DNA of 64,000 bases from Hymenobacter sedentarius. Lineage in GTDB: Bacteria > Bacteroidota > Bacteroidia > Cytophagales > Hymenobacteraceae. A model generated the notes under the pieces. The model was not told where the DNA came from. It did no database searches and worked only from the letters and a program-made list of their open reading frames with translations. Shown here in pieces: positions 1 to 64,000 of the stretch (the first letter of the stretch is position 1; the number at the start of each line of letters is the position of its first letter). The DNA is taken from NCBI RefSeq assembly GCF_001507645.1, contig NZ_CP013909.1, forward strand, positions 4,402,001 through 4,466,000, written 5' to 3'. Both the position numbers and the translations under genes were made by a program.

Positions 1-843
1 GGCGTAGAAAGCCTGCTGGGCCACGGTGCCGGGGGCGGTGGCCGTGCCCGGCCGCGCCTGCCGCGGGTCGGCCGCGTACTGGGCCCGCGTGAGGCCGCCG
101 GGCAGCTGGTAGTTGATGTCGGTATAGAGCAGATGGGCCGCCAGCGTGGTTTTGGTCGAGGCCACGGTGTGGGCATCCAGCGTAAAAACGTCGCGCCGCA
201 GGGCACTTTGCACCCGGTAGCCATCCAGCTCCTGGTGCGCGTATTGGGCCCGCACGCTGCTGGTGGCACTGCCGGTTTCGGCGATAATCGTGCTGCGGCG
301 CAGGCCGTAGCTGCCCACCGTGGCCCCGGCCGCTACCCGGCTGGTGCCCGCCGCCACCTCCGGCGTACTGAACAGTGCCACGCCGCCTGTGCCCGCGCCG
401 TACACGCTGCCGGCGGGTCCTTTCAGCACTTCCAGCCGCCCGATAATGGCGGGGTCGAGCAAATTCAGGGGCGTGCTGCCGCTGGCTTCGGTGTACGGGA
501 TGCCGTTGTAGTACACCTTCACGTTGCGCACCCCAAAGGGTGAGCGCAGCGTGCTGCCCCGAATACTGAGCCGGTAGCTGGCCGTGGCCCGCTCCTCCAG
601 CCGCACGCCGGGCAGCGTATTTACGGCCTGCGTGAGGGCCGTGGGGCTGAATTGCTCAATTGTGCGGGCCTCAAGCACGCCCACGGCCGCCGCGGTGCGG
701 CGTAACGGCAGGCGCTGGCCGTAGCCCGTCACGGTGGCCTCGGGCAGGGCCACGGCGCGGGCGGTATCAGCGGGCTGGGTTTGGGCAAAAGCGCGCGGCT
801 GGGGCAGCAACAGCGCCAAAAGCAACAGGTAACGAACAGGCAT
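1..843 (-). CDS. TonB-dependent outer-membrane receptor, N-terminal part (cut by window edge)
   Basis: The minus-strand frame opens at the ATG at 843-841 and stays open to the window edge (281 codons), so the barrel is mostly missing. Residues 1 to about 21 form a signal peptide ending in AFAQ. A plug domain follows, with RLSIRGSTLRSPFGVRNVKV and RLEVLKGPAGSVYGAGTGGV, the usual TonB-receptor plug signatures. The later PGGLTRAQYAADPRQARP stretch resembles the start of the barrel in FecA/siderophore-type receptors. The expected role is energy-dependent uptake of a ferric chelate or similar ligand across the outer membrane; the ligand cannot be read here. There is no SusC-type carboxypeptidase-like extension, so this is not a SusC. 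It is divergent from the AraC-type gene at 1101. Confidence 0.85.
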   Translation of the reverse strand, partial: MPVRYLLLLALLLPQPRAFAQTQPADTARAVALPEATVTGYGQRLPLRRTAAAVGVLEARTIEQFSPTALTQAVNTLPGVRLEERATASYRLSIRGSTLRSPFGVRNVKVYYNGIPYTEASGSTPLNLLDPAIIGRLEVLKGPAGSVYGAGTGGVALFSTPEVAAGTSRVAAGATVGSYGLRRSTIIAETGSATSSVRAQYAHQELDGYRVQSALRRDVFTLDAHTVASTKTTLAAHLLYTDINYQLPGGLTRAQYAADPRQARPGTATAPGTVAQQAFYA

Positions 844-989
844 GAACGACAACGAAAGTAAGACCACGCAGACCGGCAGAGCCCGCAAATTGTTGCCGGA
901 CGCCGGGGTTTCAGCCCAATTTTCTGCGGGCCGGGCAGCTGCAAAGGTGCTCATTTCGCAGCCGATTGGGGAGTGCACCGCCCGCCACC

Positions 990-1011
990 ACTCCTTATAA
1001 TAATATGGAGT
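990..1011. promoter_or_regulatory. AT-rich dyad between divergent receptor and regulator genes
   Basis: An imperfect 22-bp dyad with ACTCC/GGAGT ends and a TATAATAATAT centre lies in the 257-bp gap between the receptor start (843) and the regulator start (1101). It is an AT-rich island in GC-rich surroundings, so it may be an operator or hold the divergent promoters. This is inferred from position and symmetry only. Confidence 0.25.
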
Positions 1012-1100
1012 AAAATCAGTAAATTACGGATACCAGTGCGTTGTTCCGGCTGCCCGGCAGCCGGGCGGCAAAACGAAAGAAATCTGCTGGTGTCCCGGCT

Positions 1101-1937
1101 ATGTTTTATCAGGTGTTTGCTCCCTGCCAGCCGCTGGCCCCGTTTATCGACAGCTACTACGTGCTGGAGGGCAACCCCTGGGAGGGCTACCAGCGGGTGA
1201 AGCTGACGCCCAGCGGAACCAGCGGCCTAGTGGTGCAATACGGCGACCGACTACAGCTCGAAAATGACCACCACCGGAACGAATTGCTAAGCGAAAGCTT
1301 CGTTTTTGGCCAGCTTCGGAAGTATGTGTTTCTTGAAGCTTGCGGTGGGCTAAAGGTGCTGGGGGTTCATTTTAAGCCCACCGGCTTCTACCGCCTTTTC
1401 GGCATACCGATGGCTCCCTACACCGACCGGGCCGTGGATGCCGAACTGGTGCTGGGCGGCGGCGCCACTTACCTGGCCGGCCGGGTGTGCGACGCCGGCG
1501 AGGCCGCAGCGCGGGTGGCCGTGGTGGAAGAATTCCTGATGCGCTTCCTGGGCAAAGGCCCGGCAGTCGAATCCATTATCGACCAGGCTGTGCAGCTTAT
1601 TCTAAGCGCGCGGGGCAATCTGTCCATCTGCGGGCTGGCCCAATCCCTGCGGGTGGGCTGCCGCACACTGGAGCGCAAGTTCAGGGCCGAAGTGGGCATT
1701 TTGCCCAAGCTGTTTGCCAGCATCATTCGCTTCAACGCCATGCTGCGGGTCCGGCAAACGGCCCACAACTCCTGGCTCGACGCCGCTTACGCGGGCGGCT
1801 ACTGCGACCAGTCGCACCTGATTCGGCAGGTCAAGCTCTTTTGCGGAGAGGCTCCGTCGCAGCTGCTTACCGGCGACACCGACGACCTCCCCACGCTGAT
1901 TCAGCACAGTTACCACCACCATTTATCTGGCTTTTAA
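1101..1937 (+). CDS. AraC-family transcriptional regulator (DUF6597-like sensor domain)
   Basis: 278 residues from the ATG at 1101. A longer in-frame reading from 1041 adds 20 basic residues without domain character, so the later start is preferred. Residues 1-150 match the N-terminal sensor domain often paired with AraC HTH domains in Bacteroidota (start FYQVFAPCQPLAPFIDSYYV, core LGVHFKPTGFYRLFGIP). Residues about 172-258 form the two-helix-turn-helix AraC domain, with LAQSLRVGCRTLERKFRAEV as first HTH and AAYAGGYCDQSHLIRQVKLF as second. It probably binds DNA in response to a small molecule or stress. It diverges from the TonB receptor and lies 132 bp upstream of the FAD oxidoreductase; either could be a target, but neither link is shown. 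Confidence 0.85.
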   Translation: MFYQVFAPCQPLAPFIDSYYVLEGNPWEGYQRVKLTPSGTSGLVVQYGDRLQLENDHHRNELLSESFVFGQLRKYVFLEACGGLKVLGVHFKPTGFYRLFGIPMAPYTDRAVDAELVLGGGATYLAGRVCDAGEAAARVAVVEEFLMRFLGKGPAVESIIDQAVQLILSARGNLSICGLAQSLRVGCRTLERKFRAEVGILPKLFASIIRFNAMLRVRQTAHNSWLDAAYAGGYCDQSHLIRQVKLFCGEAPSQLLTGDTDDLPTLIQHSYHHHLSGF

Positions 1938-2069
1938 TCAGCTGGGTACGCAGTGAGCGGCCCGCATTTGGCTGTCACTTTTGTCCAATGTAAAGCAGGG
2001 GCCCGCGGCTAAATTAGGGAAAGACTTTTCCTTCCACGGGCGCTTAGGTGCCGCTTTCCCGCTACTGCT

Positions 2070-3455
2070 ATGATAGCCGAAGAAACCATTTCGCAACTCG
2101 CAACTGACCTGCGCGGCCGGTTAATCGAGCCCCACCACGCCGAGTACGATGCCAGCCGTCGCGTGCACAACGGCATGATACACAAGCACCCGGCCGGCAT
2201 TGCCTACTGCGCCGACGTGGCCGACGTGATTACGTGTGTGAACTACGCCCGCGAGCACCACCTGCTGGTGGCGGTGCGCGGCGGCGGGCACAGCGCCGCC
2301 GGCATGGGCCTGTGCGACGACGGCCTGGTGATTGACTTGTCGCAGCTCAACGGCGTGTACGTCGACCCCGACACCCGAACCGTGCGGGTGGAGGGCGGCT
2401 GCACCCTGGGCCAGCTCGACCACGTGGCGCACGCCTTCGGGGCGGTGGTGCCCAGCGGCATCATCTCGACGACCGGCGTGGGCGGCATCACGCTGGGCGG
2501 CGGGCTAGGCTACTTCACCCGCCAGTGCGGCCTCTCGATTGACAATTTACTGGAAGCCAACGTGGTACTGGCCAACGGCCGACTGGTAAAGGCTTCGGCC
2601 GAGGAAAACGCCGACCTGTTTTGGGCCCTGCGCGGGGGCGGCGGCAATTTCGGCATCGTCACGTCCTTCCTGTTTCGGTCGCACCCCATCAGCACGGTGT
2701 ATGCCGGGCCCATGCTCTGGGAGCTGAGCGATGCCCCCGCCCTGATGCGCTGGTACCAGGACTTCATCAAAACGGCCGCAGACGACGTGAACGGCTTTTT
2801 GGCCTTCCTGACCGTGCCGCCCGGCCCGCCCTTCCCCGAGCACCTGCATATGAAAAAGATGGTGGGCATCGTGTGGAACTACACCGGCCCGCCCGATTGG
2901 GCCGACGCCACCTTTGCGCCCATCCGGCAGGCCTTCCCGCCGGCCCTCGACCTGGTGGGCCCCCTGCCCGTGCCCGTCCTGCAGAGCATGTTCGATGGGC
3001 TGGTGCCGCCAGGCTACCAATATTACTGGAAGGCCGATTTTGTGAATGAACTCAGCGACGAGGCCATCGACATTCACCTGCGTTTTGCCGAAATGCTGCC
3101 CACTCCGCTGTCCACTATGCACCTGTACCCCATCAACGGCGCAGCTGCCCGCGTGGCCCCCGACGCCACGGCCTGGGCCTACCGCCACGCCACGTGGTCG
3201 ATGGTGATTTTGGGCAGCGACCCCGACCCGGCCAATAACGACAAGTTGATTTCGTGGGCCAAAGAGTACTGGCAGGCGCTGCACCCATATAGCGCCGGCG
3301 GCGCCTACAGCAACTTCATGATGGACGAAGGCACCGACCGCGTGCAGGCCACCTACGGCAGCCACTACCCGCGCCTGGTGGCCATTAAAACCAAGTACGA
3401 CCCCCAGAATCTGTTTCGGGTAAACCAGAACATTGTGCCCTCGAGCGAAGGCTAG
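2070..3455 (+). CDS. FAD-binding oxidoreductase, berberine-bridge (BBE) type
   Basis: 461 residues, usual length for the BBE/GOOX-like family. The PCMH-type FAD domain covers about residues 35-215. VRGGGHS (His74) is the site where the family attaches FAD covalently through histidine. GVGGITLGGGLGYFTR and ALRGGGGNFGIVTSF follow, both typical. The C-terminal BBE segment YDPQNLFRVNQNIVP closes the protein. The loop before GVGG reads SGIISTTGVGG, without the cysteine that makes the second FAD bond in bicovalent members, so a single His-linked FAD is likely. There is no signal peptide, so it should be cytoplasmic. Substrate unknown: the family oxidises sugars, alcohols or alkaloid-like compounds with O2. 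A good hairpin terminator follows at 3480. Confidence 0.88.
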   Translation: MIAEETISQLATDLRGRLIEPHHAEYDASRRVHNGMIHKHPAGIAYCADVADVITCVNYAREHHLLVAVRGGGHSAAGMGLCDDGLVIDLSQLNGVYVDPDTRTVRVEGGCTLGQLDHVAHAFGAVVPSGIISTTGVGGITLGGGLGYFTRQCGLSIDNLLEANVVLANGRLVKASAEENADLFWALRGGGGNFGIVTSFLFRSHPISTVYAGPMLWELSDAPALMRWYQDFIKTAADDVNGFLAFLTVPPGPPFPEHLHMKKMVGIVWNYTGPPDWADATFAPIRQAFPPALDLVGPLPVPVLQSMFDGLVPPGYQYYWKADFVNELSDEAIDIHLRFAEMLPTPLSTMHLYPINGAAARVAPDATAWAYRHATWSMVILGSDPDPANNDKLISWAKEYWQALHPYSAGGAYSNFMMDEGTDRVQATYGSHYPRLVAIKTKYDPQNLFRVNQNIVPSSEG

Positions 3456-3479
3456 ACCTGGCCTGCACTGCCACCCGCA

Positions 3480-3517
3480 CAGCCCACCGCTCCCGCTGGG
3501 GAACGGTGGGCTGTTTT
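3480..3517 (+). terminator. Rho-independent terminator after the FAD oxidoreductase
   Basis: A perfect 10-bp stem (CAGCCCACCG / CGGTGGGCTG) with a 14-nt loop is followed directly by TTTTAT, 25 nt after the stop codon. Confidence 0.8.
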
Positions 3518-3542
3518 ATACGTTTTATTTCACGAGGCTCAA

Positions 3543-3628
3543 GTAGAGAGGCAAAATATTGCGTCTCCTTGGTTGCACCGTGCGCACGTTGTCGTCCAGA
3601 TGGAAGACGCAAAGTGTTGCGCCTCTAC
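3543..3628. repeat. Pair of inverted, self-palindromic intergenic repeats (GTAGAG..GC type)
   Basis: Two related 24-25 bp units, 3543-3567 and 3605-3628, lie in opposite orientation. Each is also internally palindromic (GAGGCAAAATATTGCGTCTC; AGACGCAAAGTGTTGCGCCTC). Short dispersed repeats starting GTAGAGACGC are familiar in Bacteroidota intergenic DNA. The pair lies upstream of the gene at 3686 and could fold into a large stem-loop in its leader. Confidence 0.65.
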
Positions 3629-3685
3629 ATTCGTTTTGGCGCATTGCTTCACCACAAGACGCGAACTCACTGCTTTATTTCGGCC

Positions 3686-4528
3686 ATGAACTTGTACCTA
3701 CCCCGCCGCTACCGCCGCCAGCTGCTATTTCCGCCGGGCCTGCTGGCGCTGGCGGGGCTGCTGTGGCTGGGATGCGTCGCTATTGGGTCGTGGCAAGAAA
3801 AGTTGAGCAGGAAATCGGTGGTACCGTTAACGATGCCGGCTCTAAATCTGCAGGACGACTTTCCAACCAATCCTCCTAACCCAATAAAATGGTCGAGGCA
3901 AAGACTGGACTCATTTCGCAGATGGCGGGACGTCACCCTGAATGGCCATCAGGGTATTGATGCTACTTCAAAACAGCAGCTTTTAGCGGCAGTAGCTGGC
4001 TTGGAAGCTAACTCCGCAAACGATGATGGATTGCGTGTTTCTTTTAGCTCCTCTGCTACTTATGCTGAATTTGTGCTCGTTTTGGACCTAATGAGTCAGT
4101 ACAACATCAAGAAATACTGGTTCGACATTGTACACACGCCCATAACCTTTTACGCGATAACAGTGCGGCCCGTGGTTGGTGAAAAGAAAAACACTTTTCC
4201 ACTGGGACAATGCGTGCGTTACATCGAATTACCACGCTTCGCTCCTCCCTTGTATCATTCCACCTCTTATTTATTGCGCTTTGATAATTGGGTGACTGAT
4301 TTATGGAATCCAAAGCCACCCTACAAAGCAGAAAATTATCCGTACGGGCCATCTTATATAGAACCAATCTTTAGCCCAGAGCGAGAATACCTGTGGAAGG
4401 TATTCCAGCAATGGCGTGAAATTTTAATTTCTTTTCACCAACCTCAATGGGGGATTCCATTCGCTTTGTTGATTTATTTGACAGCAAGCAACTGCTTGCA
4501 ACTGAAGCGTCATTTGCAACACCGCTAA
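3686..4528 (+). CDS. Membrane-anchored protein of unknown function
   Basis: 280 residues from the ATG at 3686. The frame is open from 3506, but that stretch crosses the palindromic repeats and looks non-coding. A basic start (MNLYLPRRYRRQ) leads into a transmembrane helix, LLALAGLLWLGCVAIGSW. A soluble domain of about 210 residues follows, then a second hydrophobic segment near the C-terminus (IPFALLIYLTASNCLQL). I recognise no family. Base composition is clearly less GC-rich than in both neighbours, and codon use is more AT-ending, suggesting recent acquisition. The next gene begins 7 nt after its stop, so the two may be co-transcribed. Confidence 0.6.
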   Translation: MNLYLPRRYRRQLLFPPGLLALAGLLWLGCVAIGSWQEKLSRKSVVPLTMPALNLQDDFPTNPPNPIKWSRQRLDSFRRWRDVTLNGHQGIDATSKQQLLAAVAGLEANSANDDGLRVSFSSSATYAEFVLVLDLMSQYNIKKYWFDIVHTPITFYAITVRPVVGEKKNTFPLGQCVRYIELPRFAPPLYHSTSYLLRFDNWVTDLWNPKPPYKAENYPYGPSYIEPIFSPEREYLWKVFQQWREILISFHQPQWGIPFALLIYLTASNCLQLKRHLQHR

Positions 4529-4535
4529 ACCAGTA

Positions 4536-5093
4536 ATGCCCGCCCTCCCACCCGACCTGCGCAAAGCGCTTTTTCAGCTTCCGCAAAAAGAGAAAGACCA
4601 GCTCCTGGCCCGCCTCGTAGCCCAGGACGTGGTGCTCACCGAGCAGCTGGCCTACCGCCTGCTCGAAGGGCCCGAGGCGCTGGAAACCCGCCGCGCCGTG
4701 CTGCGGGCCCAAGTCGACGACCCCGTGCGGGGCTTCCACCAAACCCCCAACGACCTGCTCGTGATACTGCGGCAGCTGCAGGTGCGGCTGGCCTACCACG
4801 CTAAGATTACGGAGGATACTTACGGCGAAGTTGAGCTAAGCTGGCGGCTGCTGGCCAACGTGTTCCGGCACCAGGCCGCCGTCACGGCGCGGCTGCACGG
4901 CCCCACGCAGCCGCTGCTCCAGCACCTCACCAAGCGCACCCACGAGGCCCTGAAGCAAACCGCCCGGCTGCACGAAGACTACCACGCCGAGCTGGCCCCC
5001 ACCGCCAATGCCGTGCTGGCCGCGCTCTGGCAATCGGGCGCAGCGCCCCTGGCGCGGGAAGCCGGCCTGCCGCGCGTCTTTCTGGTCGATTAG
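4536..5093 (+). CDS. Conserved helical protein of unknown function
   Basis: 185 residues without signal peptide or membrane segment. The composition is rich in Leu, Ala, Gln, Arg and His and suggests a mostly alpha-helical cytoplasmic protein (LRKALFQLPQKEKDQLLARLVAQDVVLTEQLAYRLLEG and later amphipathic stretches). Codon use is the GC-rich type typical of the window, which supports a real gene. It begins 7 nt after the preceding gene. No motif assigns a function. Confidence 0.6.
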   Translation: MPALPPDLRKALFQLPQKEKDQLLARLVAQDVVLTEQLAYRLLEGPEALETRRAVLRAQVDDPVRGFHQTPNDLLVILRQLQVRLAYHAKITEDTYGEVELSWRLLANVFRHQAAVTARLHGPTQPLLQHLTKRTHEALKQTARLHEDYHAELAPTANAVLAALWQSGAAPLAREAGLPRVFLVD

Positions 5094-5241
5094 GAGGCGG
5101 TTTTCAGGGCAAATTGAGCTGGATTGGTGGTTTCGGGGCGGACCTGGGAAGCGGGAGCTACTGCATAAGTTAGGCGGGGAGGCATCTTTTCCGCGGGGAA
5201 GGCAGTACAATAATCAACTCCTTATCCCCGCCTCCTTCGTT

Positions 5242-5544
5242 ATGTCCAGCACTCCCGGCCCCGATGCCCAGCGCCCGCCGCAGTTGTCCGAACACGCCTT
5301 GCGCCAAGCCCTGAGCGAGTTAGACGCCAAAATCCAGACCCTCCATAACCGCGCCCACGCCACGGCCGCGGGTTCGCCCAATACTTACCAGGCCCACGCC
5401 GAAGCCCTCGAAGCCAAACGCGCACGCCTGGCCCAGCAGCTCGTGCAAGCCCCCGCTCCCGCTGATGGCACCGAGCCCAGTGTATGGGCCCAGATTCTGC
5501 GCGGAATCGAAAATCTGCGCGAGGATTTACGGAACATTTTGTAG
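5242..5544 (+). CDS. Small coiled-coil protein of unknown function
   Basis: 100 residues from the ATG at 5242. An in-frame extension back to 5008 overlaps the previous gene and is rejected. The centre (LRQALSELDAKIQTLHNRAHA, then AEALEAKRARLAQQLVQ) has heptad-like leucine spacing and probably forms a helical hairpin or coiled coil. The tail WAQILRGIENLREDLRNIL is another amphipathic helix. No signal peptide is present. Function unknown. Confidence 0.55.
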   Translation: MSSTPGPDAQRPPQLSEHALRQALSELDAKIQTLHNRAHATAAGSPNTYQAHAEALEAKRARLAQQLVQAPAPADGTEPSVWAQILRGIENLREDLRNIL

Positions 5545-5677
5545 CCCTTTAGGCCCACACTAAAACCGACAACCCGCTGAACAGTATCTACGTTTCAGCC
5601 CCGTAGGCCACCGCACGGCCACCCTTGCCAGCAGCTTTATTTTCCATCCGATTCTATCCCCTTAGCCGTTATTCGCC

Positions 5678-5938
5678 ATGAAGAAGCTCCTCCTCCTCTT
5701 GCTGTTTCCTTTCCTGGTCACCACGGCCAGCCATGCCCAGGCCCAGGGCAAAAAGCCCCACCTGAAAGCCAAGCGCAACTACGCGCACACCACCGAATCG
5801 TCGAAAGGCAAAAAGGCCAAAGCCCACTTCCGACCCGAAAACAACGTGCACCCCATCATCGATTTCAACCCGAGAAGACAGGGAAAATTTAAAACTACCA
5901 AAGCCGCCAAAAATTACAAATTCACCATGGGGGTTTAA
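5678..5938 (+). CDS. Small secreted basic protein of unknown function
   Basis: 86 residues. A clean signal peptide (MKKLLLLLLFPFLVTTASHAQA) precedes a mature part of about 63 residues that is very rich in Lys, Arg and His, with repeated KGKK/KAK runs. It ends at a strong bidirectional hairpin. It is probably periplasmic or surface-exposed and would bind anionic ligands by charge. Similar tiny exported basic proteins are common and uncharacterised in Hymenobacter-like genomes. Confidence 0.6.
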   Translation: MKKLLLLLLFPFLVTTASHAQAQGKKPHLKAKRNYAHTTESSKGKKAKAHFRPENNVHPIIDFNPRRQGKFKTTKAAKNYKFTMGV

Positions 5939-5940
5939 CG

Positions 5941-5976
5941 AAAAAGCCGCCGCTTCTACTGAAGCGGCGGCTTTTT
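5941..5976. terminator. Bidirectional hairpin terminator
   Basis: A perfect 16-bp stem with A5 at one side and T5 at the other (AAAAAGCCGCCGCTTC, loop TACT, complement) starts 3 nt after the stop at 5938. It can serve the basic protein on plus and paaN on minus. Confidence 0.85.
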
Positions 5977-5978
5977 CG

Positions 5979-6051
5979 TTAATGAAGAATTAATAATGAG
6001 GAATGAAGAATTGGTCGTTGGGCTAATTCCTCATTCCTCATTCTTCATTAA
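5979..6051. repeat. Inverted repeat built of AATGAAGAAT / AATGAGGA units
   Basis: The left arm (5979-6012) carries AATGAAGAATTAATAATGAG and a GAATGAAGAATT end. The right arm (6025-6051) is its near complement. It ends one base before the paaN stop codon. A longer relative lies at 59834-59949, so this is a dispersed intergenic element. Confidence 0.7.
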
Positions 6052-6052
6052 A

Positions 6053-7708
6053 CTATGCTGGTTCGCGGAAGCCGACCCAGGTGAAGCGCTTGATGACGAA
6101 TTCGGGGTTGGTGAAGCTGGCGTTGCCGGCGGGGTTGCCGCCGGTCACGTGGAAGTCGGAGAAGCCGGCGTTCTGGTTCACATAGATGCCGCCGGTGAGG
6201 TTGAAGCTGACGGGCGTGCCGGCCAGGCTCATCTCGTCCATAATCTGTTCCTTTACGATAAGGTCGGTGGTGTAGGCCCCGCACGAAATGGCGCCGTGCT
6301 CGCGGGCCAGCTTGGCCGCGAGGTGAATGCTCTCCTGCGTGCTCTTGGTTTTGATGACCAGCATGATGGGGCCGAACAGCTCCTGGCTGAACTGCTCCAC
6401 GTGGCGGGCATCGACTTCGTGAATGCTGGGCGAGCAGGTGCGGGCATTCTTAAAGGTGGGGTGGTCGACGCTGCCGGCGTCCAGAATGCTGCGGCCACCT
6501 TCGAAGGCCAGCTGCTTTACCCGCTCGTGCGTGCCGGGATTTTGGATGGCACCGAGCACGTGCGCGCCGGCCTTGGGGTTGGTGGCCAGGCCCGTAACGG
6601 CGGCCGCTAGTTTCTGCACCACTTCCTCGTAGGGCACTTGCGTGTCGCCCACTTTTACCCCGGTTTCGGGAATGAAGAAGTTTTGGGGCGCGGTGCACAT
6701 CTGGCCCGAGTAGAGGCTGACGGAGAAAGCCAGGTTCTGGGCCACCTTGTCCAGGTCGTCGCAGGAGTCAAGGATGATGCTGTTGACGCCCGTTTTTTCG
6801 GTAAATACCGTCTTGCCCTTCAGGCTCTCGATGTAGTCGCCAAACTGCGAGCCGCCGGTGTAGTCGATGAGCTTAATGGCGGGGTTTTCAGCCAGCTCCT
6901 TGGCAATAAGATGGTCGTCGGCGTCGACGCCCAGCTGGCAGATGCAGGGGTTCAGGCCATGCTCCTGGAGCACTTTCTGCACCTCGGCTACCACGATGGC
7001 AATGGGCAGCACCGCTTTGGGATGGGGCTTGATGATGGTGGGGTTGCCGGTCACGAGCGAGGCAAACATGCCCGGCACCGTGTTCCAGGTGGGAAACGTG
7101 GAGCAGCCGATGACCAGGGCCAGGCCCTTGGGCACGGCGCGCCAGGTCTTGTGCAGGGCAATGCTGTACTTGCCCATGGGCTTTTCCCAGCGGGTTTCTT
7201 CGGGGAAGCGGGTTTGCTCCTCGTAGCCGGCCGCAATGGCTTCCAGCGCGCGGTCAGCGGCGTGGGGACCGCTGGCCTGAAACGACATCATGAAGGCCTG
7301 CCCCGTGGTGTGCATGGTGGCGTAGGCAATTTCGAAGAAGCGGCTCTTCATGCCTTCCAGCGCCTCGGTGAGCAGGGCCGCGCGCAGGGCGGGCTTCACC
7401 TTGCGCCACTCGTCAAACGCTCCCTGGGCATGCTTAACCAGCGTATCGGGCGAGTAGAACGGGTACTTAATGCCCAGCGGCGCCTGCTCGTAGGGCGATT
7501 CTTCCTGGCCGGCCCATCCTTCGGGCGGGCCTTGCTGCAGCTCCGTGAAGTGCTGGCCGCGCAGGGCAGCGAATTTCTCGCGGCCCTGCACGTCGGCATC
7601 GGCCCCGTAGATTTCGGGCGATGGGTTTTCGGGAAAGGCGGCGAAGAAGGTGCGTCCGTGCAGGGCCTGCACGGCGGCGTCGAGGGTGGCTTGGTGCTTG
7701 GCAATCAT
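6053..7708 (-). CDS. paaN: PaaN-type aldehyde dehydrogenase (phenylacetate degradation family)
   Basis: 551 residues, matching the length of the second PaaN subfamily, which has an ALDH domain but lacks the MaoC hydratase domain of classical PaaZ. The ALDH fold is clear: cofactor-loop region VIGCSTFPTWNTVPGM (near residue 200), KPHPKAVLPIAIVVAEV, general-base Glu304 in VFTEKTGVNS, and nucleophile Cys338 in SLYSGQMCTAPQNFF. The family is thought to oxidise a CoA-linked semialdehyde in phenylacetyl-CoA breakdown. The start MIAKHQATLDAAVQALHGRTFF matches the family N-terminus. No other paa genes are nearby, so the pathway role rests on family membership alone. Confidence 0.85.
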   Translation of the reverse strand: MIAKHQATLDAAVQALHGRTFFAAFPENPSPEIYGADADVQGREKFAALRGQHFTELQQGPPEGWAGQEESPYEQAPLGIKYPFYSPDTLVKHAQGAFDEWRKVKPALRAALLTEALEGMKSRFFEIAYATMHTTGQAFMMSFQASGPHAADRALEAIAAGYEEQTRFPEETRWEKPMGKYSIALHKTWRAVPKGLALVIGCSTFPTWNTVPGMFASLVTGNPTIIKPHPKAVLPIAIVVAEVQKVLQEHGLNPCICQLGVDADDHLIAKELAENPAIKLIDYTGGSQFGDYIESLKGKTVFTEKTGVNSIILDSCDDLDKVAQNLAFSVSLYSGQMCTAPQNFFIPETGVKVGDTQVPYEEVVQKLAAAVTGLATNPKAGAHVLGAIQNPGTHERVKQLAFEGGRSILDAGSVDHPTFKNARTCSPSIHEVDARHVEQFSQELFGPIMLVIKTKSTQESIHLAAKLAREHGAISCGAYTTDLIVKEQIMDEMSLAGTPVSFNLTGGIYVNQNAGFSDFHVTGGNPAGNASFTNPEFVIKRFTWVGFREPA

Positions 7709-7971
7709 CGTGGGTGGGAAGTAGAAAAGGCGATGGCAGGACGGAGAAATAACAGCTACGCAAGTTACGGCTAGGCGCCTGCGCCAGAACCGCAGTGCCT
7801 TATAACCAATGGCATAATCAAGCGAAAATGTTTTCTTTTGTACATTTAATTAATTAGTTAGGTCTCGCTCTCATCAATTGTTCAACTTTTTGCTTTTGGC
7901 TGCTCACCCAAGCCGCTGCATGCCCGTAGAAGGCACACTTTATCCTACCGCATACCCTATTCTTTTACTTG

Positions 7972-10815
7972 ATGAGAAACACGTTACGCCTGCTATTGCT
8001 TCTGTTAGTTAACACGTTGACCTTGGCGGCCGGGGCGGCCACTGCGCCCCCTACCGTGCCAGGCCGCCTGGTGCTAAAGCTGCTGCCCGGCCGCCCGGCC
8101 ACCGCCGTGGACGCGGCCCTGCGCGCGCTGGGCGCCCACGGCCGGCAGCAGAAGTTCCCCCGTGCCCTGGCGCCCTGCCTCGAGAAGCGCGGCAGCGTGA
8201 ACTTGCGCGGCATCTACCAAATTGAGGTGCCGGTCACGCTGAGCCTCGAGCGTGCCCGCATCGTGCTCCTGGGCACCGGCGTAGTCGAGTATGTGGAGCC
8301 GCTCTACATCCGCATGCCGCAGTACCAGCCCAACGACCCGCTGGCCGACTCCACCCTCACCGACCTCGCCGCCAGCCAGTACTACTTAAAGCAGATTCAG
8401 GCCTACCGGGCCTGGGACGTGACCCGCGGCGACAGCTCCATCGTCATCGGCATCACCGACAGCGGGGTGCGCCTCACCCACGAAGACCTGCGCCAGCAGA
8501 TTAAGCACAACTACGCCGACCCCATCAACGGCCGCGACGACGACGGCGACGGCTACGTGGACAACTTTACCGGCTGGGACCTGGCCAACAACGACAACGA
8601 CCCCGGTTACGACATCAAAATCGTCCACGGCACGCTGGTGGCGGGCGTGGCCACCGCCCGTACCGACAACGGCGTGGGCATCGCCGGCCTGGGCAACCGC
8701 TGCCGGTTTCTGCCGCTCAACATTTACCCCAACACCCCTACCGGCTACTTTGCTGGCGTGGAGGCCGTGGTGTACGCCGCCGACCACAACTGCAAGGTGA
8801 TTAACATGAGCTGGGGCGCCGCCGGCGGCTACTCCCGCTACGAGCAGGACGCCATGACCTACGCCGCCGTAAACCGCGACGCCGTGCTGGTGGCCGCCGC
8901 CGGCAACACCAACGCCGACCTGCAGTTCTACCCCGCCTCCTACGACCACGTGCTGTCGGTGTCGGGCGTTGACAACAAAGACCAGAAAAGCCCGGCCGCC
9001 ACCTACGGCCACCGTGTGGACCTGGTGGCGCCCGGCCTGAGCATCCTCACCACCTACGGCTACCATGGCACCACTCCGCAGGGCACTGCCGATGCCGACT
9101 ACGTGGCCGTGGGCGGCACCTCGTTTGCCGCGCCGCTGGTGGCCGCCGCGGCCGCGCTGGTGCGGTGGCGGTTTCCGCAGTTCACCGCCGACCAGGTAGC
9201 CGCCCAGCTCCGCCAGACCACCGACAACATCGACGGCCTGCCTGCCAACGCGGCCTGGGCTACCCGCTTGGGCACCGGCCGGCTCAACGTGCTGAAAGCC
9301 CTCACCCAAACCTCCCGCCAAGAGGCCCGCGTGCTCACCAGCACCCTGGCCCCGGCCCGCCCCGCCTACCTGCCCGGCGACACCATCCGGCTGGCGGTGA
9401 ACGTGCAAAACCTGTTGCAGCCCATTGCCGGGCTCACGGTCACGCTCACGGCGCTCTCGCCCTACATCACGGTGCGGCAGGGCACTTTTGCCGCCGGCAA
9501 CCTGGCCATGTTGGGCCGGGCCAACAACGCCGGCACTCCTTTTCGACTGGCCGTGGCCACCAGCGGCATTCCGCTCAATACCACGGCCACGCTGCGCTAC
9601 CGCCTCACGGCCGCCGGCGGCTACCAGTCCGACCAGTACCTCGACATCGTGCTCAACCCCGACTACGTGGTGCTCAACGCCAGCGACCTGGCCGTGACGC
9701 TTACCAGCCGCGGCAACCTGGCGTTTGATGACCTGGCCGGCTCCGTGGGTTTGGGCTTGACGTACCGGGGCAGCGGCAACATCCTGAGCGAGGGCGGCCT
9801 GCTGCTGGCCACCACGCCCACCCGGGTCTCGGACCGGCTGCGCTCCAGCGGCGGGCAGGCGCGGCAGTCGTTTTTCAGCCTTGGCCAGGCCACGCGCCAG
9901 CAGCCCGGGCCCCGCGCCGACCAAGAAGTGCGGGCGGCGTTTCAGGACACCATTCCGGTGGCGGGCAGCCGCATTCGGAGCGTGGGCATGGCCGTGCGTC
10001 AGCGCGCCTACGCCTGGAGCACGCCCGGCCGCCGCGACTTTGTGCTGCTGGAATATTCACTCAAGAACCTCACCGCCGATACGCTAAAGCCGCTCTATGC
10101 CGGCCTGTATACCGACTGGGACCTGCCCACGCCCGATGGCGGCGCCAGCAACGCCGCGGCCTGGGACAGCACCCGCGCCCTGGGCTACACCTACGCCCTG
10201 AGCCAGCAGTCCACCTCCACCCTACCGGCTTCTTACGCCGGCGTGCGGCTGCTGCGCGGTGGCGCCCCGGCCGTGTACTCCATTAATAATAACGCCCCCG
10301 CGGGCACGCCCGTGCGCCTGGCCGACGGCTTCTCTCTCGCCGAAAAATTCCTGACCCTGAGCAGCGGCACCGCCCGCGCCCAGCGCAGCGCGGGCCTGCC
10401 CAGCGGCGCCGATGTATCGCAGGTGGTGGGCACCCGCATCACCCGGCTGGCACCCGGCGACTCTACTACCGTGACCTTTGCCCTACTGGTGGCTACCTCG
10501 CTGCCGCAGCTGCAAGCTGCGGCCGATGCCGCACGCAACGCTTATGCTACGCTGCTGCCCACGCGCCCGGCCGCCTTAGCGGAAGGGTTCAGCGTATTTC
10601 CCAACCCCACTTCCGGGCCCCTGCAGCTGGAGCTGCCCGCCCGGTTTGGCTTGGTGAGCGTGCACGTTATCAATGCCCTGGGGCAAGTGGTGCGGGCCCA
10701 GGCCGGCAGCGGCAACTTGGCGCGCCTGAACCTGGCGGGCCTGGCGCCCGGCGTCTACACGGTGCGGGCGCAGGGCACCGCCGGGGTGCGCACCCGGGCC
10801 GTAATGGTCCATTAA
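7972..10815 (+). CDS. Secreted subtilisin-family (S8) protease with T9SS C-terminal signal
   Basis: 947 residues from the ATG at 7972; a TTG one codon upstream is less likely. Signal peptide, residues 1-22. An inhibitor-like propeptide follows to about 110 (VPGRLVLKLLPGRP...VVEYVEPLY). The S8 catalytic domain covers about 135-430, with Asp163 (GITDSGV), His219 (VHGTLVAGV), oxyanion Asn312 (AAAGNT) and Ser384 (GGTSFAAPLVAAA); all four are present, so it should be active. Beta-rich CARDB-like regions follow. The last 75 residues (FSVFPNPTSGPLQLEL ... LAPGVYTVRAQGTAG) are a type A T9SS sorting domain. It should be exported through Sec and then T9SS to the surface or medium to degrade protein. 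Confidence 0.9.
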   Translation: MRNTLRLLLLLLVNTLTLAAGAATAPPTVPGRLVLKLLPGRPATAVDAALRALGAHGRQQKFPRALAPCLEKRGSVNLRGIYQIEVPVTLSLERARIVLLGTGVVEYVEPLYIRMPQYQPNDPLADSTLTDLAASQYYLKQIQAYRAWDVTRGDSSIVIGITDSGVRLTHEDLRQQIKHNYADPINGRDDDGDGYVDNFTGWDLANNDNDPGYDIKIVHGTLVAGVATARTDNGVGIAGLGNRCRFLPLNIYPNTPTGYFAGVEAVVYAADHNCKVINMSWGAAGGYSRYEQDAMTYAAVNRDAVLVAAAGNTNADLQFYPASYDHVLSVSGVDNKDQKSPAATYGHRVDLVAPGLSILTTYGYHGTTPQGTADADYVAVGGTSFAAPLVAAAAALVRWRFPQFTADQVAAQLRQTTDNIDGLPANAAWATRLGTGRLNVLKALTQTSRQEARVLTSTLAPARPAYLPGDTIRLAVNVQNLLQPIAGLTVTLTALSPYITVRQGTFAAGNLAMLGRANNAGTPFRLAVATSGIPLNTTATLRYRLTAAGGYQSDQYLDIVLNPDYVVLNASDLAVTLTSRGNLAFDDLAGSVGLGLTYRGSGNILSEGGLLLATTPTRVSDRLRSSGGQARQSFFSLGQATRQQPGPRADQEVRAAFQDTIPVAGSRIRSVGMAVRQRAYAWSTPGRRDFVLLEYSLKNLTADTLKPLYAGLYTDWDLPTPDGGASNAAAWDSTRALGYTYALSQQSTSTLPASYAGVRLLRGGAPAVYSINNNAPAGTPVRLADGFSLAEKFLTLSSGTARAQRSAGLPSGADVSQVVGTRITRLAPGDSTTVTFALLVATSLPQLQAAADAARNAYATLLPTRPAALAEGFSVFPNPTSGPLQLELPARFGLVSVHVINALGQVVRAQAGSGNLARLNLAGLAPGVYTVRAQGTAGVRTRAVMVH

Positions 10816-11560
10816 GTCGTTAAGTAGCTCAGCGCAGCTGCCAGAGCTTCGGCCCAGCCGGTGGTGTACAATTGCTGTGCGCCGCGCGGCCCGTTCGACG
10901 CGGGCTCGTTGAGCTGGCCGTCGAGGTTTTTAGCCGGGCTAGCTTCGGCCAGCCGCACCAGTTGCTGGCCGAAGCGAGCATTCAGGGCGTCGAGGGTGGC
11001 CATGAGTTGCTGGCGGCGCTGCTGGTCGGCGGCGGTGCTGGAAAAGAGGCCAAGCTGGGCTTGGCCGGCCGGCTCCAGCCCACTGAACAGGATGCCGGTG
11101 AACAGGATGCCGGCGCGGTGGTACGCCACGCCCGGGCGGCGCAAGCGGTGCAGGCCGCGTAGGGCGGCCTGGGTTAGCATGGTCACGTCGTGGCCGGCGT
11201 GGGGCAGGCTGATGACAGCCGTGTGGGTGGTGGGCTCGGCCGTAGCGGCAGAGCGGTTGGTACCCAGTATGACCGTGACCAAGTGCGCGGCCAGCCCGTG
11301 CCGCCGCAGCTTCTCGGCGGCTTTGGCCGTGAAGGTGGCCAGGGCTTCGGATAGCACAGTCGCTTCGTGCTAGGGCGCGGCGGGCGCACCAGATGGTAGG
11401 GCTCGCCCATCTTCAGACCCAGAGCCTAGGCCTCGTCGGAGCGCGAAATCAGGCTGCCGTCGTTGTTCGAGAGCACCACCACGGGCTTGACTTCCTGGTG
11501 CGGCGCAAAAACCCGCTCGCAGGAAACATAAAAATTATGGCAATCGACGAGGGCGTACAT
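10812..11560 (-). pseudogene. umuC: umuC remnant: DNA polymerase V subunit with stop codon and large internal deletion
   Basis: From the ATG at 11560 the minus strand reads MYALVDCHNFYVSCERVFAP, the N-terminus of the UmuC Y-family polymerase. Codon 45 is TAG (11428-11426) where the family has Lys (DEAKALG). Reading past it gives ALGLKMGEPYHLVR, then homology breaks. It resumes in another frame with ALATFTAKAAEKLRRHGLAAHLVTVIL and runs to the UmuC C-terminus (AGILFTGIL, QQLMATLDALNARFGQQLVRLA) ending at 10812. Against UmuC of about 420 residues, roughly 240 are missing, including the SIDEAF catalytic motif. The 181-codon open frame at 10812-11357 is therefore a fragment. It lies 63 nt downstream of umuD. 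Confidence 0.85.
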
Positions 11561-11623
11561 ACGGGCGTGGTGATTTTGCTAACGGGCGCGGCCTTGCTAA
11601 CGGGTTATTTTCCATTCGTCGGC

Positions 11624-12076
11624 TTACTGCTCAGCTAATTGGTGGATGACGTGCGTGACCACGCCCCAAACCACCAGCCCCACGCCCCGGTCCACGGCCA
11701 CCGGCGGGTAGCGCGCGTTCTCGGCCACCAGCCACGGCTGCCCGGCCCGCATCTGCAGGCGCTTGATGGTGTGCTCGCCTTCCACCACGGCCACCACAAT
11801 GCTGCCATCGCGGGCGCGCACCGCCCGGTCCACGGCCACGAGGTCGCCGGGGTGAAGGCCGGCCCCAATCATGGAATCGCCGCTGACGCGCGCCAGAAAC
11901 GTGGAGGCCGGGTGCTGAAACAGGTGCTTGGTCAGGTCGAGCGGCGCGTCGAGGTGGTCGTCGGCCGGCGACGGGATACCCGCCGGGAAGCCCGCCGGAA
12001 TAGGGCAACCAAAAAGCGGCAGCTCCCGAGTGATGAGGTGGGCGGCGGCTATGAAATTGTAGAGGAAAGCGGACAT
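11624..12076 (-). CDS. umuD: UmuD-like S24 peptidase, SOS mutagenesis protein
   Basis: 150 residues from the ATG at 12076. It aligns over its whole length with UmuD: AGFPAGIPSPADDHLDAPLD (self-cleavage region, Ala-Gly at 28-29 or 32-33), LTKHLFQHPASTFLARVSGDSMIGAGL with catalytic Ser68, HTIKRL with Lys105, and the C-terminal GVVTHVIHQL. There is no DNA-binding domain, so it is UmuD and not LexA. UmuD normally cleaves itself with RecA filaments and then joins UmuC in polymerase V. Here its partner gene is destroyed, so this copy either works with another UmuC/DinB elsewhere or is itself on the way out. Confidence 0.88.
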   Translation of the reverse strand: MSAFLYNFIAAAHLITRELPLFGCPIPAGFPAGIPSPADDHLDAPLDLTKHLFQHPASTFLARVSGDSMIGAGLHPGDLVAVDRAVRARDGSIVVAVVEGEHTIKRLQMRAGQPWLVAENARYPPVAVDRGVGLVVWGVVTHVIHQLAEQ

Positions 12077-12116
12077 AAGAGCACCCAAACGCCTGAGCTG
12101 TTGGCTTGGGGTTGCT

Positions 12117-12139
12117 ATTTACTAATTACTTTAGTAAAT
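12117..12139. promoter_or_regulatory. Perfect 9-bp inverted repeat upstream of umuD, candidate SOS-type operator
   Basis: ATTTACTAA, a 5-bp spacer, then its exact complement TTAGTAAAT, 41 bp upstream of the umuD start in an AT-rich gap. Position and symmetry suggest a repressor site controlling the damage-inducible pair. The protein is unknown; it does not match the E. coli LexA box. Confidence 0.5.
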
Positions 12140-12294
12140 TGTTTTAACGCCTTTCTACAATCCAACTAGATACTGGCAACGTACCTCACCGAGCTTCGTA
12201 ACATAGTTATGTCAAATTAAAGTAATTCAAGCGCTTCTCTCTAAATAAGACTAAAAAAATCATTTCCAAGCTTTTTAGTTTATCGTATAATTGG

Positions 12295-12302
12295 TAACTT
12301 TG
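12295..12302 (+). promoter_or_regulatory. Bacteroidota -7 promoter box (TAACTTTG)
   Basis: Matches the TAnnTTTG consensus and ends 3 nt before the ATG at 12306. No clear -33 TTTG is seen at the expected distance. Confidence 0.35.
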
Positions 12303-12305
12303 GTT

Positions 12306-12554
12306 ATGTCAAAAGTCAAGCTCCCTACGCCGCTGCCCCTGCAGCAATTCGCTCGTTGCGTGAACGACACGCAACGCCCCGCCGACTACGTTGGTGACTG
12401 GCCCGAAGCCGGCCGTGTGTACTCCGTGCGCGTGCTGCCACACGTGAGCACCGGCAAGCCCCAAGTGCACGTCCTCGGCTTTTATGCCGAGCGTCCTTAT
12501 GGCGCCTTCGCTGCCCACCGCTTCGAGCAGATTGCCGATGTGTGGCTTAATTAA
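12306..12554 (+). CDS. Small protein of unknown function
   Basis: 82 residues from the ATG at 12306. No signal peptide or membrane helix. The sequence has alternating hydrophobic strands (VYSVRVLPHVSTGKPQVHVLGFY) suggesting a small beta-rich domain. GC-rich codon use and a terminator-like hairpin 38 nt after the stop support a real gene. I do not recognise a family. Confidence 0.5.
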   Translation: MSKVKLPTPLPLQQFARCVNDTQRPADYVGDWPEAGRVYSVRVLPHVSTGKPQVHVLGFYAERPYGAFAAHRFEQIADVWLN

Positions 12555-12592
12555 GCCGGCATAGCCGTCGGCACGATGGTTTCACCCATTTT

Positions 12593-12622
12593 GGCCCCGT
12601 TGGCTTTGCAGCCAGCGGGGCC
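12593..12622. terminator. Hairpin between convergent genes
   Basis: A 13-bp stem with one mismatch (GGCCCCGTTGGCT / AGCCAGCGGGGCC) and a 4-nt loop lies between the plus gene ending at 12554 and the minus gene ending at 12674. There is no long T-run, so termination may be weak. Confidence 0.5.
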
Positions 12623-12673
12623 GGTTTGTGTCTGGGGGTTGGCTCAACAAAAGACCAAAGCAAGGGCGTGCCG

Positions 12674-13363
12674 CTAATGGCCGTACTGGTAGAACATGCC
12701 CCGGTCGGAGGGCGTCCAGAGGCAGGCTTTTTGGCCGCTGGCTTTCAGGGCGTCGTTGGTCCAGGTGTTGCAGGTGTACAGGAAGCTGTAGACCCGTTTG
12801 GCTTCGTAGAACGCGTCGTCGGGGCCGTAGCTGTGGCCCTTAATGTGCTGCACGTGGCCGGCCGCATCGTAGCGAAAGCTGTTTTGGATATAGGCAATCA
12901 GGCGGGCATACTCGGCGCGGCTCAGGTACAGCGGCACCGTGGCGGGGCCGGGCACCATGCTGTGCAGGTAGGTGGTGTGCATGGCCGAGGAACCCAGCCA
13001 AAACGCCGCCACGAACGCCGTGCTGAATTTGAGGTCGGCCCAGGTGGGCGTGTCGAGGTAAAAGCCCTTGTCGCCCCAGCCAAAGGCGATGAAGCGCATG
13101 GTGGTATCGCCGGAAGGGATGTTGCTGAACGGCAGCTGCTTGCTCCAATCTATCTGGGCGGTTTTGATGGGCACCACGATGTCGGTGTGCACGCCGTTGG
13201 TGTGCAGGAAGACCAGCACATCGGGCGAGGCCGTGGGGTCCGCTTTGGGCACGGGAATGCGCGAAAGCACGAACGCCGCGGCCAGGTACAGGCCCGCCAC
13301 GCCCACAAGCGTGCCGGCTACGTAGCCCACGGGCTTCAACACTTTGCGAATGAGGGCGGGCAT
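12674..13363 (-). CDS. DUF2459/TIGR02117-family protein
   Basis: 229 residues from the ATG at 13363; a 16-residue upstream extension (MPDCCCTWRPQ...) has no family character. The N-terminal hydrophobic helix (VGYVAGTLVGVAGLYLAAAFVLSRIPV) anchors it in the inner membrane, with a periplasmic domain following. Family-typical motifs are VFLHTNGVHTDIVVPI, FGWGDKGFYL, FGSSAMHTTYL-like WLGSSAMHTTYLHS, and the end FLYTCNTWTNDALKASGQKACLWTPSDRGMFYQY. The family is conserved with His and Cys residues but has no established function. It is convergent with the small gene at 12306. Confidence 0.8.
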   Translation of the reverse strand: MPALIRKVLKPVGYVAGTLVGVAGLYLAAAFVLSRIPVPKADPTASPDVLVFLHTNGVHTDIVVPIKTAQIDWSKQLPFSNIPSGDTTMRFIAFGWGDKGFYLDTPTWADLKFSTAFVAAFWLGSSAMHTTYLHSMVPGPATVPLYLSRAEYARLIAYIQNSFRYDAAGHVQHIKGHSYGPDDAFYEAKRVYSFLYTCNTWTNDALKASGQKACLWTPSDRGMFYQYGH

Positions 13364-13513
13364 GGGTAAGCGGGGAGTTTGGGGCCGCCAGGTACAGCAG
13401 CAATCGGGCAATAAGCCCTGCCGTGGCGGGCTCCAACTGTACGTGCAGCGCGGTTTTTAGGTCGGCATCGGCGGTAGAAACTCTGCCCCGTTCCGTCGCT
13501 GACCCGCCGACCG

Positions 13514-14251
13514 CTAGACCAAGTCGCAGTACCAGAACCCGGTATCAAACGGGCTGGGGCCGGCGCTATCGTCGGCGCAGTCGTAGCCGGAATCGTCGGT
13601 TTTCGGGGCAGGCGTGTATTTACGGTACACGATTTCTCCCTTCTCGAAGGCAACGGGCTGCCGGAACAACGGGCCGTCGAACACGAAGGTGTGGAACTCG
13701 CCATTCTCGCCGCAGGGGTCGACATTGGCGGGCAGGTCGCGCAGGAACTCCTCGTCAATCACCCGGCCCACAAAGCTTTGGTCCAGGTATTTTTCGTTGA
13801 CGCAGGTGGTGATGGTTTTAAAGCCCAGCCCAATAAATTCGCGGATAAGCGCGGCGGTGGGCTGGCCCCAAAGCGGGAACACGGCTTGCAAATTGAGCCG
13901 GGCCAGCTGGTCTTCGCGGTAGCGGCGCAGGTCTTCGAGGAAGATGTCGCCGAAAATGGACGCCGTGGCGCCCCGCCGCTGCAAGTCCTGCAGTGTGGTG
14001 GTCATCAGCTGCTCGTAGGCTTCCATGGTGGGCGTTTCGGGCAGCAGGAGCTGGCGGCAGGGCAGCCTCAGGCTGGCCGCCTGCTGCTCGAGCAGGGCCA
14101 CGCGCACGCCGTGCATGGAGGTGCGCCGGTACGGCTCGCTCACGGTGGTCAGCAACTCCAGCACGTCGTATTGCCCGCCCTGTAGCACCTTATACAGCGC
14201 CAGGGCCGAGTCTTTGCCGCCGCTCCAATTGAAAATTGCCTGCTCTTTCAT
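13514..14251 (-). CDS. DUF71/Dph6-like ATP-pyrophosphatase (diphthine--ammonia ligase family)
   Basis: 245 residues from the ATG at 14251. The frame stays open upstream to 15184, but that part is the antisense shadow of the glycosyltransferase gene. NWSGGKDSALALY (residues 8-20) is the PP-loop that binds ATP in N-type ATP-pyrophosphatases. TSMHGVR, ASIFGDIFLEDLRRYREDQL, and DPCGENGEFHTFVFDGPLF are diagnostic DUF71 motifs. Eukaryotic relatives amidate diphthine in EF-2; bacteria lack diphthamide, so the bacterial substrate is unknown despite the common database name. The gene is divergent from the glycosyltransferase at 14387, 135 bp away. Confidence 0.85.
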   Translation of the reverse strand: MKEQAIFNWSGGKDSALALYKVLQGGQYDVLELLTTVSEPYRRTSMHGVRVALLEQQAASLRLPCRQLLLPETPTMEAYEQLMTTTLQDLQRRGATASIFGDIFLEDLRRYREDQLARLNLQAVFPLWGQPTAALIREFIGLGFKTITTCVNEKYLDQSFVGRVIDEEFLRDLPANVDPCGENGEFHTFVFDGPLFRQPVAFEKGEIVYRKYTPAPKTDDSGYDCADDSAGPSPFDTGFWYCDLV

Positions 14252-14386
14252 ACCATGGCAAAGTAACGGCCTTATGGGCCAAAGCGGCACTTGGGTGGCA
14301 GTAAGCGAGTGGCGCAGCTGGCCCCTGAGCAAGGTTGAGCTGAGCCGTAAGCAACTTTTTGGGCGCATAAGCCGAACAAGGAAGCC

Positions 14387-15148
14387 ATGCACTTTGCCAT
14401 CATCACCCCCACCCACCAGCGCCGGGACCTGCTGCCTGAGGCCGTGGCCAGCGTGCGCGCCAGCGTCAGCGCGCCGCTTGACTTCTCGTTCGAACACCTT
14501 ATCTACGACAACGGCTCGCGCGACGGCACGGCCGCCTACCTGCGCGAAGCCGCCGCCCAGCCCGGCCCGCCACTCCGCCACTGGCACGACCCCGCCCGCC
14601 AGCTTGCCGGCTTGGCCCGCAACCAGCTCATTCAGGAAACAGACCCCGAGGCTTGGGTGGTGCCTTTGGATGATGACGACATCATGCTGCAGCGCACCCT
14701 GCACCACTACGCGGCCCAGATTGCCGCCCACCCCGACCGGCCGTGGTTTGTGGCCGACTTCCTGCGCGTAGACGAGCACGGCCGCTACCTGCCCAACGAG
14801 GATTACTACGCTTGGCAGTTCGAGACGCCGACCGACATGCTCCGCGCCATTTTCCGGGCCGAGCACTTCATCCAGGGCAACGTGTGCTACAGCCGCCTTT
14901 TCATCGACGAAGTGGGCGGCTACGACGCCGAGTTGCCCATGGCCGAAGACCTCGACCTCTACGTCCGGTTTCTGCTGGCCGGGCAGCTGCCCGTGCTGTG
15001 CCCACACATCAGCCACCTGCACCGTTTCCACTCCCGCAACGTGAGCATCGGCGTCGATGCCGCGAAGCACAACGCCGACTTGCGCGTGATTTACCAGAAG
15101 TACGCCCCGCAGCTTCACGCCTTGGGTATTGAGGAGCCCGGAAAGTAG
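14387..15148 (+). CDS. Family 2 glycosyltransferase
   Basis: 253 residues, a single GT-A domain without membrane segments. IITPTHQRRDLLPEAVASV starts the Rossmann-like nucleotide-binding half. IYDNGSRDGTAAYL is the usual DNGSxDGT motif. PLDDDDIM is the DxD metal and sugar-nucleotide site. MAEDLDLYVRFLLAG supplies the ED catalytic-base region. Such enzymes transfer a sugar from a nucleotide donor to a saccharide or lipid in the cytoplasm. No other polysaccharide genes are next to it, so donor and acceptor cannot be inferred. It ends 22 nt before the next start and may be co-transcribed. Confidence 0.85.
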   Translation: MHFAIITPTHQRRDLLPEAVASVRASVSAPLDFSFEHLIYDNGSRDGTAAYLREAAAQPGPPLRHWHDPARQLAGLARNQLIQETDPEAWVVPLDDDDIMLQRTLHHYAAQIAAHPDRPWFVADFLRVDEHGRYLPNEDYYAWQFETPTDMLRAIFRAEHFIQGNVCYSRLFIDEVGGYDAELPMAEDLDLYVRFLLAGQLPVLCPHISHLHRFHSRNVSIGVDAAKHNADLRVIYQKYAPQLHALGIEEPGK

Positions 15149-15157
15149 CGGGCGCCG

Positions 15158-15165
15158 TATTTTTG
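15158..15165 (+). promoter_or_regulatory. Bacteroidota -7 promoter box (TATTTTTG)
   Basis: Exact match to TAnnTTTG, ending 5 nt before the ATG at 15171. It would place transcription initiation at or next to the start codon. Confidence 0.4.
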
Positions 15166-15170
15166 GGCTT

Positions 15171-15596
15171 ATGCCCGCCCCCACGCCTGCCTCCGCGCCC
15201 GAACCCGTCTACAGCATTCCGGCCTCCTACCGCAAAATGGAGAACACCCACATCCTGTTCTGGCTGGTGAAAGACATCAGCTGGTGCATGATTTGGAAAC
15301 CCCTGGGCCTGCTCATGGTGGTGCCCACGCTGGGCATTGCCCTGGTCATTGCCTGGCGCACGCGCGGCTATAAGTCGGAGCTGGCGCACAACCTGGCCAT
15401 TGTGTTCTGGATTGCGGCCAACTCCTACTGGATGAGCAGCGAGTTTTTCGGCTTCGATACCGTGCAGGTCGTTCCGCACGTCACGGGCAAGCACCTGGCG
15501 CTGGTGCCCTTCCTCATTGGGCTGGGCATTTTGCTATACTACTACCTGGTGCAGAAGCCCCGCGAAGCGCAGGAGCCTGAAGTAGCCACCCTGTAA
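15171..15596 (+). CDS. Small multi-pass membrane protein of unknown function
   Basis: 141 residues from the ATG at 15171. Three or four hydrophobic segments are visible: LGLLMVVPTLGIALVIAW, ELAHNLAIVFWIAANSYWM, and HLALVPFLIGLGILLYYYLV, with a shorter one around residues 28-42. WIAANSYWMSSEFFGFD and the shape of the protein are recurrent in Bacteroidota hypothetical membrane proteins, but I cannot name the family. A TAnnTTTG box lies directly upstream, so it probably has its own promoter. Confidence 0.65.
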   Translation: MPAPTPASAPEPVYSIPASYRKMENTHILFWLVKDISWCMIWKPLGLLMVVPTLGIALVIAWRTRGYKSELAHNLAIVFWIAANSYWMSSEFFGFDTVQVVPHVTGKHLALVPFLIGLGILLYYYLVQKPREAQEPEVATL

Positions 15597-15695
15597 GCCG
15601 GGCCCACCGGGTGCTCGGGCAGCTGCGCAACCTCAACGTGGCGCGGGCGGCCATCGTAGTTTAGCGGCACCGCATCACCCTACCCCGCCCGCGCC

Positions 15696-16439
15696 ATGAG
15701 TATCGAAGAACAGCAGGCCTTTGCCGAGCTGCAGGTTTGGCAGCAGGAGATGCAGCGGCCGCCCTCGTTTCTGAACCGCTTTTCCCGCCGCGTGCAAACC
15801 CGGCTCAACGCGCTGCTGCCCGAGCGGGTGCACCAAGCCATCACGGCGGCCATTAAGCACATGGTGCGCGGCGTGCTGTTTGGCTCCACGCACACCACAG
15901 CCCAGCCCCTGGCCGGCGCCTCCTTGGCCGAGCGGGAAAAGGCCGTGCGCGCCCGCATCCGCGACTACCGCACCATGGCCACGGCCGAAGGCGCCGTCAC
16001 GGGCGCCGGGGGCTTCCTGCTGGGCCTGGCCGATTTTCCGCTCCTGCTTAGCCTCAAGCTCAAGCTGCTCTTTGACGTGGCCGCGCTCTACGGCTACGAC
16101 GTGCGCGACTACACCGAGCGGCTGTACCTGCTGCACGTGTTTCAGCTGGCGTTCAGCAGCCAGCACACCCGCAACGAAACCTACCGGCGGCTTGCCAGCT
16201 GGGAAACCTACCGCCACACGCTGCCCACCGACGTCCACGAATTTGACTGGCGCACCCTGCAGCAGGAATACCGCGACTACATCGACATCGCCAAAATGGC
16301 TCAACTTGTGCCCGTCATCGGCGCCGCGGTGGGCGCCGTGGCCAACTACCGCCTCATCGAGCAGCTCGGCTACATGGCCATGAACTGCTACCGCATGCGG
16401 CACTTCGCAGCGGCAGATGCCCGACTGGCTCAAGTTTAG
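15696..16439 (+). CDS. EcsC family protein
   Basis: 247 residues. The core EGAVTGAGGFLLGLADFPLLLSLKLKLLFDVAALYGYD and the C-terminal VPVIGAAVGAVANYRLIEQLGYMAMNCYRMR are the two glycine-rich amphipathic segments typical of EcsC domains (PF12787), which are named after the third gene of the Bacillus ecs ABC-transporter operon. The biochemical role is unknown; membrane association is likely from the hydrophobic glycine-rich helices. No ABC transporter genes are beside it here. The start at 15696 is the first ATG after a 99-bp gap. Confidence 0.8.
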   Translation: MSIEEQQAFAELQVWQQEMQRPPSFLNRFSRRVQTRLNALLPERVHQAITAAIKHMVRGVLFGSTHTTAQPLAGASLAEREKAVRARIRDYRTMATAEGAVTGAGGFLLGLADFPLLLSLKLKLLFDVAALYGYDVRDYTERLYLLHVFQLAFSSQHTRNETYRRLASWETYRHTLPTDVHEFDWRTLQQEYRDYIDIAKMAQLVPVIGAAVGAVANYRLIEQLGYMAMNCYRMRHFAAADARLAQV

Positions 16440-16485
16440 CTCAACAAAAATTCGCGTTCAGCACGACCACGACTGGCGACGCTGA

Positions 16486-17139
16486 CTACTGCGTTAGCAT
16501 CTTACGCACCTCGGGATTGACTGCTGACGGGTTTAGCCTGTCAGCGATTGCCAAATATTTTCTGGCGCTATCCCTTTGGATAAAATAAGAATATGCTCCT
16601 GCCAGCTGACCATATGCCCGTGCGTTTTGGGGAGCAAGCTTTACGCAGTGCTTCAATGCCTCGATACTATTCTGAAGCAGCGCAACGTCCTTAGTTTGAA
16701 AAAACATCTGACCGTAGCTCGTAGATAGCCCCTGCCAAGCATTAGCCTCCGTGGGATTCAACGCAAGATATTTTTTGAACAAGGGGACAGAAGCCCGGTA
16801 CTGCTGCCTCATGCCCAACACACTTGCAAAACCCCAATACACGGTTGCATTGGTGCTATCGAGCAGCCAGGCCTGATTGAACCGCATAATCGCGGTGTCT
16901 AATTGTCGCTGCTGAAAATACTCCCACCCTTTACTTACATGGTGCTCAGAAGCCAGCTTCCTGCTAGGAAACTGCTTGTCGCAAGCAGCAAGAAATTCTG
17001 TATCTGCCCGGACTTGTTCCGGGCACTTTGGTGCCCTGCCATACATGGGCAACCGGTTAATTCCCTCAGGGCAAGGCTGAAATGAAGTGCTGCATCCGGC
17101 AAATAGCAGCAAGCTCAGACATTGGGTTATGGCTTTCAT
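16486..17139 (-). CDS. TPR-containing lipoprotein
   Basis: 217 residues from the ATG at 17139; an ATG three codons earlier (17148) is also possible. LSLLLFAGCSTS is a lipobox, so the mature protein is lipid-anchored at Cys. Three to four tetratricopeptide repeats follow (HVSKGWEYFQQRQLDTAIMRFNQAWLLDS; VYWGFASVLGMRQQYRASVPLFKKYLALNP; NSIEALKHCVKLAPQNARAYGQLAGAYS). They form a protein-binding solenoid; partners are unknown. Base composition is noticeably more AT-rich than in most neighbours. It lies just outside the aconitase-tail relic at 17158, in the same orientation. Confidence 0.75.
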   Translation of the reverse strand: MKAITQCLSLLLFAGCSTSFQPCPEGINRLPMYGRAPKCPEQVRADTEFLAACDKQFPSRKLASEHHVSKGWEYFQQRQLDTAIMRFNQAWLLDSTNATVYWGFASVLGMRQQYRASVPLFKKYLALNPTEANAWQGLSTSYGQMFFQTKDVALLQNSIEALKHCVKLAPQNARAYGQLAGAYSYFIQRDSARKYLAIADRLNPSAVNPEVRKMLTQ

Positions 17140-17157
17140 TAGGTGCAAGTTCAGACA

Positions 17158-17194
17158 AAAAACGGCCGCTCCAGAATCTGGATCGGCCGTTTTT
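17158..17194 (-). terminator. Hairpin terminator, relative of the aconitase terminator
   Basis: AAAAACGGCCG stem extended by TCCAGA/TCTGGA with one mismatch and T5. It shares its stem and central CCAGAATCTGG with the hairpin at 26174-26208 downstream of the intact aconitase gene. It is part of the duplicated segment. Confidence 0.7.
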
Positions 17195-17305
17195 CTACCG
17201 AAGCGAAAAGCTGAGGAACTACAGCGTCGCTGCTTCCGCCACGCCGCTTTCCTTCAAGCGAATCAGGTTCAGGGCCGAGCCGGCTTTGAACCACTCAATT
17301 TGACC
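17195..17305 (-). pseudogene. Aconitase C-terminal relic
   Basis: The minus strand reads [19 protein letters not shown], then GVAEAATL and TAG. The first part is identical in protein and, over 60 bp (17246-17305), identical in DNA to the end of the intact aconitase gene (26265-26324). The last eight codons differ (SGSMLSQK in the intact gene), but the stop falls at the same aligned position. Homology continues through the terminator. Upstream it stops abruptly at 17305/17306, where a transposase start begins. It is thus a tail of a related aconitase allele, not a random match. Confidence 0.8.
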
Positions 17306-17388
17306 TTGGTTCGACCAATTTCCATTCCCTCTCGCTTAAATCGTGGCGGCGCATGGCCCAAAATTAGACCAGGCACTGTCCACACACT
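17306..17388 (-). mobile_element. Truncated 5' end of an IS5-type insertion sequence
   Basis: An ATG at 17354 on the minus strand opens MRRHDLSEREWKLVEP, the common N-terminal motif of IS5-family transposases (RRHDLSDxxWxxLEPLLP). After 16 codons it joins the aconitase relic and terminates. Outside it, 17372-17388 (GGCACTGTCCACACACT) could be the terminal inverted repeat, next to a CTAG. The rest of the element is absent. This is a different IS from the complete one at 62877, judged by the first transposase residues. Confidence 0.6.
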
Positions 17389-17435
17389 CTAGCCCACCCA
17401 TTTGCAATAGCTGAAGCAGCCGCTCATTCCGTGGT

Positions 17436-19502
17436 TTACTGTGCCGACGACACCCACGGGTTCTGGCGGCCCCAGGCTGGATTGGGCACATCGCTGGCTT
17501 GCAGCAGCAGCGTGCCGCCTGCCGTGAGTTCCCGGTGCGTTAGCCAGTTGCGAGTGAGGGGCTTCCCATTCAGCCAGGCCTGCTGAATATAGCGGCGCTT
17601 CGGCGCATAGTCTTTGGTTTGAATAACCAGCGAGTTTTTGGCGCCGACCTGCATTTTGACCTCCGGAAACAGGGGCAGGCTGAGGTAATATACTGGCTGG
17701 CCCACACAGGCCGGCATCAGGCCGCAGGCGGTCAGCACGTACCAGGCCGACATGGCCCCGGCGTCGTCGTCCATGGTGCGCAGGTAAGCCTGGGGCTGGT
17801 TTTGGTAGATGCGGCCAATGTAGGGGTCGATGCCCCGGCTGTTGTCGTTGAAGTAGTGCTGCACCACCGTATCGACGGCCAGCTGGTGCAGCAGGGCCTG
17901 CGATTTCCAGGGTTCCAGGGTGGCGTTGTAAAGAGCGGGGGCTTGCAGGTCGGTTTCGTTGGCGTGGTTGTAGTAGTCGCCGGCAAAGAACTCGTCGAGC
18001 TGCCGGCGAAAAGCCACCTCCCCGCCCATCATCTGCTGCAGGCCGCGCACGTCGAAGGGCACGGCCCAGCGGTACTGCCAGATGGTGCCCTGGTAGAGGC
18101 CGCGGGTGGGCAGCCGGTCTACGTCGGGCTTGGTGAGGTCGAGAAAATCCTTGCGCCAGTAGTCTTTGTAGCCCAAGGCTTTCTGGCGGTACTGCGCACT
18201 CCCTTTCTTGTCCTTCAGCTCGCCCAGAATCTCGCCCAGCGCCCAGGTATCGTACGATGATTCGAGGGCTTTATCGGGCTGGGAGTAGTCCAGGCGGCGG
18301 TTTTCGCTGATGAGCGAGTCGCGAATGCCGCGCAGGTCCACTGCGTAGCCTTTCCGGTAGGCATCCAGCAACACCACGATGGTGTGCTCGGTGCGCACCG
18401 TGGGCGAGGGCTCGTGCTGGGTTGCAAAATTCTGCTTGCCGTAGCGGTAGAGGTTGGCCAGCGAACTGGCAATATCCTGAAAATCGGTGGGGTACGCCAG
18501 CGAGAGCAGGGGCAGCTGGGTGTGGTAGTTGTCCCACACGGCCCAGCCGTTGTAGATGGGCCGCCGGGCAGTTTGCAGGGTGCCGTCGATGGCCCGGTAG
18601 TGCCCATCGGGCTCCGACACCACGTACGGCGACTGCAGCGTGCGGTACAGGAGCGAGTAAAACAGCTTTTCGCGGTCGGGTTCCCCCTGCACCTGCACCC
18701 GGCCCAGGCGGGCGTCCCAGGCCTGGCGGCTGGCCCGCCGCACCTCGGCAAACGACCTGGCGGCCTCGGCCTGCACCGCGGCGCGGGCATACTCAACGCT
18801 GACGGAGGAAAACGCCACGCGCACTTCCACGTCGGCGGCGCCGGTGGCGGGCAGGCGGGCCACCAGCTGGTGCGCGCTCGTGGGTTCCCACTGCACGGGC
18901 TGCGATATTTCGAGGTAGTAATAAAGCCGGTAAGTGCCCACGCTGCAGGTGGTGCCCGACTCCAGCCAGCCGCTCAGGGCAGCGCCCTGCGTGGCGTGCT
19001 CCTCCTGCTTGAAGCGGTTAACGAGCGAGTGGCTCAAGTCGAAATACAGGCCCCGGGTGGCACCGGCCGGGAAATGGTAGCGGTGCAAGCCAAACTTCTG
19101 GGCCACGGTAAATTCGGCCCCGATGCCGTTGGCGAACGTGACGCCGTAGTAGCCCGGCTCCGCCTGCTCCGTGGCTTTGAGGAGCGTGGTTTGCTGGGGC
19201 GTGGCAGTGATAAACGGCTTCACGAGCAGGTTGCCCCCTGCCCCCAGGCACCCCACTCCTTCAAACCGGTTGTGGGTGAAACCCAGAAACGTACGGGCCA
19301 GGTGCTCGTAACCGGTGTGGGTGTTGGGGTAGGTCTGCGGCCCCAGGCTGAGCATGCTGAAAGGATAAGAGGCCGCGGGCGAAAGCTGCCCGTGGTCGCC
19401 GGACGAGCCCAGAAACACATTAACCTGGGCAGCGGGCGAGAGCGTTTGGGCCAGCGCGGGCCGCGGCAGTAAAAAAAGCAGCACCCAGAAAAAATGCTTC
19501 AT
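17436..19502 (-). CDS. GH92 family alpha-mannosidase-type glycoside hydrolase
   Basis: 688 residues from the ATG at 19502 (MKHFFWVLLFLLPRPALAQ signal peptide); three codons more are possible. The family's two-domain layout is visible. The N-terminal beta-sandwich has VNVFLGSSGDHGQLSPAASYPFSM and GYEHLARTFLGFTHNRFEG. The (alpha/alpha)6 domain has YRAIDG, WAVWDNYHTQLPLLSL, Glu516 in HANETDLQAPALYN (catalytic acid region) and Asp578-580 in MDDDAGAMSAWYVLTACGLMP (base and Ca2+ region). GH92 enzymes are Ca2+-dependent exo-alpha-mannosidases. Several motifs are less standard than in characterised members (NETDLQ for NEPxHQ), so linkage specificity is uncertain. It belongs with SusC/SusD below. Confidence 0.85.
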   Translation of the reverse strand: MKHFFWVLLFLLPRPALAQTLSPAAQVNVFLGSSGDHGQLSPAASYPFSMLSLGPQTYPNTHTGYEHLARTFLGFTHNRFEGVGCLGAGGNLLVKPFITATPQQTTLLKATEQAEPGYYGVTFANGIGAEFTVAQKFGLHRYHFPAGATRGLYFDLSHSLVNRFKQEEHATQGAALSGWLESGTTCSVGTYRLYYYLEISQPVQWEPTSAHQLVARLPATGAADVEVRVAFSSVSVEYARAAVQAEAARSFAEVRRASRQAWDARLGRVQVQGEPDREKLFYSLLYRTLQSPYVVSEPDGHYRAIDGTLQTARRPIYNGWAVWDNYHTQLPLLSLAYPTDFQDIASSLANLYRYGKQNFATQHEPSPTVRTEHTIVVLLDAYRKGYAVDLRGIRDSLISENRRLDYSQPDKALESSYDTWALGEILGELKDKKGSAQYRQKALGYKDYWRKDFLDLTKPDVDRLPTRGLYQGTIWQYRWAVPFDVRGLQQMMGGEVAFRRQLDEFFAGDYYNHANETDLQAPALYNATLEPWKSQALLHQLAVDTVVQHYFNDNSRGIDPYIGRIYQNQPQAYLRTMDDDAGAMSAWYVLTACGLMPACVGQPVYYLSLPLFPEVKMQVGAKNSLVIQTKDYAPKRRYIQQAWLNGKPLTRNWLTHRELTAGGTLLLQASDVPNPAWGRQNPWVSSAQ

Positions 19503-19552
19503 GCGGGGCATTGGAAGTCCATCTAATAGCGTGTTTGGCGTTTCAGTTTTGT

Positions 19553-19640
19553 GTCATGCTGAGCTTGCCGAAGCATCTCTACCGCGCAACTAATTAGATT
19601 TAGTACAGCGGTAGAGATGCTTCGGCAAGCTCAGCATGAC
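19553..19640. repeat. Perfect 33-bp palindromic element (GTCATGCTGAG family)
   Basis: Arms 19553-19585 and 19608-19640 are exact complements, starting GTCATGCTGAGCTTGCCGAA, with a 22-bp AT-rich loop. Related elements lie at 40858-41047 and 53719-53821. It lies between the GH92 and DUF218 genes, in a 288-bp gap, and would form a very stable RNA hairpin. Confidence 0.85.
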
Positions 19641-19790
19641 GTTTTAAATAGTCTTTCCATAATCCCTTAGCTCAATAACCGTCCCTCCCCTCCCAGCAGC
19701 TTCCCGGCCAAGCCAGAGCTACCGAGAGAACAGCAGTTTATGGCAGCGCTCAGGAACACAAAACTTGACGGCAGCGAGCCTGCTTCTTCC

Positions 19791-21053
19791 CTATGGGTCG
19801 AGGGGGTCGAAGGGGTCGGGCTGCCGGGCCTCGGGCACGGGAAAGCAGCTGGTTTCAAGCTCCGATAGTCGCTTCAGGTCGCGGTAGGGCACGTAGCCCA
19901 ACTCCTTGCGGCAGCGCTCGGCCATGTCCACAATCGACCGGCTTTGCGAGGCATCCGTAACGATAAGCATGGGCTTATCGGCCGGGAAGCCGAAGGCGTA
20001 CACTATGCGGGCAGTGTTGCGCAGGTTGGTGGTGGTGTGGCGGGCATGGGGCTCGATGAGGACCGCCGCATCGGGCAGGCCCAGCTTCTCGACCATGTAT
20101 TTCTTCATTTCTACCGCCTCACAATAAGGCGTTTTGTTTGGGTGCACGTGGCCGCCCGACACTACCAGAAACGGTGCCTGCCCCGCCCGGTAGCGCACCG
20201 CCGCCAGCCGGCAACGGAAAGCGCCCAACGAATCGAGGGATACGCCGGCCTGCTCGGGCCCCAGCCCGGGCACCAGAATCAGGCTGTAGGGGAAGCGGGC
20301 CCAGTCGGTGTGCGCCACGGCCGCCCGGGGAGCCGCATTGAGCCCGGCACCGAGCGGCTCGTATCGTGCGGCCTCGTCGCGGCCGTTGAGCCGGAGTGCC
20401 ATCCGGGCCGCTTGCAGCGACAGCGTATAAAAGGCGGCAGGTCGGCGGCGGCTGGATTTGGTGCGGGCCAGCAGTGCCTTGCGGACCGCCTGCGCCAACG
20501 CGGCATCGTGGCGCTCAAAGCTGATGGAATCGACCACCGGATAGCGCGGTACCATGCCCGCCAGGTACACCCGCGCGATGCGGTTGAGCCCTTGGGCAGC
20601 ATCTTGCCAGGCCAGCCGCAGCACGGCGGTGTCGGGCAGGGCAGCATAGCGGGGGTAGCGTCCCGCAGTCCCCAACAGGGGCAGCACAGCCGCGTGCAGG
20701 GCGGGGTCGGCCAGGTATAGCCGGTTCAGGGCCTGGCCTATCGCGCGGATTTCCCTGGGCTGCCACACCAGCGAGTCAACGTAGCGCCGCACATTCACAG
20801 GACGCCTTTTTAATACCTGGTAGCTACGCTGGGCCTGCCGCCGGGCTACCGCCTGCAATACGGCATCGGTTTGCAGGGCCTGCGGCAGCGTGTGCTGCGC
20901 CTCGAAGAGTGCGAGCAGCGGATAAGTTTTGGCCACAATAATGGAATCTGGCCCGGTGAGGCGAGGTCGCATCGGCCCGGACTGGCCATAGCCAGGACAG
21001 CTCAGCGTGAGTAGGAGAAGCAGGCTGGAAAGAAGGCGCCGGGTCATGTGCAT
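19791..21053 (-). CDS. DUF218 (YdcF/ElyC/SanA-like) exported protein
   Basis: 420 residues from the ATG at 21053, which opens a signal peptide (RRLLSSLLLLLTLSCPGYGQ); the longer frame to 21128 adds unrelated residues. The first 230 residues are a helical region without recognised domain. The DUF218 domain follows at about 245-390: YSLILVPGLGPEQAG, FLVVSGGHVHPNKTPYCEAVEMKKYMVEKLGLPDAAVLIEPHARHTTTNL, and PMLIVTDASQSRSIVDMAERC. The family includes E. coli SanA/ElyC/YdcF, linked to envelope integrity, but its chemistry is not settled. Here it lies inside the glycan block between GH92 and SusD, same strand; whether it processes glycans or is a bystander is unclear. Confidence 0.75.
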   Translation of the reverse strand: MHMTRRLLSSLLLLLTLSCPGYGQSGPMRPRLTGPDSIIVAKTYPLLALFEAQHTLPQALQTDAVLQAVARRQAQRSYQVLKRRPVNVRRYVDSLVWQPREIRAIGQALNRLYLADPALHAAVLPLLGTAGRYPRYAALPDTAVLRLAWQDAAQGLNRIARVYLAGMVPRYPVVDSISFERHDAALAQAVRKALLARTKSSRRRPAAFYTLSLQAARMALRLNGRDEAARYEPLGAGLNAAPRAAVAHTDWARFPYSLILVPGLGPEQAGVSLDSLGAFRCRLAAVRYRAGQAPFLVVSGGHVHPNKTPYCEAVEMKKYMVEKLGLPDAAVLIEPHARHTTTNLRNTARIVYAFGFPADKPMLIVTDASQSRSIVDMAERCRKELGYVPYRDLKRLSELETSCFPVPEARQPDPFDPLDP

Positions 21054-21166
21054 GCGGTAAGGAGGCGAAGGAAAAGTATGGGTAACGCAAAAGGCCCCTG
21101 CCGCAATAGTAATTACAATAATTACCACGGCGGCAGAGGCCTCGTGTGTCAGATGGTGACGGCCGA

Positions 21167-22804
21167 TTAATACCCCGGGTTCTGCGTCAGTTGCCCTTTG
21201 CTTAAGTTGAGCTGCGACTGCGGAATGGGAAAGTATTCGTGGGTGCCCTTCACGAAGCGGGCCGTGGAGAGGTAGGTCCGGCGGCTTTTCTCGCGGGCGA
21301 AGTGGTCGTTCATCACCTGGTCGGCAATGCCCCAGCGCACCAGGTCGAAGAAGCGGTGGCCTTCCAGGGCCATTTCGAGGCGGCGCTCGGTGCGCACAGC
21401 TTCGCGAGCGGTAGCGGGGTCAGTCCAGGGGGCGGTGTACTCGGCCACCTTGTAATTGCCCGCCGGAGTGCCGTTGGCGTTAAGCACCTGGTCGGTGTTG
21501 GCCCGACGGCGAATCTGGTTGACGATGGCGCGGGCGCCCTCCAGGTTGCCGGTTTCCACCAGTGCCTCGGCTTTGAACAGCAGCACGTCGGCCAGGCGAA
21601 TGATGTCGTAGTTCAGCGCACTAACCCAGGGAAACTGGTTCAGGTAGAAGGTGGAGCGGGAGCTCACCATGCGCTTCTTAAAGGCAAACACGCCGTAGGT
21701 GCCGGGGTCGCGGGCCCAGGTAGCGGCGTACGGGGCCAGGTCCAGAAACTGAATGCCCGGCCGGCCCACGGCGTGGTCGAGGCGGGGGTCCACAAAATCG
21801 GTGGCGGCCACGTCCGACTTATCGGTCTGGGGCAGGCCGGTGGCGGTGGTTTTGAAGGCATTCACCAAATCCTGGCTGGGCATATCGAAGCCGTAGAGCG
21901 GGTAGTACGGGCCGCCGGGGTTGAGCAGGCGTTCGTCGAGGCTGCCGCGGTAGTTGTTGGGCGTGCCATCGCGGATGGCGCGCTCAATGGCAAACAGACT
22001 TTCCGAGCTATGCTCTTTAGTAGGGTCAAAATTATCGTGGTAGTTGGCATTGAGGCTATAAATGCCTGCCGCCAACACCGCGTCGACCGCCGCAATGGTC
22101 TTCGGATAGTCCTTGGTGTAGAGGTAGAGCTTAGCCAGGTAGGCTGTGGCGGCGCCTTTGGTTACGCGCCCCAGGTCGGCCTGCTTAGCCGGCAGGCTGG
22201 CCTGGGCAAAAAGGAAGTCGGTTTCAATGTTTTTCCAGAGCTGGGCATCCGTCAGATTGTTGGGGATGTCGTACTCGGTGATGGCGCGCGGCGTTTCGTC
22301 GACCCACGGAATGCGGTTGTAAATCTTCTTCAGGTCGAAGTAATAGTGGCCGCGCAGCAGGTGCAGCTCGCCCAGGCGCACGGTGCGCTGGGCCGTGCTC
22401 ATGCCGGCAAAGCCGTTGACGGCCTGAATGGCGCGGTTGGTGCGGGCAATGCCCTCGTAGCAGGCGCGCCACTTGCGCTCCACGTCGATGATGTTGGCAT
22501 TCGTGAGGAAAATCTCCATCAGGTGCATGCCGTTCTGGTCGCCCACCCCACCGCCGCCTTTGTAGGCGTCGTCCGACACCACGTCGCCGAACGTCCAGTT
22601 GGTGCCGGGCGAGTTGAAGGCGTTGTTGGCGTCGTCGATTTGCCCGCCCAGCGGCGCGTAAGCGGCCACCACCAGGGCTTCTACCGCGGCCAGGTTGTTC
22701 AGGTCCGTCGACGAGAGGCTGGCTTTGGGCTGCTCGTCGAGAAAATCTTTTTTGCAGCCGACGAGCGAAACCGCCAGCGCCAGCAGAATATATTTATTTT
22801 TCAT
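21167..22804 (-). CDS. SusD/RagB-type outer-membrane glycan-binding lipoprotein
   Basis: 545 residues from the ATG at 22804, immediately before a lipoprotein signal (ILLALAVSLVGCKKDFLDEQP). The typical SusD order is seen: N-terminal DEQPKASLSSTDLNNLAAVEALVVAAYAPL, TPR-like helices with RAIQAVNGF and LGELHLLRGHYYFDLKKIYNRIPWVDE, and C-terminal RTERRLEMALEGHRFFDLVRWG ... HEYFPIPQSQLNLSKGQLTQNPGY, which is diagnostic. SusD lids the SusC barrel and captures glycan at the surface. Its start is 20 nt downstream of the susC stop, so both are in one transcript. Confidence 0.93.
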   Translation of the reverse strand: MKNKYILLALAVSLVGCKKDFLDEQPKASLSSTDLNNLAAVEALVVAAYAPLGGQIDDANNAFNSPGTNWTFGDVVSDDAYKGGGGVGDQNGMHLMEIFLTNANIIDVERKWRACYEGIARTNRAIQAVNGFAGMSTAQRTVRLGELHLLRGHYYFDLKKIYNRIPWVDETPRAITEYDIPNNLTDAQLWKNIETDFLFAQASLPAKQADLGRVTKGAATAYLAKLYLYTKDYPKTIAAVDAVLAAGIYSLNANYHDNFDPTKEHSSESLFAIERAIRDGTPNNYRGSLDERLLNPGGPYYPLYGFDMPSQDLVNAFKTTATGLPQTDKSDVAATDFVDPRLDHAVGRPGIQFLDLAPYAATWARDPGTYGVFAFKKRMVSSRSTFYLNQFPWVSALNYDIIRLADVLLFKAEALVETGNLEGARAIVNQIRRRANTDQVLNANGTPAGNYKVAEYTAPWTDPATAREAVRTERRLEMALEGHRFFDLVRWGIADQVMNDHFAREKSRRTYLSTARFVKGTHEYFPIPQSQLNLSKGQLTQNPGY

Positions 22805-22824
22805 GATGCGAAAGAACAAGAAGG

Positions 22825-25800
22825 TTAGAACCGGGCGTTGACGCCAAACAACACACCCCGCGGCTGCGGATAGTAGCCGCGGTCCACGTTCTGGTCGAGG
22901 TTGCGGTCCGACGAACCGTAGTTCTGCAGGTTCACTTCGGGGTCCATCCCCTGGTATTTGGTGATGGTGAACAGGTTCTGGGCCTGCACGTACACGCGCA
23001 GGCTGGTGGCCCTGATGCCGGCCGTCCAGGCGGTGGGTAGGGTGTAGCCCAGCTGCAGGTTCTTCAGGCGGGCGTAGGAGCCGTTTTCCACGAAGTAGGT
23101 GGAGGGCCGCAGCTCGTCGTTCACGTTGGTTTTGCTCAGCTGGGGCAGCGTGGCACCGGTGTTCTGGGGAGTCCAGGAGTCCAGGATGCGCGTGCTTTTG
23201 TTGAAGGGGTCGAACGCAAAATCCGTGTGATACTTGCTGAAGTTGTAGATGCTGATGCCCTGCACGCCCTGCACGAACGCGCTCAGGTCGAAGCCTTTGT
23301 AGGCCGCATTGAGGTTAATGCCGTAGGTGAAATCGGGTTCGGGCTTGCCAATCTGCTGCTGGTCTTTCTCGTTCACCACGCCGTCGCCGTTCAGGTCCTT
23401 GTAGCGCCAGCGGCCGATGGCCTTGCCTTTCTGGGCGGCGGCGGCGTCCACTTCGGGCTGGTTCTGAAAGATGCCGTCCACCACGTAGCCGTAGAAGTAG
23501 GCCACGGGCTTGCCCACTTCGGTGCGCGAGAGCGAGAGGCCCCGGGTGAGGTTGTTGCTCACGTAGCCGGGGATGGAGAGGTTGCCCTCGCCCAACGACA
23601 GCACAACGTTGCGCACCACCGAGCCGTTGGCCGAAATGCCCCAGTGGAAGGCCTTGTCGGCATCGCTCTGGTAGCCGGCCTGAAACTCCAGGCCGCGGTT
23701 GCGGATGCGCCCGGCGTTTTCGTACGGCACCAGCACCTCGCCCGCCAGTGCGGGGCGGGGCACCCGCACCAGCACGTCGCTGGTCGTTTTTTCAAAAACA
23801 TCCACACTGAAATTGAGCCGGTTGCGTAGCATGCCGAAGTCCAAACCGAGGTCGGTCTGGGTGGAGGTTTCCCACTTCAGGTTGGGGTTGCCAATGGCGC
23901 GGGCCGTGTAGCCCGTTTGCACGGTGCCGTTGCTGCCCGTAATGGGGTAGTTGGTGTTGGTGGGACTGAGGCCGTAGATGTCGAAGGACGGGTAGTTGCC
24001 GATTTCTTGGTTGCCGCTTTGGCCCCACGAGGCCCGCAGCTTAAGGTTGCTCAACCAGGCAATCTCCTTGAAATAGGACTCCTCCGACAGGCGCCAGCCG
24101 GCCGAGAAGGCCGGAAACACGGCATAGCGGTTGTTGCTCGGGAAGCGGCTGGAGCCGTCGCGGCGCACCGAGGCCGAGAACAGGTACTTGCTGGCGTAGT
24201 TGTAGTCGAGGCGCCCGAACATCGAAAACAGCGACCACGCCGACCCGGTGCCGCCGTTGTTCTGCACGCCCTGCCCGGCATCGAGGTAGCGGAAGTTGAG
24301 GTCGTTGATAAGGAAGTTTTCGCGGTAGGCGTTGAAGCCTTCCTCGGTGTTCTGAATGGCTTCCGTACCAACCACGGCCGCCAAGTTGTGCTGCCCAAAG
24401 TCGCGGCTGTAGCGAGCGGTGTTGGTCCAGGTCCCGTTGATGCTGTAGGCGTTGTTGGTGGTGAGGTTAGAGGTGGGGTTATTCACAATGCCCTCCACGT
24501 AGCTAGGCGAGAAGCCCCGGAAGTTGCTGGATAAGTAGTCGATGCCGATGGAGGAGCGGACGAACAAATGGTCCACCAGCTCCAGTTCGGCATAGGCATT
24601 GCCCAAGCCCCGCAGGGTTTTGGTGGCGTTGTTTCGGGCATTGTACAGCGCCCGCAGCGGGTTGCCCGCGTCGCCGAGGCCGGCGGCCGGGCCGGCAAAA
24701 TTGCCGGCTTCGTCGCGCACCGGAATGATGGAAGGCAGGCGGTAGGCATCGAACACCACGCCGCCGTTCACGGCATTGGTCGAGGCTTGGGTGGAGTTGC
24801 CGTAGCTAGCCGTAAAGTTCTCCCCTACTTTCAAGCGCTTCAGCACGGTGTATTCGGTGTTGACGCGCAGGGAAATGCGCTTGAACCCCGTGTAATTTAG
24901 GATGCCGTCTTGGTTAAAGTACGTCATGTTGATGGCGTGTCGGCTGGTTTCGTTGCCGCCCGATGCACCCAGGGAGTAGTTCTGAATCGGCGCGACGCGG
25001 AAAATGGTCTTAAACCAGTTGGTGCCCGCCTGATTGGCGCGCACGTCGGGGTTGCGCTGCAGAAACTCCGGCAGCACGGGCTGTGCACCGTTCCCGTACT
25101 GGGGGTGGCTGGGGGTCTGGCCGCTGTTGCGCTGCGCGTCGAACTCGACCTGCGCCAGCTGCTGCGGCGTCACCATGGTGGGCAGGTTGTACACCGACTG
25201 CACGCCGTAGTACGAATCAAAACTGAGCTGGTTTTTACCGGCCTTGCCCTGCTTGGTGGTAATTACCACGACGCCGCTGGACGCCCGCGCCCCGTAAATG
25301 GCCGTGGAAGAAGCATCCTTCAACACCTGCATCGACTCAATGTCGTTCGGGCTGAGCTGGTTCAGGCCCGACTTGGTGGGCACCCCGTCGATGATGTAGA
25401 GGGGGTCGTTGTCGCCCAGCGTGCCCAGGCCGCGCACCCGCACCACGCTGTTGCCGCCGGGGGCACCGTCGTTGCTCACCTGCACGCCCGCCACCTGGCC
25501 CTGCAGCAGCTTATCGACGCTGGCCACGGGGAAGTTCTTCACCCGGTCGACCGACAAAATGCCGATGGCGCCGGTCACGTCCTTAGCTTCCTGGGTAGTG
25601 TAGCCCACCACCACCACCTGGTCGAGGGCCGTCGTGCTTTCGGCCATCGTCACGGAGATGGTGCTCTGCTCACCGACCCGGATTTCCTGGCTCACGTAGC
25701 CAATGTAAGAAAAGACCAGGGTGGCCGCATCGTCTGGAATGGCAAGCTGGAAGCCACCGGAGGCATCCGTCACAGTTCCTTTCGAAGTACCTTTCAAGGA

Positions 25801-26031
25801 AATGGAGACGCCTGGCAGCGGCTGCCCGGCCTGGTCCTTCACGGTGCCATTCACTGTGCGCTCGGCGGCTTTTAGCCGGCTCTCGGGCCACGGAGCGTTA
25901 CCAGGCATCAGGCTTAAAGCCTCCGCCTGCGCGGGGAGTGCGGAGCTGGCTCCACTTATCGCTAGCGCCATCCCCAGCAATCGGCCGCAGGTGCGGGGCT
26001 GGTTTCGGCGATTAGGTACAGTTTGCTTCAT
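22825..26031 (-). CDS. SusC/RagA-type TonB-linked outer-membrane transporter
   Basis: 1068 residues from the ATG at 26031; the open frame extends to 26151 but lacks a signal peptide there. A signal region (LLGMALAISGASSALPAQA) is followed by the carboxypeptidase-regulatory-like domain (VNGTVKDQAGQPLPGVSISLKG ... LVFSYIGYVSQEIRV), the plug (SVDKLLQGQVAGVQVSNDGA, VRVRGLGTLGDNDPLYIIDGVP), the SusC signature GARASSGVVVITTKQGK and a long beta-barrel ending in a terminal Phe (GVLFGVNARF). It imports SusD-captured oligosaccharides using TonB energy. No sensor gene (hybrid two-component, SusR or ECF sigma/anti-sigma) is adjacent, which is unusual for such a locus. Confidence 0.94.
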   Translation of the reverse strand: MKQTVPNRRNQPRTCGRLLGMALAISGASSALPAQAEALSLMPGNAPWPESRLKAAERTVNGTVKDQAGQPLPGVSISLKGTSKGTVTDASGGFQLAIPDDAATLVFSYIGYVSQEIRVGEQSTISVTMAESTTALDQVVVVGYTTQEAKDVTGAIGILSVDRVKNFPVASVDKLLQGQVAGVQVSNDGAPGGNSVVRVRGLGTLGDNDPLYIIDGVPTKSGLNQLSPNDIESMQVLKDASSTAIYGARASSGVVVITTKQGKAGKNQLSFDSYYGVQSVYNLPTMVTPQQLAQVEFDAQRNSGQTPSHPQYGNGAQPVLPEFLQRNPDVRANQAGTNWFKTIFRVAPIQNYSLGASGGNETSRHAINMTYFNQDGILNYTGFKRISLRVNTEYTVLKRLKVGENFTASYGNSTQASTNAVNGGVVFDAYRLPSIIPVRDEAGNFAGPAAGLGDAGNPLRALYNARNNATKTLRGLGNAYAELELVDHLFVRSSIGIDYLSSNFRGFSPSYVEGIVNNPTSNLTTNNAYSINGTWTNTARYSRDFGQHNLAAVVGTEAIQNTEEGFNAYRENFLINDLNFRYLDAGQGVQNNGGTGSAWSLFSMFGRLDYNYASKYLFSASVRRDGSSRFPSNNRYAVFPAFSAGWRLSEESYFKEIAWLSNLKLRASWGQSGNQEIGNYPSFDIYGLSPTNTNYPITGSNGTVQTGYTARAIGNPNLKWETSTQTDLGLDFGMLRNRLNFSVDVFEKTTSDVLVRVPRPALAGEVLVPYENAGRIRNRGLEFQAGYQSDADKAFHWGISANGSVVRNVVLSLGEGNLSIPGYVSNNLTRGLSLSRTEVGKPVAYFYGYVVDGIFQNQPEVDAAAAQKGKAIGRWRYKDLNGDGVVNEKDQQQIGKPEPDFTYGINLNAAYKGFDLSAFVQGVQGISIYNFSKYHTDFAFDPFNKSTRILDSWTPQNTGATLPQLSKTNVNDELRPSTYFVENGSYARLKNLQLGYTLPTAWTAGIRATSLRVYVQAQNLFTITKYQGMDPEVNLQNYGSSDRNLDQNVDRGYYPQPRGVLFGVNARF

Positions 26032-26173
26032 GTCGGAAAATGCAGTTAAAAATGGAGCAGGCAAAACAGTCAGTTCGAGGTAAACGATACGGCAAGGTAC
26101 CTTTTTAAGATGGTATACTCCAGCTTCCGAATTAAGATCGGAGAAGGTCACTAATTATAAATTTCATGAAAAA

Positions 26174-26208
26174 AAAACGGCCGCCCCAGAATCTGGGGCG
26201 GCCGTTTT
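26174..26208 (-). terminator. Aconitase rho-independent terminator
   Basis: Perfect 17-bp stem AAAACGGCCGCCCCAGA / complement with one-base loop, A-run on the left and T4 on the right. It lies 29 nt after the aconitase stop. A degraded copy lies at 17158. Confidence 0.85.
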
Positions 26209-26237
26209 GGTTACTACCGAAGCGAGTGCCGCAAGAA

Positions 26238-28529
26238 TTACTTCTGCGACAGCATGCTGCCGCTGCTTTCCTTCAAGCGAATCAGGTTCAGGGCCGAGCC
26301 GGCTTTGAACCACTCAATTTGACCCTCGTTGTAGGTGTGGTTGAGGGTAATGAGGTCGGTGTCGCCGTCGGCGTGGTGCAGGCGGGCCTGCAGGGGCTGG
26401 CCGGGGGTGAAGGTGGTGAGGCCGAGGATGTCGATGAGGTCGGCTTCTTCAATCAAGTCGTAGTCGGCCTTGTTGGCGAAGGTGAGGGCCAGCATCCCCT
26501 GCTTTTTCAGGTTGGTTTCGTGGATGCGCGCAAAGCTCTTCACGATGACGGCGCGCACGCCGAGGTGGCGGGGCTCCATGGCGGCGTGCTCGCGGGAGGA
26601 GCCTTCGCCGTAGTTTTCATCGCCCACTACCACGGTGCCAATGCCCATGCTCTTGTAGGAGCGGGCGGCCTGCGGCACGGTGGTATAGCCGTCGCCCTGG
26701 GTCACGAAATCCTTCACCTCGTTCACGCGACCATTGAAGGCGTTGGTAGCCCCGATGAGCATGTTGTTGGAGATGTTGTCCAGGTGGCCGCGGTATTTCA
26801 GCCACGGGCCGGCCATCGAGATGTGGTCGGTGGTGCACTTGCCCTGCGCTTTGATGAGCAGGCGCAACCCTTTCAGGTCGGTGCCTTCCCAGGGCTTGAA
26901 GGGCTCGAGCAGCTCGAGGCGGTCCGACTCGGGGCTCACCAGTACCTGCACGCGGCTGCCGTCGAGGGCGGGGGCCTGGAAGCCGGCGTCTTCTACGGCA
27001 AAGCCGCGGGGGGGCATTTCCACGCCCACCGGCTCGTCAAACATCACCGGGCCGTTGGTACCGGGGAGGGTGTCGGTGAGGGGGTTGAAGGTGAGGTCGC
27101 CGGCAATGGCGAAGGCCGTCACGATTTCGGGCGAAGCCACGAAGGCGTGGGTGTTGGGGTTGCCGTCGTTGCGCTTGGCAAAGTTGCGGTTGAAGCTCGT
27201 GATGATGGAGTTCTTGCGCTTGGGGTCGTCGGTGTGGCGGGCCCATTGGCCGATGCACGGACCGCAGGCGTTGGCGAGTACCACGCCGCCCATTTCGGCG
27301 AAGGTGTCGAGGAGGCCGTCGCGGGCCACGGTGTAGCGCACCAGCTCCGAGCCGGGCGTCACCGTAAACTCGGCGTTCACGTGCAGGCCCTTGGCCACGG
27401 CCTGCTTGGCAATGGAAGCGGCGCGGGTGATGTCTTCGTAGCTCGAGTTGGTGCAGGAGCCGATGAGGCCAACCTCCAGCTTCTCGGGCCAGCCGTGCTC
27501 TTTCACGGCGGCAGCAAACTGCGAAATGGGCCAAGCCGCGTCCGGCGTGAACGGACCGTTCACGTAAGGCTCCAGCTCGCTGAGGTTGATTTCGATGAGC
27601 TGGTCGTAGTACAGCTCGGGCTGGGTGTACACCTCGTCGTCGGCGCGCAGGTGCGCGGCCACGGCCGCGGCGGCCTCGGCGATTTCGGCCCGGCCGGTGC
27701 CGCGCAGGTAGTCGCCCATTTTCTCGTCGTAGGCAAACACCGACGTGGTGGCGCCGATTTCAGCGCCCATGTTGCAGATGGTGCCTTTGCCGGTGCAGCT
27801 CAGGCTTTCGGCGCCCTCGCCAAAATACTCCACGATGGCCCCGGTGCCGCCCTTCACGGTCAGGATGCCGGCTACTTTCAGAATCACGTCTTTGGCCGAA
27901 GTCCACCCGCTGAGCTTGCCGGTCAGCTTCACGCCAATCACCTTAGGGAACTTCAGCTCCCAGGCCATGCCGGCCATTACATCCACGGCATCGGCACCGC
28001 CCACGCCGATGGCCACCATGCCCAGGCCGCCCGCGTTGGGGGTGTGCGAGTCGGTGCCAATCATCATGCCGCCGGGGAAGGCGTAGTTCTCGAGCACCAC
28101 CTGGTGGATGATGCCGGCGCCGGGCTTCCAGAAGCCGATGCCGTATTTATTGGAAACCGAGGCCAGGAAGTCATATACTTCCTTGTTCTCGGCGTTGGCT
28201 TCGGCCAGGTCGGCGGTGGCGCCGTCTTTGGCCTGAATGAGGTGGTCGCAGTGCACGGTGCTGGGCACGGCGGCCGTGGGCTTGCCGGCCTGCATGAACT
28301 GGAGCAGCGCCATCTGAGCCGTGGCGTCCTGCATGGCTACGCGGTCGGGGGCAAAGTCGACGTAAGAAACCCCGCGCTCGTAAGCGTGCTTAACTTCGCC
28401 CCCGTAGAGGTGGGCGTAGAGGATTTTCTCGGTGAGGGTGAGCGGGCGCGCCACCGCGGCGCGGGCCGCCTCGATGCGGGAACCCATGCCGGCGTATACC
28501 GCGCGAATCATTTCCAGGTCGAAAGCCAT
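26238..28529 (-). CDS. acn: Aconitate hydratase
   Basis: 763 residues from the ATG at 28529 ([19 protein letters not shown]); the frame is open far upstream but that is non-coding. It interconverts citrate and isocitrate in the TCA cycle. The [4Fe-4S] cluster ligands are Cys359 ([13 protein letters not shown]), Cys422 and Cys425 ([12 protein letters not shown]), with exactly the 63- and 3-residue spacing of mitochondrial aconitase, so it belongs to the mitochondrial-type class, not bacterial Acn[16 protein letters not shown] in the swivelling domain carries the catalytic serine region. The last 19 shared codons and the terminator are duplicated at 17158-17305. It is a single transcription unit by its terminator and the divergent gene at 28792. 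Confidence 0.95.
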
Positions 28530-28791
28530 AGGATACGTATTAATAAGAGTGGTTGCGCAAATGTAGTACCTGCGCCAAGTTGTACCTAGCCGCAATACGC
28601 TAATACCGGTATTGACCGATGCTGGTAGTCTTAACGTAGGGTAGCGGGGCAGCGTTGGGCTGGCTGCGGGCAGTGCGCTGCCCGGGGCCCGCTCAGCCGC
28701 CGATGCCATTGGTAACAACTTAATGGCTCCGCTAATAGTTGTGTGGCGCTGCCGGCGCCGCCGGCATTCCGTTCGCACTTTTGCATTACTT

Positions 28792-30093
28792 ATGACTACG
28801 ACCTCCCTTCGCGTACTGGCTGCGGCCACCACCGGCCTGAGCCTGCTGGCCAGCTGCGATTCATCTTCCTCCAAAAAAGAAACCGCCGATACCCGCGCGG
28901 CCGATGCCAGCGCGGCCGCACCCGCCGGCCTCGCGCCCGGCCACTGGGATGGCTGGGTGCGGGCCCAGAACAAGGCCATCCACTTCGAGTTTGAGGTGGC
29001 CGTGGAAAACGGCAAGCCGGTGGTGTACCTCATCAACAAAGGCCTGGGCGGGGCCGAGCGCCTGCGCTGCGACGAAATCACCTCGGCCGGCGACTCGACC
29101 ACCATCCGCTTGCACGTGTTTGATGCCGCGCTGGTGATGCGCCCCGACGGCGCCGACAAGCTCGCGGGCACCTGGGTAAAGTACGACGCCAAAACCCCGT
29201 ACCGCGTGCCGGTAGTGGCCCTGCACGGCGAGCGGCCCCTGCCCGTGGCCCAGCCCAATACGCCAAACTACACCGGCACCTGGCGGGCCACGTTCACCGA
29301 AGCCGATGGCAACACCTACCCGGCCGTGGGCATTTTTAAGCAGGACGGCGCGGCCATCACGGGCACGTTCCTCACCACCACCGGCGACTACCGCTACCTC
29401 TCGGGGGCGGTGCTGCCCAGCGGCCTGGGCCTCTCCACCTTCGACGGCAACCACGGCTTTTTGTTTCAAGCCACCAAGCTGCCCAACGGCACCCTCAAGG
29501 GCGACTTCTACTCGGGCAAAGCCGGCCACGAAACCTGGACCGCCGTGCTCGACCCCAAAGCCAAGCTGCCCGACGCCGACACCCTGACGTACATGAAAAA
29601 GGGCGAATCCCAGCTCAACTTCAAGTTCCCCAGCGTGTTTGAGGGCGGCGTGGTGGAGCCCAGTGCCCCCAAGTACCGCGGCAAGGTGGTGGTGATTCAG
29701 CTGCTGGGCTCGTGGTGCCCCAACTGCATGGACGAAACGGCTTATTTGGCACCGTGGTACGACAAGAATAAGAGCCGCGGCATCGAGGTCATCGGCCTGG
29801 GCTACGAGCGCAGCCCCGACTACAAGGTAGCCTCGGCCCGCCTGCGCAACCTGCGCGAGCGGTACCACATCAACTACGAGCTGGCGGTAGCCGGCGTGTC
29901 CAACAAGGATTCGGCGGCCAAATCCTTGCCGCAGCTGGCGAAAGTGCTGGCCTTCCCCACCACCATTTTCCTGGATAAGAAAGGCAACGTGCGGAAGATT
30001 CACACCGGGTTTGCCGGCCCGGGCACGGGCAAATATTACCAGGAAGAAATTGCCGGCTTCAACCGCGAAGTAGACAAGCTGCTGAAAGAATAA
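28792..30093 (+). CDS. TlpA-family thioredoxin-like lipoprotein
   Basis: 433 residues from the ATG at 28792. Signal with lipobox [10 protein letters not shown], so the protein is lipid-anchored. Residues about 50-270 form beta-rich regions resembling the N-terminal part of Bacteroidota TlpA-like proteins ([35 protein letters not shown]). The C-terminal thioredoxin fold has the redox motif WCPNC (Cys309, Cys312) in [21 protein letters not shown] and the cis-Pro loop [27 protein letters not shown]. It should reduce or exchange disulfides, or assist cytochrome c maturation, outside the inner membrane. It is divergent from aconitase across 262 bp. Confidence 0.85.
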
Positions 30094-30229
30094 CACAAAA
30101 GCCAAAAAGAAGATGTAAATTGTAATTGACCGTTACACAGCAGCTTACCGCCTAAACTCCCCTTGCTATATAGGGAAATAAGGCAGTAGCTGGGGTGGGG
30201 CAATTCATTTACCCTTCTTCTTTCTGGCC

Positions 30230-31087
30230 ATGAAAAACCTCCTGGTTCCCACCGACTTCTCGCCCGAGGCGCACTATGCCTACGAGGTAGCCCTGCAGCT
30301 GGCCAAGCACACGCAGGGCACCGTGATATTGCTACACGTGCTGGAAGCCCTCGGCGACGGTGGGGGCGGGTTCAGCACCGTGGGGGGACCGGTGGGCGGC
30401 AACAGCTTCAACCAGACCTTCCCGATACGACTGATTGAGGCCACCAAGCGCCGCATGCAGGCCCTCCGGGACGAAGCCCGGCAGCGGGTGCCGGGCGTGC
30501 CAGTGCTGGACTCCATCAAAATCGGCACCGTGGGCGACAGCATCCTCAAGGCCATTAAGCGGCACAACATCGATATGGTGGTGATGGGCGCCCGCCGGCA
30601 CGGCGACCTGAGCCACGTGTTCTGGAGTTCGAACACCGAGCGCATGATACGGCTGGCGCCCTGCCCGGTGCTCACAGTCAAGCACCAGCACGCGCAGTTT
30701 GAAGCCCGCACCATTGTGTTTCCGTCCGACTTTTCGGAAGAAGCCGCACGGGCCCTCGACGGCCTGCGCCACGTGCAGGAGTTCTTCCCCAACGCCGAGC
30801 TGCACCTGCTGCACGTGGGCACGGGCGATGAAAAGGAAGCCGCCCGGCTACAGCAGCAAATGCAGGAATTTGCCCGGCAGCACCACCTCAGCAATTGCAA
30901 AACCGTGGAGGTGGGCGCCACCCGCACCAGCAAGGGCATTGAGGAATACGCCCAAAACGTGCACGCCGACCTGGTCGTGATGCCCACGCACACCCACTCG
31001 CTCCTGGGCAACCTCCTGCACACCAGCATTGCCGAAGCCGTGGCTACCCACGCCTTCCCGCCGGTGCTCACCTACCATTACCAGTAG
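30230..31087 (+). CDS. Universal stress protein with two Usp domains
   Basis: 285 residues. Domain 1 (residues 1-150) opens MKNLLVPTDFSPEAHYAYEVALQLA and has DMVVMGARRHGDLSHVFWSSNTERMIRLAPCPVLTVK. Domain 2 (about 158-285) opens ARTIVFPSDFSEEAARALDGL and has ADLVVMPTHTHSLLGNLLHTSIAEAVATHAFPPVLTY. Both keep parts of the GxxGxxxxxxS ATP-binding pattern in degenerate form, so nucleotide binding is uncertain. A glycine-rich insert (GDGGGGFSTVGGPVGGNSFN) follows the first beta strand. Cytoplasmic, likely stress- or energy-responsive. It converges with the P450 gene through the palindrome at 31092. Confidence 0.9.
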   Translation: MKNLLVPTDFSPEAHYAYEVALQLAKHTQGTVILLHVLEALGDGGGGFSTVGGPVGGNSFNQTFPIRLIEATKRRMQALRDEARQRVPGVPVLDSIKIGTVGDSILKAIKRHNIDMVVMGARRHGDLSHVFWSSNTERMIRLAPCPVLTVKHQHAQFEARTIVFPSDFSEEAARALDGLRHVQEFFPNAELHLLHVGTGDEKEAARLQQQMQEFARQHHLSNCKTVEVGATRTSKGIEEYAQNVHADLVVMPTHTHSLLGNLLHTSIAEAVATHAFPPVLTYHYQ

Positions 31088-31091
31088 CGCC

Positions 31092-31124
31092 GTGTAGCGC
31101 GGACTCGCAACGCCCGCGCTACAC
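31092..31124. terminator. Palindrome between convergent genes
   Basis: 11-bp arms GTGTAGCGCGG / CCGCGCTACAC with an 11-bp loop, immediately between the stop codons at 31087 (plus) and 31127 (minus). No T-run, so it may be a dispersed repeat doubling as a terminator or 3' stabiliser. Confidence 0.5.
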
Positions 31125-31126
31125 AC

Positions 31127-32536
31127 CTACCGCAAGCGCAGCCGCACCCGGAAATCGTTTTTGGGGCGCAGCGTAATGAGCGGCTGCATGGTCACGGCGG
31201 GCTGGCCTTCCACCCACTCCACCTCGAACTGACGCAGCAGCGCCAGCGTCACGAGCTGCATTTCGGTGAGCGCAAACTGCATCCCGATGCACAGGCGCGG
31301 CCCGCCGCCGAAGGGCACGTAGGCGAAGGGCTGCAGCGCGCGCGCCTGGCCCGGAGCAAAGCGCGCGGGCCGAAACTCGTGCGGGTTAGCCCAATATTTC
31401 GCGTCGTGGTGCAGGCCGTAGAAGTAGAGCGAAAACAGCGTGCCTTTGGGAATGTGCAGGCCCTGGTAGTGGTCGTCGGCCAGGGCCACGCGGTCTACCA
31501 TCCAGGCGGGCGGGTAGAGGCGCATGGCTTCCTGCACGGCGTAGAGGGCACGGCCCAAGCGCGGCAAGTCGTCGAAAGTTGGGCTGCGACCGGCCAGCAC
31601 GGCCTCTGTTTCGGCGCGGATGCTGGCGGCTTCCTCGGGGTGGTGGGCCAGCAGATAGATCAGCCAGGTAAGGGCGTTGGCGCTTGTTTCGTGGCCGGCA
31701 ATGAGCAGAATGAGGGCTTCGTCGAGCACGCGGTCGGGGGTCATGGGCTCGCCGGTGTCTTCGTAGCGCACGTCGAGCAGCATCTGCAGCAGGTCGTCGG
31801 GCGGGGTGGCGTTGGGCTGGGCATTGGCCTGCTGGCGCTGCGCGATGTAGCGGCCCAGCAGCGCCCGCAGCTCTGCCGAGAGCGCATCGTGGTACCGGAA
31901 CCGGCCCCGGAGCCGAAACCAGGGCTTAAGGTAGGGCTGCCGAATGGAGCGCACGAAAAACGCCTGAATCTCGGTAATGAGTTGGGCCAACCGGTCGAGC
32001 TCCGCTTCCGGAAAGTTGGTGCTGAACACCGACCGGGCGATGATGCGGAAGGTGAGCCGGGTCATCAGCTCGTGCACGGGCACGGCCACCGCCCCTCCCC
32101 CACCGGCTGCCTGGGCCGCGAGTGGCGCCAGCGTTTCGGCCGTTATTTCCTGCATCAGCCCGGTGAGGCCCGCCACCCGCTGCCGGTGAAACCCGGGCTG
32201 GATGAGCCGACGCTGGCGCAGCCAGTCGGGCCCCTCGTTGGTGAGCAGGCCGTGGCCCACGTAGCGCGAAAACCCCTGGGTAAACTTCGATTTGGCGTAG
32301 TTGCGGCTGTTTTTCTGCAGCACGTGCTGCGTCAGGCCGGCGTCGCGGGTAAGGATGCTTTTCTCCACTCCGCCAATGAACAGCTCCACCGTGTCGCCGT
32401 AGCGGGCCAAGGTGGCATCGAGCACCGGCAGCGGGTCTTTGGCCAGCGCAAACGAGCGCAGCAGGGAGCGCCAGCGCGGCACCCGCGGCAACGAAAACGG
32501 AGCCACTGCTTTTTCTAAGGTTTCTACTTCGCCCAT
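31127..32536 (-). CDS. Cytochrome P450
   Basis: 469 residues from the ATG at 32536 (MGEVETLEKAVAPFSLPRVP); 33 upstream in-frame residues are not typical. All P450 landmarks are present: I-helix oxygen-binding LLIAGHETSANALTW, K-helix EAMRLYPP (ExxR), PERF-like FRPARFAPGQA, and heme loop PFAYVPFGGGPRLCIG with the thiolate Cys near residue 416. There is no membrane anchor, so it is a soluble class. No ferredoxin or reductase gene is nearby, so electron partners must be encoded elsewhere. It resembles the CYP102/CYP4-like group by the AGHETSA and FGGGPRxCIG patterns, but the substrate cannot be predicted. Confidence 0.93.
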   Translation of the reverse strand: MGEVETLEKAVAPFSLPRVPRWRSLLRSFALAKDPLPVLDATLARYGDTVELFIGGVEKSILTRDAGLTQHVLQKNSRNYAKSKFTQGFSRYVGHGLLTNEGPDWLRQRRLIQPGFHRQRVAGLTGLMQEITAETLAPLAAQAAGGGGAVAVPVHELMTRLTFRIIARSVFSTNFPEAELDRLAQLITEIQAFFVRSIRQPYLKPWFRLRGRFRYHDALSAELRALLGRYIAQRQQANAQPNATPPDDLLQMLLDVRYEDTGEPMTPDRVLDEALILLIAGHETSANALTWLIYLLAHHPEEAASIRAETEAVLAGRSPTFDDLPRLGRALYAVQEAMRLYPPAWMVDRVALADDHYQGLHIPKGTLFSLYFYGLHHDAKYWANPHEFRPARFAPGQARALQPFAYVPFGGGPRLCIGMQFALTEMQLVTLALLRQFEVEWVEGQPAVTMQPLITLRPKNDFRVRLRLR

Positions 32537-32680
32537 GATACTGCTGGCCGCAACCAGATGCGGCCGCCAAAAATAACCACCGACACGGGTGAGCTCATCT
32601 TTTTTCAAACCAGCCGCGTAAAGCCAACCGGGCACTGGCCCGGCCGCATCTTATCACGTTCCCTAAACACCATTTACCCT

Positions 32681-32977
32681 ATGTGGATTCAGCAAAAAGA
32701 CCACTCGCCCGCCCCGCTCGAGGACCTGCAAGGCCGCACCGTGGGCCTCAAGTTTAAGTGCTCTAAGTGCCACACCGAAATCTTCACCGATCTCATTGGC
32801 GTGCCCTCCCCCAACGACCAGGCCGACTCACCAGCCCACGCAAGCAACCATGAGATTGAAGAAGTAAAATGCCCCACCTGCGGCATGCTCCACACCCTGG
32901 AAGTCGACAGCACCTTCGACGGCGTGACGTTTAAAGTAAGCAACGCTAAGCACGTGAGCTACCAGGTATCGGAGTAG
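32681..32977 (+). CDS. Small zinc-ribbon protein of unknown function
   Basis: 98 residues from the ATG at 32681. Two Cys pairs, CSKC (near residue 25) and CPTC (near residue 67), have the spacing of a zinc ribbon. The end is beta-rich (VDSTFDGVTFKVSNAKHVSYQV). Cytoplasmic; it could bind nucleic acid or protein. Its stop codon lies within the left arm of the palindrome at 32971. Confidence 0.65.
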   Translation: MWIQQKDHSPAPLEDLQGRTVGLKFKCSKCHTEIFTDLIGVPSPNDQADSPAHASNHEIEEVKCPTCGMLHTLEVDSTFDGVTFKVSNAKHVSYQVSE

Positions 32978-33032
32978 AACTCTCTGTCATTGCGAGGAGG
33001 CACGACGAAGCAATGACAGAGAGTTCTACTCC
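32971..33032. repeat. Perfect 23-bp palindrome containing a GTCATTGCGAG-type repeat
   Basis: Arms 32971-32993 and 33010-33032 are exact complements (GGAGTAGAACTCTCTGTCATTGC and its reverse complement, 23 nt). The left arm includes the zinc-ribbon gene's last codon and stop. The loop has GAGGAGGCACGACGAA, a sequence common in GTCATTGCGAGG dispersed repeats. Confidence 0.8.
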
Positions 33033-33045
33033 AGACACTTTCTTA

Positions 33046-33089
33046 AGTGAAAAGCCCCGGTCCTGAGCAGTACCGGGGCTTTTCACTTT
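33046..33089. terminator. Strong bidirectional hairpin, part of a dispersed repeat
   Basis: 16-bp stem AGTGAAAAGCCCCGGT / complement, between the convergent zinc-ribbon and polyprenyl synthase genes. The hairpin and the following 54 bp are homologous to 54840-54941, so the terminator itself belongs to a repeated element. Confidence 0.75.
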
Positions 33090-33143
33090 ATTGGGCTGGT
33101 CGCGGAGAGAGGACGGATTGCCGCGCTGCGCTCGCAATGACAA
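33090..33143. repeat. Distal half of GTCATTGCGAG-type dispersed repeat
   Basis: TTATTGGGCT, then GGACGGATTGCC and CTCGCAATGACAA match the right half of the element at 54755-54941. Together with 32985-33089 it forms a full, rearranged copy ending with inverted GTCATTGCGAG sequences. Confidence 0.65.
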
Positions 33144-33166
33144 ACGCCTCCGGGGCAATCAGTGGT

Positions 33167-34174
33167 CTATTTCTCCCGCTCTATCGTGTAGTTAATCAGC
33201 TGCTCGAGCGAGGTGCGGCTGGGCGACTCAGGGAAAGTGTGCAGGATGGTGAGGGCCTCGTCGCGGTACCGTTTCATGGTGGCAATGGCGTAATCGAGCC
33301 CGCCGGATTTCTTCACGAATTCAATGACCTGCTGCACCCGGTCGCGGTGGCCGTCGTTGTTTTTTACGTTGAAGATAACCTTGCGCTTTTCCAGCCAGCC
33401 GGCCTGCTGCAGGGCATAAATCAGTGGCAGCGTCATCTTCTTTTCCTTGATGTCGATGCCCACCGGCTTGCCTATTTCGGCGGTGCCGTAGTCGAACAAG
33501 TCGTCTTTGATTTGGAAGGCAATGCCCACCTTTTCGCCAAACAAGCGGGCCCGCTCAATCACCTCTTTGTCGGCCCCCACGGAGGCGGCGCCCACGGCCG
33601 TGCAGGAGGCAATAAGGGACGCGGTTTTCTGCCGGATGATGTCGAAATAAATGTCCTCGGTGATGTCGAGTTTGCGGGCTTTTTCGATTTGTAACAGCTC
33701 GCCTTCGCTCAACTCGCGCACGGCGTTGCTCACGATTTTCAGCAGGTCGTAGTCGTCGTTTTCCAGCGCCAGCAGCAAGCCGCGCGAGAGCAGGTAGTCG
33801 CCGACGAGCACGGCAATTTTATTTTTCCACAGGGCATTGATGGAAAAGAAACCGCGGCGGTAGTTGCTCTCGTCCACCACGTCGTCGTGCACGAGGGTGG
33901 CGGTGTGCAGTAGCTCAATGAGGGCGGCACCGCGGAAGGAAGCTTCGGGCAGCGGGTCGCCGGTGGCGGGCTCGGGGCGGGTGGCGCGGGCCGTGAGAAA
34001 CACGAACATCGGCCGGATTTGCTTGCCCTTGCGCTTCACGATGTAGCCCATTATCTTGTCGAGCAGCAGCACCTTGGTGCGCATCGACTGACGGAACTTG
34101 TGCTCAAACTCTTCCATTTCGGCCGCGATGGGGGCCTGAATCTGGTCGAGGGAGAAAGTGGAGGTGTGGGGCAT
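33167..34174 (-). CDS. Polyprenyl diphosphate synthase (IspB-like)
   Basis: 335 residues from the ATG at 34174 (MPHTSTFSLDQIQAPIAAEM). It condenses isopentenyl diphosphate onto allylic diphosphates to make long all-trans chains, probably the menaquinone side chain. The first Asp-rich motif is Asp97-Asp98 to Asp101 in LVHDDVVDES and the second is Asp224-Asp225 to Asp228 in FQIKDDLFDY. GKQIRPMFVFL and KMTLPLIYAL are further family signatures. Length and motifs fit octaprenyl/heptaprenyl-type synthases rather than farnesyl synthase, but chain length cannot be fixed. It diverges from the hydrolase at 34301. Confidence 0.9.
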   Translation of the reverse strand: MPHTSTFSLDQIQAPIAAEMEEFEHKFRQSMRTKVLLLDKIMGYIVKRKGKQIRPMFVFLTARATRPEPATGDPLPEASFRGAALIELLHTATLVHDDVVDESNYRRGFFSINALWKNKIAVLVGDYLLSRGLLLALENDDYDLLKIVSNAVRELSEGELLQIEKARKLDITEDIYFDIIRQKTASLIASCTAVGAASVGADKEVIERARLFGEKVGIAFQIKDDLFDYGTAEIGKPVGIDIKEKKMTLPLIYALQQAGWLEKRKVIFNVKNNDGHRDRVQQVIEFVKKSGGLDYAIATMKRYRDEALTILHTFPESPSRTSLEQLINYTIEREK

Positions 34175-34288
34175 TGCGGCGACAATGATACGGCAGAACC
34201 GTGGAGAGCCCTGCCCGCCGGGCCCGAACCTTTCGGGGCCGTTGCCGATTGTAACCAAAATAATGACCAATCGGCTGGCCCTCGCCCC

Positions 34289-34296
34289 TACCTTCG
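34289..34296 (+). promoter_or_regulatory. Promoter -7 box (TACCTTCG)
   Basis: One mismatch to TAnnTTTG, ending 4 nt before the ATG at 34301. The same TACCTTCG form occurs upstream of the BrkB gene. Confidence 0.4.
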
Positions 34297-34300
34297 CGCC

Positions 34301-35161
34301 ATGCTCACTCATTCGTCTTTCCTGCTCAGCGGCCACGGCCACGGCCGCGCTTTCGAGGCCGACGCCACCTACCGGGCCGATGGGCACCCAAAGCCGGTGG
34401 TGCTTTTCGTGCATGGCTTCAAGGGGTTCAAAGACTGGGGCCACTTTCCGCTGCTGGCCGATTTCTTTGCCGAGCGGGGCTTTGTCTTTGTGAAGCTGAA
34501 CCTCTCGCACAACGGCATTGTGGTGGGCGGCACCGGCGACCTTGAGGATTTAGAGGCCTTTGGGCGCAATAATTTCAGCATAGAGCTCGACGACATTGGG
34601 CAGGTTATCGACGCGCTTTTTTCGCCCGGCGCCACGCCCGTACCCGCCGCCGAGATCGACCTGCAGCGCTTCTTCCTGGTGGGCCACAGCCGGGGCGGCG
34701 GGCTGGTGCTCCTGAAAGCCGCCGAAGACCACCGCGTGCGCGCCCTGGCCACCTGGGCCGGCATTGCCGACGTCGACCAGCGCTGGCCCCAGGCCGTGCT
34801 CGACGAGTGGCGGCGCGCCGGCGTGCTGCACGTGCCCAACACCCGCACCGGCCAGCAGCTGCCGCTGAACTACCAAATCCTGGAAGACTACCTCGCCAAC
34901 CGCCCGCGGCTCGACATTCCGCACAACGTGCGCCGCCACGTGCGCCAGCCCCTGCTGGTGGTGCACGGCGACGAAGACGAAACCGTGCCCCTGGAAGCTG
35001 CTCACACCCTGCACCAGCTTAAGCCCGACGCCGAGCTGCTGGTAGTGCCGGGCGCTATGCACATGTTTGGCGGCGCGCACCCCTGGCCGGAAGCCACCTT
35101 GCCCGAACCCGCGCGCATTGTAGCCGAGCGCACGGCCGAGTTTTTCAAACGCCAGCAGTGA
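34301..35161 (+). CDS. Alpha/beta hydrolase
   Basis: 286 residues from the ATG at 34301. The fold is clear: oxyanion strand VVLFVHGFKGFKDWG, nucleophile Ser130 in FFLVGHSRGGGLVLLKA, acid region LLVVHGDEDETVPLEAA, and catalytic His in VVPGAMHMFGG. It resembles prolyl-oligopeptidase/dienelactone-type esterases of unknown substrate. No signal peptide. Its stop codon TGA overlaps the GTG start of folK (GTGA), so the two genes are translationally coupled. Confidence 0.88.
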   Translation: MLTHSSFLLSGHGHGRAFEADATYRADGHPKPVVLFVHGFKGFKDWGHFPLLADFFAERGFVFVKLNLSHNGIVVGGTGDLEDLEAFGRNNFSIELDDIGQVIDALFSPGATPVPAAEIDLQRFFLVGHSRGGGLVLLKAAEDHRVRALATWAGIADVDQRWPQAVLDEWRRAGVLHVPNTRTGQQLPLNYQILEDYLANRPRLDIPHNVRRHVRQPLLVVHGDEDETVPLEAAHTLHQLKPDAELLVVPGAMHMFGGAHPWPEATLPEPARIVAERTAEFFKRQQ

Positions 35162-35658
35162 GCACCACGGCCACCGCTTATCTACTTTTGGGCAGCAACC
35201 TGGGCGACCGCGCGGCCCTGCTGCAGGAGGCCCGGGAGCAACTGGCCGCCACGGCGGGCAACATCCTGGCCGCATCGGCGCTCTACGAAACCGCGGCCTG
35301 GGGCCTCGAAGACCAGCCGGCCTTTCTCAACCAGGCGCTGGCCATCCAGACGGCGCTGCCGGCCGGGCAGCTCCTGGCCCAATGCCTGGCCGCCGAGCGC
35401 CAAGCTGGCCGCGAGCGGCGCGAGCGCTGGGGCAGCCGCACCCTCGACGTGGACATCCTGCTCTACGGCCCCGAAATAATAGCCCAACCCGGCTTGGCGG
35501 TGCCGCACCCCCGGCTGGCCGAGCGGCGCTTTGCGCTGGTGCCGCTGGCGGAAATAGCGGCTCAACTGCTGCATCCTGAGCTGGGGTTGAGCATAGCCCA
35601 ACTGCTGGACCAGTGCCCCGACCCGCTGCCGGTGCGGCCGTGGCCGGGCAATTTGTAG
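35158..35658 (+). CDS. folK: 2-amino-4-hydroxy-6-hydroxymethyldihydropteridine diphosphokinase
   Basis: 166 residues, normal length for HPPK, starting at a GTG that overlaps the preceding stop by 4 nt. It transfers diphosphate from ATP to hydroxymethyl-dihydropterin in folate synthesis. AYLLLGSNLGDRAALL is the N-terminal signature. RWGSRTLDVDILLYG carries the conserved Arg and the two Mg-binding Asp residues. VPHPRLAERRFALVPLAEIA is the C-terminal signature. Coupling to an alpha/beta hydrolase is not a standard folate arrangement. Confidence 0.95.
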   Translation: MSTTATAYLLLGSNLGDRAALLQEAREQLAATAGNILAASALYETAAWGLEDQPAFLNQALAIQTALPAGQLLAQCLAAERQAGRERRERWGSRTLDVDILLYGPEIIAQPGLAVPHPRLAERRFALVPLAEIAAQLLHPELGLSIAQLLDQCPDPLPVRPWPGNL

Positions 35659-35946
35659 GCGGCAGGTCTTACCCACTGGGTACCAGACAAAACAACGAGG
35701 ATAGGGAGCAACTTACGATGCTGAACCGGCCCAGCTGCCCCCAAACGAGCAACTGGCGCTGACCTTCATCACTATTCGGGCATTGGCTTGTACAAAGCCG
35801 ACTGCCAGTGCGTAGATTTACCGAACCCGGCTGGCAGCGCTATAGCAGTAGCAGGCTGGCCGTTAGGCTCCGTTTTGTAAGGGCGGCGGGCGGCACTTTT
35901 CCTTCCGAGAACCCGCTTACCTGCCCGTCCACTCACTCGCCCCACT

Positions 35947-38900
35947 ATGCCCGCAGAGCTGTTGCATCTTGCCCACCCGAGTACCAGCGCTTCTTCCCTG
36001 CATGCATCTGAGCCCGGCCAGCCGGCTGGCCTGGTTCGCCGGAGCCCGGCCGGGCGGGTGCGGCCGGCGTTGGGCTGGCTGCTTACGCTGCTACTCCTGC
36101 TGCTGAGCGGCGCGGCCACTTCGGCGCTGGCGCAAGGCATGCCGCCCCCGGAGTGCGCAGCCGATGAGAAGTTTGCCAACACCTGGTACTTCGGCTTTAA
36201 GGCGGGGCTGGACTTCAACCAGGCCTCGGCCGACTCCCTGCCGAAGGTGCTTACCAACGGGGCGATGGATGCCCCCGCCGGCTCGGGGGTGATGTCGGAC
36301 AAGGACGGCAAAATTCTCTTTTACAGCAACGGCGAAACCGTGTGGAACGGCGACGGCACCGTGATGACCAACGGCACGGGGCTGGCAGGCAACCGCTTCA
36401 CCACCGACGGCCCCCTGCCCATCCGAAAGCCGGGCATCACGCAGCCGGGCCAACCGACGCGCTACCTGCTCTTCACCCTGAAAGATACCGTGGGCCTGAG
36501 CTACTCGGAAATCGATATTCCCGCCGGTGGTGGACCGGGTACCGTCATCGCCGCTACCAAAAACACGCCCCTGGCCCGCGGCACGGCGGAGAAGATAACG
36601 GGCGTATTTCATAAAAACGGCTGCGATATCTGGGTTATCACGCACGGCTGGGGCGATGCCAAGGCCGGCAATAACAACCGGGGCGACGCCTTTCTGGCCT
36701 ACCGCGTAACCGTGGCGGGTGTACAGCCTGTTCCCATTATTTCGCCCATCGGCAGCCTGCACGCGCCAAGGATAGCGCCCCTGGGCTACAAAGGCCAGAT
36801 GAAAGTAACCCCCGATGGCCAGCGGCTAGCCCTGGCCCGCTACAGCGAAGCGGTAGGCGACAGCAGCAGCACCGTCGAGCTGTTTGGGTTTGATACCGGC
36901 ACGGGCCAGGTGAGCGCCAACCCACAGGTCCCATTCATCGTGGACAAGGGCGAAGGGAAATACTATGGGGTGGGGTTTTCGCCCGGCCGCTATCTCTATG
37001 CCACGGTGCGCAACCCGCCCAAGCTGCTGCAATTTGATATCAGCGGCAATGGGCCGGTTACCAGAAAGGATATTCCGCTCAAGCAGAAGACCCCGGCCGA
37101 CCTGGGCTCGCTGCAGGCCGCGCCCGATGGCAAGATTTACGTGGCCCGCGACAACCAGCCCGCGCTGGGCGTAATCCCCTACCCCGACTCGCTGGGGGCC
37201 AAGGTTCGCTACGCCGATGACAGCCTGCGGTTGGGCGGCCGCCTGAGTGGCCTGGGCCTGGTCAACTTCAATCAAAGCTCCCTGCTGCGTGTGGGGCCGA
37301 GTGCGCAGATAACGGGTTGCCGGCAAATCGCATTCAAGGCCCCGCCCATTGACTTTGATAAGAAGGTCTATGCCTGGACGTTTGGCGACGGTGCCACCTC
37401 CGCCGATGAGAATCCCGTTCATATTTACGCTACGCCCGGCAACTACACTGTCACGCTACGCATCACGACCGAGTGCTTTTGCCGCGAAAGCTCGGGCATT
37501 ATCCAAGTGCCGGACTTGCCCAAGCCGGGTAGCATTGCGGCTCCCCAAACGCTGTGCGCTGGAAAAGCGCCGGCCCTGCTTACCAGTGCTACCAATGCTT
37601 CGGGCGATGCCGGCCTCCCGCTCGTCTACCAGTGGGAATCATCAACGGATAACGCCACCTTCACCCCTATCGGTGGGGCTACCGGGCCAACTTACCAGCC
37701 AGCGGCAACGCTGCCGGCCGGCACTACTTATTTCCGGCGGAGCGTGCAACTGCTTCTGCCTGACCGTTCCGGGCCTTACTGTACCTCTACCCAAACTGCT
37801 TCGGTAGCCATCACGGTCTTACCCGCTCTGACGGCCGGCACCATCGCCGCCGACCAAACCGTGTGCGCCGGCACCGCGCCCGCCCCGCTCACCAGCACCG
37901 CGCCGGCCACGGGCGGCACCGGCACGTTTGCCTATCAGTGGGAAGCTTCAAATGATAACATCACCTGGACGGCCATTTCCGGCGCTAACAACGACGCCTT
38001 CACGCCCGGCCCGCTCACGGTTACCACCTTGTTTCGGCGCCAGGTGCGCTCCGGCGCCTGCACCACCCCACCCTCCAATGTAGTGACGCTTACCGTGGTG
38101 CCGGCCCTGACGGCCGGTAGCATTGGGACCAACCAAACCGTCTGCGCCAGCGGTACCGCCGCTTCCCTCACCAGTGAAACCCCAGCCACCGGCGGCGCGG
38201 GCACCATCGCCTACCAGTGGGAGTCATCGGCAGATAACGTGACCTGGGCGCCCATCGCCGGGGCCACCGGCCCAACCTACGCACCGGGCCAGCTGAATTC
38301 GACCACCTACTTCCGGCGCCGTTCGAGCTCGGGCAGCGGCTGCGCACCGGTCTTGTCCAATGTCGTCGCCATCACCGTCCTCCCAACCCTAACGGCCGGC
38401 ACCATCGGCGCCGACCAGACACTGTGCCCTGGCACTCCCCCGACGCCGTTGACGAGCACGGCAGGAGCCAGCGGTGGCAGTGGCAGCTTCAGCTACCAGT
38501 GGGAATCTTCACCGAATAATTCGAGCTGGACGCCCATTGCTGGCGCGACCAGCTCAACTTTTGCGCCTGGTCCGCTCGCGGCTACCACTTACTTCCGGCG
38601 CAGCGTGACGTCGGGGGTTTGCGGGCCCGAGTACACACCATCCGTGACCCTGACGGTGCTGCCGGTGCTGACCGCGGGCAGCATTGCGGCCGACCAAACC
38701 ATCTGTGCGGGGGCCCCACCGGCGCCGCTCACCAGCGCCACGGCGCCCGGCGGCGGTACGGGCACGTTTGTGTATCAGTGGGAATCTTCGCCCGATAACA
38801 CCACTTTCACGGCCATCGGGGGGGCCACTAGCGCCGACTATGCGCCCGGCCCGCTTACGGCCACAACTTACTTCCGCCGTCGGGTGACGTCGGGGACTTG

Positions 38901-40836
38901 CGGGCCCGAATTCTCGGCTTCGGTTAAGATAACCGTATTGCCAGCGGTAACGGCCGGTAGCGTTGCCGCTGACCAAACCGTGTGCCCCGGGGTTGCTCCG
39001 GCGCCGCTAAGCAGTACGGCCCTGGCGAGCGGCGGCACGGGCGCTTTTGCCTACCAGTGGGAATCCTCCCCAGATAACACAAACTGGTCGGCCATAGGCG
39101 GCGCTACCAGCCCAACTTTTGCGCCGGGGCCACTCACAGCCACCACCTACTTCCGGCGGCGAGTCACGTCCGGAACCTGCGGGCCTTTATCGTCCAATGT
39201 CGTCGCCATTACCGTGCTCCCGGCCCTTACGGCCGGCACCATCGCCGCCGACCAGGCTATTTGCATTGGCGCCACTCCGGCCCCGCTCAGCAGCACGGCC
39301 GCGGCCGGTGGCGGCACCGGCAGCTTCAGCTACCAGTGGGAATCTTCGCCGAACAACAGTTCCTGGACCGCCATTCCGGGCGCTACTGGCTCAACTTTCG
39401 CGCCCGGCCCGCTCACGGCTACTACGTATTATCGGCGCCGCGTAACGTCAGGGACTTGCGGACCGGAGTATTCGCCTTCCGTGGCCATAACGGTATTGCC
39501 GGCGCTGACCGCCGGTAGCATTGCGACCAACCAAGACATCTGTGCTGGGGCTACGCCGGCGCCGCTCACCAGCACGGCTGGGCCTGGCGGCGGTACCGGC
39601 ACGTTTGTGTATCAGTGGGAGGCATCGGCAGATAGCACAAACTGGAGCGCAATAAGCGGCGCGACCAGCCCAACTTTTGCGCCGGGCCCGCTCTCGGCTA
39701 CTACCTATTTCCGGCGCCGGGTGACGTCGGGCACCGGCACCTGCTCCACGCAGGTTTCCAACGCGGTGGCGGTGCGGGTGCAGCCCATCGTGACAACCGG
39801 CGTGACCCTGGCGGCCCCGCCCGTGCAGTGCGCCGGCACGGCCCTGACCTTTACGGCCGTGCCTACCAACGCGGGCACGGCGCCCACGTTCCGCTGGCTT
39901 GTTAACAACGTGGCCGTAGCGAGCGGGCCCACATTCACCAGCAGCACGCTGGTCACCGGCGACGTGGTTCGCGTGGAGCTGACGCCCACGGCGGGGCTGT
40001 GCAGCACCGGCCCGGCGGCGGCCTCCGTGACGGTGACGCGTACGCCCACGCCGCTGCCCACGCTCGCCATTGCCGTGCAGCCGGGCGGGCCGGTTTGCCC
40101 GGGCGAGCCGCTGACGTTCAGCATCACAAGTATAACCGAAGCCGGCCCGGCTCCTACTTATCAGTGGCAGGTGAATGGCAACGACGTGGCGGGAGCCACA
40201 AACTCGGTATTTACCAGCACAACCCTGCGCGACGGCCAGACCGTGACGCTGCGCCTGCGCACGGCCAATTTGTGCGGGCAGCCCGTCACAGCCGTTTCCA
40301 ATAGCGTAGCGGCGCGCATTCTTCCGCCGGTTGACGTGGATGCCGGCCCCGATAAGGAGATTCTGGCCGGCACTTCCGTGGTGCTAGATGGCAGCGCCGA
40401 TGGCAACTACCCCGTGACGTGGACACCGACGGTGGGGCTGAGTTTTCCGGGCAATGACCGGCTGCATCCCATTGCCTCGCCCACCGTGACCACGACCTAC
40501 ACCATCACGGGCGGTACCGGCGGCTGCGCCGACTCCGACCAGGTGACCGTGACTGTGCGCCCGCCCATCCGTATTCCCAATGCCTTCACACCCAACGGCG
40601 ATGGCCGCGACGACACCTGGCAGATTGAGTTCATCGAGCAATTCCCCGACAATACGGTGAGCGTGTTCAACCGCTGGGGCAACCGGATTTTCTCGGCCAA
40701 TAATTACAGCCGGGCCAATGAGTGGCGCGGCGACATCAATGGGCAGCCCGCGCCGGTGGGCACCTACTACTACGTCGTCGTCACGAAGGGCCCGCTGGGC
40801 AGGTCCTACAGCGGGTCGATTACGATTTTGTATTAA
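35947..40836 (+). CDS. Giant repeat-rich surface protein with T9SS type B (gliding-type) C-terminal domain
   Basis: 1629 residues. A hydrophobic signal at about 43-62 (LGWLLTLLLLLLSGAATSALAQ) follows an unusually long basic start; a GTG at residue 39 could be the true start. Residues about 70-470 resemble a beta-propeller (repeated KILFYSNGETVWN, KVTPDGQRLALARYS, QAAPDGKIYVARD). A PKD domain follows (AWTFGDGATSADENPVHIYATPGNYTVTLRI). One diverged and seven regular 93-residue Ig-like repeats follow, each with TAGxIxxxQxxC, YQWExSxDN and a second Cys. The final about 90 residues (IPNAFTPNGDGRDDTWQIEF ... FNRWGNRIF ... GTYYYVV) are the gliding-motility-associated type B T9SS signal. It probably acts as an adhesin, exported with the SprF-type protein downstream. 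Confidence 0.88.
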   Translation: MPAELLHLAHPSTSASSLHASEPGQPAGLVRRSPAGRVRPALGWLLTLLLLLLSGAATSALAQGMPPPECAADEKFANTWYFGFKAGLDFNQASADSLPKVLTNGAMDAPAGSGVMSDKDGKILFYSNGETVWNGDGTVMTNGTGLAGNRFTTDGPLPIRKPGITQPGQPTRYLLFTLKDTVGLSYSEIDIPAGGGPGTVIAATKNTPLARGTAEKITGVFHKNGCDIWVITHGWGDAKAGNNNRGDAFLAYRVTVAGVQPVPIISPIGSLHAPRIAPLGYKGQMKVTPDGQRLALARYSEAVGDSSSTVELFGFDTGTGQVSANPQVPFIVDKGEGKYYGVGFSPGRYLYATVRNPPKLLQFDISGNGPVTRKDIPLKQKTPADLGSLQAAPDGKIYVARDNQPALGVIPYPDSLGAKVRYADDSLRLGGRLSGLGLVNFNQSSLLRVGPSAQITGCRQIAFKAPPIDFDKKVYAWTFGDGATSADENPVHIYATPGNYTVTLRITTECFCRESSGIIQVPDLPKPGSIAAPQTLCAGKAPALLTSATNASGDAGLPLVYQWESSTDNATFTPIGGATGPTYQPAATLPAGTTYFRRSVQLLLPDRSGPYCTSTQTASVAITVLPALTAGTIAADQTVCAGTAPAPLTSTAPATGGTGTFAYQWEASNDNITWTAISGANNDAFTPGPLTVTTLFRRQVRSGACTTPPSNVVTLTVVPALTAGSIGTNQTVCASGTAASLTSETPATGGAGTIAYQWESSADNVTWAPIAGATGPTYAPGQLNSTTYFRRRSSSGSGCAPVLSNVVAITVLPTLTAGTIGADQTLCPGTPPTPLTSTAGASGGSGSFSYQWESSPNNSSWTPIAGATSSTFAPGPLAATTYFRRSVTSGVCGPEYTPSVTLTVLPVLTAGSIAADQTICAGAPPAPLTSATAPGGGTGTFVYQWESSPDNTTFTAIGGATSADYAPGPLTATTYFRRRVTSGTCGPEFSASVKITVLPAVTAGSVAADQTVCPGVAPAPLSSTALASGGTGAFAYQWESSPDNTNWSAIGGATSPTFAPGPLTATTYFRRRVTSGTCGPLSSNVVAITVLPALTAGTIAADQAICIGATPAPLSSTAAAGGGTGSFSYQWESSPNNSSWTAIPGATGSTFAPGPLTATTYYRRRVTSGTCGPEYSPSVAITVLPALTAGSIATNQDICAGATPAPLTSTAGPGGGTGTFVYQWEASADSTNWSAISGATSPTFAPGPLSATTYFRRRVTSGTGTCSTQVSNAVAVRVQPIVTTGVTLAAPPVQCAGTALTFTAVPTNAGTAPTFRWLVNNVAVASGPTFTSSTLVTGDVVRVELTPTAGLCSTGPAAASVTVTRTPTPLPTLAIAVQPGGPVCPGEPLTFSITSITEAGPAPTYQWQVNGNDVAGATNSVFTSTTLRDGQTVTLRLRTANLCGQPVTAVSNSVAARILPPVDVDAGPDKEILAGTSVVLDGSADGNYPVTWTPTVGLSFPGNDRLHPIASPTVTTTYTITGGTGGCADSDQVTVTVRPPIRIPNAFTPNGDGRDDTWQIEFIEQFPDNTVSVFNRWGNRIFSANNYSRANEWRGDINGQPAPVGTYYYVVVTKGPLGRSYSGSITILY
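37828..39783 (+). repeat. Seven tandem 279-bp coding repeats
   Basis: Unit starts are at 37828, 38107, 38389, 38668, 38947, 39226 and 39505; all units are 279 bp except the second, which is 282 bp. Each encodes a 93-94 residue Ig-like domain. DNA similarity between units is high, with near-identical runs around the YQWESSPDN and YFRRRVTSGTC codons. A diverged eighth unit precedes them from about 37525. Confidence 0.85.
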
Positions 40837-40857
40837 CCAGTTCCTGCAAAGAAAAAC

Positions 40858-41047
40858 GTCATGCAGAGCGCAGCGAACCTGAGGTCGGCGTAGCCAAGCA
40901 TTTTTACCGCAGTAGTAAACCCAATCGTCTGTCATGCTGAGCCTGCGAAGCATCTTCTCACGGCTCAACGACTCGTGCTGACCTGATAAGATGCTTCCTG
41001 CGTCAGCATGACAAGAGGCGCGGTAAAGATGCTGCGCTCTGCATGAC
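40858..41047. repeat. Nested palindromic repeat: outer GTCATGCAGAGCGCAGC element
   Basis: The outer arms GTCATGCAGAGCGCAGC (from 40858) and GCTGCGCTCTGCATGAC (to 41047) are exact 17-bp complements. The next inner segments (GCATTTTTACCGC / GCGGTAAAGATGC) also pair. A second palindrome occupies the centre (40931-41012). Confidence 0.8.
40931..41012. repeat. Inner GTCATGCTGAG palindrome nested inside another element
   Basis: GTCATGCTGAGCCTGCGAAG with following CATCTT, paired with AAGATGCTTCCTGCGTCAGC followed by ATGAC. It belongs to the same family as 19553-19640 and lies exactly inside the outer palindrome. Confidence 0.8.
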
Positions 41048-41111
41048 AGTTACTTCATTCCTGCTGACTCTACCTACACTCTTTTGAACAGACAATAAGC
41101 TCATTACTGCT

Positions 41112-42083
41112 ATGAAAAGAGTCCTACCGCTATTGCTGCTCCCGCTCCTGTTCCTGGCCAGCGCGCCGGCCCAGGCCCAGCAGCAGGCGCAGTACAGCCA
41201 GTACATGAATAATAATTACATCCTCAACCCGGGCACCACGGGGGTGGAGGATTATATCGACGTCAAGTTCAGCTACCGCACTCAGTGGACGGGCCTGGAA
41301 GGGGCGCCGAAAACCTACTACGCCAGCGCCAGCTCCTCGCTGGGCAAATGGCGCAGCACCCCCAAGCGCACCATCCACGACCGGCGCCGGCCGTTTCACG
41401 CAATCGGCGGCCTCGTGTACAACGATGTGACCGGCCCCACGAGCCGGACGGGCGCCTACCTTTCCTACGCCTATAACATAGTCTTGATGCCCGACCTCCG
41501 GCTGGCGCTGGGCATGTCGGCCGGCATGCAGCAGTTTGCCGTGGATGGACAGCAGCTGCACTTCTTCGACCCCACAACCCGGGCCGCCAGCGCCGCGTCG
41601 CGGGTGCTGGATGGGTCGATTGGTGCGTGGCTGTACAGCTCCCGGTTTTACGTGGGCGTATCGGGTGCGCAGCTGCTCGGCAATCGGCTCAACTTCGCAT
41701 ACGGGCCCGGCTCGCTGGAGGCCGGCACGGGCAACACGCTGAAGCGGCACTACTTCGCCACGGCCGGGGTGCGCGTGCCAATCAACGACGACTGGTCGCT
41801 GGTGCCGTCGGTGCTAGTCAAGGCCGTGAAACCGGCGCCGCTCTCGGTCGATATCAACGCCAAGCTCAAGTACCAGGACCTGCTGTGGTTCGGCGCGTCT
41901 TGGCGGGCCTTCGATTCGGCCGTGGCGATGGTGGGCCTCAGCTACGAGCAGTACACGCTGGGCTATTCCTACGATGCGGGCCTCTCCGAACTAGCCGGTT
42001 ACCACGGCGGCAGCCACGAGGTACTGGTGGGGCTGCGCATCAAGAAAAAAGCCCAGATAGTGTGCACCAACCGGTTCTGGTAG
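41112..42083 (+). CDS. PorP/SprF-family type IX secretion outer-membrane protein
   Basis: 323 residues. Signal peptide MKRVLPLLLLPLLFLASAPAQA, then QQQAQYSQYMNNNYILNPGTTGVEDYIDVKFSYRTQWTGLEGAPKTYYASASS, the hallmark N-terminus of PorP/SprF. The rest is a 14-strand-type barrel pattern (AIGGLVYNDVTGPTSRTGAYLSYAYN, LALGMSAGMQQF, FYVGVSGAQLLG, HEVLVGLRI). In Flavobacterium, SprF-like proteins are needed for export or attachment of type B cargo such as SprB encoded just upstream. The same order here makes the 1629-residue protein the likely cargo. The gap of 275 bp between them holds nested palindromes. Confidence 0.9.
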   Translation: MKRVLPLLLLPLLFLASAPAQAQQQAQYSQYMNNNYILNPGTTGVEDYIDVKFSYRTQWTGLEGAPKTYYASASSSLGKWRSTPKRTIHDRRRPFHAIGGLVYNDVTGPTSRTGAYLSYAYNIVLMPDLRLALGMSAGMQQFAVDGQQLHFFDPTTRAASAASRVLDGSIGAWLYSSRFYVGVSGAQLLGNRLNFAYGPGSLEAGTGNTLKRHYFATAGVRVPINDDWSLVPSVLVKAVKPAPLSVDINAKLKYQDLLWFGASWRAFDSAVAMVGLSYEQYTLGYSYDAGLSELAGYHGGSHEVLVGLRIKKKAQIVCTNRFW

Positions 42084-42104
42084 GGCGCGGCCAGCGCCCT
42101 ACGG

Positions 42105-43349
42105 CTAATGCGCCGAAGTCCAGCCCAATGGCGGCAGTTGGCGCAGGGCCGCCGCGTTGCTGATGCTGCGGCCCGCGGCATACGCCAACCACACTCCCAC
42201 CACGGCGACTGCTAGCCCGAAACCCCAGCGTCGGCGCAAAGATGGTGCTTCAAACCAGCGCCCCATTCTGCGGAGCACTAACAGGATAACCGGCCCAAAA
42301 AGCACGCTAACGTACCGCTCGGCATCATAGAGCCCAGACGCGCTGCGGGTGAACGTGGTGGCAATAATCAGCAGCAGGATGAAGAAGCTGCTGCTCACCC
42401 ACAAGACTCTTGGGAAGCGCTTTGGCCACGGAGAAGCCTCAATCGGAGCCTTCATTTCCGGAGCCTCCGCTCCCACCGGGCCCGACGACTTGGGCCACAG
42501 CCAGGCCAGCAGCCCTACCAGCGCCAGCGCCCAGATGATGGGCACCTCCGGCCGCCACGCTGCCCGCACCGGCGCCAGCCAGCGGCTCAACACAAACCCA
42601 TAGTCGGCCGTTGAGCTAAAAAACTGCGCCCAGCCGCGATTGAGGCGGTAAACGGTGGGCGCCGCGATGAGCAGGGCGTAAACGTGCCAGGCAATGCCCC
42701 CGAGGACGCTTAGCGCTAAGTGTCCCGCCAGTGGCAGCCACTGCTTGCGCAACAGGCTTTTCCATTCCAGCAGCAAGCCCAGGGCCACGCCCGCCAGCAG
42801 AAAAAAGCCAGGGGTGCGGTGCAACGGCAGCAGAAACCCCAGCGCGGTGGCCAGCCCCCACCACTGCCGCTGCCGCGTGTGCAGCCAGCGAAACAAGGCC
42901 AGCACATAGCCCGCTACCAACGCCAGAAACACAACTTCGCCCCACACAAACTTGCTCACCACCAGCCAGGGCGTGCTTAGGGCCAGGGCCCAGGGCAGCA
43001 CCAGCGCCCAGCCGGCCGGAAGCAGCCGTCGGCCCAGCTGGCTCCAGGCCAGCAGGCTTAGCCCAAGAGCAAGGCCGTGGAGCAGGCGCAACGTGCCCAG
43101 GCTCCCGCCCAGCGCCACCAGCACCGGGTACAGCGGCGGCCAGTAGCGGTAGGTCGAGCCATCGGGGTTGAGCAGGTGGCCCGCGGTGCGCAGCGTACCG
43201 GCCGCGTGCAGGTAAAAGCCCGAGTCGGCGGTGCCGGCCAGGCCCGGCGCAGTAGCCCAGGCGAAGAGTGCCAGCTGCGCCAGCACCGCCAGCCCCACCG
43301 ACCACTCGAACCACCGCCGCACGCGCGCCGGCCCCGTTGCGCTAAGCAC
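42105..43349 (-). CDS. Polytopic membrane protein, probable GT-C glycosyltransferase
   Basis: 414 residues if translation starts at the GTG at 43349, two bases after the fabD stop; the frame is open to 43418 within fabD. About ten hydrophobic helices are visible. The first periplasmic loop has GTADSGFYLHAAGTLRTAGH with an Asp at the position used by GT-C (ArnT/PMT-like) enzymes, and the pattern YRYWPPLYPVLVALGG is typical of them. Such enzymes take a polyprenyl-phosphate sugar on the periplasmic side. Acceptor unknown. Immediate juxtaposition to fabD suggests co-transcription, but no functional link is evident. Confidence 0.7.
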   Translation of the reverse strand: MLSATGPARVRRWFEWSVGLAVLAQLALFAWATAPGLAGTADSGFYLHAAGTLRTAGHLLNPDGSTYRYWPPLYPVLVALGGSLGTLRLLHGLALGLSLLAWSQLGRRLLPAGWALVLPWALALSTPWLVVSKFVWGEVVFLALVAGYVLALFRWLHTRQRQWWGLATALGFLLPLHRTPGFFLLAGVALGLLLEWKSLLRKQWLPLAGHLALSVLGGIAWHVYALLIAAPTVYRLNRGWAQFFSSTADYGFVLSRWLAPVRAAWRPEVPIIWALALVGLLAWLWPKSSGPVGAEAPEMKAPIEASPWPKRFPRVLWVSSSFFILLLIIATTFTRSASGLYDAERYVSVLFGPVILLVLRRMGRWFEAPSLRRRWGFGLAVAVVGVWLAYAAGRSISNAAALRQLPPLGWTSAH

Positions 43350-43351
43350 CC

Positions 43352-44257
43352 CTACCCGATGGCAGCGGTGGGCACAATTTTCTTCACCAGCCCTTGCAGC
43401 ACCTTGCCGGGGCCGCACTCCACAAATTCGGTGGCACCGTCGGCGGCCATTTGCTGCACGGCCTGAGTCCAGCGCACGGGCGCGGTGAGTTGGCGCAGCA
43501 GGTTGGCCTTGATTTCGGCCGGCGACGAGTGGGGCAGCGCATCCACGTTCTGGTACACGGGGCAGCGGGCCTCGCCGAAGGTGGTTTTCTCGATGGCTTC
43601 GGCCAAGGCGGCGGCGGCGCTTTGCATCAGGGGCGAGTGGAAGGCGCCGCCCACGGGCAGCGGCAGGGCCCGCTTGGCGCCGGCGGCTTTCAAGGCTTCA
43701 CAAGCCCGGGCCACGCCCTCGGCCGAGCCGGAGATGACGAGCTGGCCGGGGCAATTGTAGTTGGCGGCCACCACCACGTGGCCGGCAGTGGTGATTTCCT
43801 GGCAAATGCGCTCCACGGTGCTGTCGTCGAGCCCCAGGATGGCGGCCATGGTGCCCGGCTGCTCCTCGCAGGCAGCCTGCATGGCCTGGGCGCGGCGCGC
43901 CACCAGCCGCAGGGCGTCTTCGAAGCGGAGCACGCCGGCGGCTACCAAGGCCGAAAACTCGCCTAGGGAGTGGCCGGCCGTCATGGCGGGCTGCAGCTCG
44001 GGGCGGGCCACAAATTGAGCTACCGAATGCACGAAAATGGCCAGCTGGGTCACGTCGGTGCGGCGCAGGTCCTCGTCCGAGCCCGTGAACATGATGTCGG
44101 TCAGGCTAAAGCCCAGGATGTCGTTGGCTTGGGTGAGCAGGGCGCGGGCGTCCAGGTTCTGGTCGAACAGCTCGCGGGCCATGCCCGGAAACTGGCTGCC
44201 CTGGCCGGGAAAAATGACGGCGGTTTTAATGGATTCGGAGGCGCTGGTGGGGTTCAC
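43352..44257 (-). CDS. fabD: Malonyl-CoA:ACP transacylase
   Basis: 301 residues starting at the GTG at 44257; upstream in-frame residues to 44311 lack conservation. It moves malonyl from CoA to acyl carrier protein to feed fatty acid synthesis. Motifs: TAVIFPGQGSQFPGMA near the N-terminus, nucleophile Ser97 in AGHSLGEFSALVA, catalytic His207 in VGGAFHSPLM, and the C-terminal FVECGPGKVLQGLVKKI. No other fab genes are adjacent. The gene is followed by the GT-C gene with a 2-nt gap. Confidence 0.95.
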   Translation of the reverse strand: MNPTSASESIKTAVIFPGQGSQFPGMARELFDQNLDARALLTQANDILGFSLTDIMFTGSDEDLRRTDVTQLAIFVHSVAQFVARPELQPAMTAGHSLGEFSALVAAGVLRFEDALRLVARRAQAMQAACEEQPGTMAAILGLDDSTVERICQEITTAGHVVVAANYNCPGQLVISGSAEGVARACEALKAAGAKRALPLPVGGAFHSPLMQSAAAALAEAIEKTTFGEARCPVYQNVDALPHSSPAEIKANLLRQLTAPVRWTQAVQQMAADGATEFVECGPGKVLQGLVKKIVPTAAIG

Positions 44258-44370
44258 GAGGAGGCGGGATTGTAAATGGAAAGGCAATAGTGCGGCCCAA
44301 CGGCCGGCCAACTACGGTTGTGGTTGGGGCTGCAAGCTGCACAAAAGCGGCCAACCCCACAAATCAAGAC

Positions 44371-44404
44371 GAAAAAGGCCGCTTCGATGGAAGCGGCCTT
44401 TTTC
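44371..44404 (-). terminator. Terminator of the 982-residue cargo gene
   Basis: Perfect 15-bp stem GAAAAAGGCCGCTTC / complement with GATG loop, 27 nt downstream of the stop. Its flanks (CCGGCCAACTAC, CACAAATCAAG) recur near 47515-47580, so the terminator region was duplicated with the gene. Confidence 0.85.
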
Positions 44405-44430
44405 ATTCTAGCTCAAGCTCAAACCCTGGG

Positions 44431-47379
44431 TTAGCGCACTATCTCGACCCAGCCCTTGTAGGTTCGTTTGGTATTGGCAAAGTCGGCAAACTCTACCTCC
44501 GCCAGGTAGTAATAAATGCCATCGGCCACCTTGGCGCTACGGCCCGCTTCGCTCACGGGCCCGCCGCCGTCCCAGTTGATGAGCACGCGGTCGGCGGCCG
44601 TGGTCGTGTTCTCGAAGACCTTGACGCCCCAGCGGTTGAAGGCCTGGAAGTGGATGCGCCGGATGGGGCTGTAGTTCTTGGGCCGGAACACGGCGTTCTG
44701 GTTGTCGCCGTTGGGGGTGAAGATGTTGGGCAGCTTGAAGAAGACACAATTGTCCTGGCAGGCCACGTTGCTCGTGTCGCTCACCAGCCCGCCCGGGGCC
44801 ACGGCCTGCACGGCGTAGCAGCCGCCGGAAAACTCCAGGTCGGCGTGCGTGTACGAAGTCTGCGCGGTGGTGGCCAGCAGCGTGAACGGGCCCGTGGGCG
44901 TGGGGCGGTAGTAGAGGCGATACGAAGCGATGGTGGCGTCGCAGCCGGCCGGCAAGGCGCTCAGGCGCCAGCTCAGGCGGTTACTGTAGCGCTGGGTCAG
45001 GGTCGGGAACTCGGCCAATCCGGCCAGGCTGTCGCAGTTCGTTGCCCGCAGCGAAAGCACCGGCTTGCACGGCGGCGAGATTAGCACGGAACACTGTTCC
45101 TGGCTCTTGTTCAGCAAGGAGCTGAGGTAGCCCGTAGGATTATACTGGCCCTCCGTGCGCACGTAGTAGCAATAGGTCTGCCCTTTCACCAGGGTCGTGC
45201 TCTTATCCACGTAAGTGCCGCCCGTGGCACCCGTGGGGGCCGTGGCAATCTGCACAAAAGCGCTGCCCGGCGTACCGGCCCGGCGGTAGATAACGACCGG
45301 CTTGGCCGAATTATCCCAGGGCACATTGTAGGTCCAGCTCACCGTAAAGGCTGTGGGCGGGTTGTTGGGCAAGGCCGTGACGCGCACACTGCTGGCTGGG
45401 CCCGACGTTTCCTTTACCTGTGGGCGGCCGTCGCTGAACGTGCGGATGAAGTCCAGCTTGTAGGTGTACTGCAGGTCCTGGGTGTTCAGGTTGGTGTCGA
45501 TGTAAGCCGTGTCGGTGAGGGCCGTGAAGGTGCGTACCGGCGCATAGGTAGTCGGCGCCAGCCCTTCGCCGCGCGACAATACATAAGAGAGCGCGCCATC
45601 CTGGACGGTACCCGCGGCGGCGCGCGGCAGCGTCCAGCGCACGGCGATGCGCCCGGTGGTAGTGCTGGTTTCTTCCACGTCAACGTTTTTCAGCAGCGCC
45701 GCGCGGCCACTAAAGCCCGCGCAGGCCTCCGCCGAGGCAATGCTGGCGCCGCCCGCAGGCAGCGGAAACTCGGCGTAGATGCGGTAGCAGTAGGTTTTGC
45801 CGCGGTCCAGCCCTTGGTTTACCCCGCCCGCCGATACGTTATTGTCGATGAAGGAAGTTGCAGAAGCGGCCACCGAACCAACTAGGGTGTAGCCCCACGC
45901 GGCCGGAATGCCGGTCTCGCAGGGGCCGGGCACCACGCTCGACGAATTCTCCCGCCGGTAGATGTAGATGCGCGAAGCATTGGCGCATTGGTAGGTGTTC
46001 CAGGTCAGCAGAGTCCGGTTGATGCCGGTGCTGGCATCGGGTACGGCTTTCAGGTTTTGGGGAGCAGGCCCGATGACGGTGATGCGCCAGGTTTTCTCGT
46101 CAATCAGCGGCGGGTTGGTGGGCGAGCCGCCGCTGCCGGCATTGTCCTGGGCCTTGAACACGACCAAGTAAGGCAGGCGGGCCACGTTGTTGCAGTCGGT
46201 TTGCCAGGAGAACGTACCCTGGGCCACCGGCGGCCCTTGGGTGGTCTGCCGGAACGTAGCCGGGGGAATGATGCCCGAGTACGCAAACAAGCTGATGGGT
46301 GTCGGAGCTGTGCTGCCCGGCGCTTCGCCGTCAATGGCCGAGACCTGGCCCGTGACGGGCTGCCCCGCTATCACGCAGATGTCGGCTGGAATCGTCAGCG
46401 TCGGCCGCAGGTTGTTGGTGGCCGAAACGGTGATTTCCATGTCGCGAATCACCTCGCCAATCAGGCGCCGGCCCAACGGTGTGCGCCGCCACTCCTCCAC
46501 CACCATGGCCACGTTGTAAATGCCCGCCTGCACCGGCGCATTCCACGTGATTTGGCCGGTGTTCACGTCCTGCACGAAGATAGCGGCGTCGCCTGCCTTG
46601 CCGGGCGGGGTTCCGTTGTAAGCAACCTGAATCGGCGGCGTGCCGGGGGTCACTAGAGGGTCATTGGGGTAACGATAGTTTGAGACCGTTAGCGGCACCG
46701 GCTTGTTGTCGCCGGTAGCGCCGGGGCAGGGCGGCGCTATCACGTCCTCTGAGAGCAAGGCATTTTTCTGACAGGTGCGCAAGTGGAAAGAAAGCGAGTC
46801 GCCGTCGGCATCGTACGCAGCGGGGTTGTGCAAAAACACTTGGCTCACGGCCCCTTTGTCCACGGCCGGAGCCGTAAGCACAGGCGAGTGGTTGAGCCCC
46901 AGAGCCGGGTCCAGGGTGATGCGCGTGCTGATGTAGAACGACTGGTTAATGGAGTTGTCCATGTTCAGCACCCCGCCAATGCGGTTTTCGCCGATGAAGC
47001 TGACGGTGTAGCTGCCGGCCGAAGGAAAAGTGTGCTCAAACAGGTAAATGTTGAGGCTGGTATCGGAGCTTCCCGGCACAGGCCGCTCGCCGCCCAGGCG
47101 GGGTACGCCGGGCGAGCAAGTCGAGGTGCCGTCCCCAAAAAAGATGATGGCCGAGGGCTGCTTGGTGGTCGATGCCGTTTTGGTGTAAAGCACCATCTTG
47201 AAAAACACCCGCCGGGGGTTGGGGTTGGCCGTGGTATCGACCTTGGCCTGAATGTCGCCCGCCCGGATGTGGCTGGCCCAAGCGGCCTGCGGCAGCAGGC
47301 TCAGCCCACTCAGCACCACCAATACCAGCAGCGCCACCCGCATTAAACCCCTGACCCAAAGCAGCGTAAATAGTATCAT
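44431..47379 (-). CDS. T9SS type B cargo protein, copy 1 of tandem pair
   Basis: 982 residues. Signal peptide to about residue 35 (LLPQAAWAS). The mature start SHIRAGDIQAKVDTTANPNPRRVFFK is shared with its neighbour. Cadherin/PKD-like and fibronectin III-like beta domains follow (AYDADGDSLSFHLR; ITWNAPVQAGIYNVAMVVEEWR; LTIPADICVIAGQPVTGQV; several YCYRIYAEFPLP/YCYYVRTEGQY segments). The C-terminus LPNIFTPNGDNQNAVFRPKNYSPIRRIHFQAFNRWGVKVFENT ... DGIYYYLAEVEF is the gliding-motility-associated type B T9SS domain. It should be on the cell surface; the ligand is unknown. It is a tandem paralog of the gene at 47640, with a nearly identical 530-bp block at the 3' end (44543-45072). Confidence 0.87.
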   Translation of the reverse strand: MILFTLLWVRGLMRVALLVLVVLSGLSLLPQAAWASHIRAGDIQAKVDTTANPNPRRVFFKMVLYTKTASTTKQPSAIIFFGDGTSTCSPGVPRLGGERPVPGSSDTSLNIYLFEHTFPSAGSYTVSFIGENRIGGVLNMDNSINQSFYISTRITLDPALGLNHSPVLTAPAVDKGAVSQVFLHNPAAYDADGDSLSFHLRTCQKNALLSEDVIAPPCPGATGDNKPVPLTVSNYRYPNDPLVTPGTPPIQVAYNGTPPGKAGDAAIFVQDVNTGQITWNAPVQAGIYNVAMVVEEWRRTPLGRRLIGEVIRDMEITVSATNNLRPTLTIPADICVIAGQPVTGQVSAIDGEAPGSTAPTPISLFAYSGIIPPATFRQTTQGPPVAQGTFSWQTDCNNVARLPYLVVFKAQDNAGSGGSPTNPPLIDEKTWRITVIGPAPQNLKAVPDASTGINRTLLTWNTYQCANASRIYIYRRENSSSVVPGPCETGIPAAWGYTLVGSVAASATSFIDNNVSAGGVNQGLDRGKTYCYRIYAEFPLPAGGASIASAEACAGFSGRAALLKNVDVEETSTTTGRIAVRWTLPRAAAGTVQDGALSYVLSRGEGLAPTTYAPVRTFTALTDTAYIDTNLNTQDLQYTYKLDFIRTFSDGRPQVKETSGPASSVRVTALPNNPPTAFTVSWTYNVPWDNSAKPVVIYRRAGTPGSAFVQIATAPTGATGGTYVDKSTTLVKGQTYCYYVRTEGQYNPTGYLSSLLNKSQEQCSVLISPPCKPVLSLRATNCDSLAGLAEFPTLTQRYSNRLSWRLSALPAGCDATIASYRLYYRPTPTGPFTLLATTAQTSYTHADLEFSGGCYAVQAVAPGGLVSDTSNVACQDNCVFFKLPNIFTPNGDNQNAVFRPKNYSPIRRIHFQAFNRWGVKVFENTTTAADRVLINWDGGGPVSEAGRSAKVADGIYYYLAEVEFADFANTKRTYKGWVEIVR

Positions 47380-47582
47380 ACCAACCTAATGAAGTAGGAA
47401 AAGAAGTGTGTCCGAAACTGCCCAATGCCCTTTCCGGCTTTCCGGCGAATGACCGCAAAGCCAGCAGGAAGCTTGAAAGTAAACAGTAATGGCGTGTTCG
47501 CAAGCCCACAACCGGCCAACTACCTCGGCAGTTGTAACAGCAGGCTGAGCAAAACCCGCAAACCCGCACAAATCAAGCCCAA

Positions 47583-47612
47583 AAAAGGCCGTTCCTGCAG
47601 GAACGGCCTTTT
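47583..47612 (-). terminator. Terminator of the 988-residue cargo gene
   Basis: 13-bp stem AAAAGGCCGTTCC / complement, loop TGCA, 28 nt after the stop at 47640. Homologous in position and flanks to 44371-44404. Confidence 0.85.
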
Positions 47613-47639
47613 ATTTTTATATACCAAATGGTTGATACG

Positions 47640-50606
47640 TCAGCGCACCACTTCCACCCAGCCCTTGTAGGTTCGTTTGGTGTTGGCAAAGTCGGCAAAT
47701 TCGACTTCGGCCAGGTAGTAATAGATGCCGTCCGATACCATGGGCGCCGTGCCCCCACCCGCTTCGCTCACGGGCCCGCCGCCGTCCCAGTTGATGAGCA
47801 CGCGGTCGGCGGCCGTGGTCGTGTTCTCGAAGACCTTGACGCCCCAGCGGTTGAAGGCCTGGAAGTGGATGCGCCGGATGGGGCTGTAGTTCTTGGGCCG
47901 GAACACGGCGTTCTGGTTGTCGCCGTTGGGGGTGAAGATGTTGGGCAGCTTGAAGAAGACACAATTGTCCTGGCAGGCCACGTTGCTCGTGTCGCTCACC
48001 AGCCCGCCCGGGGCCACGGCCTGCACGGCGTAGCAGCCGCCGGAAAACTCCAGGTCGGCGTGCGTGTACGAAGTCTGCGCGGTGGTGGCCAGCAGGGTGA
48101 ACGGGCCGGTGGGCGTGGGGCGGTAGTAGAGGCGATACGAAGCGATGGTGGCGTCGCAGCCGGCCGGCAAGGCGCTCAGGCGCCAGCTCAGGCGGTTACT
48201 GTAGCGCTGGGTCAGGGTCGGGAACTCGGCCAATCCGGCCAGGCTGTCGCAATTCGTCGCCCGCAGCGAAAGCACCGGCTTGCACGGTGGGCTGGTGAGC
48301 ACCAGGCACTGGATTTGGCTCCGGTTCAGGAGCGAACTGAGGTAACTGACGCCTGGGTACTGGCCTTCGGTCTGCACGTAGTAGCAGTAGGTTTCGCCCT
48401 TGCGCAAAGCCGGGTCGTTGTCTTGGTAAGTGCCGCCGGTGGCGGTGGTTGGGGCGGTGCTAATGCGCGTGAAGCCGCCCGTGTTGCCGGTACGGCGGTA
48501 AATAGCCGCTGGCTTCGCCGTGTTGTCCCAGGGCACATTGTAGGTCCAGCTCACCGTCACGCCCGTGGCGGCCACGTTGGCGGGCACGGCCGTGGTGCGC
48601 ACGCTACTGGCCGTGGGCGCCGCCTCCCGGATGGGGGCCCGGTTATCGGACGGCGGGAACGTGCGCACAAACTCCAGCTTGTAGGTAAACTGCTTGTCCT
48701 GCGTGTTGATGCCGGTATCGGTAAAGCACGTATCGGCCAGCGTCGTGATGGTGGCCACCGTAGTAAAAGTGGTCGGCGCCTGCCCTTCCCCACGCGAGAG
48801 CACATAGCTGGGGGTGCCGTCGAGGGTGGTGCCGGGGGCCTGGCGCGGCTTGGTCCAGCACACCTGGATTTGCCCGGTGGTCACGCCGGTGTTCTCCACG
48901 TCCACCTTCACCAGCCGGGAGGCGGCGCCGGGGAAGGAAGTGCAAGCCTCCTGCGAGGCTATGCTGGCTCCACCCGCTGGCAGTGGGAACTCGGCGTAGA
49001 TGCGGTAGCAGTACGTCTGGCCCCGGTCGAGGCCCAGCACCGTGCCGTTGGAGCTGGTGTTGTTGTCGGTGAAGGTGGTGGCATTGGCTGGCACGGAGCC
49101 TACCAGCGTGTAGCCTGCCGAGGGTGGAATCCCGGTTTCGCAGGGCCCGGGCTGGAAGCTAGACGGGTTTATTTTTCGGTAGATGTAGATGCGCGAGGCG
49201 TTGGCGCACTGATAGGTGTTCCAGTCCAGCCGCACACTGTTTGGGTTGGTGCCCGTGCCCACCGTGGGAGTGGCCCGCAGGTTTTGGGGAGCAGGCCCGA
49301 TGACCGTAATGCGCCAGGTCTTCTCGTCAATCAGCGGCGGGTTGGTGGGTGAGGGCGTAGGAGTATCCTGCGCCTTAAACACGACCAGGTAAGGCAGGCG
49401 GGCGACGTTGCTGCAGTCGGTTTGCCAGGAGAACGTGCCCTGGGCCACCGGCGGCCCGCTGGCCGTTTGCCGGAAGGTGGCCGGGGGAATAATGCCCGAG
49501 TACGCGAACAAGCTGATGGGCGTCGGGGCCGTGCTCCCCGGCGCTTCGCCGTCAATGGCCGAAACCTGGCCCGTGACGGGCTGGCCAGCAATCACGCAGA
49601 TGTCGGCCGGGATAGTCAGGGTTGGCCGGATGTTATTCGTAGCCGACACGATTATCTGCATGTCGCGAATGACCTCGCCAATCAGGCGCCGGCCCAGCGG
49701 CGTGCGTCGCCACTCTTCTATCACCATCGCCACGTTGTAGAACCCCGGCTTGACCGGCGCATTCCACGTAATTTGGCCGGTGTTCACGTCCTGCACAAAG
49801 ATGGCTGGCGCGCCTATCACGCCGGGCGGTACGCCGTTGTAGAAGACCTGCACCGGCGGGTTGCTGCTTCCGGTAATGATGGGGTCGTTGGGATAGTGGA
49901 AGTTAACGGTAGTTTGGGGAGCCGGCTGGTTGTTGCCAGTACCGGCACCAGAGCCTGCGCAGGGCGCCCCCCCCACTGTCCCATCAATGCCGGCCGGCAC
50001 CCACTGGCTGCTGCGCAGGTGGAAGGCCAGCGAGTCGCCGTCGGCATCGTACGCAGCGGGGTTGTGCAAATACACCTGGCTTACTCCGGCTTTGTCTACG
50101 GCCGGCGCGGTGAGCACGGGCGAGTGGTTGAGGCCCAGGGCCGGGTCCAGCGTGATGCGCGTGCTGATGTAGAACGACTGGTTGTCGGACTGGTCCATAT
50201 TGAGCACGCCCCGGTTGCGGTTTTCGCCGATGAAGCTGACGGTATAGCTGCCGGCCGAAGGAAAGGTGTGCTCAAACAGGTAGATGTTGAGGCTGGTATC
50301 GGGACTGCCCGGGATGGGCCGCTCGCCACCCAGGCGGGGTATCCCGTCTTTGCAGCTCGACGTGCCGTCGCCAAAAAAGATGGTCGCGGTGGGCTGTTTC
50401 ACACTCGACGCGTTGTCGGTATACAGCACCATCTTGAAAAACACGCGCCGGGGGTTGGGGTTGGCCGTGGTGTCGACCTTGGCCTGAATGTCGCCCGCCC
50501 GGAGGTGGCTGGCCCACGCCGCCTGCGGCAGCAGGCCCAGCCCCGCCAGCATAACCAGCACTACCCGCGCCAGCCCCCATACCCGAGGTAGTGTAAAGTG
50601 TATCAT
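47640..50606 (-). CDS. T9SS type B cargo protein, copy 2 of tandem pair
   Basis: 988 residues with the same architecture as the 44431 gene: signal to about residue 33 (LLPQAAWAS), SHLRAGDIQAKVDTTANPNP, cadherin/PKD-like and fibronectin III-like domains, and type B T9SS C-terminal domain (LPNIFTPNGDNQNAVFRPKN, FNRWGVKVFENT). The two proteins differ by scattered substitutions and small indels over the first three quarters, for example in the loop after FHLRSSQWVPAGIDGTVGG. The last roughly 180 codons before the final 35 are almost identical in DNA. It is the outer, 5'-most member of the pair and may carry the promoter for both, although each has its own terminator. Confidence 0.87.
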   Translation of the reverse strand: MIHFTLPRVWGLARVVLVMLAGLGLLPQAAWASHLRAGDIQAKVDTTANPNPRRVFFKMVLYTDNASSVKQPTATIFFGDGTSSCKDGIPRLGGERPIPGSPDTSLNIYLFEHTFPSAGSYTVSFIGENRNRGVLNMDQSDNQSFYISTRITLDPALGLNHSPVLTAPAVDKAGVSQVYLHNPAAYDADGDSLAFHLRSSQWVPAGIDGTVGGAPCAGSGAGTGNNQPAPQTTVNFHYPNDPIITGSSNPPVQVFYNGVPPGVIGAPAIFVQDVNTGQITWNAPVKPGFYNVAMVIEEWRRTPLGRRLIGEVIRDMQIIVSATNNIRPTLTIPADICVIAGQPVTGQVSAIDGEAPGSTAPTPISLFAYSGIIPPATFRQTASGPPVAQGTFSWQTDCSNVARLPYLVVFKAQDTPTPSPTNPPLIDEKTWRITVIGPAPQNLRATPTVGTGTNPNSVRLDWNTYQCANASRIYIYRKINPSSFQPGPCETGIPPSAGYTLVGSVPANATTFTDNNTSSNGTVLGLDRGQTYCYRIYAEFPLPAGGASIASQEACTSFPGAASRLVKVDVENTGVTTGQIQVCWTKPRQAPGTTLDGTPSYVLSRGEGQAPTTFTTVATITTLADTCFTDTGINTQDKQFTYKLEFVRTFPPSDNRAPIREAAPTASSVRTTAVPANVAATGVTVSWTYNVPWDNTAKPAAIYRRTGNTGGFTRISTAPTTATGGTYQDNDPALRKGETYCYYVQTEGQYPGVSYLSSLLNRSQIQCLVLTSPPCKPVLSLRATNCDSLAGLAEFPTLTQRYSNRLSWRLSALPAGCDATIASYRLYYRPTPTGPFTLLATTAQTSYTHADLEFSGGCYAVQAVAPGGLVSDTSNVACQDNCVFFKLPNIFTPNGDNQNAVFRPKNYSPIRRIHFQAFNRWGVKVFENTTTAADRVLINWDGGGPVSEAGGGTAPMVSDGIYYYLAEVEFADFANTKRTYKGWVEVVR

Positions 50607-50847
50607 ACCAGCCTGATAACAAGTAAAAACAAGTACAGCTCAAGTCCTGACCGCCGCCACCAGACCGCAGTAGAATCCTAACATTTAGCACCCCCAGCCG
50701 GTTATCCTACCAGCAAATCGTCCTAGTAAGACATAGTAAAGACATAACGCGCCTGTGCGGGTAAACGATGCATGAAGCGGATAGATTCACCACGCCGCGC
50801 ATTGTTTTTTGTAAAGAGTTCCCCGGCGGCGCTAATTGCCCCGGCAC
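50607..50847. other. Divergent intergenic region, no gene seen
   Basis: Upstream of the 988-residue cargo gene (minus) and sdhC (plus), 316 bp in all to 50922. It is more AT-rich than neighbours. Only the sdh promoter elements were recognised; no small open frame with codon character was found. Confidence 0.5.
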
Positions 50848-50879
50848 TTTGTTCGGTTAGCGGGCGGGGCCTACCTTTG
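50848..50879 (+). promoter_or_regulatory. sdh operon promoter: -33 TTTG and -7 TACCTTTG
   Basis: TTTG at 50848-50851, 20-bp spacer, TACCTTTG at 50872-50879: a full match to the Bacteroidota -33/-7 consensus. It lies 43 nt before the sdhC start, the best promoter in the window. Confidence 0.7.
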
Positions 50880-50922
50880 GCACCATAAACACACCTCTTC
50901 ATTTCCTCAGTTTGGCTACTAT

Positions 50923-51675
50923 ATGAGTTGGATAACAAAAACATTAACCAGCAGCATCGGCCGGAAGCTAATCATGTCCCTCACGGGCCTGTTTCTGTGC
51001 ACGTTCCTGGTGGTCCACCTTGTAGGAAACCTGCAGTTATTCAAGCACGACGGTGGGGCCGCGTTTAACGCCTACTCCCACTTCATGGGCACCAACCCGG
51101 TTATCCGCACCATCGAGTGGGGCCTGGTGCTGGGTTTTGGCTTCCACATTTACGAGGCTTTTGCCCTCACGCGCCGCAACAAGGCCGCCCGCGGCCACGG
51201 CTACGCGCAGTGGAAAGCCGAGCAAAACTCGGAGTGGACGTCCCGCAACATGGGCATCCTGGGCTCCATCATCCTGATTTTCCTGATTGTGCACCTCTAC
51301 AACTTCTTCTGGCGTGCCCGCTTCGGCGGCCTGGAGAAAATGGGCGGCGACAACCCCGAGTACCGCGACTACGATAACCTGTACATGGCCGTGGTTTCGT
51401 CGTTCCACATCTGGTGGTACGTGCTGCTCTACGTGGCTGCCCAGATTAGCCTTGGCTATCACCTGTGGCACGGCTTCCGCTCGGGCTTTCAGACCTTGGG
51501 CCTGAACCACCGCAAGTACATGCCGCTTATTAAGTATGCTGGCTACGTGTTTGCTGTGGTGGTGTCGGCCGGCTTTGCCGCCATGCCGTTATACTTTTTC
51601 CTGTTCACGAATGACCTGGGCGAACTGGCGTTGAATGCGCCGACTTTCGTTCACACCGTGGCCTCGGCTTTCTAA
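50923..51675 (+). CDS. sdhC: Succinate dehydrogenase/fumarate reductase cytochrome b558 subunit
   Basis: 250 residues from the ATG at 50923 (MSWITKTLTSSIGRKLIMSLTGLFLCTFLVVHLVGN), the usual start of the b558-type SdhC family; earlier in-frame residues are leader DNA. Five transmembrane helices. Histidines in VVHLVGN, FGFHIYEAF, LIVHLYNFFW and SLGYHLWHGF are positioned to bind two hemes b. It anchors the enzyme in the inner membrane and passes electrons to or from menaquinone. First gene of sdhCAB under the promoter at 50848. Confidence 0.93.
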   Translation: MSWITKTLTSSIGRKLIMSLTGLFLCTFLVVHLVGNLQLFKHDGGAAFNAYSHFMGTNPVIRTIEWGLVLGFGFHIYEAFALTRRNKAARGHGYAQWKAEQNSEWTSRNMGILGSIILIFLIVHLYNFFWRARFGGLEKMGGDNPEYRDYDNLYMAVVSSFHIWWYVLLYVAAQISLGYHLWHGFRSGFQTLGLNHRKYMPLIKYAGYVFAVVVSAGFAAMPLYFFLFTNDLGELALNAPTFVHTVASAF

Positions 51676-51777
51676 TTGATAATGTGCCGTAAAATGGCTG
51701 GCCTGGGCTAACACCTGCCCGGTTCCGCTGTTGTACTTACCACGGTTCACTCAGTCTCTCCTTCAATCAGTCATTCT

Positions 51778-53712
<1,935 letters not shown>

Positions 53713-53718
53713 TAATCT

Positions 53719-53821
53719 GTCATGCTGAGCGCAGCGAAGCATCTTATCACGCTCGCGCCAGTTTAGTTACTAACCCAACGAGCCTAGACGTGATAAGGTC
53801 CTTCGCTGCGCTCAGGATGAC
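53719..53821. repeat. Palindromic GTCATGCTGAG element between sdhA and sdhB
   Basis: Left arm from 53719 (GTCATGCTGAGCGCAGCGAA, then GCATCTTATCACG) pairs with CGTGATAAGGTCCTTCGCTG and following CGCTCAGGATGAC, ending at 53821, with three mismatches; the loop is about 37 bp. It fills most of the 126-bp gap within the operon and ends 17 nt before the sdhB start. Confidence 0.8.
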
Positions 53822-53838
53822 AAACTATAAAATAGAAA

Positions 53839-54624
53839 ATGGCCGGTTCCAACCCCAACGCTAAACCGATGAACCTGACCCTGAACGTGTGGCGGCAACC
53901 CAACCGCAACACCGAAGGACGTATTGTGGAGTACAAAGTGAAGGACATTTCGCCCGAGATGTCGTTCCTGGAAATGCTCGACGTGCTGAACGAGGACCTG
54001 CTGCACGCCGGCGAAGACCCGGTAGCATTCGACCACGACTGCCGCGAAGGCATCTGTGGCTCGTGCGACTTGTTCATCAACGGCCGCAGCCACGGTCCCG
54101 AGAAGGGCACCACCACCTGCCAGCTCCACATGCGCAAGTTCTCGGACGGCGACACCATCACCATCGAGCCCTGGCGCGCCAACGCTTTCCCGGTCAACAA
54201 AGACCTGAGCGTAGACCGCTCGGCCTTCGACCGCATCATTCAGGCCGGTGGCTACATCAGCGTAAACACCGGCGGCGTGCCCGATGGCAACGAAATTGCC
54301 ATTCCCAAGGAAATTGCCGACCGTGCCTTCGAAGCGGCTACCTGCATTGCCTGCGGCGCCTGCGTAGCTGCCTGCAAGAATGCCTCGGCCATGCTGTTCG
54401 TTTCGGCCAAGGTATCGCAGCTTGCGCTGCTGCCCCAGGGCCATGCTGAGCGCAAGACCCGCGTGGAAAACATGGTGGCCCAGATGGACAAAGAAGGCTT
54501 TGGTGCCTGCACCAACATCGGTTCCTGCGCCGCTGAGTGCCCAGTGGGCATTTCGCTCGAGAACATTGCCATGCTGAACCGTGAGTTTATCGTAGCCAAG
54601 GCGACATCGAACAACCTGGCGTAA
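53839..54624 (+). CDS. sdhB: Succinate dehydrogenase/fumarate reductase iron-sulfur subunit
   Basis: 261 residues. The plant-ferredoxin-type [2Fe-2S] ligands are Cys68, Cys73 and Cys76 ([16 protein letters not shown]) and Cys94 (TTCQLH). The second part carries [19 protein letters not shown] (Cys169, 172, 175, 179) and [16 protein letters not shown] for the [4Fe-4S] and [3Fe-4S] clusters. It carries electrons between SdhA and the quinone site of SdhC. Last gene of the operon; a hairpin terminator begins 19 nt after its stop. Confidence 0.95.
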
Positions 54625-54643
54625 GCATAATGTCTGGTTTTAG

Positions 54644-54676
54644 AAAAGCGCGATGGGCAACCGTCGCGCTTTTTTT
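54644..54676 (+). terminator. sdh operon terminator
   Basis: 10-bp stem AAAAGCGCGA / TCGCGCTTTT with a 10-nt loop and a following T-run, 19 nt after the sdhB stop. Confidence 0.85.
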
Positions 54677-54754
54677 GTGCGTAGGTAAGCTCGCCTCGTG
54701 GGGAACCGCACCCCTGCCAGGCACGGCCCCTCTCCAAAAGAGAGGGGAGCCTAC

Positions 54755-54941
54755 TTGTCATTGCGAGTGAAGCGCAGCGGAACGCGGCAATCCGTCATCT
54801 CACTGCGCCTAACCCTGAGATGTGACAAAGCCATTTTTAACGACAAAGCCCCGGCACTACGCAGTACCGAGGCTTGTCACATTATTGGGCTAGTCGCCTT
54901 GTCAGGACGGATTGCCACGGCCTACGGCCTCGCAATGACAA
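54755..54941. repeat. 187-bp GTCATTGCGAG-type inverted-repeat element
   Basis: Ends TTGTCATTGCGAG and CTCGCAATGACAA are exact complements; GCGGCAATCCGTC / GGACGGATTGCC pair next. The centre contains a hairpin (GACAAAGCCCCGGC...GTACCGAGGCTTGTC) homologous to 33046-33089. It fills most of the 376-bp region 54625-55000, where I see no gene. Confidence 0.8.
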
Positions 54942-55000
54942 CCGTGCCGCCGTGGCTCATTGGAAAGGGGCTGGGGGTGAGGTTCCACTCGCTAAGCAAC

Positions 55001-56158
55001 TCAAGCTTCATCCCGCAGCTTGGGCACCATCCAAACCACCAAGCCACCCAACAGGGCCACCAGCGCAAACGACCACCGCAGGTTGGCGGCTTTGGCGACG
55101 AAGCCCACCAGCGGCGGCACCATCAGGAAGCCAAAGTAGCTGACGGTAGATACCGAGGCGATGGCGGTTCCGGCGCCCAGCGGATTGGCTTTGCCGACTA
55201 GGCTAAACACCAGCGGTACCACGCATGAAACTCCCAGGCCACCGAGCACGAAGCCCAGGCCTGCCAGCAGGGGTGTGGGAAAGGCAGCGGCCATGAGCAG
55301 GCCCGTGCTCATAAGCACGCCGCTGGTTTGCAGGATGGGTTTGATGCCGAAGCGGCCCACGAGCCAGTCGCCCAGGAAGCGCCCGGAGGTCATGGCCACC
55401 ATATAGATAGCGAAGCCAAAGGGTGCCACGTTCTTGGGCGCGTGCACGGCTTGGGCAAAGTATACGCCGCTCCAGTCGTAGAAAGTGCCTTCGCAGGCCA
55501 TGGACGCAAAGGTGATGAGGCCGTACTTAAGCACGGTTTTTTCGGGCCAGGAAAAGGGCGACCGGGCGCGCGGCGAGGGCGGCAATGGCAAGCTGCCCGG
55601 AAAGAACAGCAGCGCCGCAGTCGTGAGCACCACCGAAACCGCTACGAAGTGGAAGGCAGTCGGCACGTCGCTCTTGATTAGCAGCGCCCCGAGGCCGGCG
55701 GCCGCAAAGCCCGCCACGCTCCAGATGCCGTGAAACGTGGCGATGATGGACCGACCGTACATGGCCTGCACGCCCACCGACTGCGCATTCACGGAGAGGT
55801 TGAGCAGATTGCGCGACGAGCCGAAGCAGAACAGCAGCACCGCCAGCTGCCAGGTGTGCTCTGCAAAGCCCAGCAGGCCCAGGGCTACGTTGAAAAACAC
55901 TGCCCCCACCAGCATCACCTGCCGGCTGCTGAAGTGCTGCAGCAGCTTTCCCGTCACGGGTAGCGTCAGCATCAGGCCGGCCGGCAGGGCCAGCAGCACG
56001 GCCCCAAGCTGGGCTTCGTTCAGCCCAAGCCGATGCTGAATAATGGGGATGCGCGAGGCCCAGGTGGCAAAGCCAAAACCTGAGACAAAAAAGAACAGCG
56101 CAATGGCAATCCGAGCCCGCGTGGGCGATGTGCGCGGCAGTATCAATACTTCACTCAT
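55001..56158 (-). CDS. MFS transporter (YbjJ-like)
   Basis: 385 residues from the ATG at 56158 (MSEVLILPRTSPTRARIAIAL); 18 upstream in-frame residues are not membrane-protein-like. Twelve hydrophobic segments can be traced. The sequence FFFVSGFGFATWASRIPIIQHRLGLNEAQLGAVLLALPAGLML is characteristic of the YbjJ/FucP-like MFS group. No neighbouring enzyme indicates a substrate. It lies divergent from the next MFS gene at 56387, but the two are not close relatives. Confidence 0.85.
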   Translation of the reverse strand: MSEVLILPRTSPTRARIAIALFFFVSGFGFATWASRIPIIQHRLGLNEAQLGAVLLALPAGLMLTLPVTGKLLQHFSSRQVMLVGAVFFNVALGLLGFAEHTWQLAVLLFCFGSSRNLLNLSVNAQSVGVQAMYGRSIIATFHGIWSVAGFAAAGLGALLIKSDVPTAFHFVAVSVVLTTAALLFFPGSLPLPPSPRARSPFSWPEKTVLKYGLITFASMACEGTFYDWSGVYFAQAVHAPKNVAPFGFAIYMVAMTSGRFLGDWLVGRFGIKPILQTSGVLMSTGLLMAAAFPTPLLAGLGFVLGGLGVSCVVPLVFSLVGKANPLGAGTAIASVSTVSYFGFLMVPPLVGFVAKAANLRWSFALVALLGGLVVWMVPKLRDEA

Positions 56159-56386
56159 AGCATACAACAAGCACCGACCAAGCCCGCTACCCGCCCACAA
56201 AAGTAGGCGCATAGATCAGCTCAACTTCGGCTCGGATAAAAGGCCCAGGGGCATCTAGCCAGCTCCTTGGTGTCTTTATAACAAAGGTCGGTTAGACGAG
56301 CCGCCGCCCTATGAGGTTGCCTCCTTGCCGCTACAGTTGAGCTAGGGCATGGCCAATACCAGTTGATTAGGGCCTTATTTTGCCTT

Positions 56387-57619
56387 ATGGCTCCCCTACC
56401 CGCCCGCACATTGCCACTATTGTATGCCATCATTTTGCTCGATGTGGTGGTGGGCGCGGCGGTGGGGCCGGTGATGCCGGAATTTGTGCGGGGGCTGCGC
56501 GAGCCGCAGCTGTGGCTGTCGGTGGGCACCAGTTTATTCTTGGGGGTGCAGCTCTTTTCGGCGCCGCTGCTGGGGCGGCTGAGCGACGGCTTCGGGCGGC
56601 GGCCCATTTTCATCTTATCAGCCGCGGGTACGCTGCTGGCCAACACCCTGCTGCTGCCGGTGCGCGCCGGCCTGTACTTCGTGAATCGGGCTTCCGACGG
56701 CCTCACCAACGGCATGTACGCCACGGCACGCTCGGCCATTACCGATGTTTCGCCGCCCGAGCGGCTGTTTAGCAACCTGGGCATTGAGGGCGCTATCATT
56801 TCGCTGGGCTTCGTGCTGGGGCCCATGGCGGCGGGCGTGCTGCTCACGGTGCTGCAGGTGCCGGCGGGGCAGCAGGCGGGCTACGTCATTGGGCTGGCCG
56901 TGGGGCTGGCGGCGCTGAACGTGCTGCTGAGCTTCTGGCTGCCCGAAACCCACCGGCAACGCAACGGCGTGCGCGGCGCCGAGCTGCGCACCGAACTGGG
57001 TCTGGCCATCAACCCGCTCACGCTCTGGGCCCGGCTGCAAGCCAAAAACGCCAGCAACCCCGGCATTCGGCGCATTGTGCTCACGCAGGTGGCGCTCACG
57101 CTCAGCACGGGCTATTATTTCTACTTCGTACCGTTTGTGAGCATGGGCGAGCTGCAGCTCGATGCCCGGGCCATTTCCTACCTGTTCATGTACTTCGGGG
57201 GCCTGAGCATTGTGCTGAACTACGTTTTCTACACCCACTTTGCCGACCGCCTCAACCAGCGCCGTGCCATTGTGTGGCTGGCGGTGCTGGGTACGCCCGT
57301 GCTGCTCGGCTACGGACTGGTGGGCACTTCCAAAGCCGCCTTCTACGTGCTGGTCACGCTCGACTGCCTCACCCTCTCCCTAATTCAGGGGCTGCTGGAG
57401 GGCCGGCTTGCGCGCCACACCACCGAAGCCGACCGGGGCGAAATCTTTGGCTTAAACCAGGCGTTTCAGGCACTGGCCAGCTTCTCGACCGCCGTGGTTT
57501 TTGGGGGGCTGTCGGTGTTGGATTTGCGCTTGCCCTGGGCGTGGTTTGCGCTGTGTTTGGCAGCGGTGGCGTGGCTGGCGGCGCGCCGCGAGCAGCCCGT
57601 GGCGGCCGCCGCAAGTTGA
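56387..57619 (+). CDS. MFS transporter (TetA-like drug:H+ antiporter group)
   Basis: 410 residues from the ATG at 56387. Twelve transmembrane segments. The loop 2-3 motif APLLGRLSDGFGRRPIFILSAAG matches MFS motif A (GxLaDrxGrRp), and ITDVSPPERLFSNLGIEGAIISLGFVLGPMAAGVL resembles motif C of TetA-like exporters. It probably exports a small molecule with proton exchange; the substrate is not known. A resistance role is only a family-level possibility. It is followed 75 bp later by the FMN reductase. Confidence 0.85.
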   Translation: MAPLPARTLPLLYAIILLDVVVGAAVGPVMPEFVRGLREPQLWLSVGTSLFLGVQLFSAPLLGRLSDGFGRRPIFILSAAGTLLANTLLLPVRAGLYFVNRASDGLTNGMYATARSAITDVSPPERLFSNLGIEGAIISLGFVLGPMAAGVLLTVLQVPAGQQAGYVIGLAVGLAALNVLLSFWLPETHRQRNGVRGAELRTELGLAINPLTLWARLQAKNASNPGIRRIVLTQVALTLSTGYYFYFVPFVSMGELQLDARAISYLFMYFGGLSIVLNYVFYTHFADRLNQRRAIVWLAVLGTPVLLGYGLVGTSKAAFYVLVTLDCLTLSLIQGLLEGRLARHTTEADRGEIFGLNQAFQALASFSTAVVFGGLSVLDLRLPWAWFALCLAAVAWLAARREQPVAAAAS

Positions 57620-57694
57620 GCCGCTTTGCCCTGCCGAAACCCTGACATGGGTTTCCGGTTGTCCTCTAGCTTATTCTTACTGCGCCCTTCCGTT

Positions 57695-58222
57695 TTGATA
57701 ACCCTCCTCGCTGGCACGAACCGGCCCAACTCCCGCGCCCGCCGCATTGCCAACTATTACAGCATCATGCTCACTGAGTTGGGGGCCGCCAATCAAATCC
57801 TGGACCTGGCCGAGCTGCCCGTCGATTTCATCGCCACGGCCCTATACGCCCAGGTGGGCACCAACCCGGAGTTCAACCGCTTGGCCCGCATGCTGGATGC
57901 CGGCAATAAAATCGTCATCATCACCCCCGAATATAACGGCTCATTTCCCGGCGTGCTCAAGGCTTTTATTGACGGATTGCCGTATCCGGGCGGCATCTGG
58001 GGCAAAAAGGCCGCGCTGGTGGGCCTCAGCAACGGGGGCCAGGGCGGCCTGCTGGCCATGACGCACCTCACCGACATTCTCATGTACCTGGGCACGGCCG
58101 TGCTGCCCCAGCGCGTGCGCCTGCCCTTTATTGGGCAAGATTTAAACAAGGAAGACGAGCTCAACCACGACCTTTCGCGCCAGCTGCTGCGGGAGCAAGC
58201 AGTGGCGCTGCTGGCTTTTTAA
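57695..58222 (+). CDS. NADPH-dependent FMN reductase family protein
   Basis: About 175 residues with a TTG start at 57695, giving MITLLAGTNRPNSRARRIANYY, the expected flavodoxin-like N-terminus. An ATG at 57650 in the same frame is possible but adds hydrophobic residues without conservation. GTNRPNSRA binds the FMN phosphate and IVIITPEYNGSFPGVLKAFIDGLP is the second signature (PEYNxSxPGxLKxxID). GGIWGKKAALVGLSNGGQGGLLA follows. It likely reduces flavins, quinones or chromate-like acceptors. Its stop codon overlaps the stop of the convergent DUF2062 gene. Confidence 0.85.
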   Translation: MITLLAGTNRPNSRARRIANYYSIMLTELGAANQILDLAELPVDFIATALYAQVGTNPEFNRLARMLDAGNKIVIITPEYNGSFPGVLKAFIDGLPYPGGIWGKKAALVGLSNGGQGGLLAMTHLTDILMYLGTAVLPQRVRLPFIGQDLNKEDELNHDLSRQLLREQAVALLAF

Positions 58223-58764
58223 GCCACGGTCTTTTCGCTGGCAGCCGCGGTCTGCCGCCGCGCCACGCGCCGAAACACGGAGCGCAGCACAAAGTAGGCA
58301 ACGGCGACGAGCGGCACGGAGGCCCCGGCCCACAGCAGGAGCGCGCCCACTTCGGCCCGCCACAGCAGCCGGCCCACCGCGCCCCAGCCCTCATGCGCAA
58401 TGAGCTGGCGCAGGCGGTCGATGGTGAGGTGTGCCACCTGGTTGCCCTGCCCCATGATGATGGCCCCGGCCCGCAAAAACGGAATGAGCAGCGCCAGCTG
58501 AAAGGCCGTCATCAGGTGCGTGGCCAGCTGCATGGCGGCCACGTTCAGGCGCAGGCGCAAGGCAATGGCCGCACTGAGCACAGTGGTGATGCCCAGCGCG
58601 GGCACCAGGCCCACGGCCGCCCCCAAGCCCACGGTGAGCGCCAGCTTTTCGGGCGAGAGGCCGGACCTGAGTAAATCGAAGAGCGGGTCGAGCACGCGGC
58701 GGCGCAGCCAGGAGCGCGGCGGCGCGGGGGCCAGGGGCAAGGATTGGGGTTCGGAAGGCGACAT
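58219..58764 (-). CDS. DUF2062 membrane protein
   Basis: 181 residues from the ATG at 58764 (MSPSEPQSLPLAPAPPRSW); the frame is open to 59037 only as an antisense shadow of the BrkB gene. SGLSPEKLALTVGLGAAVGLVPALGITTVLSAAIALRLRLN is the DUF2062 core: a glycine-rich amphipathic turn and a membrane helix. Two more hydrophobic helices follow. In some genomes DUF2062 is fused to glycosyltransferases; no function is established for the stand-alone form. It is divergent from the BrkB-type gene. Confidence 0.8.
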   Translation of the reverse strand: MSPSEPQSLPLAPAPPRSWLRRRVLDPLFDLLRSGLSPEKLALTVGLGAAVGLVPALGITTVLSAAIALRLRLNVAAMQLATHLMTAFQLALLIPFLRAGAIIMGQGNQVAHLTIDRLRQLIAHEGWGAVGRLLWRAEVGALLLWAGASVPLVAVAYFVLRSVFRRVARRQTAAASEKTVA

Positions 58765-58808
58765 GAATAAAAGTAACGGGGCCACGCAGCGGGCTATACG
58801 GCAGCCCG

Positions 58809-58816
58809 TACCTTCG
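58809..58816 (+). promoter_or_regulatory. Promoter -7 box (TACCTTCG)
   Basis: Near match to TAnnTTTG, 51 nt before the BrkB-type start at 58868, a normal leader distance. Confidence 0.35.
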
Positions 58817-58867
58817 CTTGGGAGCCTGAGCTCACGGCCCGGCCCAACATGTTGCCCTGCGGGTATT

Positions 58868-59818
58868 ATGACAAAGTTAGTTTCTCCGCCCGAGCTGCCC
58901 GGACCGTGGTGGCGCGAGCTGCCTATTTTGCTGCACCGCGCCGGCCGCGAGCTGGGCGCCAACGACCCGCTGCGGCTGGGCGCCGCCACGGCGTTTTTCA
59001 CGTCGTTTGCGCTGCCGCCCATTCTTATCATCCTCATCGAGGTGCTCAGCTCGCTCTACCCCGCCTCCCTGGTACGCGTGATGCTGCTCACCAAAATCAG
59101 CGACCTATTGGGCGCTTCGGCCGCAGGACTCGTCACGCAGATAGTGCAAAACGTGGCCGACCCGGAGCGCAGCCGCCTGGTGACGTGGGTAGGCTTTGCG
59201 TTCCTGCTGTTTGTGGCCACGACGCTGTTCACCATCATCCAGCATTCGCTCAACCAGCTGTGGCAAATTCGGCCCCGGCGCAGCTCGGGCCAATTTTCTA
59301 ATGCCCTGCGCGAGCGGTTGCGGTCAGGGGGCATTTTGGTGGCCACGGCCCTGCTGTCGCTGCTGGCGTTCGCGGCCGATGCGGCGCTGGGCTTGTTTGC
59401 TACGGCCATCCACGACTTCGACGCCACCTTCGTCTACTTCCTGGTGCGGGGCCTCAACGCCTTCGTGGGCTGGCTGATTTTAGCGACCTGGTTCGGCGCC
59501 ACCTTCCGTACGCTCAGTCTGGCCAAGGTGCCGTGGCGGGCCGTCACGCGTGGAGCGGCGCTCACGGCCCTGCTAATCAGCCTGGGCGAAGTGATATTGG
59601 GCCGGCTGCTGGTGGCCCGCGACCTGGGCCCGGTGTACGGCCCAGCTTCCAGCCTGGTGCTGGTGCTGCTGTTCGTGTTCTACTCGGCCATGATTTTTTA
59701 CTTCGGGGCGGCCTTCACCAAGGCCTATGCACACCGCATTGGGCTGGATATCCGGCCCAAGAAAACGGCTGTACGCTACCGGCTGGTAAACGTGGCCGAG
59801 GGCGAAGCCGGCTACTGA
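58868..59818 (+). CDS. YihY/BrkB-family inner-membrane protein
   Basis: 316 residues from the ATG at 58868. Six transmembrane helices; DPLRLGAATAFFTSFALPPILIILIEVL matches the first helix motif of YihY/BrkB proteins. ATTLFTIIQHSLNQLWQIRPR and the last helix region GPVYGPASSLVLVLLFVFYSAMIFYFGAAFTKAYAHRIG are family signatures. Formerly mislabelled RNase BN; the transported molecule, if any, is unknown. It is followed by a tandem ATGAGGA repeat. Confidence 0.88.
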   Translation: MTKLVSPPELPGPWWRELPILLHRAGRELGANDPLRLGAATAFFTSFALPPILIILIEVLSSLYPASLVRVMLLTKISDLLGASAAGLVTQIVQNVADPERSRLVTWVGFAFLLFVATTLFTIIQHSLNQLWQIRPRRSSGQFSNALRERLRSGGILVATALLSLLAFAADAALGLFATAIHDFDATFVYFLVRGLNAFVGWLILATWFGATFRTLSLAKVPWRAVTRGAALTALLISLGEVILGRLLVARDLGPVYGPASSLVLVLLFVFYSAMIFYFGAAFTKAYAHRIGLDIRPKKTAVRYRLVNVAEGEAGY

Positions 59819-59833
59819 CGCTGACGCTTCGCT

Positions 59834-59949
59834 TAATGAGGAATGAGGAATGAGGAATGAGGAATGAGGAATGAGGAATGAGGAATGAGGAAGTTCGAGG
59901 CCTGCAGCTCAATTCCCAATTCTTCATTCCTCATTCTTCATTATTAATT
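59834..59949. repeat. Tandem ATGAGGA heptamers plus inverted arm
   Basis: Eight perfect ATGAGGA copies run from 59836 to 59891. At 59911-59949 lies the complementary type of sequence (CAATTCTTCATTCCTCATTC). This is a longer version of the element at 5979-6051. It separates the BrkB gene from the helicase. Confidence 0.85.
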
Positions 59950-59966
59950 GCCCACAGCGCACCGTT

Positions 59967-59974
59967 TACCTTTG
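59967..59974 (+). promoter_or_regulatory. Promoter -7 box (TACCTTTG)
   Basis: Exact TAnnTTTG match ending 4 nt before the GTG start of the helicase; a TTG lies 16 bp upstream, short for a -33 element. Confidence 0.5.
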
Positions 59975-59978
59975 TAGG

Positions 59979-61430
59979 GTGCAAACTCCTGATACCTCCG
60001 CGGCCGGTGCCGCCCCAAAGGCCCCCCATACGGCCAAAGCCGACCTTCAATTCGCAGATTTCGGCCTCTCTCCTGCCCTGCTGGCTGGCGTGGCCGAATT
60101 AAATTTTACCCTGCCCACTGCTGTGCAGCAGCTGGTGCTGGCGCCCGCCCTCGATGGCCAGGACGTGGCTGGCCAAGCGCCTACGGGCTCGGGCAAAACC
60201 GCTGCCTACGGCCTCGCCGTGCTGCAGCAGGTTGACCCCACGTCGGCCACGGTGCAGGCCCTGGTGCTGGTGCCCGCCCGCGAGCTGGTGCTGCAGGTGC
60301 GCGATGCCCTCAAGAGCTTGGGCAAGCACATGCCCAACCTGCGCGTGGCCGGCTACTACGGCGGCCACGCCATGCGCGAAGAAGTGAAGGGCATGCAGCA
60401 GATGCCCCACGTGGTGGTGGCCACCCCCGGCCGCATGCTCGACCACCTGGAGCGCCGCACCATCATCCCCAACCGCTTGAAGGTGCTGGTGCTGGACGAA
60501 GCCGACAAGCTCCTGGAGCTGGGCTTCCAAGAGGAAATGGCCACCATCATCAGCCGCCTGCCGGTGCGCCGCCAGACGCTGCTGTTCTCGGCCACCATGC
60601 CGGATAAGGTGCTGACCCTGGTGCGCGAGTACCTCACCAAGCCCCGCGTGATGAACGTGGGCGGCTCCAACGCCACCACCCTGCCCGAAAGCCTGGTGCT
60701 GCGCGGCCACGTGGTAAACGCCGCCGACCAGAAGCCCGCGGCTCTGTTCCACATCATCACCCAGCCCAACGCGGGCCGCTCCTTGGTATTCGCCAACACC
60801 CGCGACCGGGTGGAAGAATTGACCCGTTTTCTGAAAGGCCGCGGCCTGGCCGCCGAGGCACTGCATGGCAAAATGCTGCAGCCCGAGCGCGACAAGTCCA
60901 TGATGAAGCTGCGCAACGGCTCGGCCACCGTGCTGGTAGCCACCGACGTAGCCGCCCGCGGCCTCGACGTGAACGAGCTCGACACCGTGGTGCAGTTTGA
61001 CCCGCCCCACGAGGCCGAGACCTTCCAGCACCGGGCCGGCCGCACGGCCCGCGCGGGCGCCGTGGGTACCGCTCACCTCATCGTGACGCCCTACGAGCAG
61101 CAGAAACTGCAAAACTGGCCTTCGGCTAGTTCCGTGCAGTGGGCGGGTCTGCGCCCGCCCGCCCTGCCCACCGCCCTGCCCAAAGCCCCGCGGCCTACCA
61201 CTGTCACGCTGCACGTCTCGGCGGGCAAGCGGGAGAAAATCAGCGCGGGCGACCTGGTAGGCGCCTTCGTGAGCGTGGGCGGCCTCGAGCGCGAGTCGGT
61301 GGGCCGCATCGAGGTGTTCGACCACCACAGCTTCGTGGCCGTGCCCGAAGTAGTGGCGGAAGAAGTGCTCGAGAAGATGCAGGGCGCCAAGGTGAAGGGC
61401 AAGAAAGTGAAAGTGGCGCTGATTCGGTAG
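59979..61430 (+). CDS. DEAD-box RNA helicase with DbpA-like C-terminal RNA-binding domain
   Basis: 483 residues, starting at a GTG. Helicase motifs in order: Q-motif region FADFGLSPALLAGVAELNFTLPTAVQQ, Walker A APTGSGKT, PARELVLQV (motif Ia), VATPGRMLDHL, DEAD in VLDEADKLLELGF, SAT in LLFSATMPDKV, and VLVATDVAARGLDV and HRAGRTARAG (motifs V and VI). The last 75 residues (VTLHVSAGKREKISAGDLVGAFVSVGGL ... SVGRIEVFDHHSFVAVP) are the DbpA RNA-binding RRM, which in E. coli recognises 23S rRNA hairpin 92 in 50S assembly. A ribosome-assembly role is therefore likely. The TACCTTTG box next to the start predicts a very short leader. Confidence 0.93.
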   Translation: MQTPDTSAAGAAPKAPHTAKADLQFADFGLSPALLAGVAELNFTLPTAVQQLVLAPALDGQDVAGQAPTGSGKTAAYGLAVLQQVDPTSATVQALVLVPARELVLQVRDALKSLGKHMPNLRVAGYYGGHAMREEVKGMQQMPHVVVATPGRMLDHLERRTIIPNRLKVLVLDEADKLLELGFQEEMATIISRLPVRRQTLLFSATMPDKVLTLVREYLTKPRVMNVGGSNATTLPESLVLRGHVVNAADQKPAALFHIITQPNAGRSLVFANTRDRVEELTRFLKGRGLAAEALHGKMLQPERDKSMMKLRNGSATVLVATDVAARGLDVNELDTVVQFDPPHEAETFQHRAGRTARAGAVGTAHLIVTPYEQQKLQNWPSASSVQWAGLRPPALPTALPKAPRPTTVTLHVSAGKREKISAGDLVGAFVSVGGLERESVGRIEVFDHHSFVAVPEVVAEEVLEKMQGAKVKGKKVKVALIR

Positions 61431-61590
61431 CCGTTGAGCCGAGGGTCGGACTGAGTAGCGATTTGGCTCTCAGCTACACTCCCATATGAGGTTAGCACCC
61501 GCTTGGCGCAACTAGGCTTAAAACCATGCTTTAGAAGAGCCTGATGAAGATATTTCAGTAGGTTTGTTCTTCTATAAGCCTGTCCCTTTT

Positions 61591-62877
61591 ATGCTACCAC
61601 GCCTACTTTTCCTGTTAACAGGCTTTCTGTTCTTTGCTTTAAACACTTCCGCTCAAACCTTTGAGCCGGGGTTGCTGGTGCGCAGCAATGGTGACACCTT
61701 ACGCGGCGAAATCGAGAATGGGTTCTGGAATGAGCCGCCTACTTTCGTTCGCTTCCGGCCTACCGCCGACAGCCCCGCCCAGCAGTTTGAGCCGGCAGAG
61801 GTGCGGGCTTTCAATTTCACGGACGGCCGGCATTTCCGCTACGAAACGCTGCCGATAGACCAGGCCGCCGAAACCCGCCTTAGCCGCTTGCCACGCGGCA
61901 ATGCAACCAACGTCAAGTCAGAAGCACTTTTAGCTGAGGTGCTGGTTGATGGCCCCTGCTCCTTGCTGCGCGTGGCCACGCTGGGCACGGTCCATTACCT
62001 GCTGCGCTGCCCCGGCCGGGACGTGCTCGACCTGAGCGAGCGAAAATACCTTTCCACCTCGACGGAAGGCACTACCGTCATTGCCGATGGCAACAACTAC
62101 CGCAGCCAGCTAAACCTATACTTTCTGACTTGCCCGGCTGCGCGTAAGGCTGCCGAAACGGCTGCTTTCACTACCGCAGCACTGGCCGCCGTGGTCCAGG
62201 CCTATAATCAGCAGTGCGACGCCACGCACCAGCTGGGCCGCAACTGGCTGGCCAAATCCGGGCCGCGCCGCCAAGTATCGCTGCAAGGTGGGGTACTAGC
62301 CGGCCTGCGCTACAACATGCTCGATAGCCCAACCGGCTCCGGCTCAGACTGTGCCGATTGTCAGATGCACCCATTTGCAGGCCTCTACGCCGACCTGTTT
62401 TTACCTGGCCGCACCACGGCAGCCTACGGCGAGCTGAGCGGAAGCCGCTTCCGCAGCAGTGGCGTGGTAGACTATGGAGTATTTCAAACGAGCTACTACG
62501 ATTACGAAGGCTGGCTTGCTACGGCCCGGATAGGCATTCGGCGATTTATCCTGATGCCACACGAGCAGCAGTTGATAATAGGCATTGGTTACGAGTTGAA
62601 CAGAGTGTGGCGCCCAACCCTCACCTCCACCTCCGGGCCGGTAATCTCTTCTAGCGAAGCAAACCTCACCTTCGCCACTCCCACGCTCTTGCCCAACGTG
62701 GCCCTGGGCTGGCGGAACCGCCGCTTCACCATCAGCCTGGACGGCCAGCTCTACCAAAGCACGGACGACCAACTACGCAGCCTTTTCGGCAAAGGTATTG
62801 GGGTCCGTCTAAGCACGGCCTACCGCCTGGGCCGCAACTACGACGCGGCACCACGGCAACCCACCGGAAAGCACTAG
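61591..62877 (+). CDS. Exported protein with probable outer-membrane barrel domain
   Basis: 428 residues from the ATG at 61591 (MLPRLLFLLTGFLFFALNTSAQ signal peptide); a TTG-initiated extension to 61564 is unlikely. Residues 30-185 are a soluble region (LLVRSNGDTLRGEIENGFW, typical of Bacteroidota proteins with a prefix domain before a barrel). The second half has alternating amphipathic strands ending in RLGRNY, consistent with a small outer-membrane barrel. Function unknown. The stop codon TAG uses the first G of the insertion sequence; the empty target would also read TAG, so the protein is unchanged. Confidence 0.7.
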   Translation: MLPRLLFLLTGFLFFALNTSAQTFEPGLLVRSNGDTLRGEIENGFWNEPPTFVRFRPTADSPAQQFEPAEVRAFNFTDGRHFRYETLPIDQAAETRLSRLPRGNATNVKSEALLAEVLVDGPCSLLRVATLGTVHYLLRCPGRDVLDLSERKYLSTSTEGTTVIADGNNYRSQLNLYFLTCPAARKAAETAAFTTAALAAVVQAYNQQCDATHQLGRNWLAKSGPRRQVSLQGGVLAGLRYNMLDSPTGSGSDCADCQMHPFAGLYADLFLPGRTTAAYGELSGSRFRSSGVVDYGVFQTSYYDYEGWLATARIGIRRFILMPHEQQLIIGIGYELNRVWRPTLTSTSGPVISSSEANLTFATPTLLPNVALGWRNRRFTISLDGQLYQSTDDQLRSLFGKGIGVRLSTAYRLGRNYDAAPRQPTGKH

Positions 62878-63702
62878 GGGGTGTTCTCAGTTAAGATAGA
62901 GGGTCATGATGCGGGCACAGATGAACGCCTGAAAAGAGGCGTCCAATTTGTCGTATCGGGTGGCCAAGCGCCGGTGCTGTTTTAGCTTGTTCACGGTTTG
63001 CTCGATATGGTGGCGCTTGGCGTAGGCGCAGGGGTCAAAATGGGGGACGTGGCGCCGCCTCGGCGTAGGCGGAATAACGGCCAGCGCGCCCGCCGCGGCA
63101 ATCAGCCCGCGCAAGGCGTCGCTGTCGTAAGCCGTGTCGGCCACCACTTCGCAAGCCGGGGCCAGGTGCGGGGCCAGCAGCCACGCCGCCTGCGGGCAAT
63201 CACCGGCCTGTCCCGGGGTGAGCAACCAATTGAGCACGTTGCCGGCCCCGTCGCAGCTCAGGTGCAGCTTGCTGGTGCGCCCGCCCCGGCTGCGGCCGAT
63301 GGCCTGCGCGCCTTTTTTTTGGCGGCGCCGGCCGCGTGCTGGTGCACGCGGATGCTGGTCGAATCGAGTTGCACCTGGCGCTGGCGGGCGTGGGGGATGC
63401 GGCGGTTGTGGGCGATAAGCCAGTTCGCCACCCGCTCCCACACGCCGCTGTCGCGCCAGCGGGCAAAGCGCACGTACACCCGGTGCCAGTGCCCCAAATG
63501 CGGCGGCAGGTCCCGCCAGCCCACGCCCGTGCGCCCCAGCCAGAGCACCGCTTCCACAAAGCCGCGCGTGTCGCGCGCCGTCGTGCCGCGGCAATTGGCC
63601 TGGCCCGGCAACAAAGGCGACAACTCCGCCCACATCGAATCCGTCAGTAATGTCCGGTCTGCGTTCATTCCCCAAGTTACCCTATTAACTGAGAACACGC
63701 CC
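62877..63702 (-). mobile_element. Complete IS5-family insertion sequence (IS427-like), 826 bp
   Basis: The inverted repeats GGGGGTGTTCTCAGTTAA (62877-62894) and its complement with one mismatch (63685-63702) bound the element. TA at 62875-62876 and 63703-63704 is the target duplication; the empty site reads CTAG. Size, TA duplication and the two-frame transposase fit the IS427 group. Confidence 0.9.
62887..63668 (-). CDS. IS5-family transposase made by programmed -1 frameshift
   Basis: The first frame starts at the ATG at 63668 (MNADRTLLTDSMWAELSPLLPGQ) and contains the DUF4096-type N-terminal domain and the first catalytic Asp in VQLDSTSIRVHQHAAGAAKKK. At the A8 run (63313-63320, T8 on plus) a -1 shift enters the second frame, GAQAIGRSRGGRTSKLHLSCDGAGN, which carries the second Asp in VVADTAYDSDAL and the Glu in HIEQTVNKLKQHRRLATRYDKLD, ending at 62887. 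The joined product is about 260 residues with a complete DDE triad, so the IS is probably active. Without the shift only an N-terminal DNA-binding fragment is made. Confidence 0.88.
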
Positions 63703-63741
63703 TAGCTCAACCTCTGCCGCGCCTGGCCGTTTAAGCCGGCC

Positions 63742-64000
63742 ATGATGCCTTATTTGATTTTCTTGGCCGTGGTGGCGGCCATTAGCTACGCCTTTTACCG
63801 CTACGCCACCGCCGATTCGCGTCGGCGCTCGGCCGTGCTGGCCCAGGAGTTTCCAGCGGCCTGGCGGCAGATTCTGACCGAGCGGGTGGCTTTTTACCTG
63901 TCGCTCACCAAAAACGAAAAGACTCGCTTCGAGAAGCAAGTGCAAGTGTTTTTGGCTAGCACCCGCATCACGGGCGTGCAAACCGAAGTGGACGATACCA
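63742..64000 (+). CDS. MtfA-like zinc peptidase (M90), N-terminal part cut by window edge
   Basis: Open from the ATG at 63742 (MMPYLIFLAVVAAISYAFYRY) to the window end, 86 codons. An N-terminal membrane helix is followed by FPAAWRQILTERVAFYLSLTKNEKTRFEKQVQVFLASTRITGVQTEVDD, which matches the start of the MtfA/DUF980 peptidase domain. In E. coli MtfA interacts with the Mlc repressor and is a zinc aminopeptidase; the HEVAH-type active site lies beyond the window. The IS inserted 37 bp upstream and may affect its promoter. Confidence 0.7.
   Translation, partial: MMPYLIFLAVVAAISYAFYRYATADSRRRSAVLAQEFPAAWRQILTERVAFYLSLTKNEKTRFEKQVQVFLASTRITGVQTEVDDT

Follow-up and report, generated by a model that had tools for sequence, protein, structure and literature searches.

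Two adjacent genes of Hymenobacter sedentarius share a short segment near their 3′ ends that is almost identical in sequence within otherwise diverged copies, and the question is whether this identity arose by transfer of sequence between the genes or in some other way. The genes lie in a stretch of 64,000 nucleotides (contig NZ_CP013909.1, positions 4,402,001 to 4,466,000), referred to here as the window and used for all coordinates below. Both are open reading frames on the minus strand: gene A, the downstream copy (44431–47379; 982 aa), and gene B, the upstream copy (47640–50606; 988 aa). The genome is a single 4.87 Mb contig and these are its only full copies. By synteny the locus is conserved, with a fabD-like gene at one edge (43352–44311, minus strand) and an sdhC-like gene at the other (50836–51675, plus strand), the two neighbours being named by the look of their sequences and not by a family search. 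Each product ends in a profile match to the CHU_C type IX sorting domain, at residues 882–980 of A (44440–44736, minus strand; 52.5 bits, E = 5.4e-14) and residues 886–986 of B (47649–47951, minus strand; 48.3 bits, E = 1.1e-12). Both scores are above the curated cut-off of 27; those against TIGR04131 (24.4 bits for A and 23.5 bits for B) are below its cut-off of 35. CHU_C is the Pfam model of the same domain, and A and B are predicted to be type B T9SS cargo proteins. Structure prediction for B gives beta-strand domains arranged in a row (mean pLDDT 83.3), and its matches among PDB structures are generic strings of Ig/FN3 domains and nothing more specific. An Rfam scan of the window gave no match. 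We note that a PorP/SprF shuttle gene (41112–42083) about 2 kb from the tandem pair, one of just three in this genome, adjoins a gene for a 1629-aa CHU_C cargo (35947–40836).

The near-identical tract is at 44543–45072 in A and 47758–48287 in B (codons ~774–950), on the minus strand in each case, and takes in the last FN3-like domain and then the sorting domain over its first two thirds. As the sequence-only reading of this locus had reported, 526 of the 530 bases are equal, with exactly four mismatches and a longest identical run of 338 bp, and the flanks are diverged, identity between A and B elsewhere being mostly 64–89% when taken in windows of 150 nt, the lowest value being 59%. All four differences (positions 44881, 44893, 45037 and 45043 in copy A) are silent (pN = 0). 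The edges are sharp, with 33 mismatches in the 42 bases just below the tract and 36 in the 86 bases just above it, and none of 10,000 shuffles of the silent-site matches between A and B reached the observed segment score. When the tract is placed on the structural model of B, its left edge is in the linker joining strands 766–769 and 777–781, and its right edge is in a flexible sorting-domain loop (codons 946–954, pLDDT <50). The same reading had the tract include the secretion signal, which is correct for the first two thirds of the sorting domain but not for the last 38 codons, which are gene-specific and hold two strands of the domain. The 3′ tails (44431–44542 in A and 47640–47757 in B, both minus strand), consisting of the variable loop and the last sorting-domain strands, are unhomogenised and are 85% identical over a gap-free match of 105 nt. 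Each gene has its own related terminator, as had also been noted from the sequence: terminator-like hairpins on the minus strand lie at 44406–44369 after A and at 47583–47612 after B, the latter being symmetrical and listed by the hairpin scan on the plus strand.

The nearest relative, Hymenobacter sp. BT770 (L035), carries both genes, and the tract is already homogenised in the relatives used for comparison. Over 525 tract positions there are four differences within the window genome, eight within BT770, and 26–30 between the species. The corresponding pS values are 0.031 for the window paralogues, 0.054 for the BT770 paralogues and 0.146–0.170 for orthologues, and the relation is reversed outside the tract, where orthologues are at 0.24–0.25 and paralogues at about 0.46. 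Sites at which the four sequences divide two against two behave likewise: the tract has 22 species-type sites and no copy-type site, whereas codons 431–773 have 238 copy-type and four species-type sites, and the 3′ tail has 16 and two respectively. The change-over falls between codons 772 and 791 and again between codons 947 and 953. In a tree of codons 30–773 the first copies pair together (WIN_1 with BT770_1) and so do the second (WIN_2 with BT770_2), with support of 100; AU tests reject WIN_1 with WIN_2 for codons 30–770 (p 9e-5) and WIN_1 with BT770_1 for the tract (p 0.0009). The pattern is that of concerted evolution, in that paralogues within a genome are more alike in the tract than orthologues between species, the unconverted part shows the duplication to be older than the species split, and the tract is bounded and sharp-edged inside otherwise diverged copies. 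The silent-site, site-pattern and tree evidence thus supports gene conversion, the cause first suggested from the sequence, and the cross-species check proposed with it shows that the tract is not equally conserved, the copies within a genome resembling each other more closely than those of different species. Homogenisation has occurred since the split in both the window lineage and BT770 and, if a clock is assumed and copies diverge as fast as orthologues, the last event would fall in about the last fifth of the time since the split in the window lineage and about the last third in BT770. The edges are shared by the two genomes, which suggests that their common ancestor already had a homogenised tract that was later refreshed in each lineage.

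Homogenisation recurs elsewhere in the genus. The gene was found in all 120 Hymenobacter genomes searched, with at least two matches in 43 of them. We analysed 33 intact within-genome pairs, 24 at the sdhC–fabD locus (including strain YC55, although fabD sits between its copies) and nine with the copies apart; ten genomes with broken or partial copies (G002, G010, G025, G027, G034, G061, G082, G106, G112 and G118) are uncounted. With a homogenised block defined by windows of 45 codons at silent identity of at least 95%, 18 of the 33 pairs have a block and 15 have none, so conversion is not obligatory; in trees, the tract sequences of 12 tandem pairs still follow the old 1|2 division. Cross-genome pairs, too, have raised silent identity in this region, by a mean of 0.12 over 4062 pairs, which indicates some silent-site constraint there and hence the need for a matched null. 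Eight of the 33 within-genome pairs lie above all cross-genome pairs in the divergence band to which they belong, the bands holding between 9 and 938 of the 4062 pairs: the window, BT770, G013, YC55, L047 (H. negativus), H. montanus, G050 and G055, with small bands (9 and 24 pairs) for the last three. The pairs of H. arizonensis, H. glacialis, G091 and G086 are near or above the 99th percentile of their bands. Most of the relatives are single strains with draft genomes, and BT770, as the sister of the window lineage, was left out of combined p-values. The homogenised copies in G050 and G055 sit on separate large contigs, and adjacency of the copies is therefore unnecessary.

Several individual genomes depart from the common arrangement. 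In YC55 (L098) fabD separates the second copy from the first, but their ends are nearly the same in sequence. No block in the genus is longer than that of H. montanus (L042), where the copies are identical over 1968 nt (codons 332–987 of the first copy); the record resembles a short-read assembly. The assembly of H. lapidarius (L050, G034:C117) breaks at residue 771 and resumes at residue 908, approximately the place of the window tract, as expected if its copies are identical there. Two records, L047 and L052, are both titled Hymenobacter negativus strain BT442 and have different versions of the gene pair that are distant in the tree; one of the titles may be wrong. The single-copy genes of H. 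jeongseonensis and IS2118 could conceivably be fusions of the front of B to the end of A by unequal crossing-over; the 114-nt tail is too short, and its tree too weak, to speak for or against this.

The blocks are concentrated towards the 3′ end of the gene, and the head is left out. Eleven of the 18 homogenised pairs overlap at codon 908, compared with a mean of 5.6 under random rotation (p 1e-4), and the per-codon stack of blocks is zero in codons 30–269 and rises to 13 at codons 870–949. Only one of the 18 touches codons 30–279, where 9.3 are expected (p 1e-4). These p-values assume independent pairs, an assumption that related species do not fully satisfy, and without BT770 and H. montanus (16 pairs) they are 1e-4 for the 3′ pile-up and 2e-4 for head avoidance. 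In the 15 pairs lacking a block the best conserved DNA is at codons 870–910 (78–83% nt identity), where blocks pile up in the others, and 70–78 insertion columns crowd at the right tract edge; both fit pairing that starts in the conserved stretch and ends at the loop. However, the last FN3-like domain, at 69–71% nt, is no better conserved than parts of the head and middle, and a stretch at codon 550 is conserved at 80% nt yet converted in few pairs. Local homology alone therefore fails to explain the polarity: it accounts for where the blocks are centred, but a further factor is required for the lack of conversion in the head. The N-terminal heads (approximately residues 34–278 of A, 46546–47280, and 34–279 of B, 49770–50507, both minus strand) are homogenised practically never in the genus. 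The sequence-only reading had taken these domains to be free to diverge, and in this it was mistaken, since they are under strong purifying selection (orthologue pN/pS of 0.08–0.11) and form two stable, old types (_1 and _2) across at least 11 species. Such selection fits two distinct head functions and the loss of converted heads.

We therefore regard repeated 3′ ectopic conversion between two old tandem type B T9SS cargo genes, with the heads kept separate, as very probably the correct account of this locus. An old tandem duplication would have produced two such genes between sdhC and fabD, and homologous recombination within the genome would have repeatedly copied the 3′ part from one to the other, such that this part evolves in concert and the N-terminal heads remain two separate types held by purifying selection. 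Pairing may start in the best conserved stretch, at the beginning of the sorting domain (codons 870–910), with conversion spreading about 0.5 kb upstream across the last FN3-like domain and stopping on the 3′ side at the indel-rich loop. Converted heads would be lost to selection on account of the different roles of the two heads.

A homologue is present in 103 of 118 genomes of the order, and outside the genus, in other families, eight genomes have two copies. Six of the eight are homogenised, with a 3′ body of about 400–720 codons that is identical or nearly so and a front that has diverged, in which identities per window vary and are mostly 49–80% nt. In one of these genomes (G226) identity falls to 81–85% in two body windows; in G184 the second copy is broken and the identities are 91% versus 75%. 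The two-copy genome G124 has no homogenised block. In G123 and G171, two members of one genus, the body is 60–68% identical between species and essentially 100% identical within each genome.

There are several other ways in which such a tract might arise. One would act on top of conversion: if cargos share a PorP/SprF shuttle, selection for identical sorting domains could retain conversions that keep the signals matched. Pairing between type B sorting domains and shuttles is specific, and a single shuttle can be shared among orphan cargos of this type (PMC12618676); the H. sedentarius genome has three PorP/SprF genes for 11 CHU_C matches. However, many pairs have sorting-domain starts that are 79–90% identical in protein, yet without homogenisation, and the 15 pairs lacking a block weaken the need for identical domains. 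Neither the remaining type B cargos of the genome are homogenised with A and B nor are the ends of its other tandem cargo pairs homogenised, and the tract omits the final 38 codons, which encode two strands of the domain itself. We consider a contribution of this kind rather improbable. A general homogenisation of all cargo sorting domains in the genome can be rejected, as adjacent related cargos lack near-identical ends: among ten other genome regions, five have adjacent related cargo genes (L141, L142, L146, L147 and L148) and none of the five has a near-identical end, and a DNA search of the whole genome gave only matches of 40–55 bp elsewhere. At L146, two neighbouring cargo genes have their C-terminal part in common, at 81% over 261 bp of DNA, whereas upstream of it their DNA does not match, an arrangement that looks as if a sorting domain had moved between genes.

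A recent, lineage-specific duplication of the second gene or of its end, with the fronts then replaced by divergent sequence, is much less probable still. It may hold for four genomes that belong to another family (f11), in which the heads too are more alike within than between genomes. But across Hymenobacter species the heads fall into a _1 and a _2 group and the genes keep their position between sdhC and fabD, both block edges are intragenic with a tail that is again of copy type, and in family f5 heads of one type are slightly more alike across species (0.61 and 0.64 for 1-1 and 2-2) than heads of different type (0.55 and 0.57 for 1-2). Purifying selection on the protein or the DNA, maintaining the block without any transfer of sequence, has next to no chance of being the cause. 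Conservation in the family is highest where the sorting domain begins, and the cross-genome excess of silent identity noted above points the same way. The silent-site comparison nevertheless rules it out: silent identity is higher within a genome than between species, which purifying selection cannot produce and conversion after the split can, and the absence of copy-type sites from the tract and the retention of the 1|2 split by 12 presumably functional tandem pairs likewise stand against it. An assembly artefact, in which a collapsed or misjoined repeat mimics identical copies, is just as improbable, for although short-read assemblies do break in the gene (at residues 771 and 908 in H. lapidarius and at 573 and 866 in G027, in both copies), the H. 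sedentarius genome is one contig with copies that differ at four silent sites, and pairs in very large contigs (9.0 Mb in G123, 7.0 Mb in G147 and 5.6 Mb in G226) show the same pattern.

The base composition of the blocks bears on whether bacterial gene conversion favours GC. GC3 in the tract is 0.937 in the window and 0.963 in BT770, against 0.812 and 0.797 elsewhere in the genes. In 17 of 18 block pairs the difference in GC3 between block and rest is above the mean for the same codons of 60–62 control genes, two truncated genes having been left out of the comparison, and in G013, G050, YC55, L047 and G011 no control gene has as high a difference. At 13 of 15 block edges GC3 steps up more than in controls (p 3e-4, two BT770 edges dropped), and blocks outside the tract tend to be GC3-rich (15 of 16 windows). 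However, polarised changes in the window genome and BT770 do not support a GC bias, as those in both copies (eight GC to AT, three AT to GC) resemble those in one copy (seven and two). Across genomes as well, windows of higher silent identity have higher GC3; at silent identity of at least 0.9 the increase is 0.066 within genomes (n = 67) and 0.045 across genomes (n = 12), and cause and effect may therefore be reversed. High GC3 may ease conversion, or codon selection may act better there. The two block tests and the edge test hint at GC-biased conversion; the polarised test does not. It is possible, although we hold this only tentatively, that recurrent ectopic conversion with a GC bias maintains this cargo family throughout the Cytophagales as a pair with 'two heads, one body', each converted block forming a GC3 island in its gene. 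The locus could in that case serve as a natural test system for GC bias in bacterial conversion, the unconverted head of each gene being the internal control.

We found no earlier report of conversion at this locus in a literature search, most subscription journals being outside its reach. Segmental conversion as such is known; here a single locus repeats it in many lineages, mostly towards its 3′ end, with the head almost always spared. Converted and unconverted halves are present in the same gene of the same genome, which makes recombination separable from selection, and the locus bears on how type B cargos lacking their own shuttle share one. A practical consequence is that the end of this gene will mislead trees, typing schemes and short-read assemblies that use it. 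Segmental conversion of outer membrane protein paralogues occurs in the babA/babB pair of Helicobacter pylori, with conserved ends and differing variable regions; the family and secretion route are different from those of A and B. Long-lasting concerted evolution of prokaryotic paralogues (tuf, amoCAB, psbA and others) is established (PMC6053082). The systems described there are similar in that paralogues are more alike than orthologues and recurrent gene conversion is proposed, and differ in that similarity extends over nearly the full gene, whereas here it is confined to the 3′ part with the head excluded; the tables of 26 genes in that study contain no T9SS cargo. Higher GC3 in recombining bacterial sequence, as outlined in PMC4450053, resembles the composition of our blocks, although that comparison is of recombinant with non-recombinant core genes across species and ours is of blocks with flanks within a gene. 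Surface proteins of Porphyromonas gingivalis, as portrayed in PMC5266723, are T9SS-exported, as A and B are predicted to be, and have modular domains altered by recombination, but there the exchange is mainly between strains and makes diversity, whereas here it is between paralogues within a genome and removes it.
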